DNA from: Candidatus Margulisiibacteriota bacterium
GTDB taxonomy: Bacteria > Margulisbacteria > WOR-1 > O2-12-FULL-45-9 > XYB2-FULL-48-7
NCBI GenBank assembly: GCA_028702315.1
Contig: JAQVPA010000008.1
Location: 1-37,800 of the forward strand
Direction of reading: 5' to 3'
Length of the DNA stretch: 37,800 nucleotides
The notes below the pieces were generated by a model, which had not been told where the DNA came from, made no database searches, and worked only from the letters and a program-made list of their open reading frames with translations. This document shows, piece after piece, positions 1 to 37,800 of this stretch (positions within the stretch are counted from its first letter, which is position 1; each line of letters begins with the position of its first letter). The translations under genes and the position numbers were made by a program.

Positions 1-210
1 GGTAAGAGGTTGTATAATCAGGCAGATTATCGGGGCGGGGTCGCTTTTGTCGTCGGCAGTGAAGGGAAAGGGGTTGCCCGTCTCGTCAAGGAAAGGTGCG
101 ACGAAGTGGTTCGGCTGCCAATGCGCGGCCAGATCAACTCGCTTAACGCTTCGGTGGCAACAGGCATTGTCCTGTACGAAGTCTTGAGACAAAGGGGAGG
201 TGAAAAGTAA
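1..210 (+). CDS. rlmB: TrmH/SpoU-family RNA 2'-O-methyltransferase, C-terminal part (5' end outside window)
   Basis: The reading frame is open from the first base and ends with TAA at 208-210, so only about 69 C-terminal residues are present. They carry the two last SpoU signatures that form the knotted SAM-binding site: [13 protein letters not shown], and [18 protein letters not shown] with the conserved Ser-Leu-Asn. Members of this family methylate a ribose 2'-OH in rRNA or tRNA using S-adenosylmethionine. The symbol rlmB (23S rRNA Gm2251) is the most likely assignment from the general motif form, but TrmH or another SpoU paralogue cannot be excluded without the N-terminal RNA-binding domain. 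The stop codon overlaps the next start (TAATG), so the two genes are probably translationally coupled. Confidence 0.75.
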
Positions 211-338
211 TGGCAGAGAAAGTATGCAAGTGCGGCATCAAGAAACAAGCCGGCTACCTCTATTTCGTCGACAAGCACGGTGATGTTTCCCGCGCCAAGA
301 TGGCTCGCGGCCGGAAAAAATCCAAAAAACGGAGATAA
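210..338 (+). CDS. Small basic 42-aa protein with a CxCG motif
   Basis: The start ATG (210-212) shares a base with the stop of the upstream methyltransferase, and a very good Shine-Dalgarno, GGGGAGGTG, lies about 6 nt before it. The product begins [20 protein letters not shown] and ends in an Arg/Lys-rich tail (RGRKKSKKRR). The CxC pair near the N-terminus could be half of a zinc site; the tail suggests nucleic-acid or ribosome binding. I do not recognise a named family. The coupling, the strong ribosome site and the terminator right after the stop support a real gene. Function is unknown. Confidence 0.7.
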   Translation: MAEKVCKCGIKKQAGYLYFVDKHGDVSRAKMARGRKKSKKRR

Positions 339-346
339 TTTTTATG

Positions 347-391
347 AGTTGCGGTTGCGCGCTTTTTGTTAACAGTGCAACCGCAACTTTT
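347..391 (+). terminator. Rho-independent terminator after the 42-aa gene
   Basis: A perfect 12-bp stem (AGTTGCGGTTGC at 347-358 with GCAACCGCAACT at 377-388) encloses an 18-nt loop and is followed by a short T run. It lies 9 nt after the preceding stop codon and ends that transcription unit. Confidence 0.8.
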
Positions 392-397
392 CCTTTC

Positions 398-432
398 CCT
401 GATATCCTGTTCCCCTGATATTCTGATATCCC
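398..432. repeat. CTGATAT-type micro-repeat upstream of the tRNA-Tyr locus
   Basis: The stretch contains three CTGATAT-like units (CCTGATATCCTGTT, CCTGATATT, CTGATATCC) just before the first tRNA-Tyr fragment. A near-identical stretch lies directly upstream of tRNA-Thr (7236-7274). Whether it is a promoter-associated or a spreading simple repeat cannot be told here. Confidence 0.7.
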
Positions 433-437
433 GGCAC

Positions 438-493
438 GGAGAGGTAGCGAAGTGGTCAAACGTCCGTCTCCGGCGGATAAATCAGACGGCTTA
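438..493 (+). pseudogene. tRNA-Tyr 5' fragment A, anticodon arm replaced by a palindrome
   Basis: Bases 438-462 are identical to the first 25 nt of the intact tRNA-Tyr at 859. The next 10 nt of the tRNA (the 5' strand of the anticodon stem and the loop up to G34) are replaced by the 15-nt near-palindrome TCCGTCTCCGGCGGA (463-477). The match then resumes (TAAATCAGACGGCTTA) and stops at 493. There is no anticodon, T-arm or 3' acceptor strand, so it cannot give a tRNA. It forms a direct repeat with fragment B, and the two flank the GIY-YIG gene. Confidence 0.85.
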
Positions 494-510
494 AATGTGG
501 GGTGGCAGCG

Positions 511-771
511 GTGGACAGTTTTCATGTTTACGTTTTAAAAAGTCTTTCTTTTGGTTGTTTATATGTTGGCAGCACAGGAAACCTGGATAAACGGGTCGTT
601 CAGCACAACGAAGGTTTTTCCCGGTTTACCAAAGGCCGGCGGCCTTGGACTTTGATATATAAAGAAAGTTATAATTCCCGAGCTGAGGCAATGAGGCGAG
701 AAAAGTTCCTCAAGTCAGGCCAGGGACGTGAATTGTTAAAGAAGTTGATCTACTCCAACGTGGAGAGGTAG
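511..771 (+). CDS. Single-domain GIY-YIG endonuclease-family protein
   Basis: The 86-aa product is a stand-alone GIY-YIG domain of the UvrC-like/UPF0213 type. It shows VYVLKS for the first strand, LYVGST for the second, the conserved Arg in NLDKRVVQH, and the late AxxRREKFLK motif that supplies the acidic residue. Such proteins are small predicted nucleases, and relatives include homing and repair enzymes. GTG at 511 is chosen because GGGGTGG lies 5 nt before it and the domain starts right after; an in-frame GTG at 502 is the alternative. The gene sits exactly between two direct-repeat tRNA-Tyr fragments, and its last codons and TAG stop (GTG GAG AGG TAG) lie on the 5' end of fragment B. This suggests a mobile or amplified cassette, which is inference. 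Confidence 0.8.
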   Translation: MDSFHVYVLKSLSFGCLYVGSTGNLDKRVVQHNEGFSRFTKGRRPWTLIYKESYNSRAEAMRREKFLKSGQGRELLKKLIYSNVER

Positions 772-821
772 CGAAGTGGTCAAACGTCCGCCTCCGGCGG
801 ATAAATCAGACGGCTTACGCC
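762..821 (+). pseudogene. tRNA-Tyr 5' fragment B, anticodon arm replaced by a palindrome
   Basis: This is the same structure as fragment A: 25 nt of tRNA-Tyr, then the perfect-arm palindrome TCCGCCTCCGGCGGA (787-801) in place of 10 tRNA bases, then TAAATCAGACGGCTTACGCC. It differs from A by one base over the 56 nt they share and matches the tRNA slightly further (to 821). It has no anticodon and no T-arm. Its first bases supply the stop codon of the GIY-YIG gene. Confidence 0.85.
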
Positions 822-858
822 CCTTTTTATTAATGGGGTTGGTCAACTTCGATGATGT

Positions 859-941
859 GGAGAGGTAGCGAAGTGGTCAAACGCATCTGACTGTAAATCA
901 GACGGCTTACGCCTTCGAAGGTTCAAATCCTTCCCTCTCCA
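859..941 (+). tRNA. tRNA-Tyr (anticodon GTA)
   Basis: The acceptor strands GGAGAGG (859-865) and CCTCTCC (934-940) pair fully, and the discriminator A is at 941. The anticodon stem TCTGA/TCAGA closes the loop CTGTAAA with anticodon GTA at 893-895. A long type II variable arm and a T-arm (GAAGG TTCAAAT CCTTC) follow, as expected for bacterial tRNA-Tyr. The CCA end is not encoded (TTTTA follows). It is the only complete member of a local family that also includes fragments A, B and C. Confidence 0.95.
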
Positions 942-1039
942 TTTTATTGTTTTATAAAAAACGCTGCTAATCCCTCCCCTACCCATGGCCCAAAAAATTA
1001 ATTTGCCCGCAATTTGTTAAACCTCTGCCGTTATAAATT

Positions 1040-1759
1040 GTGAAATTTGGCACAGTTTTTAACGATATACATACAAGAGATGCATATATGTTCATAAGTT
1101 TACTCCAAAAACCCTCAACAAGATCTGGCCTAAGCAGGGAGACCTCTTTTACCCCAACAGTTAAAGGGATCAATAGTCAACCAATTTTGCCGCCCTGTTT
1201 ATATAAAACCCATGAACTTACAAGCATAAGATTATTAATTAACGTCGCCAATTCTGCCCCCGATATTTTATCAAAAATCGACAATAGCATTATTAGGGAC
1301 GTCCAGCTTGTTGTAGAAAGGCTTCATTCGGCCTTAGTTAGGACCGTCGCTAATGAGTGTTTATATGTTTCAATGAAGCTCGTTGAACATCTAAAAGAAG
1401 CATTGCCAAAAGCCGAGAAAATATATGTGTTAAGCTGCGAGAGTCTTGATGAGAAAAGGCTTGATATCCATTATTCAAAAGATTGGAAAAGCGCGATAAT
1501 CTGGGTGAATCATCATATTGCATATTTTAACATTGGTAGTTTACATTTTACCGTTGATGTCACCGCAAAAAGCTATCTAGATGGGAGGTCCAATGCCGAG
1601 GTGTTCGTCGCCTCTTCTTTTAATGAATTAGAAAAAATGTTGTGTTATCGCTATGGCGGAAAAGGATGGGAACAAGTAGACCCAGAATTAGCCGCCTGGG
1701 TTTCCGGCAGCCGCCTGTTTAAAAACCTCACACACAAACACAGAAGACAAGTGAAATAG
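1040..1759 (+). CDS. Orphan protein of up to 239 aa between tRNA-Tyr and its displaced 3' fragment
   Basis: This is an open frame with no obvious ribosome site. The first codons have an unclear start; ATG at 1088 (MFISLLQ) or later ones are alternatives to 1040. I do not recognise the family. The C-terminal half looks like a compact alpha/beta domain and contains NHHIAYFNIGSLHFTVDVTA. The His and Asp pattern there recalls papain-like/transglutaminase folds, but a catalytic Cys is not convincingly placed, so this is weak. It has no tyrosine- or serine-recombinase signature. It fills most of the 927-bp segment between the intact tRNA-Tyr and fragment C, so it may be cargo of an integrated element. 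Confidence 0.5.
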   Translation: MKFGTVFNDIHTRDAYMFISLLQKPSTRSGLSRETSFTPTVKGINSQPILPPCLYKTHELTSIRLLINVANSAPDILSKIDNSIIRDVQLVVERLHSALVRTVANECLYVSMKLVEHLKEALPKAEKIYVLSCESLDEKRLDIHYSKDWKSAIIWVNHHIAYFNIGSLHFTVDVTAKSYLDGRSNAEVFVASSFNELEKMLCYRYGGKGWEQVDPELAAWVSGSRLFKNLTHKHRRQVK

Positions 1760-1790
1760 CATATCGAGAAACTTCTTGCTAACCACTCTC

Positions 1791-1840
1791 AGTCGTCTTC
1801 AGTGGTTCACAGTGGTATGCAGTGGTGCGTAGTCGTATAT
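1791..1840. repeat. Five tandem 10-bp units, AGTSGTnnnn
   Basis: The units are AGTCGTCTTC, AGTGGTTCAC, AGTGGTATGC, AGTGGTGCGT and AGTCGTATAT, exactly 10 bp apart. The first six bases are conserved (AGTGGT or AGTCGT) and the last four vary. The period is close to one helical turn, as in arrays of protein-binding sites. It lies between the orphan gene and the tRNA-Tyr 3' fragment. Confidence 0.8.
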
Positions 1841-1868
1841 ATTATCTGCCTTTACGAGGGGATTTTTG

Positions 1869-1928
1869 CTGACTGTAAATCAGACGGCTTACGTCCGCCT
1901 TAGGCGGATTCAAATCCTTCCCTCTCCA
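1869..1928 (+). pseudogene. tRNA-Tyr 3' fragment C with a palindrome replacing the variable-arm/T-stem bases
   Basis: CTGACTGTAAATCAGACGG and the following CTTACG (1869-1893) match tRNA-Tyr from the anticodon stem on. Ten tRNA bases (CCTTCGAAGG, 912-921) are replaced by TCCGCCTTAGGCGGA (1894-1908). The match then continues through TTCAAATCC to the acceptor end, discriminator A and the TTTTA that follows. It lacks the 5' half. The arrangement of intact tRNA, insert and displaced 3' tRNA end resembles the footprint of integration into a tRNA gene. Confidence 0.85.
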
Positions 1929-1992
1929 TTTTAATTTCACCGCAAACCATTGTTGTCGTTTTGGCCAAGTGCTAATATTATTGGCAAAACCT

Positions 1993-3159
1993 ATGAAAGC
2001 ATTTTCATCGCCTTACTTTCGCGTTTGTTTGAGCATTTTTCTGCTGGTCTTGTTAATGAAATTTCTGCCAGGGTGTGGAAGTTCGACCGGCACCGACACT
2101 ACCACCACAACTTCTACCACCACTACAAGCAGCACTGACACAACTACCTCAACAACAACGACGACAACTCCCACCACTACGACTACGGTCCCCTGGGTCG
2201 ATAATGTCATGGTCCAGCCGCTGCCGGCACACGCCTCATCCATCCGGCTCAGTCTGCCGACAACTTTTGATAATATTTTGATGGCCAGTGGCGAGATCGG
2301 TGCTTTTGGGGCGCATATCGGCGGGCACATGGAAGGGCTGGACCATATCTGGTTCTATGTCAAAGCCGGGACAAAAGTGAGAAGTTGGGCAGCCGGCACA
2401 ATAACCAACGTTACCCTTAACAGCAGCGAGTATCACATCACCATAGACTACGGACATGGCCTACAGGGAACCCACATGGAAGTCTTGACTCCGGAGGTCA
2501 GCGTTGGGGATGTGGTAACGGCGGGACAGGCAATTGGCAGCGGGATTCAGTGGGAAGCAGGGAAGGAAAGCGCCGAATTGTCTCTTCTTGATTCAAACCG
2601 GAGCGACGGCGTGATCGAAAACAATGCTGCCTACGTTTCCCCCTTCGATTATTTGAACGCCGCTGATCAGCAAGCCTTGATCGCTTCTTATGAAGCATTG
2701 ATAGTTAATCCATATTTTTCAATAGGGCAGTCGAAAGGGAGTGATTACCTCTGGGAACCGTATTTAACAAATCGTTTGTTGTTCCATAATGAGCACAGGG
2801 GCACGGTTGTTGGGGAGTGGCTGCTGACGAGTACGTGGGCCAGCGGTGGGTGGCCTGATATCCTCACATTCTTAGATGTGAGCAACAGTTATTATACCGG
2901 GAAGAGAGTGGCCGCCCAGGACGATGATGGAACCGATCATCTCTGGGGGACCTGGTCAGCTGATTATTCCACGAATCGGATCGTTATTTATGACCAAACC
3001 GCTACGTATTATGGGATCTTTGAGTTTGGTGGCACATCAACCCGGGAAACGATGCGCCTGGAATACCAAACAGGGACCTACCCATCAAGCTTCTCCGCCA
3101 ATGCCGCCACATATATTGAGCGAGCCCATATCCAGAGACGCCTTGATCCACGACAGTAA
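1993..3159 (+). CDS. Lipoprotein with Thr-rich linker, degenerate M23/LytM domain and lipocalin-like C-terminus
   Basis: The product is 388 aa from ATG 1993 (GTG 1969 is an alternative; neither has a good ribosome site). Residues 1-28 form a signal peptide ending in the lipobox-like LPGC. About 35 residues of almost pure Thr/Ser follow. Residues roughly 90-220 resemble an M23 (LytM) metallopeptidase: GGHMEGLDHIWFYVKAGTKV, then a HGxGxxxTHMEVL strand and VGDVVTAGQAIG. The catalytic HxH near the end is replaced by AELSL and the first His-Asp spacing is off, so peptidase activity is doubtful. The last ~110 residues (GEWLLTSTW, HLWGTWSADY) look like a small lipocalin-type beta barrel. It probably acts in the periplasm on, or anchored to, the cell wall. 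Confidence 0.75.
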   Translation: MKAFSSPYFRVCLSIFLLVLLMKFLPGCGSSTGTDTTTTTSTTTTSSTDTTTSTTTTTTPTTTTTVPWVDNVMVQPLPAHASSIRLSLPTTFDNILMASGEIGAFGAHIGGHMEGLDHIWFYVKAGTKVRSWAAGTITNVTLNSSEYHITIDYGHGLQGTHMEVLTPEVSVGDVVTAGQAIGSGIQWEAGKESAELSLLDSNRSDGVIENNAAYVSPFDYLNAADQQALIASYEALIVNPYFSIGQSKGSDYLWEPYLTNRLLFHNEHRGTVVGEWLLTSTWASGGWPDILTFLDVSNSYYTGKRVAAQDDDGTDHLWGTWSADYSTNRIVIYDQTATYYGIFEFGGTSTRETMRLEYQTGTYPSSFSANAATYIERAHIQRRLDPRQ

Positions 3160-3181
3160 TCATTAACTCTCTCCGCCCTCT

Positions 3182-3210
3182 TTGCATTTACCTGCCGGTA
3201 GGTTTATAAT
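3182..3210 (+). promoter_or_regulatory. Promoter of the DUF2892 gene with a dyad in the spacer
   Basis: TTGCAT (3182-3187) and TATAAT (3205-3210) are 17 bp apart, 30 bp before the start codon. The spacer holds the near-perfect palindrome ACCTGCCGGTAGGT, which could be an operator. Confidence 0.65.
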
Positions 3211-3239
3211 AGCTCAGCAAAATCCAAAAGGGGGGTCTT

Positions 3240-3443
3240 ATGCTTTCTAAAAAGAATATGAGCGATGTTGATCGGTTCGTTCGGATAATTATCGGCGGCG
3301 CGTTGATGCTGATTGCCACTTACGTTCCAATGAGCGCCGCTTTGTCCGCTGTTTGCATAGTCGTCGGCATCGTCCTGATGCTGACCGGCCTGGCCGGCTT
3401 TTGCCCACTCTACGCCTTGCTGAACATCAGTACCAAAAAGTAG
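3240..3443 (+). CDS. DUF2892 (YgaP-like) small inner-membrane protein
   Basis: The 67-aa product has the DUF2892 pattern: an N-terminal DRFVRIIIGG segment, two hydrophobic helices, and the closing GLAGFCPLYALLNIST with the family's conserved Cys-Pro-Leu-Tyr. Families of this kind are two-helix membrane proteins of unclear role, sometimes fused to rhodanese domains. The ribosome site GGGGGG lies about 7 nt before ATG 3240, and a good promoter lies upstream. The AsmA-like gene follows 17 nt later. Confidence 0.85.
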   Translation: MLSKKNMSDVDRFVRIIIGGALMLIATYVPMSAALSAVCIVVGIVLMLTGLAGFCPLYALLNISTKK

Positions 3444-3460
3444 TTTTTCGGCCATATACA

Positions 3461-5305
3461 ATGAAAATATTTTTGCGGTTGATTGTTGGTTTTTTCGCGG
3501 TTATTTTCTTGTTGGTCGTTATCGGGTTTATTGTTCTCCCGCTCGTCTTCCCGGCTGACAAAATTAAAGACTTTGCCGCCGCTAAGCTTTCGGAAATGAT
3601 TCGCCGGGAGGTCAAGATCGAAAAAGCCTCATTTGATCTCTTTTCTGGAATTAAGCTCCAAGGCTTATCGGTTAGCAACCGCACCGGTTTTTCGCCAAAA
3701 CCATTTGTTAAAGCCGACGCGATCGTCCTCCGCTACGCTTTCTGGCCCCTCTTTTCCCGCCAGATCATTATAAAAGAGATTAGCCTGGTCAAACCGGAGA
3801 TCTTGGTTGAAAAAAGCTCCCGCGGCGACTTCAACTTTTCCGACCTAACCACCCAACAACCTAACCACCCAACAACCAAGCCCCCCATCAACCAAAAACG
3901 ATCCGACAAGCCCCCCTTCGATCTCTTCATCAATGCCTTTTCCATTAAGGACGGGCGGTTGTCCTACATCGACAAAGGAGCGGGAACCGCAAACGACGTC
4001 AAAAACCTTAATTTAAAAATTTCGGGTTTTGCCCTGGCGCTGGTCAAACCGATCGACCTCAACGCTTCCGCTGTTGTCACCTATCAGGGCAAGGATATCC
4101 CGGTTTCGCTTGGCGGTCAGGCCAGCGCCAACCTTGTCAATGAATCTGTCAAGGTTTCGCCGTTTTTCATCTCCGTCGCCGGCGAAAAACTTACGCTTTC
4201 AGCCAACATTTCCGCCTGGAAGAGCGGCCCGAACATCTCTTTTTCCGCCAGTTCTGGTAAATTTGAGGTTGACCCCTTGCTGGCGCTCTTTGCCGGGCCG
4301 GCCAAGGCGCCGTCGGCAAAGCCACGCCCCGGCGAGTTGACCAAAACAGTTAATCAGGCCCTAGCCTCCCTGCCGCGAAGCCTCAAGATCGATGGCAACA
4401 TGAATATTTCCAACCTGACCTTCCAGGGGTTTAAGGTTGACAAGATCGATACGGGCCTTTCGCTCGCCAATAAAAACTTAACCGTAACGTTAAAAGAGGT
4501 CCGCGTCTACGGCGGCTTGCTGACCGGACAACTCTCAGCAAATCTTAGCGCCCCGGGAGTTTCTTACCGCGTTAACAATTTAAAACTTATTGGGTTTAAT
4601 TCCACCCCCTTCTTCAATGACCTGTCCGCCGCCTTCCTGACCTCGCTGCCGGATTACAAGGATTTAAAAAATAAAGTCTACGGGAATCTCGATCTCTCTG
4701 CCTCACTTAGCGGGCGGGGGGTTGAGCCACAGGATGTCTTTGCCAATCTCGATTTAAACGGGTCGCTCTCTATGAAGAACGGCGAACTAAAACGGATTAA
4801 ATCGATCGCTGAGGTTGGGAAGCTATTAAATTCAAACACTCTCCAAACAGACATTAAATTCGGCAGCCTTTATACCGCGTTCGCGCTAAAAGACCGCGTT
4901 GCTTCGGTCAAAGACCTCAAGCTCGATGTCCCCGAATTTAAACTTTTCTTTAAAGGCGGGGCCGACCTGAAAAGGCTGGCTTGGGTCGCGGGGAATCGCC
5001 TGACCCTCAAGCTTGCCCCTTCCGTTATCAAGGATCTGCCAAAAGAGTATTCCGTGTTCAAGGATAAAAGCGGCTGGCTTGAGCTAACCTTTGAGTTGAC
5101 CGGGAGCCTGCAGAAACCGCTGCCAAAGCCGATTCTCGATAAGCCGATCGAAGTAGTTGTTGGCAAGGTGAAGGCCGAGATCGAAGCCAAGAAGGTTGAG
5201 CTGGTAAAGCAGGTCTCGGCAGAAGTCAATAAGCAAGTTGACGCCGCCAAAAAAAGCCTTGAAGAAGAAGCAAAAAGACAGCTAAAAGACCTGATCAAGT
5301 TCTAA
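3461..5305 (+). CDS. AsmA-family inner-membrane-anchored protein
   Basis: The 614-aa product starts at ATG 3461 (MKIFLRLIVGFF); an upstream in-frame extension would be read inside the DUF2892 gene and is rejected. One N-terminal transmembrane helix is followed by the AsmA-type start (KIEKASFDLFSGIKLQGLSV, then VKADAIVLRYAFWPLFSR). Beta-rich repeats of the AsmA/TamB kind continue, and the protein ends in a charged amphipathic helix (residues ~560-614, rich in KVEA/AKK). Such proteins bridge the periplasm of diderm bacteria and are linked to phospholipid transport and outer-membrane homeostasis. A Pro/Thr/Asn stretch near residues 129-139 is encoded by a perfect tandem DNA repeat. Confidence 0.8.
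   Translation: MKIFLRLIVGFFAVIFLLVVIGFIVLPLVFPADKIKDFAAAKLSEMIRREVKIEKASFDLFSGIKLQGLSVSNRTGFSPKPFVKADAIVLRYAFWPLFSRQIIIKEISLVKPEILVEKSSRGDFNFSDLTTQQPNHPTTKPPINQKRSDKPPFDLFINAFSIKDGRLSYIDKGAGTANDVKNLNLKISGFALALVKPIDLNASAVVTYQGKDIPVSLGGQASANLVNESVKVSPFFISVAGEKLTLSANISAWKSGPNISFSASSGKFEVDPLLALFAGPAKAPSAKPRPGELTKTVNQALASLPRSLKIDGNMNISNLTFQGFKVDKIDTGLSLANKNLTVTLKEVRVYGGLLTGQLSANLSAPGVSYRVNNLKLIGFNSTPFFNDLSAAFLTSLPDYKDLKNKVYGNLDLSASLSGRGVEPQDVFANLDLNGSLSMKNGELKRIKSIAEVGKLLNSNTLQTDIKFGSLYTAFALKDRVASVKDLKLDVPEFKLFFKGGADLKRLAWVAGNRLTLKLAPSVIKDLPKEYSVFKDKSGWLELTFELTGSLQKPLPKPILDKPIEVVVGKVKAEIEAKKVELVKQVSAEVNKQVDAAKKSLEEEAKRQLKDLIKF
3845..3876. repeat. Perfect 16-bp tandem duplication inside the AsmA-like gene
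   Basis: CTAACCACCCAACAAC occurs twice in a row (3845-3860, 3861-3876). It is translated as a Thr/Gln/Pro/Asn-rich insert in a region that should be a plain linker, and further related ACC/CAA bases follow. Confidence 0.9.
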
Positions 5306-5359
5306 AAATTACACAAGTTCCCCCTGCCTGGATACGATATATAGGTAGAGGTGGAGCCG

Positions 5360-5692
5360 ATGAAAAAAGCCCTGTTTGCCCTGCTTGTTTTAGTGATCAT
5401 GACCGGTGCGATTTTTGCCGATACTACGGCAAAAGATCCCTATGACCTGCAGATAAAACGCCTCTATTCGGCCCCGGACCAGGAATCGAATGAAATACTG
5501 GCGATCCCAATCGAGGTTAAATTGCTCGATATTTCCGCCGATGGCAATTGGTACAAAGTTAAAATCGCTTACTGGATCGGCCCCCTTTCCTACACTTATG
5601 TCGGCTGGACCGAAATCCCGGTCGGCCAGGCGTTAGCCGAACGAGCTTCTAAATTAGCAAAAGCGCCGCCTGATAAAACTTCGGAAGAATAA
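5360..5692 (+). CDS. Exported SH3-like small protein
   Basis: The 110-aa product starts at ATG 5360, preceded by AGAGGTGGAG; GTG 5351 would give a three-residue extension. It has a clear signal peptide (MKKALFALLVLVIMTGAIFA with a likely cut after FA-D). The mature part reads like a bacterial SH3 fold: KRLYSAPDQESNEILAIP, then VKLLDISADGNWYKVKIAYW and YVGWTEIPVG, and a short charged tail. SH3b-like domains in exported proteins often bind cell wall or other ligands. It lies 54 nt after the AsmA-like gene. The specific role is unknown. Confidence 0.7.
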   Translation: MKKALFALLVLVIMTGAIFADTTAKDPYDLQIKRLYSAPDQESNEILAIPIEVKLLDISADGNWYKVKIAYWIGPLSYTYVGWTEIPVGQALAERASKLAKAPPDKTSEE

Positions 5693-5695
5693 CTC

Positions 5696-5724
5696 TTGTC
5701 ATAAAAGCCCCTACTTGTTATAAT
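5696..5724 (+). promoter_or_regulatory. Consensus promoter before the 54-aa gene and pyrE
   Basis: TTGTCA (5696-5701) and TATAAT (5719-5724) are separated by exactly 17 bp. The start codon follows 39 bp later. Confidence 0.8.
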
Positions 5725-5763
5725 CTTTCCAACCCGGAAGTGCCGGGAAGAAGGGGGTTCATC

Positions 5764-5928
5764 ATGACCGCAAAATTGGTAAAGCTCCTTATTGGCCTCG
5801 CTCTGATCGCTCTTGGCGCCTGGACTGTTGTCCTCTGGTGGGGAGACATCATGACTTTGGTCCGGGGTGGCATCGGCCTCTTCCTTATACTTTGTGGACT
5901 TATCGCCTTTGCGCTGATAGCTGATTAA
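5764..5928 (+). CDS. 54-aa two-helix membrane protein
   Basis: ATG 5764 is preceded by AAGGGGG. The product (MTAKLVKLLIGLALIALGAW at its start) has two hydrophobic segments, residues ~4-25 and ~32-52, joined by a short loop with Asp. No family is recognised. It has its own consensus promoter, and pyrE starts 3 nt after its stop, so it probably heads that transcript. Confidence 0.7.
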   Translation: MTAKLVKLLIGLALIALGAWTVVLWWGDIMTLVRGGIGLFLILCGLIAFALIAD

Positions 5929-5931
5929 ACA

Positions 5932-6444
5932 TTGAAAGAAGAACTTAAGCGGCTCCTCAAATCGACCGGTGCGGTCAAGACAGGCGAGTTTGTCTTGTCG
6001 TCCGGCAAGAAAAGCAATCTCTATATCGATTGCCGCAAGATCACCCTTCATCCCCAAGGCGCCAAGCTCATTGCCAAGATCATCCTCGAAAAAATCAAAG
6101 GCTTGAAAGTTGATGCGATTGGCGGCCTCACGCTCGGCGCCGACCCGATCACTTCTTCTGTTGTCGCTTTAAGCAATATCCCAGGTTTTATCGTCAGGAA
6201 AAAAGAGAAAGAACATGGGACGAAACAGAAGATCGAGGGAATAATCGAGCCGGGCTTTAATGTTGTTGTTGTCGAAGATGTTGCGACCTCGGGCGCTTCC
6301 GCCCTGCAGGCGATCGAAGCGGTCGAAGCTTATGGCGCTAAGGTCGTTAAAGTAATTTCCGTCGTCGACCGCGAAGAAGGGGCGGCTGAAGCGTTAAAAA
6401 ATTACGACTTTGCCCCAATTTTCAAAAAATCAGAATTGCTGTGA
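5932..6444 (+). CDS. pyrE: Orotate phosphoribosyltransferase
   Basis: The 170-aa enzyme joins orotate to PRPP to give orotidine monophosphate in pyrimidine synthesis. It shows the N-terminal GEFVLSSGKKSNLYIDCRK signature, the catalytic-loop KKEKEHGTKQKIEG and the PRPP-binding motif VVVVEDVATSGAS (about residues 111-123). It is shorter than the E. coli enzyme, as in many bacteria and archaea. The start is TTG 5932, only 3 nt after the upstream stop and without its own ribosome site, so translation is probably coupled. No other pyrimidine gene is nearby. It is tail-to-tail with the next gene (1-bp gap). Confidence 0.92.
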   Translation: MKEELKRLLKSTGAVKTGEFVLSSGKKSNLYIDCRKITLHPQGAKLIAKIILEKIKGLKVDAIGGLTLGADPITSSVVALSNIPGFIVRKKEKEHGTKQKIEGIIEPGFNVVVVEDVATSGASALQAIEAVEAYGAKVVKVISVVDREEGAAEALKNYDFAPIFKKSELL

Positions 6445-6445
6445 G

Positions 6446-7081
6446 TTAGGATGACTGTTTAATTGACCACTTTATCTCTTCGATCAAATTATGATAAGAG
6501 CTGCCGACGGCAAATCGCTGGCTAAGCGCTGACTCGACAACGCCAGGATATTTTTTTCCCAGCGTAACTAGAAAGTCCTTGATGCTCAGGGCTGAATCGT
6601 TGCCGCAGAGCGACTCATATTGTGGGGGAGAGTATTGGTCGATCAGGCTAACAACATATGGCACGATCGTTTCCCCATAATTCAGCAGGGCGCCGGCGGC
6701 GGCTTCTCTGATGAAATTTCGGTTATCCGTGAGCGCTTTCAGTAAAGAGCCGATAAAACATGTTTTTTTTGTCTCTCCCATAGCAACCAAGATAGCCGGG
6801 GCTTCTTTATATGGGGCTTGCCGCAACCTTAAGATCAATGCCTCATCATCTCGGTTACACGTCAATAACGATTCGATTTCCTGGCCCATTGCTCTATTAA
6901 GAAGGCTCTTGTTAACATAATAAAAAACTGTGTAATCCTGTTCGGTAATTTTACTATCGTTATTCACATCGAGGCTCTCATTAGGATCCTTAAAGCCATT
7001 ATTGTTAAGGTCGACATATCCTTTTGCCGCCGCTTGGGGATAATAAGCTTGGAACATTTTCGTAAAATTTATCTCTGACAT
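6446..7081 (-). CDS. EF-hand plus HEAT-like repeat protein
   Basis: The 211-aa product starts at ATG 7081 behind a perfect AGGAGG ribosome site. Near the N-terminus are two EF-hand-like calcium loops, DLNNNGFKDPNE (residues 24-35) and DVNNDSKITEQD (38-49). The rest is helical and looks like HEAT repeats (FIGSLLKALTDNRNFIREAA, then GALLNYGETIVPYVVSLIDQ). No signal peptide is visible. The combination suggests a calcium-dependent scaffold or binding protein; function is unknown. A loop of the same kind opens the protein at 13856-15916, and another HEAT-like protein lies at 35542-36480. Confidence 0.7.
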   Translation of the reverse strand: MSEINFTKMFQAYYPQAAAKGYVDLNNNGFKDPNESLDVNNDSKITEQDYTVFYYVNKSLLNRAMGQEIESLLTCNRDDEALILRLRQAPYKEAPAILVAMGETKKTCFIGSLLKALTDNRNFIREAAAGALLNYGETIVPYVVSLIDQYSPPQYESLCGNDSALSIKDFLVTLGKKYPGVVESALSQRFAVGSSYHNLIEEIKWSIKQSS

Positions 7082-7235
7082 TTTTGTCCTCCTTTAAAGA
7101 TTTCTTCTTTAGCGGGTATATATCCACCGTTCTACGGCAAAATTTCACTTTGTTTTGCTTCGCTTTATGTTGGGATCAATTTCGAACCGACATTAAAATC
7201 AAAAAACCTCTCAAACCATGAAATGTCCTACCTTG

Positions 7236-7274
7236 CCTGATATTCTGTTAATCTGATATACTGATATCCTGTTA
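7236..7274. repeat. CTGATAT-type micro-repeat upstream of tRNA-Thr
   Basis: It contains CCTGATATTCTGTT, TCTGATATA and CTGATATCCTGTT. It aligns with 398-432 over about 34 bp with only a few mismatches, and in both cases a tRNA-like sequence begins within 6 bp. Confidence 0.75.
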
Positions 7275-7275
7275 G

Positions 7276-7348
7276 GCCCGTGTAGCTCAGTTGGTAGAGC
7301 ATTTCCATGGTAAGGAAAAGGTCGCCGGTTCAATTCCGGCCGCGGGCT
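7276..7348 (+). tRNA. tRNA-Thr (anticodon GGT)
   Basis: The acceptor strands GCCCGTG and CGCGGGC pair (one G-T), and the D-arm is TAGCTCAGTTGGTAGAGC. The anticodon stem TTTCC/GGAAA encloses ATGGTAA with anticodon GGT at 7309-7311. The T-arm is GCCGG TTCAATT CCGGC. The discriminator base is T (7348), less common than A in bacterial tRNA-Thr. The CCA end is not encoded. Confidence 0.95.
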
Positions 7349-7380
7349 TTGCTTAAACTTTGCGCGGCTTGTGTTTGCCT

Positions 7381-7408
7381 GCCCGCCGCAGGCGGGCCGC
7401 GGGCTTTT
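7381..7408. repeat. 17-bp palindrome joined to a copy of the tRNA-Thr 3' end
   Basis: GCCCGCCGCAGGCGGGC (7381-7397) is a perfect-arm palindrome. It runs into CGCGGGCTTT, so 13 bases (7395-7407) repeat the 3' end of tRNA-Thr (7338-7350). This mirrors fragment C of the tRNA-Tyr locus, where a palindrome is also joined to a tRNA 3' end. Confidence 0.75.
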
Positions 7409-7421
7409 ACCCTTTCATATT

Positions 7422-8129
7422 ATGATAAACGAACACTCCTTGTCGATCGTCGTCCCCGTTTATAATGAAGCCGGGATCATTGAAAAAATGGTCCGCGATT
7501 ATCATCGGGAAATTGCCGCGAAGTTCCGGAAAGCCGAGTTCATCGTCGTCAACGACCAAAGCACTGATGCGACCCCGGATATCTTGGAAAAACTTCGTCG
7601 GGAACTAGGAATTCTCGTAATTACATTGCCACGAAACTCCGGCCATGGTCCCGCCCTGCGCGCCGGGCTGGAGAAAGCTTCGGGTGATTTGGTTTTCCAC
7701 ACCGACTCCGATTATCAGCATGACCCAAAAGACTTTTGGCTGCTTTATGAGACCATTCCGAAGGCCGATGTCGCCCTCGGCTTCCGCAATAAGAGACAAG
7801 ATAATGTTTTCCGCCTTTTTTTAACAAAATTAGTGGTTTTTTCCAATTTTCTCCTTTTTGGCGTTTACCTGCGGGATGCCAATATACCATTTAAGATTTA
7901 TAAAAAGGGGGTTCTCGCCCGAACTCTGCCAAAGATCGACCCCGAAGCGCTTGCCCCGTCAATTTTTATAAATCTCCTGGCAAAACGGCTTGGTTTTGTG
8001 ATCGCTGAGGTCCCGGTCGCCCATTTCTCCCGAAAAGTCGGACAACCTTCTCTACTCAAATGGAAGCTTTTCCGGTTCTGCCGACAGGCGTTCAAGGAGC
8101 TGCTGATTTTCCGGAAAACCCGCTTTTGA
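7422..8129 (+). CDS. Family 2 glycosyltransferase
   Basis: The 235-aa product starts at ATG 7422 (the in-frame extension to 7371 is read from the palindrome and is unlikely). It is a GT-A fold enzyme of the dolichol-phosphate-mannose-synthase/undecaprenyl-phosphate type: SIVVPVYNEAG at the N-terminus, VVNDQSTDAT, then LPRNSGHGPALRAGL and the metal-binding HTDSDYQHDP. The C-terminal part lacks clear membrane helices, so it is probably a soluble or peripheral enzyme. The acceptor is unknown; envelope glycan or lipid-linked sugar synthesis is likely. No ribosome site is seen. A terminator overlaps the stop codon. Confidence 0.85.
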   Translation: MINEHSLSIVVPVYNEAGIIEKMVRDYHREIAAKFRKAEFIVVNDQSTDATPDILEKLRRELGILVITLPRNSGHGPALRAGLEKASGDLVFHTDSDYQHDPKDFWLLYETIPKADVALGFRNKRQDNVFRLFLTKLVVFSNFLLFGVYLRDANIPFKIYKKGVLARTLPKIDPEALAPSIFINLLAKRLGFVIAEVPVAHFSRKVGQPSLLKWKLFRFCRQAFKELLIFRKTRF

Positions 8130-8153
8130 CCGCTTGACAAAAGCGCCTTTTTT
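8121..8153 (+). terminator. Terminator of the glycosyltransferase gene, overlapping the tuf promoter
   Basis: CGCTTTTG (8121-8128, including the stop codon) pairs with CAAAAGCG (8138-8145) across a 9-nt loop, followed by CC and six T. The -35 box of tuf lies in the loop and right arm. Confidence 0.75.
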
Positions 8154-8163
8154 ATGCGATAAT
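8134..8163 (+). promoter_or_regulatory. tuf promoter
   Basis: TTGACA (8134-8139) and GATAAT (8158-8163) are 18 bp apart. An AGGAGGT ribosome site follows before ATG 8200. This is a strong promoter, fitting one of the most expressed genes. Confidence 0.8.
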
Positions 8164-8199
8164 CGCAAGTCGCTCGAAAATATCAGGAGGTAATTAAAC

Positions 8200-9393
8200 A
8201 TGGCAAGAGAAAAATTTGAGAGGAAAAAGCCGCACTGCAACGTCGGGACGATTGGACACGTCGATCACGGAAAGACAACACTAACTTCAGCGATCACGAG
8301 CGTGCTCGCCGCCAAGGGGATGGCCAAGGCGAAAAAGTTCGATGAGATCGACAGCGCGCCGGAAGAAAAGGCCCGTGGTATTACCATCGCTATCGCCCAC
8401 GTCGAGTATGAAACCGACAAACGACACTATGCCCACATCGACTGCCCCGGACACGCCGACTACGTCAAGAACATGGTCATCGGCGCCGCCCAGATGGACG
8501 GCGCGATCCTGGTCGTCGCCGCTACCGACGGACCGATGCCGCAAACCCGCGAGCATATCCTCCTTGCCGGCCAGGTCAACGTCCCGGCAATCGTTGTTTT
8601 CCTGAACAAATGCGACATGGTCGACGACAAAGAATTGATCGACCTGGTCGAGGTAGAAACCCGCGACTTGCTCACTAAGTATAAATTCGACGGCGACAAA
8701 GTGCCGGTCATCCGCGGTTCGGCTCTCAAGGCAATGGAAAACCCGGATCCGAAAGGCGAAGCCGCCAAGTGCATCCTGGAACTAATGGATGCCGTTGATT
8801 CTTATATCCCTGATCCGAAGCGGCCGCTCGACCAGCCATTCTTAATGCCTGTTGAGGACGTTTTCACCATTACCGGCCGCGGCACCGTCGGCACCGGCCG
8901 TATCACTCGCGGCAAGGTCAAGGTTGGCGAAGAAGTTGAGATCATCGGGCTCGGCTCCCATAAGAAAGCGGTCGTGACCGGCATCGAAATGTTCCGCAAA
9001 ACCCTGGACGAAGGATTAGCCGGGGACAACGTCGGCCTGCTGATGCGCGGCGTCGAAAAAGAAGAGCTTCAACGCGGTATGGTCGTCGCCAAAGCGGGAT
9101 CGATCAAGCCACACAAGAAATTCGAAGCCCAGGTTTACGTCTTGACCAAGGAAGAGGGCGGTCGACATACGCCGTTCTTTAACGGTTACAAACCGCAGTT
9201 CTTTATCAATACCACCGACGTGACCGGCGAGATCAAGCTGCCTGAGAAAGTTGAAATGGTCATGCCTGGCGATAACATCGTGATGACCGTTGAACTGATC
9301 ACCGACGTAGCGGTCGAAGAGGGCTTGCGCTTCGCTATTCGCGAAGGCGGCAGAACCGTAGGCGCCGGGGCCGTTACCAAGATTATTGGATAA
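8200..9393 (+). CDS. tuf: Elongation factor Tu
   Basis: The 397-aa GTPase brings aminoacyl-tRNA to the ribosomal A site. It has the full set of G motifs: GHVDHGKTT (P loop), the switch [22 protein letters not shown] and NKCDMVD. Domains II and III ([33 protein letters not shown]) are intact. The length is normal. It stands apart from the usual rpsL-rpsG-fusA cluster. It has its own strong promoter and ribosome site, and the following gene starts inside its last codons. Confidence 0.98.
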
Positions 9394-10714
9394 GTTCTTA
9401 CGCGCCCTTGCGTTTCTGGCCGCAGTTTCGGTTGTGCTTGCCATTGGCTTGGTTGTTTATGATTACCTGCAGGTAAAAGAGCGGTTTCCTGCTCAAACCT
9501 TCATCGGCAACGCTAATGTTTCCGGTCTTGATCAAGCGGCAGCCTACGAAAAACTTAATCAGTTAGAGCTGTCCGCAGTTTATTCTCCCTTGATCACTTT
9601 TGAGGCCGACGGTTTGGCCTTTTCTTTCTCGCCCGAGGCTTTAGGTTTATACATTGATAACCAAGCAACAACCAACAACGCCTTCAAATTAACTCATCAA
9701 GACGGTTATCTCTCTGAATTGAAAGAACGGATCGAGCGCGGCGTGATTCGTTGTCCGCTTATCCTGGGCGTGCAGGAAAGTTCGTTGGTCGATGTTGTTG
9801 AGGCGCTGGCGGCCGAGGTCAACTCCACCGCCCGCGACGCTTCGGTCATCTTGTACGAAGAAAGCGGCGGCTACCACATTGAGCCGGAGGTCCCCGGTCG
9901 TATGGTTCAAGTCGCTAAAACCCTTGCTCTTTTCAAAGAGCGCCTCGCGCAGGGATCGGTGGTTTTCCCGTTGGTCATAGAATATGAAACGCCGCGCGTC
10001 ACCGAAAAAATGCTTCGTGCCGCACCGCCTGTTCGCCGCCTGTCTGCTTACACCACTTATTATGGCGCCCATGATTCGCCCAATCGCATTCATAATATTA
10101 AGCTTGTCGCTTCGTGGATCAACGGCACGCTGTTAATGCCGGGAGATACGTTTTCAGTCGCCGATACCCTGGGAGAGATTACCCCGGAACGAGGCTTTAA
10201 AGAAGCTTATGTGATCGTCCAAGGGGTTTTGACCCCCTTGCTGGGCGGCGGCTCCTGCCAGATCGCGACAACGTTATACAACGCCGTTCAACTGTCCGAT
10301 CTTAAAATTTTGCAGCGGAAAAGCCATTCCATGTACTTTAATATTTATCCGCTGGGACGCGATGCCGGCGTTTACCCCGGCCAGCTCGATTTCAAATTTG
10401 AAAATGATACCGCCTTCCCTATTTTGATCAAAGCAGTCGCTACCAATCGGCGGCTTTCTTTCCGGGTCTATGGTACACCTAATGGCAAGTCGGTAAAATT
10501 CTCCTATCCCGTAGTTTATATGTTAACCGAAAATGGTTATGTCCCTTCTACCGTTAAGGCTGTTTTGGCGGCTGATGCCCCCTTTAAAACCGTCGTGGTC
10601 AGAACGGTTTCCGACGCCAGCGGCAAAGAGCTTAAAACCGAAACGATCACCAGTTTCTACAAATTATATGGAGAGAAAACCAATGTCCCAATCGCCCGCC
10701 CCGAACCTCGTTGA
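9386..10714 (+). CDS. VanW-family protein with peptidoglycan-binding-like domain
   Basis: The 442-aa product starts at TTG 9386, overlapping the last codons and stop of tuf (ATTATTGGATAA). One N-terminal transmembrane helix ([20 protein letters not shown]) is followed by a PG_binding_4-type region (about residues 45-200; [16 protein letters not shown]). The VanW domain (about 215-360) contains [34 protein letters not shown] and [17 protein letters not shown]. VanW proteins are found with glycopeptide-resistance genes and widely in bacteria; the domain probably acts on cell-wall material. A G5-like beta segment may form the C-terminus. No van resistance genes are near, so a housekeeping envelope role is likely. 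It overlaps lpxC by 32 nt. Confidence 0.88.
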
Positions 10715-11474
10715 AGGGATCGGCCTCCATTCCGGCCAACCAGTTAAAGTTGGGGTTAGCCGCGGTTTAAAGGGGGCCGGAGTTTCGTTTATCCGCTTAG
10801 GGAAAAAAGTTCCCGCTCTTGTTGAGCAGGTCACCCAAACCGAGCGTGGCACCTCGCTTGCGGGAATTAGTGTTGTGGAGCATTTTCTTTCCGCCGCTTT
10901 TGGCGGGCGCTATTATGATCTTGTTGCGGCGGTCGAGGGCGGTGAACTGCCGGCGCTCGACGGCAGCGCTCTCCCCTGGATCGAAGTTTTCGAAAAAGTT
11001 GCTGGCCAATCCTCTTCCCCTCCCATTTGGGCGTTAAAAAAACCGCTTACGGTCGAGGACGGAGGCGCCCGGATAGAAGCCCGCCCTTATCGTGGATTTA
11101 AGGTTGATTTTATGATAAAATTCAAGGGAATCGGCGAGCAGCGTTTTATTTTTGACGCCGACAAACAAGACTACAAAAAAGAGATCGCGCCGGCGCGAAC
11201 CTTTGGTTTTATCGAAGAAATCGAAGCTCTCCGGGCAAAAGGACTTGGTCTTGGCGCATCAACCGATAACGCGCTCGTTTTAAGCGCGAATGGTTTTGTC
11301 AACGAGCCTCGTTTCCCTGATGAACCGGTTCGCCATAAGGTTCTCGACTTGATCGGGGATCTGGCGCTTTTCGGCCAGCCGATCAACGCGGAGATCAAGG
11401 CGGTTATGTCCGGTCACAAATTGAATATTGCGCTAGTGCGCTTGCTCCGCCAGACGTTTTTGGCCGAGAAATAA
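10683..11474 (+). CDS. lpxC: UDP-3-O-acyl-N-acetylglucosamine deacetylase
   Basis: The 263-aa zinc enzyme catalyses the committed step of lipid A synthesis. It keeps EGIGLHSG near the N-terminus, VEHFLSA with zinc ligand His67, and ELPALDGSA. The second half has FGFIEEIEALRAKGLGLGAS and STDNALVL, then RHKVLDLIGD (His218 and Asp222, matching E. coli His238 and Asp242) and SGHKLN (His245, matching His265). It is about 40 residues shorter than E. coli LpxC, mainly through shorter first-domain loops, but the active site looks complete. The start ATG 10683 lies inside the end of the VanW gene. The fabZ-lpxA fusion follows 12 nt later. Confidence 0.95.
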   Translation: MSQSPAPNLVEGIGLHSGQPVKVGVSRGLKGAGVSFIRLGKKVPALVEQVTQTERGTSLAGISVVEHFLSAAFGGRYYDLVAAVEGGELPALDGSALPWIEVFEKVAGQSSSPPIWALKKPLTVEDGGARIEARPYRGFKVDFMIKFKGIGEQRFIFDADKQDYKKEIAPARTFGFIEEIEALRAKGLGLGASTDNALVLSANGFVNEPRFPDEPVRHKVLDLIGDLALFGQPINAEIKAVMSGHKLNIALVRLLRQTFLAEK

Positions 11475-11486
11475 GGAGGGCTTAAA

Positions 11487-12764
11487 ATGGTTGAACTTAA
11501 CATCAAAGAAATAATGAATATTATCCCCCATCGCTATCCTTTTCTCCTGATCGACAAGATCGTGGAATTAGAAGAGGGGAAAAGAGCGGTCGCGATCAAG
11601 AACGTCACGATGAATGAGCCTCATTTTACCGGACATTTTCCCGGCCAGCCGATCATGCCTGGCGTTTTGATCGTCGAAGCCCTTGCCCAGGTTGGCGTGG
11701 TCATGGCTTTGCGCGTCCCGGCGCACTCGGGAAAGCTGGTCCTTTTTGCCGGCATTGACGGCGTCCGCTTCCGCCGTTTGGTCGTCCCCGGCGACCAGCT
11801 CCGCTTGGAAGTTGAAACTATTTGGTTGCGGGGAAACCTCGGTAAAATGAAAGGGAAAGCGACGGTTGGCGGAGAAATTGCCGTTGAGGGCGAATTCATG
11901 TTCTCCTTGGCCGACCAGGAGGTTGGCGGGGTCAAGGTTCACTCCACCGCAACCGTCCATAAAAATGCCGTGTTAGGCAAGAATGTTGAAATCGGCCCCT
12001 ATTCGGTCGTCGGGCCAGACGTTAAGATCGGCGATGGGACTAAAATCGGCGCCCATTGCGTCATCAAGGGATGGACAACAATCGGCCATGACAATCAGAT
12101 CTTCAACGGCGTAACAATCGGCGCCCCACCCCAGGACGTAAAGTATAAAGGAGAAAAAGGCGAAATTATTATCGGCAATAAAAACATTATTCGTGAGTTT
12201 GTGACTATTCATCTCCCGTCAGCCGGCGGCGTTACTTCTATCGGCAACGAATGTTTCATCATGGTCCACGCCCATATCCCCCATAACGCGCAGATCGGCA
12301 ATCAAGTCATTGTCGGCGGCTACGTCGGTCTGGCCGGTTATGCCCAGATCGACGACCAAGCGATTATCGGCGGCATGGCCGGCGTCCACCAATTTTGCCG
12401 GATCGGCCGTTTAACGATGGTCGGCGCGCAGTCAAAGGTCACCCAAGACGTTCCGCCTTTCATGTTGGTCGAAGGGAATCCCGCCCAGGTTCGCGGCGTC
12501 AATTCGATCGGCTTACAGCGGCGGGGCGTCTCCTTGGACGCCCAGTCGGAGATAAAAAAGGCTTTTAAGTTAATTTATGAATCAGGCCACACCACAACTG
12601 AAGCGGTTAAGGAGCTGAAGAAGCGCCTCCGCCCTCTGCCGGAGATCGAACAGATAATTTCTTTCCTGCAAACGGAAAGCCACCGCGGGATCAACAAGAA
12701 GACCGCGATCGAGGAAGAGGCCGAGGAATTGATCCTGCCGGAAATCCCTGAACTCGGGCTATGA
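11487..12764 (+). CDS. fabZ-lpxA: Fused (3R)-hydroxyacyl-ACP dehydratase and UDP-GlcNAc acyltransferase
   Basis: The product is one uninterrupted 425-aa frame from ATG 11487, behind AGGAGGG. Residues 1-~148 are Fab[15 protein letters not shown], then [21 protein letters not shown] with the catalytic pair His50 and Glu64. Residues ~150-405 are LpxA: hexapeptide repeats of a left-handed beta helix, AHIPHNA with His266 matching catalytic His125 of E. coli, and GVHQFCRIG. Asp217 matches E. coli Asp74. The position of His144 is Tyr285, and the acyl-ruler Gly173 position is Ala314. A C-terminal tail of about 20 acidic residues follows. FabZ uses and LpxA consumes the same 3-hydroxyacyl-ACP pool, so the fusion places competing branches of fatty acid and lipid A synthesis in one protein. 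LpxC-FabZ fusions are known in Bacteroidetes; this order is different. Confidence 0.95.
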
Positions 12765-13867
12765 AAATAATGGTTTCCGCCGGAGAAGTCTCCGGCGATT
12801 TCCATGGGTCATTCTTAGTTAAAGAACTCAAAAAGCTCCGTCCGGACATTTCTTTTTTTGGGATCGGCTCGGAGCAACTGGCCGCCGCTGGCGTTGACAT
12901 AAAGATCGACCTGACGAAACGCAGTAGCATCGGAATGTTCGAGGCTCTTCCCAATATTCTGCCTATTTTTTCTGCGTTTCAAAAAACTAAAAAGTTGATT
13001 TTGGCGGAAAATCCCGATCTGGTTATCCTGATCGATTCCCAGGGGATAAATATGCCGCTCGCCAGTTTCTGTAAAAAACGCGGCATCAAAACTGTCTACT
13101 ATATCGCGCCTCAAGAATGGCTGTGGGGGACAAACAAAGGCGTTATTAAGGTTGCCCAGACCGTCGACCTTATCGTCGCTATTTTTGAGAAAGAATACAA
13201 TACTTACAAAGCGGCCGGCGCCAACGTCGTTTATTTTGGCCACCCGCTGATCGACATTGTTAAGCCCTCTTCGATCGTTTCCCGCTCTGAACAGACTACG
13301 GTTTCTCTTTGTCCCGGCAGCCGCCGCCAAGAGATCGACTCTTTGCTTCCGATTCTATTAAAAACCGGCGAGTTGATTAAAAAAGAGTTCCCTGCCGCCC
13401 GTTTTATCATGCCGGTCGCCTCAACCAAGATCTCGGCCACGATCGCGTCGCGCTTGAGCGGATTTAAGCCAGTCATGACCATCGGCCGCACTTATGACGA
13501 TCTGTTTTCCTCGGACCTGGCGATCTGCGCCTCAGGAACGATCAATCTGGAAGCGGCAATCCTCGGCGTCCCCAATTTTATGGTCTATAAGCTTTCGCCC
13601 CTCTCATATTTTATCGGCAAGCATGTTTTAAAGGTCGACAAAAAAATAAAATATTTTTCCATGCCCAACATCCTGCTTGATGAACTTGTCATTCCCGAGT
13701 TTACCATGCGGGATGCTAACCCAGATAAAATTGCCGCGGCCGCAGTCGCGCTCCTCAATAATAAGGAGCGGCAGGTAAAAATGAGGGCCGCCTTCGATGC
13801 GCTCTGCGTCAAGCTGGGCCAGCCGGGCATGATTCGAAAGATCGCCGCGGCAATTTTATCTGGCTGA
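12761..13867 (+). CDS. lpxB: Lipid-A-disaccharide synthase
   Basis: The 368-aa GT19 glycosyltransferase joins UDP-2,3-diacylglucosamine and lipid X into the tetra-acylated disaccharide of lipid A at the inner membrane. It has the [15 protein letters not shown] start, [11 protein letters not shown], the strongly conserved [18 protein letters not shown], the nucleotide-binding [10 protein letters not shown] and [22 protein letters not shown]. The ATGA overlap with the fabZ-lpxA stop indicates coupling. The length is typical. lpxD, lpxH/I and lpxK are not in the window. Confidence 0.96.
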
Positions 13868-15916
13868 GATCTTTTTCCACTCTGCTTTAATTTCGGCGAT
13901 AATTTTAAAAGTCTCCGGGTCAGTCGCTGACGTGTCGGCCGCGGCCTTGATCGCTGCTTCAACCTCCTCAAAGGTAAGCGCCGGATCTTTTTCGCTTAAG
14001 TTGTATTCCCGTCCTTTAAATGGGGTTAGATATTTTATAAAAAGGTACTTCGCCGCCAGCTCAAAGTTGCCATGTTTCATCCTGTCTCTTATTGTTTTCC
14101 TTAGCACGTAAGCCCATGGTTGCCCTTGCATCGCATATTCTGTAAAATAACAAGCAAAGTCTTCGCCTCTATTCCATAGTGATTGCCTGACTCCGAAAAC
14201 AATAAAATCGCCCTGGTCAAATCCTTGTCTATTTGGGGCAACTTTCTCGGCCGCTGGCGGCCATACCTCGCGGGCAATTCGCTCTGGCGTCCAACTAATC
14301 CTATAAAAAAGTAAGGATAAATCGCCAAGCGTCCCCTGATTCCCCGAGTACCCAACACTAAGGTTAAGGTCCCAATGATGCGCCAGCTCGTGCGTTATCG
14401 TCCCAATTGCTGCCCCGTGCCTTGTATTGACGATCACCGTATTTGGCGGATAAATACCGGCCCAGCTGGCTTCCACCCCTTCGTTGATCTCTTTAAACAC
14501 TACCCTGAGTTTTTTTTCTCGGTCGAAAGATTGAAATAATTCTTCTGGCAAAATATTGGTCGCCTTATAAAGCGCGTCAGAAGCGGACAATGTTTTTATG
14601 GGGTCCTCAAAAACCACATCAATATTTTTTCGGTTAAAATATTCTACCGCTATCTGATTGGGCGCCAGTTTTGCTCGCCCGGGAATTACGGCCGCATTTA
14701 GGTCCCGTCTGTTTTTCGCAATAATTGTGATCCCTCCGATCTCATATATCAGGCCCAAGGTCTTGCCGCTCGTAAATTTTATTTCGAATTTATCTGATTT
14801 TGCAAGGTTTTTTAAAATATTCAGCTTTCCATTCTCTGTGTTCAGCGGCGCGATGTAATCATCAATAATCCATTTTGCATAAGCGGGGCCCAAAAAACAG
14901 TCGTTTAATCCTGCTCCTTCTATGCAGCTGTTGCTTAATGCCCAGGTAAACCATGAAACATAAAAATTATCGATTATGTTTTTCGAGTAAGCGTTGTTGT
15001 TGAGCAGTATCTTTGCGGTATTACTATAAATGATATACCTCTCTTTTTGGGCCAAGCCCTCGGACGCCTTTTCGAGCAGTTGCGAAAACTCCTTTGTCTC
15101 GTTTTCATTGAGTTTCGTGCTTACTATCTGGGCGAATGTCAAGATCCGGCCAATTTCTTCAGGCGGCCAATTATTTGCCAATAATTTTACGGCCAGCTTC
15201 AAATGTTTCGGCGCCCTTTCCCGCCAATCTTGCGGCAGCTTATTTGTTGCTGCTTCCTCTTCCTGGATCGATTCATAGGTTTGCGCTGCCTCTTTATTGA
15301 ACTTATCGTCTGAATAGTTTTTAAGCGCATCAAAGGTCTTAATGATTTCATTGGCCGACGCGTTTCTATTTAAAAGGTTAAACAATCCGTTCATCCTTGC
15401 TTCAGTGTTAATTTGAAGATTAAACTCGTTTTCTTCGCATAACAATTTATATATTGTCTCAATAATATAATTTTCATCGATTTTATTCCTGGCGCTCCTC
15501 GCCAGCAACTCAATTATTATTGTCCCATTAACGGACGTCCCCCAAAGGCCTGGTCTCCAGCGGTAGCTAGCCGGAACATAGCAATAGTTTTTGTTAATTT
15601 TTTCGTTTAATTTTCGTAGCGTTTGGTATGCCTCTATGTTTGTTTCAATCTCAATTTGCTGAAAGACCCTGTAGCCTTCGTTTTTATTCACTGCCTCCAT
15701 ATATTCCCACAATTCAACCGACTTAAATGTCTCGGCTATGTTTCCTTTTCTTTTTTGTGTCCCATACTTTTCGGCATACTCATTTGCCTCATAGCTCATA
15801 ACGCGGCCGTCGCCGTCTAAGTCCTTTTTTATAAACTCGTCCTTAATTTCTTTTTGCTCCTTAATCGCTTTTAAATCCTTCGCGGTTACTTGCGGATAAA
15901 ATTTTATTTCTGTCAT
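13856..15916 (-). CDS. Large EF-hand protein with an HExxH metallopeptidase-like domain
   Basis: The 686-aa product starts at ATG 15916. A canonical EF-hand loop, DLDGDGRVMSYE, sits at residues 32-43. A long helical middle region (about 60-440) has no recognisable family. The C-terminal part has GTITHELAHHWDLNLSVG, with HELAH near residue 508. About 75 residues later comes GEDFACYFTEYAMQG, whose Glu could be the third zinc ligand of a gluzincin. Calcium binding and zinc protease activity are therefore predicted, not proven. No signal peptide is visible, so it is either cytoplasmic or exported by another route. Its end overlaps that of lpxB by 12 bp on the opposite strand. Confidence 0.7.
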   Translation of the reverse strand: MTEIKFYPQVTAKDLKAIKEQKEIKDEFIKKDLDGDGRVMSYEANEYAEKYGTQKRKGNIAETFKSVELWEYMEAVNKNEGYRVFQQIEIETNIEAYQTLRKLNEKINKNYCYVPASYRWRPGLWGTSVNGTIIIELLARSARNKIDENYIIETIYKLLCEENEFNLQINTEARMNGLFNLLNRNASANEIIKTFDALKNYSDDKFNKEAAQTYESIQEEEAATNKLPQDWRERAPKHLKLAVKLLANNWPPEEIGRILTFAQIVSTKLNENETKEFSQLLEKASEGLAQKERYIIYSNTAKILLNNNAYSKNIIDNFYVSWFTWALSNSCIEGAGLNDCFLGPAYAKWIIDDYIAPLNTENGKLNILKNLAKSDKFEIKFTSGKTLGLIYEIGGITIIAKNRRDLNAAVIPGRAKLAPNQIAVEYFNRKNIDVVFEDPIKTLSASDALYKATNILPEELFQSFDREKKLRVVFKEINEGVEASWAGIYPPNTVIVNTRHGAAIGTITHELAHHWDLNLSVGYSGNQGTLGDLSLLFYRISWTPERIAREVWPPAAEKVAPNRQGFDQGDFIVFGVRQSLWNRGEDFACYFTEYAMQGQPWAYVLRKTIRDRMKHGNFELAAKYLFIKYLTPFKGREYNLSEKDPALTFEEVEAAIKAAADTSATDPETFKIIAEIKAEWKKISAR

Positions 15917-15981
15917 AAAAACACTTCCACTGCTTTTTCGTCAATATCTTTCTGAGATTTCACTTCTTTTTTCTTCCGCCT

Positions 15982-16010
15982 TTTCATTACGATCGTAAAA
16001 ATGCTATAAT
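15982..16010 (+). promoter_or_regulatory. Promoter giving a nearly leaderless aminotransferase mRNA
   Basis: TTTCAT (15982-15987), a 17-bp spacer and the extended -10 TGCTATAAT (TATAAT at 16005-16010) lie just before ATG 16021. Only 10 nt separate the -10 box from the start codon, so transcription would begin about 4 nt before it. There is no ribosome site. Confidence 0.65.
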
Positions 16011-16020
16011 CCTTTCCATC

Positions 16021-17124
16021 ATGTCTGTTCCTTTTTTTGACATTACCAGGCAGAATGCCGCTTTAAAAAAAGAAATTGCCTCAGCGATTGACCAGGTTGT
16101 CGTTTCCGGCAAATATATTTTGGGCGACAACGTTGCCGCGCTGGAAAAAGAGGTTGCGGCTTATTGCGGCTCAAAGTATGCCGTTGGAGTCGCCTCCGGC
16201 ACCGACGCCCTGCACCTGGCGCTCCGCGCTTGCGGCGTTGGCCCAGGAGATGAGGTTATTACCTCGCCTTTTACTTTTGTCGCCACCGCCGAAGCGATCG
16301 CCTACTGTGGCGCCACCCCTGTTTTTGTCGACATAGAGCCAAATACCTTTAATATTGACGTAGCGCGAATAGAGGAATGCGTAACGCGTAAGACAAAGGC
16401 GGTCCTCCCTGTCCACCTTTACGGACAATCGTGTCAAATGGACAAGCTTATGTCGGTCGCCAAAAAGCATAACTTAAAAGTGATCGAAGATTGTGCTCAG
16501 GCGATTGGCGCGGAGTTTAATGGCCAAAAAGTCGGTTCGTTTGGCAATGCCGGTTGTTTTTCTTTTTTCCCAACTAAAAACCTCGGCTGTTTTGGTGATG
16601 GCGGAATGATCACAACCGATGACAAGGCTATTTACGACGAACTCCGGGTTCTTAGGGGCCATGGAAGTCGAAAAACATACCATTATGACCTGATCGGCTA
16701 CAACAGCCGGTTGGACGAACTTCAGGCTGCCGTGTTAAGGGCCAAGCTCCCTCACCTTGGCGCCTATATCGACGCCAGGATCAATAATGCCACTATTTAT
16801 CAAAGGCTATTAAAGGGGTTGCCCCTCTCCCTCCCCCCTGTTCTGGCGGGAGCAAAACATACTTTTAATCAATTTACCCTGCGGTCGAATGATCGTGATG
16901 CCCTTTTTGGTTATTTGAAAGAAAAAGGTGTCCCGGCAATGGTCTATTATCCACTTTCCTTGCATCTGCAGGCCGCCTTTGCCGATTTAGGCCATAAACA
17001 GGGTGATTTCCCGGAAAGCGAGAAGGCACAAAACGAGGTTTTTTCCTTGCCAATATTTCCAGAGCTGACCCAACAGGAGCTTGAATCGGTTTGCTCTGTC
17101 CTTCAGGGATACTTCAAGCAATGA
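16021..17124 (+). CDS. DegT/DnrJ/EryC1-family PLP sugar aminotransferase (GnnB-like)
   Basis: The 367-aa product has the whole fold-type I sugar-aminotransferase signature: ASGTDALHLALRACGVGPGDEV, FTFVATAEAI, VIEDCAQAIGAEFNGQKVG, and SFFPTKNLGCFGDGG with the PLP lysine Lys186. It then has GYNSRLDELQAAVL. Such enzymes put an amino group on a keto sugar nucleotide. The partner gene (ATGA overlap) is a Gfo/Idh dehydrogenase, and both lie next to lpxA/lpxB. This is the setting of gnnA/gnnB in Acidithiobacillus ferrooxidans, which make UDP-GlcNAc3N for amide-linked lipid A. That function is inferred; other 3-amino sugar pathways (WbpE-type) are possible. Confidence 0.85.
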   Translation: MSVPFFDITRQNAALKKEIASAIDQVVVSGKYILGDNVAALEKEVAAYCGSKYAVGVASGTDALHLALRACGVGPGDEVITSPFTFVATAEAIAYCGATPVFVDIEPNTFNIDVARIEECVTRKTKAVLPVHLYGQSCQMDKLMSVAKKHNLKVIEDCAQAIGAEFNGQKVGSFGNAGCFSFFPTKNLGCFGDGGMITTDDKAIYDELRVLRGHGSRKTYHYDLIGYNSRLDELQAAVLRAKLPHLGAYIDARINNATIYQRLLKGLPLSLPPVLAGAKHTFNQFTLRSNDRDALFGYLKEKGVPAMVYYPLSLHLQAAFADLGHKQGDFPESEKAQNEVFSLPIFPELTQQELESVCSVLQGYFKQ

Positions 17125-18032
17125 GCGGCCGGGGGCTCAAGCTGGCCGTTATCGGTGCCGGCGTTATGGGCCGCAACCATGCCCGGATCGCCGCTTCTCT
17201 CCCTGGCATTAACCTCTTAGGGATTGTTGACGCCGACCCCGCCCGGGTTAATGACTTGCCCGATGTTTTGAAGAAAATATTTACGACCGACCTGCCCGCC
17301 CTTCTCCCTCAGGTTGACGCAGTGGTGATCGCCACCCCAACCAAAACCCATCACGAGTTGGCCCAATTATGTCTGGCTGCCGGGAAGCATGTTTTGTTGG
17401 AAAAACCCTTTACTGGCAGTTCCACTTACGCCAAAGAGCTTATTGCCCTGGCAAAAGAAAAAGAGCTGGTTTTAAATGTCGGCTTTATCGAGCGCTACAA
17501 CCCGGCTTTTCTTCGGATGCTCAAGGAGATCAAAGGGGAAAAAATTATTGGGATAGACATTAAACGCTTCAGCCCCTTTCCCGAACGGATCTTCGACACT
17601 GACGTGGTTTTTGACATGATGCTCCACGACCTCGACCTCTTGCCATATCTTATTAAAGATGAAATTATTGATATTAAAGCTAAGGGAGAAAAAATCCGAA
17701 CCAAAATGATCGATCGCTCAATTGTGGCTATTACCTATAAAAATGGGGTTATTGCCCGGATCGAAGCTAATCGGGTTTTTGGCTCTAAAACAAGAAATAT
17801 TGCGGTAACGACTGATAAATTCTTGATCGATACCGATTTGTTAAATAAAAAGATTTACATTCGCGATTTCTCTTCCCCCACCCCAACCACCATCCCAATC
17901 AAGGCTGTAGACCAGCTCACCGAAGAATTAAAGGCATTCGCGCTTTGTATAAAAAGTAGGCACCCAAGCACCGCCCCCTCCGCTGTTGATTCAATCTCTT
18001 TAGCCGAGGAGGTTCTTCGCTTATGCTCATAA
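17121..18032 (+). CDS. Gfo/Idh/MocA-family sugar-nucleotide dehydrogenase (GnnA-like)
   Basis: The 303-aa product starts at ATG 17121, overlapping the aminotransferase stop. The N-terminal Rossmann domain has LAVIGAGVMGRNHARI and DAVVIATPTKTHHELA. The catalytic LLEKPFTG (Glu94-Lys95-Pro96) and the domain-joining VGFIERYNPAF follow. Family members oxidise or reduce sugars with NAD(P). Coupled to the aminotransferase it would oxidise C3 of UDP-GlcNAc so that it can be aminated. It overlaps rseP by 10 nt, so the three genes form one operon. Confidence 0.85.
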   Translation: MSGRGLKLAVIGAGVMGRNHARIAASLPGINLLGIVDADPARVNDLPDVLKKIFTTDLPALLPQVDAVVIATPTKTHHELAQLCLAAGKHVLLEKPFTGSSTYAKELIALAKEKELVLNVGFIERYNPAFLRMLKEIKGEKIIGIDIKRFSPFPERIFDTDVVFDMMLHDLDLLPYLIKDEIIDIKAKGEKIRTKMIDRSIVAITYKNGVIARIEANRVFGSKTRNIAVTTDKFLIDTDLLNKKIYIRDFSSPTPTTIPIKAVDQLTEELKAFALCIKSRHPSTAPSAVDSISLAEEVLRLCS

Positions 18033-19066
18033 GCATCCTGGCCTTTGCCCTGGTTTTTACCTTTATCGCCTTGACCCATGAATTTGGCCATTTGATCTGG
18101 GCCAAGCGGGCGGGCATTCGTGTTTTTGAGTTTGGCCTTGGCTTTGGCCCCCGTCTTTTTGCTTTTGAAAAAGGTGGAACCACCTATTCGGTTAATCTGA
18201 TCCCGATCCTTGGTTTTATCCGCATCGCCGGCGAAGGCGATAGCGAGGCCGACAAGCTTTGCCCGGCCAACGAAAACTTCAATAATAAGCCCCCGGCGCA
18301 AAAATTTAAAGCGATCATTGCTGGGCCCCTAATGAACATCCTGGCGGCGATCATTATCTTGTTTTTGCTCTTCTCTTTTGCCGGCATACCCCAGGGTGTT
18401 TCAAATGAGATTGGCGCGATTGCCAAAAACTCCCCGGCCGAAAAAGCTGGGCTGCGGGCTGGAGATAGGATCCTTTCCATAAATGGCCAGACGTTCCCTG
18501 ATTTTGAAAAGGCGATTGCCTTCATCCACCAAAGCACTAATAAAAAGCTCTCTATTATTGTTGACCGTAATAGTAGACATTTATCTGTTTCGGCCACCCC
18601 AGCTTTTAACAAAAGCTTAAAAGTTGCCTTGCTCGGCTTTTCACCAAAACCAATATATCAAAAGGCCAACTTACTTTCTGCCGCTTATCGATCACTGGAA
18701 CAAATCTTTAACATGGTTGTCGCCACTCTGGTAATTCTGTGGGGTTTGGTCACGGGAGGGGTTTCAATTAGGGATATTGCCGGGCCGATCGGCATCGCGC
18801 AGGTGACGGGCAAATACGCGCAGAGTGGTTTAATCTCCTTTGTTTATTTTGTCGCCTTTATAAACGTTAACCTTGGGGTGATAAACCTTTTGCCGTTACC
18901 CGCTCTTGACGGAGGCCATTTGCTGATCATAATACTTGAGGCGCTCCGCCGGAAACCTTTCAATCCAGAGCTTGTTAATAAGATCAACGCCTGGGGAATG
19001 TCGGCCTTATTGGCGCTAATGGCAATAGTTTCGTTAAGCGATTTACTACGGTTGTTTGGGCGCTAG
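18023..19066 (+). CDS. rseP: RseP/RIP site-2 membrane metalloprotease (M50)
   Basis: The 347-aa integral membrane protease has HEFGH at residues 19-23 in the first helix. It also has GLGFGPRLFAFEKGGTTYSV, a central PDZ domain (about 120-210; AKNSPAEKAGLRAGDRILSI) and the third-ligand motif INLLPLPALDGGHLL. It cuts membrane-embedded substrates such as anti-sigma factors, and in many bacteria it processes other envelope signals. It has one PDZ domain, where E. coli RseP has two. GAGGAGG lies about 7 nt before the start and overlaps the end of the dehydrogenase gene. Its place after lipid-A-related genes is common in diderms. Confidence 0.92.
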   Translation: MLISILAFALVFTFIALTHEFGHLIWAKRAGIRVFEFGLGFGPRLFAFEKGGTTYSVNLIPILGFIRIAGEGDSEADKLCPANENFNNKPPAQKFKAIIAGPLMNILAAIIILFLLFSFAGIPQGVSNEIGAIAKNSPAEKAGLRAGDRILSINGQTFPDFEKAIAFIHQSTNKKLSIIVDRNSRHLSVSATPAFNKSLKVALLGFSPKPIYQKANLLSAAYRSLEQIFNMVVATLVILWGLVTGGVSIRDIAGPIGIAQVTGKYAQSGLISFVYFVAFINVNLGVINLLPLPALDGGHLLIIILEALRRKPFNPELVNKINAWGMSALLALMAIVSLSDLLRLFGR

Positions 19067-19071
19067 CCTAT

Positions 19072-19923
19072 TTACTTCCCATGGAGCTGCGCCGCTTTTA
19101 AAGTGTTTCGGAGCAACATCGCGATCGTCATCGGACCAACCCCGCCTGGCACCGGAGAAATAAAGGCCGCCCGGTTTTTGGCTGATTCATAATCCACGTC
19201 CCCAACCAATTTCTCTCCTACCCTGTTTGTTCCAACATCGATAACCAGCGCCCCTTCTTTGACCATTGAACCATGGATTATCCCCGGACTCCCTACCGCC
19301 GCAATTAGTATGTCGGCACGCCTTGTTACCTCGCCCAAATCCTTGGTCCTGGAATGACAGATAGTCACCGTTGCGTGTTGGTGAAGCAGTAACATTGCCA
19401 CCGGTTTGCCCACAATATTGCTCCGGCCAACAACAACCGCTTCCTTCCCTTTTATTTCAACTCCAGTTGTTTTGATCATCTCCATTATCCCTTGCGGTGT
19501 GCAAGAAACAAACATCGGATCTTCCCCTTTTACCAGTCTCCCCATGTTAACTGGATTTAAGCCATCAACATCCTTTTCGGCCAAGACCGCGTTAACCGCT
19601 TCTACCTCATTTAAACCTTTTGGGATCGGCAGTTGAACCAAAACGCCGTCAACGTTCTTATCGTTATTCAAGCGGGTGATTTGTGCCAGCAACTCTTTTT
19701 GCTTGGCATCAGCGGGCAACCTGATTATCTCGGACTCCATCCCAACCTCTTTACAAGCCCGTTCTTTGTTCCTAACATAAGTTTGGGAAGCCGGGTCGTC
19801 GCCAACCAAGATAACCGAAAGCTTGGGTCTCCTGCGGCCCTTAGCCGCCATTGCCTCAACCTCTCCTTTTACACTCATCCTTACCTCTTCTGCCAACCTT
19901 TTACCGTTAATTATCTCAACCAT
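19072..19923 (-). CDS. folD: Methylenetetrahydrofolate dehydrogenase/cyclohydrolase
   Basis: The 283-aa bifunctional enzyme interconverts 5,10-methylene- and 10-formyl-tetrahydrofolate with NADP. The motifs are VGDDPASQTYVRNKERACKEVG (with the catalytic YxxxK), VLVQLPIPKG, KDVDGLNPVNMG, VVVGRSNIVGKPVAMLLL and PVPGGVGPMTIAMLL. I chose ATG 19923 with AAGGGGTG upstream; GTG 19935 would add four residues. It is the last gene of the rpmH-to-folD block. Two DnaA boxes lie immediately before and across its start. It could supply one-carbon units linked to the glycine cleavage genes in this window. Confidence 0.96.
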   Translation of the reverse strand: MVEIINGKRLAEEVRMSVKGEVEAMAAKGRRRPKLSVILVGDDPASQTYVRNKERACKEVGMESEIIRLPADAKQKELLAQITRLNNDKNVDGVLVQLPIPKGLNEVEAVNAVLAEKDVDGLNPVNMGRLVKGEDPMFVSCTPQGIMEMIKTTGVEIKGKEAVVVGRSNIVGKPVAMLLLHQHATVTICHSRTKDLGEVTRRADILIAAVGSPGIIHGSMVKEGALVIDVGTNRVGEKLVGDVDYESAKNRAAFISPVPGGVGPMTIAMLLRNTLKAAQLHGK

Positions 19924-19925
19924 TT

Positions 19926-19947
19926 TTATCCACACCCCTTATCCACA
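19926..19947 (+). promoter_or_regulatory. Two perfect DnaA boxes between mnmE and folD
   Basis: TTATCCACA occurs at 19926-19934 and 19939-19947, 13 bp apart and in the same orientation. They fall in the 27-bp gap between mnmE and folD. Further perfect boxes lie at 20686 and 22198. Confidence 0.75.
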
Positions 19948-19950
19948 AGC

Positions 19951-21318
19951 CTATTTGCCAACACAAAATCTCTCAAATATTGAATTAATAATCTCCTCAT
20001 CTACCGCCACCCCAGTCATTTGATCCAACGAATATATGGCGTTTTTTATCCCCACCCCAACAACATCAAAAGGCATTCCTTTTTCAACCGCACTCATTGC
20101 GTCAGCTATTTCCTTGTCAGCCTTGATTAGGCATTCCTCTTGCCTCTTGTTTATTATAAATTCATTATCGTCTACCGGCAAGCCCTTTTTAGCGATCTCT
20201 TTTAATTTCTTTTCCAGCGCTTCGATCCCTCTCCCTTCTATCGCCGCGGTCATTATTACGCCGCTCGCTCCCCCTATTTCTCTCAGGTTTATTACTCGCT
20301 TTTTGTCGATTTTATTGACGACAACCGCAGTGCGGCTCTTGCTACTCTTCTTAATGATTCCCTTCTCGTCTTCAGATAGTTTTTTTGTGCCATCCAGAAC
20401 TATTATGATTATATCGGCGGCGGCCATTTCCTTCCTTGTTCTTTCTATCCCAGCCTCCTCCGCTTTGGCCTTTGGCCTTCTTAGCCCCGCCGTGTCGCAT
20501 ATGACAAAGCTAATCTCCCCAAGATTAACCACTTCCTCGATCGTATCTCTCGTCGTCCCTGCTTCGTCCGTGACTATCGCCCGCTCACTCTTTAAGATCG
20601 CGTTCATTATGCTTGACTTGCCAACATTCGGCCGGCCGATGATCGCAACTCTTACCCCCTCTCTGATAACCCTCCCCTCTGCCGCTGTGGATAATATCTT
20701 TTTTATATTACTTGCTTCCTCCATAAGCACCCGCAAAACCTCATTATTGTTTGTTTCGCTGATATCATCAGGGAAGTCTATGTTTGCCTCAATCTGGGCC
20801 GACACACCCATTAACCGGCTCTTAATTTCACCGATATTCTTTGATAGCCTTCCCGACAAGTTTTCAATTGCTCTGCTTGAGTGCGCCTTGTTATTTGCGC
20901 TAATAACATCAACCACTGCCTCTGCTTGGATTAAGTCAATCCGCCCATTAATAAACGCCCTTTTTGTAAACTCTCCCCGATCTGCCAATCTGGCGCCAAA
21001 CCCGATGATTTTTGAGATTACCTTATCCAGGATCACCTGGCTGGCATGGCAACAGATTTCCACCACATCTTCACCAGTATAACTACGCGGCCCTTTCATG
21101 TAATAAGCGATTACTTCGTCAATATTTCGTTCTTCACTGACCCACCCATGATAAACCCTATGAGAGGCAAAATCTTTGCTTACAGGGGTTTTTAATAGTT
21201 TGCTGAGGATTTCCCTAGACTTTGGGCCGCTGATCCGTATTATGCCAACGCCACCCCGTCCCTGTGGCGTAATTATCGCTGTAATCGTATCCTGGTCGGA
21301 ATGTTTCACGTGAAACAT
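19951..21318 (-). CDS. mnmE: tRNA uridine-5-carboxymethylaminomethyl modification GTPase
   Basis: The 455-aa protein works with MnmG to modify U34 of several tRNAs. The N-terminal formyl-THF-binding domain has GRGGVGIIRISG and GEFTKRAFINGRIDLIQAEAV. The inserted G domain has IGRPNVGKSSIMNAIL, DEAGTTRD, DTAGLR and NKID, and the protein ends with the essential CVGK. The start codon lies within a perfect parS site, so the protein begins MFHVKH. It is in the operon after jag (5-bp gap). It depends on folate, as folD does downstream. Confidence 0.96.
   Translation of the reverse strand: MFHVKHSDQDTITAIITPQGRGGVGIIRISGPKSREILSKLLKTPVSKDFASHRVYHGWVSEERNIDEVIAYYMKGPRSYTGEDVVEICCHASQVILDKVISKIIGFGARLADRGEFTKRAFINGRIDLIQAEAVVDVISANNKAHSSRAIENLSGRLSKNIGEIKSRLMGVSAQIEANIDFPDDISETNNNEVLRVLMEEASNIKKILSTAAEGRVIREGVRVAIIGRPNVGKSSIMNAILKSERAIVTDEAGTTRDTIEEVVNLGEISFVICDTAGLRRPKAKAEEAGIERTRKEMAAADIIIIVLDGTKKLSEDEKGIIKKSSKSRTAVVVNKIDKKRVINLREIGGASGVIMTAAIEGRGIEALEKKLKEIAKKGLPVDDNEFIINKRQEECLIKADKEIADAMSAVEKGMPFDVVGVGIKNAIYSLDQMTGVAVDEEIINSIFERFCVGK
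20686..20694 (-). promoter_or_regulatory. DnaA box inside mnmE
   Basis: TGTGGATAA on the plus strand is the reverse complement of the consensus TTATCCACA. Confidence 0.55.
21302..21317. promoter_or_regulatory. parS: parS site spanning the mnmE start codon
   Basis: TGTTTCACGTGAAACA matches the 16-bp parS consensus for chromosomal ParB exactly. On the minus strand it is read as codons for MFHVKH, the first residues of MnmE. ParB spreads from such sites near oriC for chromosome segregation. parA and parB are not in the window. Confidence 0.92.
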
Positions 21319-21323
21319 AGCGC

Positions 21324-21944
21324 CTACTTTGGCGCTATCACCATGCGCCTGTCCTTCCCTTCGCCTTTGCTAAAACTAGTAATTTTGGGGTTGTTTTTAA
21401 TATACATATGAATAACGCGCCTGTCGGCGGCGCTCATAAAAGGCATTACCCGCTCTTTTCCTGTCTGTTCAACTTCCTCCGCAATTTCCGCTGCCAGTTT
21501 TTCTAACACTTTTTCCCGTTTTTCCTTATACCCACCAGCATCAATGTTTATTCTGATCCTTTGGCCGGTTATTTTCCAGGCCATGGCATTCACAATTACT
21601 TCAAGCGACTTCAACATCGCCCCCTCTTTCCCAATAATCCTCCCCATGTCCTCCCCTTTAACCGAAAGCAAGACCGCCCCCTCTTCCCGCTCTTCGGCAT
21701 CAACTATCGCCATAAACCCCATCTTATCCAAAATTGTTTGTAATATTTGTTGGGCCTCGTCCTTGCCGCTTCCCTTTACGGTCATTTCAATTTCTGCCTC
21801 TTCACCCCCCAAGATTCCCATCATCGCCGGCTTCCCCTCACCAATAACCCTAACATTTACATCATCTATCCCCACTTTTAAAACCTCTAATGCGACTTTT
21901 GTTGCTTCCTCAACAGTTTTTCCCTTCATTTTTATGCTTTTCAT
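21324..21944 (-). CDS. jag: Jag/KhpB RNA-binding protein
   Basis: The 206-aa product has the three Jag regions. The Jag_N domain is MKSIKMKGKTVEEATKVAL followed by GKPAMMGILGGEEAEI. The KH domain has SVKGEDMGRIIGKEGAMLKSL. The R3H domain has MSAADRRVIHMYIKNNPKI. In Gram-positive bacteria this protein (KhpB) binds RNA with KhpA and affects cell division and envelope synthesis. It overlaps the yidC stop by 4 nt, the usual neighbourhood. Confidence 0.93.
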   Translation of the reverse strand: MKSIKMKGKTVEEATKVALEVLKVGIDDVNVRVIGEGKPAMMGILGGEEAEIEMTVKGSGKDEAQQILQTILDKMGFMAIVDAEEREEGAVLLSVKGEDMGRIIGKEGAMLKSLEVIVNAMAWKITGQRIRINIDAGGYKEKREKVLEKLAAEIAEEVEQTGKERVMPFMSAADRRVIHMYIKNNPKITSFSKGEGKDRRMVIAPK

Positions 21945-22579
21945 GCTTTTTTCCTCCTATCCGATCTTTTCATTATGTAGCTTTGCTGCACCCACCCCAT
22001 CACATTAGAGACTGTCCAGTAAATTTGAACACCAGCAGGAAAACTTATACTAATGAACGTAATAAAAATCGGCATCATCCAAAGCATCATTTGCCCTTGC
22101 GCTCCAGGCTGTGTCGGCATTGATTTTTGTGAAAAATACGTTGTTACACCAATTAAAATCGCCATTATGTAAAAGGGGTCAGCTTTGGCTATGTTGTTTA
22201 TCCACAAAAAACTTGTTTGGTTGCCAACCAACATGGCAAATTCCTTGCTCTGCAGCGCCCAAAATAGCGCCAAGAAAAACGGTATTTTTAGCAACATTGG
22301 CAAGCATCCCCCCAAAGGATTCACCCCTTCGCTCTTGTAAAGATCCATCATTTCTTTTTGCAGTTTTTGTGGTTCGTCTTTATATTTCTTCTGTATCTCC
22401 TGCATTCTTGGCTGAACCTTCTGTAATGCCGCCATTTGTTGAATTGAGGTCAAAGTTAGCGGATAAAGCGCCAAATTAATTGAAACCGTCAACCAGATTA
22501 TGGCCAACCCGTAGTTATGCCCGCCGATTTGGTAGAAAAACTTCAATATTTCTAACATTATATTTGTCAAATATTCCAT
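21941..22579 (-). CDS. yidC: Membrane protein insertase, short form
   Basis: The 212-aa product is the Oxa1/YidC core: LAIIWLTVSINLALYPLTL, QQMAALQKVQPRMQEIQKKY, GGCLPMLLKIPFFLALFWAL and, near the end, PAGVQIYWTVSNVMGWVQQ. The conserved Arg/hydrophilic groove and five helices appear present. It lacks the large periplasmic P1 domain found in proteobacterial YidC, as in Gram-positive forms, and its N-terminus has no lipoprotein signal. It inserts inner-membrane proteins with or without SecYEG. The 84-bp gap to yidD contains a parS site. Confidence 0.95.
   Translation of the reverse strand: MEYLTNIMLEILKFFYQIGGHNYGLAIIWLTVSINLALYPLTLTSIQQMAALQKVQPRMQEIQKKYKDEPQKLQKEMMDLYKSEGVNPLGGCLPMLLKIPFFLALFWALQSKEFAMLVGNQTSFLWINNIAKADPFYIMAILIGVTTYFSQKSMPTQPGAQGQMMLWMMPIFITFISISFPAGVQIYWTVSNVMGWVQQSYIMKRSDRRKKA
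22198..22206 (+). promoter_or_regulatory. DnaA box inside yidC
   Basis: This is a perfect TTATCCACA within the coding region of yidC. It adds to the cluster at 19926-20694. Confidence 0.5.
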
Positions 22580-22624
22580 TATTACCTCTCTTTTGTTGTT
22601 TCTTGCTTACCCGTCAAAATAAAA

Positions 22625-22640
22625 TGTTTCACGTGAAACA
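22625..22640. promoter_or_regulatory. parS: parS site between yidD and yidC
   Basis: This is a second exact TGTTTCACGTGAAACA, 1.3 kb from the first, in the yidD-yidC gap. Two perfect copies so close to dnaA strongly indicate the segregation centromere. Confidence 0.92.
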
Positions 22641-22663
22641 TTTTGTGAGGGAAACAAAACAGC

Positions 22664-22864
22664 CTATTTTACCGGATCATACCCACCAGGAAAATATTGA
22701 TTACACCTAATTATGCGTTTAAACGCCAAAAATGAACCCTTTATTAATCCATAAGCCTCAATTGCCTCAATGGCATACTGGGAACAAGTCGGATAAAACC
22801 GACAAACTCTTACCATGTTTATTTTTTGGTATATTCTCAGCAAATATATAACTATTTTGCCCAT
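22664..22864 (-). CDS. yidD: Membrane protein insertion efficiency factor
   Basis: The 66-aa product has the family signature: [20 protein letters not shown], then [14 protein letters not shown] and the C-terminal [16 protein letters not shown]. The Cys residues and the amphipathic N-terminal helix are conserved. It associates with the inner membrane and assists YidC. It overlaps rnpA by 13 nt, the usual gene order. Confidence 0.95.
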
Positions 22865-23181
22865 TTTTGTCTCGCTTTTTCAATTTCGCTCTGAAATTCT
22901 TTACTGCGACAATTTCCTTTTTTTGGGATTGCTATAATATTCATATTTTTGGCTATATTACAATAATTATTTGAAATGAGCTGCGATAATATTCTTTTCG
23001 TCCTGTTGCGTTTTACCGCGCCACCAATCCCTTTTTTACAAATAATCGCCATCCTTGGGAATTCAAATCCATTTATTTCGGCAGCCATGTAGAGTAGGGG
23101 AGAGTTATAATGAAACTGTCGTTTATTTAAGATCCCTTTGATTTCTTTGCCGGTCACGATCCTTTGTTTTCTAGGGAGCAA
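22852..23181 (-). CDS. rnpA: Ribonuclease P protein component
   Basis: The 109-aa basic protein helps the RNase P RNA remove 5' leaders from tRNA precursors. It starts [18 protein letters not shown] and keeps the RNR signature in [15 protein letters not shown]. The start is TTG 23181, which overlaps the rpmH stop by 11 nt, so translation is probably coupled. The RNA partner (rnpB) is not in the window. Confidence 0.94.
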
Positions 23182-23308
23182 GCCGCTTCCTGCCTTTTTT
23201 CCTTCTGCTGGCGAGCACCCGTCGGCCTCCCTTGGTCTTCATCTTGTTCCTGAACCCATGGGTAGTTTTCCGGCTTCTTTTATGAGGCTGAAATGTTCTC
23301 TTGGTCAT
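23171..23308 (-). CDS. rpmH: 50S ribosomal protein L34
   Basis: The 45-aa product starts [10 protein letters not shown], continues with [20 protein letters not shown] and ends in a basic tail (KKGRKRLAP). This is a typical L34. It is the first gene of the minus-strand operon. The start ATG 23308 has no ribosome site and lies 6 nt after a perfect -10 box, so the message should be leaderless. Confidence 0.96.
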
Positions 23309-23314
23309 GTTTAT

Positions 23315-23343
23315 ATTATACTTTTATCGTCTTATTCTGTCAA
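23315..23343 (-). promoter_or_regulatory. Consensus promoter of the rpmH-rnpA-yidD-yidC-jag-mnmE-folD operon
   Basis: On the minus strand TTGACA (23343-23338) and TATAAT (23320-23315) are exactly 17 bp apart. The ATG of rpmH follows after six bases, so the usual start point (about 7 nt after the -10 box) falls on the A of the start codon. Confidence 0.85.
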
Positions 23344-23376
23344 CCCTGTTTTATTCGCTCCCTTCTCCGGTGTATA

Positions 23377-23405
23377 TTGTTTCTTGCTTATTTTTATGGT
23401 AAACT
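23377..23405 (+). promoter_or_regulatory. Possible dnaA promoter
   Basis: TTGTTT (23377-23382) and TAAACT (23400-23405) are 17 bp apart and 23 bp before the dnaA start. Both boxes are imperfect. No ribosome site precedes dnaA. Confidence 0.35.
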
Positions 23406-23428
23406 AGTGGCTTCTCGCGCGAATAATT

Positions 23429-24796
23429 ATGACGACAGATTTAAATTTAGTTTGGAATAAAATTCTCCCCTTGCTCGAAAAGAGTTTGAACCGGCCGATC
23501 TATGAGGCCTTAGTGTCATCAACCAAGCCGCTTTCCTTGGCCGGCGGGAATTTTGTTGTCGCCGTTCCCAACCAAGTTGTTAAGGATTGGCTTTCAAAGT
23601 ATTGCGTTACCTTGCTTGAACAAGAATTACGTGCGCTTTTGCCCGATCTTAAGGCCGTGACTTTTGTTGTCGGCCCCGAGGATCTTTTTTCCACGCCGAT
23701 TTTTGACGCGGCCGCTGCGCCCGACGCAACCAAGAAAGTTTCCGCTCCGCCTAATCCATATTTAAATTCCCGCTATTCTTTCGACACGTTTGTCATTGGT
23801 CATGGCAACCGTTTTGCCCATGCCGCGGCCTTGGCTGTCGCGGAAAGCCCCGCAATCGCCTATAATCCTTTCTTTCTTTATGGCGGGGTAGGGCTCGGCA
23901 AGACCCATTTGATGCAAGCGATCGGACATCGCGTCCTGACTAGAAATCCTAAAGCGATTATTTTATATACCACGTCGGAAACTTTCACCAATGAGCTCAT
24001 CAATTCGATTCGCGACGACAAAACCACGCAATTCCGGAATAAATACCGCAACATTGACGTTCTAATGGTCGACGATGTTCAATTTATCGCCGGCAAGGAG
24101 CGCACCCAGGAAGAGTTTTTCCACACCTTCAACGCTTTGTATGAATCTCATAAGCAAATCGTGGTCAGCTCGGACCGGCCGCCAAAAGAAATGCTAACGC
24201 TGGAAGAACGCCTGCGCTCCAGATTTGAATGGGGTTTGACCGCCGACATCCAACCGCCTGACTTTGAAACCAGGATCGCGATCCTCAAGAAAAAAGCGGA
24301 AATCAGCGGGATTGTTGTTTCCGATGATATCATGGCGTTGATCGCCAGTAAGATCATTTCTAATATCCGGAAACTCGAGGGGGCCTTGATCCGGATCGTG
24401 GCCTATTCTTCTCTCAGCAATCAGCCGATCGACGTTGCCTTGGTTGAAATGGTCCTAAAAGATATCGTGACCGCCCAGGTCGATTCGCTGAATATTTCGA
24501 TCGACCTGATTAAAAAGTCGGTTGCTGATTATTATGGCTTGACGACCGAAGATATGACTGCCAAGATCCGGACCGATAAGATCGCGACAGCCAGGCAGAT
24601 CGCCATGTACCTGTCCAGGGAATTGACTAACGCCTCTTTGCCTAAGGTGGGGGGGGAGTTTGGCGGGCGCGACCATACGACCGTGATGCATGCTTGCGAA
24701 AAAATACGAACGGGTATGAAGAAAAAACCGGAACTGGCGGACGCAATCAAAAACATCACGTCTTCGATAAAGAAATTCACACGGGTGGCTGTTTAA
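23429..24796 (+). CDS. dnaA: Chromosomal replication initiator
   Basis: The 455-aa AAA+ protein binds DnaA boxes at oriC and opens the DNA. Domain I spans about residues 1-80 and a short domain II linker follows. The AAA+ domain starts near YSFDTFVIGHGNRFAHAAAL, with Walker A GGVGLGKTH (152-160), Walker B LMVDDVQF (about 212-219) and the RLRSRFEWGL box. Domain IV ends with the DNA-binding signature GGRDHTTVMHA. Length and order are normal. It is divergent from rpmH, the classic arrangement. Confidence 0.98.
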   Translation: MTTDLNLVWNKILPLLEKSLNRPIYEALVSSTKPLSLAGGNFVVAVPNQVVKDWLSKYCVTLLEQELRALLPDLKAVTFVVGPEDLFSTPIFDAAAAPDATKKVSAPPNPYLNSRYSFDTFVIGHGNRFAHAAALAVAESPAIAYNPFFLYGGVGLGKTHLMQAIGHRVLTRNPKAIILYTTSETFTNELINSIRDDKTTQFRNKYRNIDVLMVDDVQFIAGKERTQEEFFHTFNALYESHKQIVVSSDRPPKEMLTLEERLRSRFEWGLTADIQPPDFETRIAILKKKAEISGIVVSDDIMALIASKIISNIRKLEGALIRIVAYSSLSNQPIDVALVEMVLKDIVTAQVDSLNISIDLIKKSVADYYGLTTEDMTAKIRTDKIATARQIAMYLSRELTNASLPKVGGEFGGRDHTTVMHACEKIRTGMKKKPELADAIKNITSSIKKFTRVAV

Positions 24797-24967
24797 AGGT
24801 TAGGGTTATGGCTCTTATTAACAAAAGTTGTTGGACTGTTGTTGATAACTAAAATTATATAGTTTGATTTACCGGTAAATTTTAGGGTTATCAACATTTC
24901 AACAGGCTCTATTAATACTAATTAAAATATAATATAATAATAAGCAAGTTTAAATGGGGTGAATAAC
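24797..24967. other. oriC: Candidate oriC in the dnaA-dnaN gap
   Basis: This 171-bp gap is very AT-rich at its right end (about 24910-24945, mostly A and T). It holds two DnaA-box-like sequences in opposite orientation: TGTTGATAA (24840-24848) and TTATCAACA (24888-24896), each one base from consensus. A perfect 14-bp palindrome ATTTACCGGTAAAT (24867-24880) lies between them. TTAGGGTTAT occurs twice (24800-24809 and 24882-24891). These are features expected of an origin with an unwinding region next to dnaN; the exact boundaries are not determined. It must also contain the dnaN promoter (overlapping TATAAT at 24928-24938). Confidence 0.6.
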
Positions 24968-26107
24968 ATGGAATTTAGTTGTGAAAAAAGAGAATTACAG
25001 ATTGGGGTAGCGACCGCCGAAAAGATCGTGGCAACCAGGAGCACATTGCCAATACTTGGCAACATACTTTTTGAAGCGGGGAAGGGTGGGATAAAATTAT
25101 CGGCGAACAACCTTGAGGTTGGCATGGAGTTGGGGGTTAAAGCCAATGTTAATAAGGAAGGGTCGATATTATTACCAGCCAAGACATTAAGCGGGATCGT
25201 TTCAAAGCTGCCGGAAACAAAAGTTACCTTTAAGCTTAACGAAAACGGGACGGTTAGGATAAGTTATGACCAATCGCATTTTAGCCTACATTCATTGCCG
25301 CCGGATGAATTTCCGGCGTTAGGCAAAATAAAGGATGGAAAAACATTTTCTGTCGATCCGGAAATTTTCATCTCCATGGTCAAGCAAACGATTTTTGCCG
25401 TTTCGAATAGCGAAGATAAATATATGCTGACTGGCGTATTAATGGAAGTGGGCAAGAGCAATATTCCCGGAGAAACCAATAATTTAAGAATGGTCGCAAC
25501 CGATGGCTATCGGCTAGCAAAAAGAGGTGAAAAAATCGAAGCCAAGGGCGACCCAGCAATCAGCGCGATCATACCAGCTAAAGCCCTGACGGAATTAGTT
25601 AAAATTCTTGAAGGAAAAAAGAAGGAAGAATTAAAGGTTTGCGTCTCAGCCGATCAAATCTCTTTCCGTTATGAAGATATATATATGATCTCGCGGCTAA
25701 TCCAGGGTCAATTTCCTGATTACAAACAAGTCATTCCCAAGAAGAGCTCGACTAGGGTAACTTTAGATACCCGAGATTTTCTGCGCTCCGCCGAGAGGGC
25801 GGCGGTGATTGCTTCTGGGTCGGCCAATGTGACGTCGTTTGAGGTCAAAGGTGAAAGCCTGCATTTGACCGCCAATACGCCGGATGTGGGGAGCGTGGTC
25901 GAGATCATCAAAGCGGAAGTAAAAGGGCCGGAGAGGGTCAGGATCTCGTTTAATATCCGATTAATAACCGATGTATTGGGTGCGATTAACAGTGAAAAAG
26001 TAATGATTGAGTTTGGCGAAGGGCTAAGCCCGGGCGTGATTAAACCAGAAAGCGGCGGGGAATATCTGTATATAGTAATGCCGATACGCACCCAAGAAGG
26101 TGTTTAG
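24968..26107 (+). CDS. dnaN: DNA polymerase III beta sliding clamp
   Basis: The 379-aa product has the three-fold repeated clamp domain, recognisable at MEFSCEKRELQIGVATAEKI, TRSTLPILGNILFEA, the middle VATDGYRLAKR, and the C-terminal end EYLYIVMPIRTQ. It encircles DNA and tethers the polymerase. ATG 24968 is chosen because GGGGTGA lies 5 nt before it; GTG 24959 overlaps that ribosome site. The stop overlaps the next start (TAGTG). Confidence 0.97.
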   Translation: MEFSCEKRELQIGVATAEKIVATRSTLPILGNILFEAGKGGIKLSANNLEVGMELGVKANVNKEGSILLPAKTLSGIVSKLPETKVTFKLNENGTVRISYDQSHFSLHSLPPDEFPALGKIKDGKTFSVDPEIFISMVKQTIFAVSNSEDKYMLTGVLMEVGKSNIPGETNNLRMVATDGYRLAKRGEKIEAKGDPAISAIIPAKALTELVKILEGKKKEELKVCVSADQISFRYEDIYMISRLIQGQFPDYKQVIPKKSSTRVTLDTRDFLRSAERAAVIASGSANVTSFEVKGESLHLTANTPDVGSVVEIIKAEVKGPERVRISFNIRLITDVLGAINSEKVMIEFGEGLSPGVIKPESGGEYLYIVMPIRTQEGV

Positions 26108-26394
26108 TGCCGGAAAGCGTTAAGGAGATCTTTGGCCGTTTGAACGGCGGAGTAAGTGCCACGATCAGGAATTGCGGCTTGCTCGGTATCTGGACAGAGA
26201 TCAACGACGATACGGTCAAACAAAACACCGAGCCGATCAAGATTCAAAACCGGGTTTTATATGTTGCCGCCTCTTCGCCGGTCTGGGCGCAGGAACTATC
26301 ATTCCTAAAACCACAGATCATAAAGAAATTTAATGAACGAGCAGGGGCGGAAACGATTAACGACATACGTTTTAGAGCAATGGGGGGAAATTAA
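26107..26394 (+). CDS. dciA: DciA-like protein (DUF721), replicative helicase loader
   Basis: The 95-aa product has the DUF721 core: a domain with LGIWTEINDDTVKQNTEPIK and VLYVAASSPVWAQELSFLKP, then IIKKFNERAGAETINDIRF. DciA helps load the DnaB helicase in bacteria that lack DnaC/DnaI. The start GTG 26107 shares a base with the dnaN stop, and the TAATG overlap ties it to gyrB. The same position between dnaN/recF and gyrB is common. RecF, often found here, is missing. Confidence 0.85.
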   Translation: MPESVKEIFGRLNGGVSATIRNCGLLGIWTEINDDTVKQNTEPIKIQNRVLYVAASSPVWAQELSFLKPQIIKKFNERAGAETINDIRFRAMGGN

Positions 26395-28370
26395 TGGCAA
26401 AGGGCGGCAAAACAAAAGACAACTCGGGTTATGATGCGTCAAAAATAAAAATCTTGGGCGGGATCGAAGCGGTCAGGATGCGCCCAGGCATGTATATCGG
26501 CACAACTGGCAAGCCGGGTTTGCATCATTTAATCTACGAAGTGGTCGACAACAGCGTCGACGAAGCGCTGGCTGGACACTGCGACACAATCCGCGTCACG
26601 ATCCATAAAGATAATTCAGTTAGCGTCGAAGACAACGGCCGCGGCATTCCATTTGATCTTCACCCAGAGACAAAGCGGCCGGCCGCGGAAGTAGTTTTAA
26701 CTACACTTCACGCCGGCGGCAAGTTTGGCGATTCGGTTTACAAGGTTTCCGGCGGGCTCCACGGCGTCGGCGTCTCGGTCGTCAACGCGCTTTCTGATTG
26801 GATGGAAGTTGAGATCTACCGCGAAGGGAAAATGTATGCCCAGCATTTTGAGACCGGTAAGCCGGGCAAAGAGAAGATCACGCCGTCCAAAGACAAAGAG
26901 CGAACCGGCACAACCATTATTTTTCATCCGGACAAAAAAATATTTGACGACATCGAATTCGAATTTGAAACCGCCAAGCACCGCTTGCAGGAAGTAGCCT
27001 TTTTGAACAAAGGGCTGACGATCATTTTGGCCGACGAACGCGAGAAAGAAAAGATCGAAGAGACATATCATTATGAGGGCGGGATTGTCGAATTTGTTGC
27101 CAGCCTAAGCAAAGGGAAAGAAGCGCTCTATGCGCCACCAGCCTACTGTACAGGCGAAAAGGACAATGTCTTTGTCGAAGTCGCGGTTCAGCATCTTAAA
27201 GATTATTACGATGAGAACGTTTATTCTTATGTAAACTGTATTCGGACCAGGGAAGGGGGGACCCATCTGGTCGGCTTTAAATCGGCGCTGACCAAAGCAA
27301 TCAATTCATACGCCAAAAAGAACAACATGTTGAAAGAAAATGAATCGCTGGCCGGCGAGGATGTGCGCGAAGGACTGACGGCAGTCATAAATTTGCGCAT
27401 CCCGGCGCCGCAGTTTGAGGGCCAAACCAAGACCAAATTGGGGAACAGCGAAGTTAAAGGCTTGGTTGATTCGATCGTTGCTGATGGGCTAGGACTCTAC
27501 CTTGACAAGAACCCGGCAGCTGGCCGGGCGATGATCGAAAAATCCCTATTGGCTTATCGCGTTCGCGCGGCGGCGCGCAAGGCGCAAGAGCTGGAACGGA
27601 AAAAATCGGCACTCGACACAGCGATGCTGCCCGGAAAATTGGCCGATTGCTCCGAATCAGATCCGTCGAAATGTGAGGTTTTCATCGTTGAGGGAGACAG
27701 CGCCGGCGGCTCAGCGAAGCAGGGGAGGGACCGAAGATTCCAGGCGATCTTGCCGCTGCGCGGAAAAATTTTAAACGTTGAAAAAGCTCGGCTGGACAAG
27801 ATCTTGGCCAATAACGAGATCAGGACGCTGATCACCGCGATCGGACCCGGCTGCGTCTCGGCCCTGAAAGGCGACGGGAACGGAGACACGGAGGTTGAGT
27901 TAACTCCGGAGGAGCTAAAAAAACGCTTGCGCTATCATAAAATAATCCTGCTTTGCGACGCGGACGTTGACGGCGCGCATATCCGGACGCTGATCATGAC
28001 CTTTTTCTATCGCTACGCCCGAGAATTGATCGAGAATGGGCATCTCTATATTGCCCAGCCACCATTATATTTATTGAAAAAAGGGAAAACGCAACACTGG
28101 CTGCACTCTGATAAGGAGCTCGAGAAAAAACTGAAGGAAGTTGGCAAGGAAGGGACATCACTGCAACGCTACAAAGGTTTGGGTGAAATGAACCCGGAGC
28201 AACTCTGGGAGACGACGCTCAACCCGGAGACAAGGACGATGCTTCAGGTCCAATTAGAAGACGCGGAAGTCGCGGACAATATATTTACCGTGCTGATGGG
28301 CTCCGAAGTGGAGCCGCGCCGGGCCTTTATCGAAAAACACGCTAAGGATGTAAAGAGGTTAGACGTATGA
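26394..28370 (+). CDS. gyrB: DNA gyrase subunit B
   Basis: The 658-aa product carries the GHKL ATPase domain ([23 protein letters not shown] and HAGGKFG...[16 protein letters not shown]), the transducer domain ([12 protein letters not shown]) and the TOPRIM domain ([27 protein letters not shown]). It hydrolyses ATP to drive negative supercoiling with GyrA. The C-terminus ([18 protein letters not shown]) is intact and there is no large insertion. The start overlaps dciA (TAATG) and the stop overlaps gyrA (ATGA). Confidence 0.97.
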
Positions 28371-30967
28371 TCAAGAGAAAAAAGTTTAAAGAAGGTGCCG
28401 CCAGCGAACCAGCGACCGAGCCGATCTTCCGGGCCAACGTGATGCAGACGACGATCGAACAAGAGATGAAGGGATCCTACATTGATTACGCGATGTCGGT
28501 CATCGTCGGCCGCGCCCTGCCCGACGTGCGCGACGGCTTTAAGCCGGTCCACCGCCGGATCCTTTTCGCGATGGATGAACTCGGGTTGCAGCCGAACAAA
28601 CCGCACAAGAAATCAGCTCGTGTCGTCGGTGAAGTCCTTGGTAAATATCATCCGCACGGCGATTCGGCTGTTTATGAAGCGATGGTCAGAATGGCCCAGG
28701 AATTTTCGCTCCGCTACCCGCTGGTCGATGGCCAGGGAAACATGGGAAGCGTCGACGGCGACTCCGCGGCCGCGATGCGTTATACCGAAGCCCGGCTCTC
28801 CAAGTTCGCGGTCGAGATGCTGGCCGACCTGGACAAAGAAACGGTCAACTTTGGCCCCAACTTCGACGAATCATTGCAAGAGCCGCTTGTCCTCCCATCC
28901 CGCATACCCAATTTGCTAGTTAACGGCTCATCCGGTATCGCGGTCGGCATGGCGACTAATATCCCGCCGCACAACCTGACCGAAGTGATCGATGGCTTGG
29001 TCGCCCTTGCGGACGACCCGGAAACGCCGCTGGCCGCCTTGCAAAAGATCGTGACCGGCCCCGACTTTCCGACTGGCGGCCTGATCTGCGGCCGACAGGG
29101 GATCAATGACGCTTACACTACGGGCCGAGGCTTATTGACTTTGCGGGCCCGCTACGACCTGGAGAGGGTCAAGAACAATAAAGAGGCGATCATTGTCACC
29201 GAGATACCGTACCAGGTTAACAAGGCGGAGACGATCGAACAGATCGCCGAGCTGGTCAAGGATAAGAAGATCCAGGGGATCTCCGACCTGCGCGACGAAT
29301 CCGACCGCGACGGAATGCGTATTTATATCGAGCTGAAACGCGATGCCTCGCGCGAGGTCGTCCTCAACCAGCTATTCAAACATTCTAATTTGCAGGTTAC
29401 CTTTGGCGTCAACCTGCTGGCGCTGGTCGACGGGCAGCCGAAACTGCTCAACCTCCGCGAAATGATGGCCGAATACCTCAAGCATCGGGAAGAGGTTGTG
29501 ACGCGGCGGACAAAATACGAATTGCGCCGGGCCGAAGAACAAGCCCATATCCTGGAAGGCCTGGTTATTTGTGTTTCTAACATCGACGCGGTCGTCAACT
29601 TGATCAAGAAGTCCAAGAGCGTTGACGATGCCCGCGAAGGGTTGATGAAAAAATTCGATCTTTCCAAGATCCAGGCGCAGGCGATCCTCGACCTCAAGCT
29701 GCAGCGCCTGACCGCCTTGGAGAGATTGAAGATTGAAGAAGAACTGAAGGCGCTCAAGAAATTGATCGGCGAGCTCAAAGAGATCCTGGCCAGCCGGAAG
29801 AAACTGCTAGCCCTCGTTAAAAAAGAATTGCTTGAGATCAAAGAAAAATATGGCGACAAGCGGCGGACCGATATCAGCGCGCCGGCGGAAGAAGTTAACA
29901 TTGAACAACTGATCCCGGAAATGGAAGTGGCGGTCCTGATCACCCGCGACGGCTACGTTAAAAGGGTGCCGGTCTCGTCATTTAAGGCGCAGCTGCGCGG
30001 TGGGCGCGGGGTCAGCGGAATGTCGACCAGGGAAGAAGACGAGATCGAGAACATTTTTACGGCGTCAACGCACGCCTTTGTCCTCTTCTTTACCAACCTG
30101 GGTCGGGTATATAAATTAAAGGTTTACGATCTGCCGGAAGCGAGCCGCGCCGGCAAGGGGCAGGCGATTCCGAACGTCCTCCAGGTCGGGCAGGGCGAAA
30201 CGGTGACCGCCGCCGTTCCGGTCGATAACTTTGAAAAGAAAACATTCTTAATGATGTCGACGAAGAACGGGATGGTCAAAAAAGTCCCGCTGGAAGATTT
30301 TGCTAACATTCGGCGGAGCGGGATCATTGCCATGAAACTTAAAGACAAGGACGAACTTCGCTGGGTTTCGGAAACCGACGGCAAACGCGAAGTGATCCTG
30401 GGCGCAGCCAGCGGCCTGATGATCCGGTTCTCCGAAAAAGATGTCCGGCCGATGGGCCGGGCGGCCTCGGGCGTTCGCGGCATCAGGCTCAAAGGAACAG
30501 ACAAGGTTGTCACAATGGACATTATTACTGACGGCGGCGACCTGCTGGTCGTTTCTGACGGCGGGTTTGGCAAGCGGATGAAGCTGGCCGAATTCGGCGC
30601 GCAGAACCGGGGCGGCAAAGGGCACATCGCGATCAAGCTGCGGGACAAAGACGCTGTTTCACAAATGAAGATCATCCAAACCAAGGACGAACTCCTGTTC
30701 GTGACCGCCAACGGGACGATGAGCCGGCAAAAAGCCGCCGGCATCTCTACCCAGGGGCGTTACGCCAAAGGGGTGCGGATCCAGCGGGTCGACGAGGGCG
30801 ACCGGATCGTTGACCTGGCGCGGGTGATCAAAGACGAAGAAACGGCGGAAGCGCTGGAAGAAGCGGTTAAAAAGGAAGAAGAACGGAAAGAAGAGTTGCT
30901 CGAAAAAATTAAAGAAGAGCGCGCGATGCTCCCGATCAAAAGGGAACGGAAAAAGAAAAAACGCTAA
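28367..30967 (+). CDS. gyrA: DNA gyrase subunit A
   Basis: The 866-aa breakage-reunion subunit has the N-terminal [21 protein letters not shown], the quinolone region [20 protein letters not shown], catalytic Tyr139 in MRYTEARLS, and a coiled coil with many charged residues (about 430-510). The C-terminal beta-pinwheel has repeats and a GyrA-box-like [10 protein letters not shown]. This box marks gyrase and not topoisomerase IV. The last ~45 residues are Glu/Lys-rich. The end overlaps the convergent thioredoxin-like gene by 4 bp. Confidence 0.96.
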
Positions 30968-31410
30968 TTCTTTAACATCGACTCAACCAGATTGATCAAC
31001 TGCTGTTTTTCCAGGACACCGGTTTGTTTCTTATAAACTTTGCCCGAGGTCGAGATAAAGACTAGCGTTGGAAAAACGGTTGCGTCGTAATACTCTACCA
31101 TTTGCGGGTCGGCGGCGACGTTGACCAGCCGAATGGACGCGCGATTATAGCCTTCATCAACCAAGTCTCGGGCGATCGCGGCTTGGACATCGGAATCTTC
31201 TTCCCCTGCCTGGTAAAGGATTATAACTTTGGCGCTGGTTGGGATAGCGACTGGAGCAACCGCTTCACCGGTTTTTGCCGCGGTTGCCATTGTGCTCGGC
31301 GTTTTCTCCCCAGGCTTAACCGCTAGTGTTCCGCCGAGTTTTAAAAAATAGACGACCAAAAAAATCGCCAAAAGCAAGGCGAGCAAGCCCCAAAGAAAAT
31401 AATTTTTCAT
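30964..31410 (-). CDS. Membrane-anchored thioredoxin-fold protein without CxxC
   Basis: The 148-aa product has one N-terminal transmembrane helix ([20 protein letters not shown]) and a Thr/Ala/Pro linker. The thioredoxin-like domain (about 58-148) has [42 protein letters not shown] and [16 protein letters not shown]. The cis-Pro region VFPTLVFI is kept, but the CxxC site is replaced by AGEEDS, so thiol redox activity is unlikely. It may bind or scaffold at the outer face of the membrane. ATG 31410 is preceded by AGGAGGTC and a TATAAT box. Expression probably shares the dyad at 31425-31448 with the divergent GerMN gene. Confidence 0.8.
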
Positions 31411-31424
31411 AAAAGACCTCCTAA

Positions 31425-31448
31425 TAAGTGCAATTATTATAGCACTTA
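31425..31448. promoter_or_regulatory. Dyad operator between divergent promoters
   Basis: TAAGTGC (31425-31431) and GCACTTA (31442-31448) are perfect inverted repeats 10 bp apart. The spacer contains the minus-strand -10 box TATAAT (31441-31436) of the thioredoxin-fold gene. The plus-strand -10 TAGAAT (31452-31457) of the GerMN gene lies just right of the dyad. A single repressor could control both genes. Confidence 0.65.
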
Positions 31449-31466
31449 TGGTAGAATCGCGGATAG

Positions 31467-31991
31467 ATGAAGAGGAAAAGGTTTAAGCTGAATAAAAAAG
31501 CCGCCCGACCGTTACTTATTGTCGCCGGCCTGATCTTGCTAGTCGGCATCGGCGTTTGGTTTTTTCCCAAACAAGAAAAGGGGCCGGTTTTAAACATCTA
31601 TTTTTTAAAAGGCGGCAAACTAAGCGCGGTAGAAAGGGCGTTGGCGCCGGACCGATCGCCCTTAAAACAGGCGGCCGATGCGCTGATCGCCGGACCGACC
31701 AGAGAAGAAAGGTCAAATGGCTACTCGACCATGATCCCGCCCGGGACGAGAACGATCTGGATCGTCGAAAAAAATGGGGTGGCGATCATTAATTTGAACC
31801 GAAAACTCGAAGCATATGGTGGGGGAGCGTCGCGGGTGGAAGGGCTGGTCGCCCAGATCGTTTACACCCTGACCGATATTCCCGGGATAGAGAAAACCTG
31901 GATCTGGATGGCCGGGGAAAAAGAGATCGTACTGGGGGGAGAGGGGTTGATCTTAGATAAACCCTTAAGCCGCCGCGACCTCGCTTACTAA
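31467..31991 (+). CDS. Membrane-anchored GerMN-domain protein
   Basis: The 174-aa product has a basic N-terminus, one transmembrane helix (LLIVAGLILLVGIGVWFF) and a GerMN domain (about 43-150). The domain shows LNIYFLKGGKLSAVERAL, ALIAGPTREERSNGYSTMIP, AIINLNRKLEAYGGGASRVE and LVAQIVYTLTDIPGIEKTWI. GerMN domains occur in sporulation/germination proteins and in many envelope proteins of non-sporulating bacteria. Only 9 nt separate the -10 box from ATG 31467 and no ribosome site is present, so the mRNA is probably leaderless. The end overlaps gcvPA by 27 bp, tail-to-tail. Confidence 0.82.
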   Translation: MKRKRFKLNKKAARPLLIVAGLILLVGIGVWFFPKQEKGPVLNIYFLKGGKLSAVERALAPDRSPLKQAADALIAGPTREERSNGYSTMIPPGTRTIWIVEKNGVAIINLNRKLEAYGGGASRVEGLVAQIVYTLTDIPGIEKTWIWMAGEKEIVLGGEGLILDKPLSRRDLAY

Positions 31992-33176
31992 ATTATCAAG
32001 CTCAGATTTCTTTACCAGCTCGGTAGCGCAAACCAGGCGGCTACCCGCAAGCTCCGGATAAAATCGTTCCAGATCAAGGCCAACCGGTTTGCCGGTCTTT
32101 ATAACAAACTCTTGGAAACTAGGCGTGTTCGGCCAGAGAGCTTTTTTCACCAGTTGTTTTTTTGCATAATTGGCTTTTTGCAGGCAGAGTTCGGCGACTT
32201 TTTTCAAACCCGACTTCCCCATCAGTGAGAGATAAACACAAGCGGCCAGGGCGCAGAGCGCTTCGTTACTGCAAATATTGGAAGTTGCCCGCTCCCGGCG
32301 AATGTGTTGTTCCCTAGTTGATAAGGTCAGGACAAAACCTCTTTTTCCGTCATGATCTACCGTTGCGCCAACTAAGCGGCCTGGGAGCTGGCGAATATAA
32401 TCTTTCTTGGTCGCAAAGATGCCCAAGCCGGGCCCACCGAAATTGCGCGGCAGGCCGAGCGGCTGTCCCTCGGCGACAACAATATCGGCGCCATAATTAC
32501 CAGGCGGTTTTAATAGCCCAAGAGAAATTGGATCGACAGAGGTAATAAGCAAGGCGCCAGCGGCGTGGACTTTGTCCGCTAGGCCGGCAACGGATTCGAT
32601 ATTACCAAAGAAGTTGGGCTGTTGGAGGATAAAACAAGACGAGGCGGCAGCAAAGTTTCCAGGCATCAAGGTCAAGCCGGAGTTTTTGTCGAAAGGGGCT
32701 TCGCGCAAAGTTAGGTCGGCAGCCGTGCAGTAGGTCCGCAGGACTTGACGGTAATTCGGGTGAACGGCGGAAGAGACGACAATCTCTTTCCGGCCGGTCA
32801 GGCGGCAAGCCATGAAAGCGGCTTCAGCCAACGCCGTTGCCCCGTCGTACATAGAAGCATTAGCGACATCCATCCCGGTCAGAGCGCAGACCATCGACTG
32901 GTATTCGTAAATAGTTTGCAGTGTTCCCTGGCTGGCCTCGGCTTGGTAGGGGGTGTAGGCGGTATAAAACTCCGAACGGCCAATAATATGTTTCAGGGCG
33001 CTGGGAATAAAGTGATCGTAACTTCCCGCGCCGAGAAAAGAGGAAGCGGCCGAGTTCTTTTCACTTTGAGCGAGCAGTTCCGCGAGCAGTTCGGGCTCAC
33101 TAAGAGGCGGGGGCAGGGCAAGGGGGCGCGAGAGCTTTACCGCAGCGGGGATATCGGGAAAAAGGCCTCCGGTCAC
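31965..33176 (-). CDS. gcvPA: Glycine dehydrogenase (decarboxylating) subunit 1
   Basis: The 403-aa N-terminal half of the split P protein has LSEPELLAELLAQSEKNS, SFLGAGSYDHFIPSAL, the highly conserved YTPYQAEASQGTLQTIYEYQ, and NFGGPGLGIFATKKDYIRQLPGRLVG. With subunit 2 it decarboxylates glycine and loads the aminomethyl group on GcvH. The start is GTG 33176, overlapping the gcvH stop (GTGA), so it lacks about 30 N-terminal residues usual in the family. gcvPB, which carries the PLP lysine, is not found downstream; a convergent gene lies there. Confidence 0.93.
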   Translation of the reverse strand: MTGGLFPDIPAAVKLSRPLALPPPLSEPELLAELLAQSEKNSAASSFLGAGSYDHFIPSALKHIIGRSEFYTAYTPYQAEASQGTLQTIYEYQSMVCALTGMDVANASMYDGATALAEAAFMACRLTGRKEIVVSSAVHPNYRQVLRTYCTAADLTLREAPFDKNSGLTLMPGNFAAASSCFILQQPNFFGNIESVAGLADKVHAAGALLITSVDPISLGLLKPPGNYGADIVVAEGQPLGLPRNFGGPGLGIFATKKDYIRQLPGRLVGATVDHDGKRGFVLTLSTREQHIRRERATSNICSNEALCALAACVYLSLMGKSGLKKVAELCLQKANYAKKQLVKKALWPNTPSFQEFVIKTGKPVGLDLERFYPELAGSRLVCATELVKKSELDNLVSEVAAA

Positions 33177-33553
33177 TTAAGCAGTTTTTGGTAATCAGCC
33201 GAAGAAAGCAAGTTGTTCAATTCCGATGGATCGGACAACTCCACTTTAATGATCCATCCGGCATCATAGGGAGAAGTGTTTACCAGTTCCGGCTTTTTAT
33301 CAAGGTTTTCGTTCCTTTCGAGGACCTTCCCGGAAACAGGGCAATACAAACTGGAGACCGATTTAACCGATTCAACGACGCCAAATTCCTGCATCGCTTT
33401 AAATTCCTTCCCGACGGCGGGCATTTCGACATAAACGACGTCGCCGAGCGAGTCCTGGGCATAGTGAGTAATACCGATGGTCGCGATTTTGCCGTCAAGT
33501 TTGGCCCACTCATGCTCTTTGCTGTATTTTAAGTTATCAGGATAATTGGACAT
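33173..33553 (-). CDS. gcvH: Glycine cleavage system H protein
   Basis: The 126-aa lipoyl carrier starts MSNYPDNLKYSKEHEWAKLD and has Lys64 in ESVKSVSS as the lipoylation site. LYCPVSGKVLERNENLDKKPELVN and PYDAGWIIKVE complete the family pattern. The start is ATG 33553 with GGAG upstream; an open extension to 33700 lies inside the neighbouring gene and is not used. It shuttles the aminomethyl group between GcvP, GcvT and the L protein. Confidence 0.96.
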   Translation of the reverse strand: MSNYPDNLKYSKEHEWAKLDGKIATIGITHYAQDSLGDVVYVEMPAVGKEFKAMQEFGVVESVKSVSSLYCPVSGKVLERNENLDKKPELVNTSPYDAGWIIKVELSDPSELNNLLSSADYQKLLK

Positions 33554-33554
33554 A

Positions 33555-33839
33555 TTATGACTCCAGTTTATCAACTTGTTTGCGGCAGTAGCCGAAAACG
33601 AGGCCGGCGACGATGATCCGAGCAAGGCTGTCAGAGAGCCGGTCATTAAATATCTTTTTCTGGTAATAAGCGTCAAGCGACTGGTCGCCCGGCGAAGCAT
33701 TGGGCTGGTCGATAGAAACAGCCTGTCCCCGAGAGATCAACTGGCCGACCGCGGCGCCGGAAAGATCAACAACACCCCAAAAAAGGATCAAGAGGGCAGA
33801 CAGGCAGATGATATAGTAATAAGCTTTTTTGAGGTTCAT
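33555..33839 (-). CDS. Two-helix membrane protein inside the gcv operon
   Basis: The 94-aa product has a hydrophobic N-terminal segment (about 7-28, IICLSALLILFWGVVDLSGA) and a second near residues 73-85 (IIVAGLVFGY). A polar stretch with QPNASPGDQSLDAYYQKK lies between. I do not recognise a family. It fits exactly between gcvT (8 bp away) and gcvH (1 bp away), so it should be co-transcribed. Membrane association and a link to glycine metabolism are inferences from position only. Confidence 0.65.
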   Translation of the reverse strand: MNLKKAYYYIICLSALLILFWGVVDLSGAAVGQLISRGQAVSIDQPNASPGDQSLDAYYQKKIFNDRLSDSLARIIVAGLVFGYCRKQVDKLES

Positions 33840-33847
33840 GTCAGTTC

Positions 33848-34936
33848 TTATTTTACTCTTTTATAGAGGGATTTGTCAACGACCCGTCCGGGAACGCGCT
33901 CGCCGCGGATTTCGACGAAAACAGAAGCAAGGGACAAGGGACAAGGGGCAAGAAGATAAGCGAGGGCGACCGGCTTTTTGAAAGTGGGGGAAAAAGTGCC
34001 GCTGGTTACAACCCCTAATATCGAATTTCTAATATCTAATATCGAATTTCCTTGCCTCGGTATTGCCCGGCCCTCCAGCTCAATCCCGACCAGCTGCTTT
34101 TTCAGGCCGCCCTCTTTTTCTTTCAGCAGAGCGGCGCGCCCGCTAAAATCCCCCTTGTCGAATTTAACCGCCCAGGGATAACCGGCTTCAAGCGGGGTCG
34201 TTTCCTCGTCATATTCGTGGCCGTAGAGGGGGAGGCCGGCTTCCAGGCGAAGCGTATCGCGCGCGCCGAGACCGCACGGCTGGATTTTCGCTTCAATAAA
34301 TAAGTCCCAAATTTTTGGCGCCTCGATTTTATCAATGATTAATTCAATACCGTCCTCGCCCGTATATCCGGTGCGAGAAAAGATAAGGTTCTTTTCTTCC
34401 AAGGTATGGTTGCGTTTTAGGTTTGAAAGCGAAACCGCCAGGGCTTTCTCGACCAAGCGGACCGCCTGCGGCCCCTGAATCGAGAGCATCGCGTGGTCTT
34501 CCCACGGGGAAACCTTGGTGGCAGAAGGAAAAGAGCGAAGCCGGGCGAGAACCTTGTCGGCATTCGAGGCGTTAGCGATAATCATGTAATGGTCAGCGAA
34601 GCGATAAACAAGCAGGTCATCAAGCGCCCCGCCGTTTTCATTACAAAGAACGGAATACTGGCATTGGTTTACCGCCAGCTTGGAGGCATCATTTGTCGTT
34701 AGCTTTTGAATTAAATCCAACCCCTCTTCTTGTCCCTTGCCCCTTGCCACCTGGACCTTGATGAGTCCCATATGCCCGATATCAAATACCCCGACGGAAT
34801 TCCGAACAGCGGTATGCTCGGCAATAATGCCTGAAGGGTAGGAAACCGGCATCTCCCAACCGGCGAACGGCACCATTTTGGCGCCAAGGGCAAGGTGCTT
34901 TTGATAAAGCGGAGTTCTTTTTAGTTGCTCGCTCAT
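33848..34936 (-). CDS. gcvT: Glycine cleavage system aminomethyltransferase (T protein)
   Basis: The 362-aa product transfers the methylene group from GcvH-bound aminomethyl to tetrahydrofolate. It has LYQKHLALGAKMVPFAGWEMP, VGVFDIGHMG, SRTGYTGEDGIELI, GLGARDTLRLEAGLPLYG and the C-terminal GVVTSGTFSP. Three short inserts, VARGKGQEEG, NSILDIRNSILG and LLAPCPLSLAS, are encoded by simple DNA repeats and break otherwise conserved loops. The frame stays open, so the protein is probably functional. A possible promoter (TTTCAC, 18 bp, TAAAAT on the minus strand) precedes it. It heads the gcvT-orf-gcvH-gcvPA operon. Confidence 0.94.
   Translation of the reverse strand: MSEQLKRTPLYQKHLALGAKMVPFAGWEMPVSYPSGIIAEHTAVRNSVGVFDIGHMGLIKVQVARGKGQEEGLDLIQKLTTNDASKLAVNQCQYSVLCNENGGALDDLLVYRFADHYMIIANASNADKVLARLRSFPSATKVSPWEDHAMLSIQGPQAVRLVEKALAVSLSNLKRNHTLEEKNLIFSRTGYTGEDGIELIIDKIEAPKIWDLFIEAKIQPCGLGARDTLRLEAGLPLYGHEYDEETTPLEAGYPWAVKFDKGDFSGRAALLKEKEGGLKKQLVGIELEGRAIPRQGNSILDIRNSILGVVTSGTFSPTFKKPVALAYLLAPCPLSLASVFVEIRGERVPGRVVDKSLYKRVK
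33928..33955 (+). repeat. Heptamer tandem repeat in the 3' part of gcvT
   Basis: Four units (CAAGGGA, CAAGGGA, CAAGGGG, CAAGAAG) follow each other. They are translated in gcvT as part of LLAPCPLSLAS. The same heptamers appear in the opposite orientation at 34726-34746. Confidence 0.85.
34015..34050. repeat. CTAATATCGAATTT repeat inside gcvT
   Basis: The units CTAATATCGAATTT, CTAATAT and CTAATATCGAATTT stand in a row. They encode the insert NSILDIRNSIL in GcvT, before the conserved VTSGTFSP. The stretch is AT-rich compared with the surrounding gene. Confidence 0.85.
34726..34746 (-). repeat. Heptamer tandem repeat in the 5' part of gcvT
   Basis: On the minus strand the units are CAAGGGG, CAAGGGA and CAAGAAG. 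They encode most of ARGKGQEE, an insert between IKVQV and the conserved LQ/TTNDA region of GcvT. Confidence 0.85.
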
Positions 34937-35048
34937 GATCAGAGATATTTATTTTAACACAAAAGAAAATATTAGTGAAATTATTCCTTTTGCCCCCCGA
35001 TAAACAAGTAGCCAAAAGCTTAGGAACGAAAGGCATGAGGAGGAGGCA

Positions 35049-35456
35049 ATGAGCGATTTCTTTTCTGGCCCTATAAGACTGCCTACTTTGCCGTTGGCCG
35101 GTTACCGCTATTCAACCGGGGAGGTTTTTGCGGAAGAACGGAAAAACAGTATTTGCGTCGAGGCGACATATATTAACGAGGCCAACCCGGCGCTCTCAGC
35201 TTCTTACACTTATCGGATCACCTCGGGTAAGACCGCTGACTCCTTTGCCGTTTCTCGTAAAGATCCCGGAGGAATGACCAGCCAAACAGAGCTTGAGACG
35301 GAGACGAACCCGGGAGAAGTTAGCAAGCTCGAACAACAGGCAATCGACCAGGCAGTTCAATTTTTGACGAAACAACGCGGGGCGGCAGTGAACAACGACG
35401 AGCTCATCAGATTGGAGGAATTGATCGTTAAGCTAAAGAAACTAGCAAGCGAATAA
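35049..35456 (+). CDS. Orphan 135-aa protein
   Basis: ATG 35049 has a very strong GAGGAGGAGG ribosome site. The first ~60 residues read like a short beta-strand domain (PLAGYRYSTGEVFAEERKNS, then YINEANPALSASYTYRIT). The last ~50 form a charged helix (SKLEQQAIDQAVQFLTKQRG, ELIRLEELIVKLKKL). There is no signal peptide and no family that I recognise. The next gene follows after 85 nt, also with a good ribosome site. Confidence 0.65.
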   Translation: MSDFFSGPIRLPTLPLAGYRYSTGEVFAEERKNSICVEATYINEANPALSASYTYRITSGKTADSFAVSRKDPGGMTSQTELETETNPGEVSKLEQQAIDQAVQFLTKQRGAAVNNDELIRLEELIVKLKKLASE

Positions 35457-35541
35457 AAGAGCCTGGAGGTAGCCATAAAAGCGAGACAAACGCGGCGATA
35501 AACAATCAGAGCGGGAATTAATATCACGGAGGGGCATCAAC

Positions 35542-36480
35542 ATGATACAAGCATTGATTTTGAACGCGGCTGTCGGATTCAGTTGCGCCAGAGAAAAATC
35601 GGAAGACGAGCGAATCAACAATTCGCTTAAGAATCTAAAAAGCCAGAATGAACGCGTCAGGGAGCATGCGGTGGTGGAATTAAGCATGTTTATTGGGAAT
35701 GGGAGCGTAATCCCAACAGAAAGAACAACAGAAATTATCAAGGCGCTTTTTGACGCATATAAGACAGAGAAAAATAGAACAGGCATAGTTACAAGTCAAG
35801 TCATTAACGCCCTAGTGGCAATTGCCAAAGCTAGACCGAGGCCCATGATTTCAAACCATAACTCGCATTTCTCGGTTGAGTCGTGCCTACAAAAGGCCGA
35901 GGATCAAATTGTGGAAGGATTTCTTCGGTTTTATGCCAGCAACGATGCGCAAGAAAAATTTTCCGCAAGACACGCCCTTGGCGGACTTTTAGAAACAACC
36001 GGCACAGAGATTTCGGGGGCCAACAGGGGGAAGATTAGGGCTGCGTTCGATCTGGAGGGTAAAAAACAAGAGCCGGCTAATATTAATAATGCACAAGGGA
36101 ACGAAATTGTCAGGGCCATGCCGCCTCAAAATGAAGAAATTGTGGTCAATGATACTAATGCGATTTATAGATTGCAGATCGGGAAAACCTATATTATAAA
36201 CTTGAGCGGCATGCCGCTCGACGCCTCGCAGGGCATGACATTTGATATTGTTGGTAAATACAGCAATTTTGGGAAATACACGTCAGGGCAAATCTATTCA
36301 ATGTTCAAAATCGATGAGATAAATCGAATTGTAAGAAATGGCAGGGAACAACTCATTGGTTTTCGGCTACGGGTAACTGACAAGGCGGAAAAGGGACATT
36401 ATGCGTTGACAAATAGCTCTTACGGCACCATTCTAACCGAGAGGCTGCTCGCAGACACCGTAACACTCGAAGTTAAGTAA
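35542..36480 (+). CDS. HEAT-like repeat protein with a C-terminal beta domain
   Basis: The 312-aa product starts at ATG 35542 behind GGAGGGG. Residues ~20-170 are helical with HEAT-like pairs (NERVREHAVVELSMFI, then TSQVINALVAIAKA and SARHALGGLLETT). A short linker follows. The C-terminal ~110 residues look beta-rich (YRLQIGKTYIINLSGMPLDA, then TSGQIYSMFKIDEI and GFRLRVTDKAEKGHYAL). I do not recognise a family. The HEAT part recalls the protein at 6446-7081, but without EF-hands. It is tail-to-tail with hisC (3-bp gap). Confidence 0.65.
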   Translation: MIQALILNAAVGFSCAREKSEDERINNSLKNLKSQNERVREHAVVELSMFIGNGSVIPTERTTEIIKALFDAYKTEKNRTGIVTSQVINALVAIAKARPRPMISNHNSHFSVESCLQKAEDQIVEGFLRFYASNDAQEKFSARHALGGLLETTGTEISGANRGKIRAAFDLEGKKQEPANINNAQGNEIVRAMPPQNEEIVVNDTNAIYRLQIGKTYIINLSGMPLDASQGMTFDIVGKYSNFGKYTSGQIYSMFKIDEINRIVRNGREQLIGFRLRVTDKAEKGHYALTNSSYGTILTERLLADTVTLEVK

Positions 36481-36483
36481 GCG

Positions 36484-37449
36484 TTATCCCGGTTTATTTA
36501 GCGCAGCGATAAACTTTTCATTCTGCTCTTTTGTCCCTATCGACACCCGGATCGCCTCGGGGAAGCCAAAAGAAGTCAGCGGGCGGATAATTATTCCCTT
36601 TTTCATCATGGCCAAGAAGCATTCGTCAGCCGATTTTTTCAAATTGATAAAAATGAAGTTTGACTCGGTCTTTTTGTAATCTAAGCCAAGCCTATCTAGT
36701 TCGGGGTAAAGAAAATTTTTCCCTTCAACATTCGTCTTGTATGTTTTATCCAGAAATTCTTTATCACCGAGGGCGGCCAGGGCGCCGACCTGCGCCAGGC
36801 GATTAACATTAAAGGGCATCTTGGTCCGGAACATCGGGGCGATCAGCTCTTTTTTGGCGAGGCCATAACCGATCCTTAAGCCGGCGAGACCATAAAACTT
36901 GGAAAAAGTCCTGAGGACAACGACGTTCTTTCCCTCTTTCACGAATTTAATCGTGTCGGGGAATTCTTTGCTTTCAACATACTCGGCGTAGGCTTCATCA
37001 ACGACCACCAGAACATTCTCTGGGATTTTTTTCATGAAAGAGTCGAATTGTCCCGCCGTAAAGATGGTCCCGGTCGGATTGTTCGGGTTTGTCAGGAAAA
37101 TTATTTTTGTCTTGGCGGTTAGCGCTCTAGCGATCGCTTCAAGGTCGAGCGCGTGATCTTTCAGGCCTACCATTACGAGCCTGCCGCCAAAGATGCGGGC
37201 GACTAATTCATAAAGACTGAAAGTGTTTTTCGAAATAATGACTTCATCGCCAGGGTTGAGGTAAGTTGACGCCAGTATCTGCATGATATCATCGGAACCA
37301 TTACCGCAAATAATATTGCCGTCGGCCAACCCGAATTTCTTGGCGAGCGCTTCGCGCAGCAAGGTTGATTTCTGATCGGGGTAGATCTGGAGGTTTTTTG
37401 CTTCTTTGGCGATCGCCTCGAGCGCGTTGGGGGAGGTAATGGAGATCAT
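36484..37449 (-). CDS. hisC: Histidinol-phosphate aminotransferase, N-terminally short
   Basis: The 321-aa PLP enzyme converts imidazole acetol phosphate to histidinol phosphate. It has YPDQKSTLLREALAKKFG, GNGSDDIMQ, NPNNPTGTIF, VDEAYAEYV and RTFSKFYGLAGLRIGYG with PLP Lys184. It starts at ATG 37449 (MISITSPNALEAI), directly after an in-frame TGA. The usual first ~40 residues, with the NENP motif of the active-site entrance, are missing. No good ribosome site is present. It may be a reduced enzyme, a related class I aminotransferase, or a 5'-truncated gene. Confidence 0.8.
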   Translation of the reverse strand: MISITSPNALEAIAKEAKNLQIYPDQKSTLLREALAKKFGLADGNIICGNGSDDIMQILASTYLNPGDEVIISKNTFSLYELVARIFGGRLVMVGLKDHALDLEAIARALTAKTKIIFLTNPNNPTGTIFTAGQFDSFMKKIPENVLVVVDEAYAEYVESKEFPDTIKFVKEGKNVVVLRTFSKFYGLAGLRIGYGLAKKELIAPMFRTKMPFNVNRLAQVGALAALGDKEFLDKTYKTNVEGKNFLYPELDRLGLDYKKTESNFIFINLKKSADECFLAMMKKGIIIRPLTSFGFPEAIRVSIGTKEQNEKFIAALNKPG

Positions 37450-37584
37450 TCAAACCAGGATGAAACCGCTAAGTCTTGTCAATCATCATGGCAAGCCGGA
37501 ATCTTAACTTAGAAATCAATCAATCGATTTATATAGATGGAACATTATCCTGTATGACACTTGGAAGACAGGGTGTGTTCTGAT

Positions 37585-37609
37585 AAAAAAGCCCAATAGG
37601 GCTTTTTTT
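37585..37609. terminator. Bidirectional rho-independent terminator
   Basis: AAAAAAGCCC and GGGCTTTTTTT form a hairpin with a 4-nt loop (AATA). It has T runs on both strands. Confidence 0.8.
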
Positions 37610-37661
37610 GATTCCACAGAATGGCCGTCTGTTCAGCGGACATTCTGATTCCATTGAATGC
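37610..37661. repeat. Direct repeat GATTCCAnnGAATG with inner dyad
   Basis: GATTCCACAGAATGG (37610-37624) and GATTCCATTGAATGC (37647-37661) are direct repeats. Between and over them, AGAATGGCCG and CGGACATTCT form an imperfect inverted repeat. Confidence 0.6.
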
Positions 37662-37690
37662 AGGGCGACGCACAGGCCTCACAGAGATTA

Positions 37691-37719
37691 TTGACGCTCA
37701 AAAAATTATAGAGTACAAT
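37691..37719 (+). promoter_or_regulatory. Strong promoter for the gene beyond the window
   Basis: TTGACG (37691-37696) and TACAAT (37714-37719) are exactly 17 bp apart. A leader of about 75 nt and a GGAGGAG ribosome site follow. Confidence 0.75.
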
Positions 37720-37743
37720 TGCTTACAGATATGGATTGTACTC
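37711..37743. promoter_or_regulatory. Dyad overlapping the -10 box
   Basis: GAGTACAAT (37711-37719) and ATTGTACTC (37735-37743) are perfect 9-bp inverted repeats with a 15-bp spacer. The left arm covers the -10 box, so it looks like a repressor operator or, in RNA, a hairpin at the leader start. Confidence 0.65.
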
Positions 37744-37800
37744 AAAGGCAGCATGATTTGATAAAATGCCGGTATCGGCAGGGGCATTGGAGGAGCACAA

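Follow-up and report, generated by a model that had tools for sequence, protein, structure and literature searches.

How does one intact tRNA-Tyr gene come to lie among three broken copies of itself, each of them interrupted by a short palindrome? The locus that raises this question belongs to a 37,800-nt stretch of DNA that was analysed at its full length and is referred to as the window. The recurrence of its layout points to an undescribed kind of hairpin insertion that is linked to putative tRNA-cutting nucleases.

Broken tRNA-Tyr copies and the nuclease gene between them

The original prediction had described one intact tRNA-Tyr next to two 5' fragments (A and B) and one 3' fragment (C), in which 15 palindromic bases replace 10 tRNA bases with clean junctions after the same three bases. 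All of these copies are present as stated, except that C begins at position 1868, one base before the predicted 1869 (Table 1). Base-for-base comparison with the intact gene also bore out the exchange: in A, B and C exactly 10 tRNA bases are exchanged for a 15-base palindrome of the TCCGYCTNNGGCGGA type, and ACG precedes the junction in all three fragments. A and B are identical to the intact tRNA-Tyr at 25/25 bases before the palindrome, and the tRNA sequence resumes after it at full identity (16/16 bases in A and 20/20 in B).

Table 1. Features of the tRNA-Tyr locus, with positions counted from the first base of the window
Feature	Position	Strand	Remarks
Fragment A, tRNA-Tyr 5' part (positions 1-51)	438..493	+	anticodon 5' half-arm exchanged
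Palindrome of A	463..477	n/a	TCCGTCTCCGGCGGA in place of CATCTGACTG
GIY-YIG nuclease ORF, 89 aa, GTG start	502..771	+	UPF0213/SLX1-like; PF01541, E 1e-13
Fragment B, tRNA-Tyr 5' part (1-55)	762..821	+	
Palindrome of B	787..801	n/a	TCCGCCTCCGGCGGA in place of CATCTGACTG
Intact tRNA-Tyr(GTA), 83 nt	859..941	+	
Orphan ORF, 239 aa, between intact tRNA-Tyr and fragment C	1040..1759	+	no Pfam match above cut-off
Five direct repeats AGTSGT, 10-bp spacing	1791..1836	+	like recombinase arm-type sites
Fragment C, tRNA-Tyr 3' part	1868..1928	+	attR-like
Palindrome of C	1894..1908	n/a	TCCGCCTTAGGCGGA in place of CCTTCGAAGG (T-stem 5' strand)

Within the window, the exact palindrome pattern occurs only at the A, B and C sites, and a search allowing up to two mismatches gave 10 matches against 2.3 expected (0/100 shuffles). 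Genome-wide counts were obtained from pattern searches; across the 1.53-Mb assembly the exact pattern is found at 10 sites (12 strand matches), three of which are A, B and C. Two pattern matches in 23S rRNA were rejected as insertions, since alignment shows a helix of similar length at the same place in relatives, i.e., ordinary helix tips. Rfam 15 returned nothing but tRNA above the gathering score in the window. An assembly error, named at the outset as a possible source of the fragments, was ruled out because the same 10-base exchange is seen at this site of tRNA-Tyr in L021, whose genome represents a different family within the class, and because both junctions are occupied by a compound form of the palindrome in L019, which is from the family of the window itself. 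The palindromes of A and B differ by one base and have both junctions in common, so that a single event that was later copied is a more probable origin for these two fragments than two hits. The independent places are those of A and C.

This probable common origin was overlooked in the original prediction, as were the tandem-duplication layout, the attR-like character of C and a GIY-YIG nuclease gene located between A and B. The encoded protein has the catalytic Tyr, Arg and Glu of the GIY-YIG domain; Y10, Y21, G23, R31 and E55 are invariant in the family, and R66 and E67 nearly so. By sequence, and also by its AlphaFold model (mean pLDDT 88.7), it is closest to the UPF0213 protein BH0048 and to Slx1. 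The TAG stop of the ORF lies inside the first bases of fragment B (GGAGAGGTAG), and at related loci the same TAG lies inside an intact tRNA-Tyr, which suggests that B probably began as the restored intact tRNA at the end of the GIY-YIG unit and was disrupted only afterwards. Relatives in a phage collection reach an identity of at most about 42%, and therefore no recent phage origin is seen.

Fragment C lies behind the AGTSGT repeats, a combination of 3' tRNA duplication and arm-type repeats as in tyrosine-recombinase tRNA elements, and resembles an old integrase scar. Similar repeats with 10-bp spacing precede tRNA-Tyr 3' fragments in two other genomes (G019 and G027); among the integrase-type tRNA-Tyr 3' fragments, the one in G027 has a hairpin and those in G019 and G002 have none. 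These repeats would favour the reading that A, B and C are all ordinary integrase scars, i.e., decayed att-type duplications of tRNA-Tyr in which the palindromes are incidental. That reading is nevertheless decidedly improbable: A and B are 5' fragments with a GIY-YIG gene between them, which contradicts it for these two, the layout recurs at many tRNA types, and ORF and Pfam searches of the interval revealed no integrase gene and only the orphan ORF, for which no relatives were found in 37 related genomes.

Hairpins in tRNA loops of other genomes

The order of truncated tRNA with hairpin, GIY-YIG gene and intact tRNA is a recurring layout in the 37 related genomes and in named records from other phyla. 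UPF0213-type GIY-YIG genes are present in 32 of the 38 genomes, mostly adjoining two copies of one tRNA, one truncated and the other intact. The genome of the window has two more such loci, one at tRNA-Gln and one at tRNA-Pro, and in both the 5' fragment bears a hairpin; a fourth GIY-YIG gene lies downstream of a tRNA-Gln, where no fragment was detected. Hairpins in tRNA fragments beside the gene were also found in records of Kerfeldbacteria, Liptonbacteria, Falkowbacteria, Moranbacteria, Berkelbacteria, Acidobacteria, Syntrophaceae and one member of the Bacteroidota. Altogether, 37 of the 5' fragments next to an intact tRNA could be analysed, and all of them bear a hairpin, 30 by alignment (insert of at least 8 nt) and 7 by eye, the latter (L015, L017, L039, L040, L043, L052 and L065) showing either an exchanged arm or, where the tRNA breaks off, a hairpin; one of these is doubtful, as the hairpin of L039 could be the natural anticodon stem. 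A score of the longest perfect stem (13/37) was not discriminating as a hairpin test and was not used.

Local fragments accompany five of the 48 tRNAs in the genome of the window. Three of them are the GIY-YIG loci, and the other two, at tRNA-Arg(cct) and tRNA-Val(cac), have a TCCCG..CGGGA hairpin with no nuclease gene seen alongside. Hairpin-bearing fragments at L318, L322 and L123 have no adjoining nuclease gene, so that the nuclease would there act in trans or have been lost. Five other GIY-YIG genes adjoin the RNase P RNA gene and form one clade.

Some loci deserve separate mention. In L033, L034, L035, L036 and L070 the UPF0213-type gene lies directly by the RNase P RNA gene, in a clade that is well supported, and several of those RNase P RNA loci have a long GCCCCCACACCAACTT..AAGTTGGTGTGGGGGC hairpin. 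In L017 (1878-2150), tandem tRNA-Pro 3' fragments contain the reverse complement of the palindrome of the 5' fragment (CCCCGATTTCCAATCGGGG versus CCCCGATTGGAAATCGGGG); the hairpin therefore occurs in both orientations. Downstream of the tRNA in L019, L030 and L314 there is a conserved non-coding block of GAAAAATGCCATGTCCCGGAGC-like sequence and GC-rich hairpins, mostly between the tRNA and its 3' fragment, which may be a further hairpin element.

The exchange of 10 for 15 bases turned out to be the rule for the tRNA-Tyr type, whereas in most other cases the hairpin has been inserted without loss of any tRNA base. Among the 43 inserts that remove no tRNA base, 36 touch a cloverleaf loop (22.2 expected, P 9e-6) and 30 are wholly contained in one (17.6 expected, P 1e-4), and every one of the 11 T-loop inserts is at TTC^RA. 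The junctions are clean and show no constant short target duplication, only partial tRNA copies.

A related double-hairpin element, TCCCG..CGGGATCCCG..CGGGA, was sampled by its pattern alone and is found in 0-16 copies per genome, with none in a backward control. The flanks at 54 of these sites were joined and then compared with intact tRNA and tmRNA genes. Matches across the junction were obtained for 34/54 sites versus 8/78 random joins from the same neighbourhoods, and 23/54 sites lie exactly at GTTC^RA, against a background of 0.0015 per position; the remaining tRNA-embedded double hairpins are mostly in the D-loop region. Where longer context surrounds a tRNA- or tmRNA-embedded example, an intact gene is nearby in 10/13 and a GIY-YIG gene in 3/13. 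In viral contigs, 0/44 sites with the double-hairpin pattern lie in tRNA, so the tRNA link is not common to similar viral patterns.

By the same flank-join test, the exact palindrome of the window (TCCGCCTNNGGCGGA) lies in tRNA sequence in 0/45 dispersed copies, and it was rejected as a general tRNA-seeking element; the CCTGCCTGCCGGCAGGCAGG class scored 2/46. Copies of both classes are nested in other inverted repeats to a modest extent only. The palindromic element with a preference for hairpin bases that was originally envisaged is therefore recognizable in the hairpins that sit in tRNA loops with clean junctions in many genes and genomes, but the expected genome-wide link between the exact palindrome and tRNA failed. 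Strong tRNA preference is a property of the double-hairpin class; at the tRNA locus the short palindrome is associated with truncated copies of the tRNA, usually on either side of a GIY-YIG gene.

Further sites illustrate the contexts of both kinds of element. Short palindromes lie within hairpin stems in L153, L273 and L169, the first two of which are apparently terminators. Double hairpins occupy the T-loop of duplicated tmRNA 3' ends in L334, L340 and L366, with an intact tmRNA gene near L334 and L340. At about 30500-30800 of contig C41 in the genome of the window (G000; L099, reverse strand), a TCCCGATG..CATCGGGA inverted repeat encloses an intact tRNA-Val(CAC) and occupies the place of the anticodon arm of another, broken tRNA.

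The closing stem of the double hairpin (TCCCG../..CGGGA) is conserved, dispersed copies fold into one or two hairpins, and stem positions 6 and 7 are paired in 91% and 87% of cases versus 65% expected. Such covariation of the closing stems might indicate that the fragments act as RNA, either as a structured leader of the nuclease mRNA or as a decoy or antitoxin for a tRNA-acting nuclease, with the hairpins under selection; the fragments also keep the tRNA start and lie upstream of, and co-directional with, the ORF. We consider this improbable, as any DNA palindrome would show stem pairing and the same elements are found in 3' fragments that lie downstream of tRNA and tmRNA genes and have no ORF in their vicinity. 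Mobilization of REP-like palindromes by a Y1 (RAYT) transposase is hardly credible as the source of the hairpins: Y1_Tnp genes are present in 24/38 genomes, but none is found in the genome of the window or in G005, G013, G014, G022 and G028, although tRNA fragments with hairpins occur in all of these genomes. For the genome of the window, whose completeness is about 90%, RAYT mobilization is thus largely refuted.

Hairpin class, nuclease clade and a proposed two-part system

The GIY-YIG genes lie at their presumed targets, and the type of target follows the protein phylogeny. On a GIY-YIG tree of 82 columns with many open forks, and with hairpin classes assigned by hand from motifs, hairpin class changes 8 times versus 18.0 times for shuffled labels, and target RNA 19 times versus 32.9; for either trait, 0/200 shuffles reach the observed value. 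The closest pairs from different genomes share their hairpin class in 32/40 cases, against a base rate of 25% of all pairs, and close pairs with different target RNAs do so in 33/41. Pairs from the same genome share it in 5/11, at times across GIY-YIG clades, so that a host effect exists. Hairpin class therefore appears to track nuclease clade, a link that is strong but, given the short tree, the hand-assigned classes and the host effect, not final.

An unknown agent with a preference for the loops of RNA genes could instead move the hairpins, which would be kept only in tRNA copies that duplication had already left dead, and the GIY-YIG genes would be separate passengers that favour tRNA. Hairpin-bearing fragments do exist without a GIY-YIG gene, and dispersed copies are modestly nested in other inverted repeats, e.g., terminators, as such an agent would allow. 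We regard this as rather unlikely, because hairpin class follows nuclease clade across genomes and target RNAs, and because a hairpin is present in all of the 5' fragments by GIY-YIG genes described above but absent in 2/3 integrase-type tRNA-Tyr 3' fragments.

What is observed is the layout and its recurrence, the placement in loops, the GTTC^RA site of the double hairpins and the linkage of hairpin class to nuclease clade. With somewhat less than even confidence, we propose that the locus is one instance of a widespread two-part mobile system composed of a GIY-YIG nuclease and hairpin elements at loop sites. As the first part, a free-standing SLX1-like GIY-YIG nuclease would cut genes for structured RNAs (tRNA and perhaps tmRNA and rnpB), often at loop sequences or structures such as the GTTC^RA of the T-loop. 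As the second part, short palindromes or double hairpins would end up at these loop sites during repair, which would leave a partial tandem duplication of the tRNA with the hairpin at the cut. Only cells in which selection keeps an intact tRNA copy would survive, and the outcome would be a hairpin-bearing tRNA fragment followed by the nuclease gene and the intact tRNA, with the hairpin destroying the cut site in the broken copy. Cutting, entry of the hairpin during repair and selection for the intact copy are the steps that we infer. The intact tRNA-Tyr is 100% identical to its counterparts in G001 and G012, two genomes in which no full GIY-YIG unit is seen at the locus; the occupied site thus has no immunity in sequence, and protection of the intact copy must come otherwise, possibly from low activity or from an SLX1-like dependence on structure.

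It may even be, and we advance this with considerable reserve, that a minimal SLX1-like nuclease opens the loops of tRNA, tmRNA and structured-RNA genes, that its cognate hairpin is inserted, and that an intact copy is always left or rebuilt, with a hairpin class specific to each nuclease clade in the manner of a transposase and its ends. These considerations suggest a possible function for small GIY-YIG genes of the UPF0213-like type, which are widespread; many hairpin-split tRNA copies, moreover, are overlooked by tRNA finders. Short palindromic repeats are common in bacterial genomes and their movement is mostly unexplained; palindromic repeats that are tied to tRNA loops, to the GTTC^RA position and to one protein family make such mobility directly testable.

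Comparison with known systems

Our searches of open-licence papers did not turn up any account of tRNA-loop hairpins next to GIY-YIG genes in bacterial chromosomes. As far as these papers go, the initial statement that no such system is known thus stands for the combination, but each of its parts resembles something already known, on the one hand the free-standing GIY-YIG nucleases found at tRNA genes, on the other the hairpin elements of mitochondria. The 89-aa nuclease is related in fold and sequence to UPF0213/YhbQ and Slx1. Slx1 is a structure-specific nuclease and the partner of Slx4; to our knowledge, neither UPF0213/YhbQ nor Slx1 has been tied to tRNA fragments. REP/BIME elements with RAYT are dispersed short palindromes like those described here, but the genome of the window has no Y1_Tnp and the elements occupy other sites. 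Rickettsia palindromic elements, which are recognized by membership of a sequence family and by in-frame insertion into protein genes, were also considered for comparison, and the literature search on them returned nothing. Tyrosine-recombinase tRNA elements also produce a partial tRNA duplication by an intact tRNA, and C is like such a scar. In contrast to them, there is no integrase here, A and B are 5' fragments, and att sites are without hairpin inserts.

Mobile palindromes are well represented in mitochondria. The GC clusters of yeast mitochondria are short mobile palindromes with an AG target duplication, for which intron endonucleases have been proposed as helpers (PMC4478555), sponge RHE are mitochondrial mobile hairpin elements (PMC2800124), and the double-hairpin elements of Allomyces (Paquin et al., 2000) are cited there. 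They share with the elements analysed here mobile palindromes or double hairpins, conserved stems, variable loops and, for some, a location in RNA genes. They differ in being organellar and, as described there, in having neither a cognate free-standing nuclease nor a retained intact copy of the tRNA, whereas the elements described here reside in bacterial chromosomes without an AG-type duplication.

The closest parallel for the nuclease part may be SegB, a free-standing GIY-YIG protein of T-even phages, which cuts tRNA genes at the motif RAWTSGAAC and drives tandem amplification of tRNA-Tyr together with segB with the help of microhomology that the 5' end of tRNA-Tyr shares with the 3' end of segB (PMC13096335). 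The reverse complement of this motif, GTTCSAWTY, corresponds to the tRNA T-loop, inside which the double hairpins sit, and the full motif is present at 7/23 of the GTTC^RA double-hairpin sites. As with SegB, the locus has a free-standing GIY-YIG gene by tRNA-Tyr, and here too the stop of the ORF falls in a tRNA-Tyr 5' end. In contrast, SegB is a phage protein and we found no mention of hairpins in tRNA loops in PMC13096335, whereas the proteins described here are UPF0213/SLX1-like single domains of about 89 aa encoded in bacterial chromosomes. Since the SegB motif coincides with the T-loop and tandem tRNA-Tyr copies are involved, we propose that the GIY-YIG proteins of these loci would also act by cutting and repair, which suggests a connection between the locus and the recent observation that tRNA-Tyr is duplicated by a GIY-YIG nuclease of a phage.
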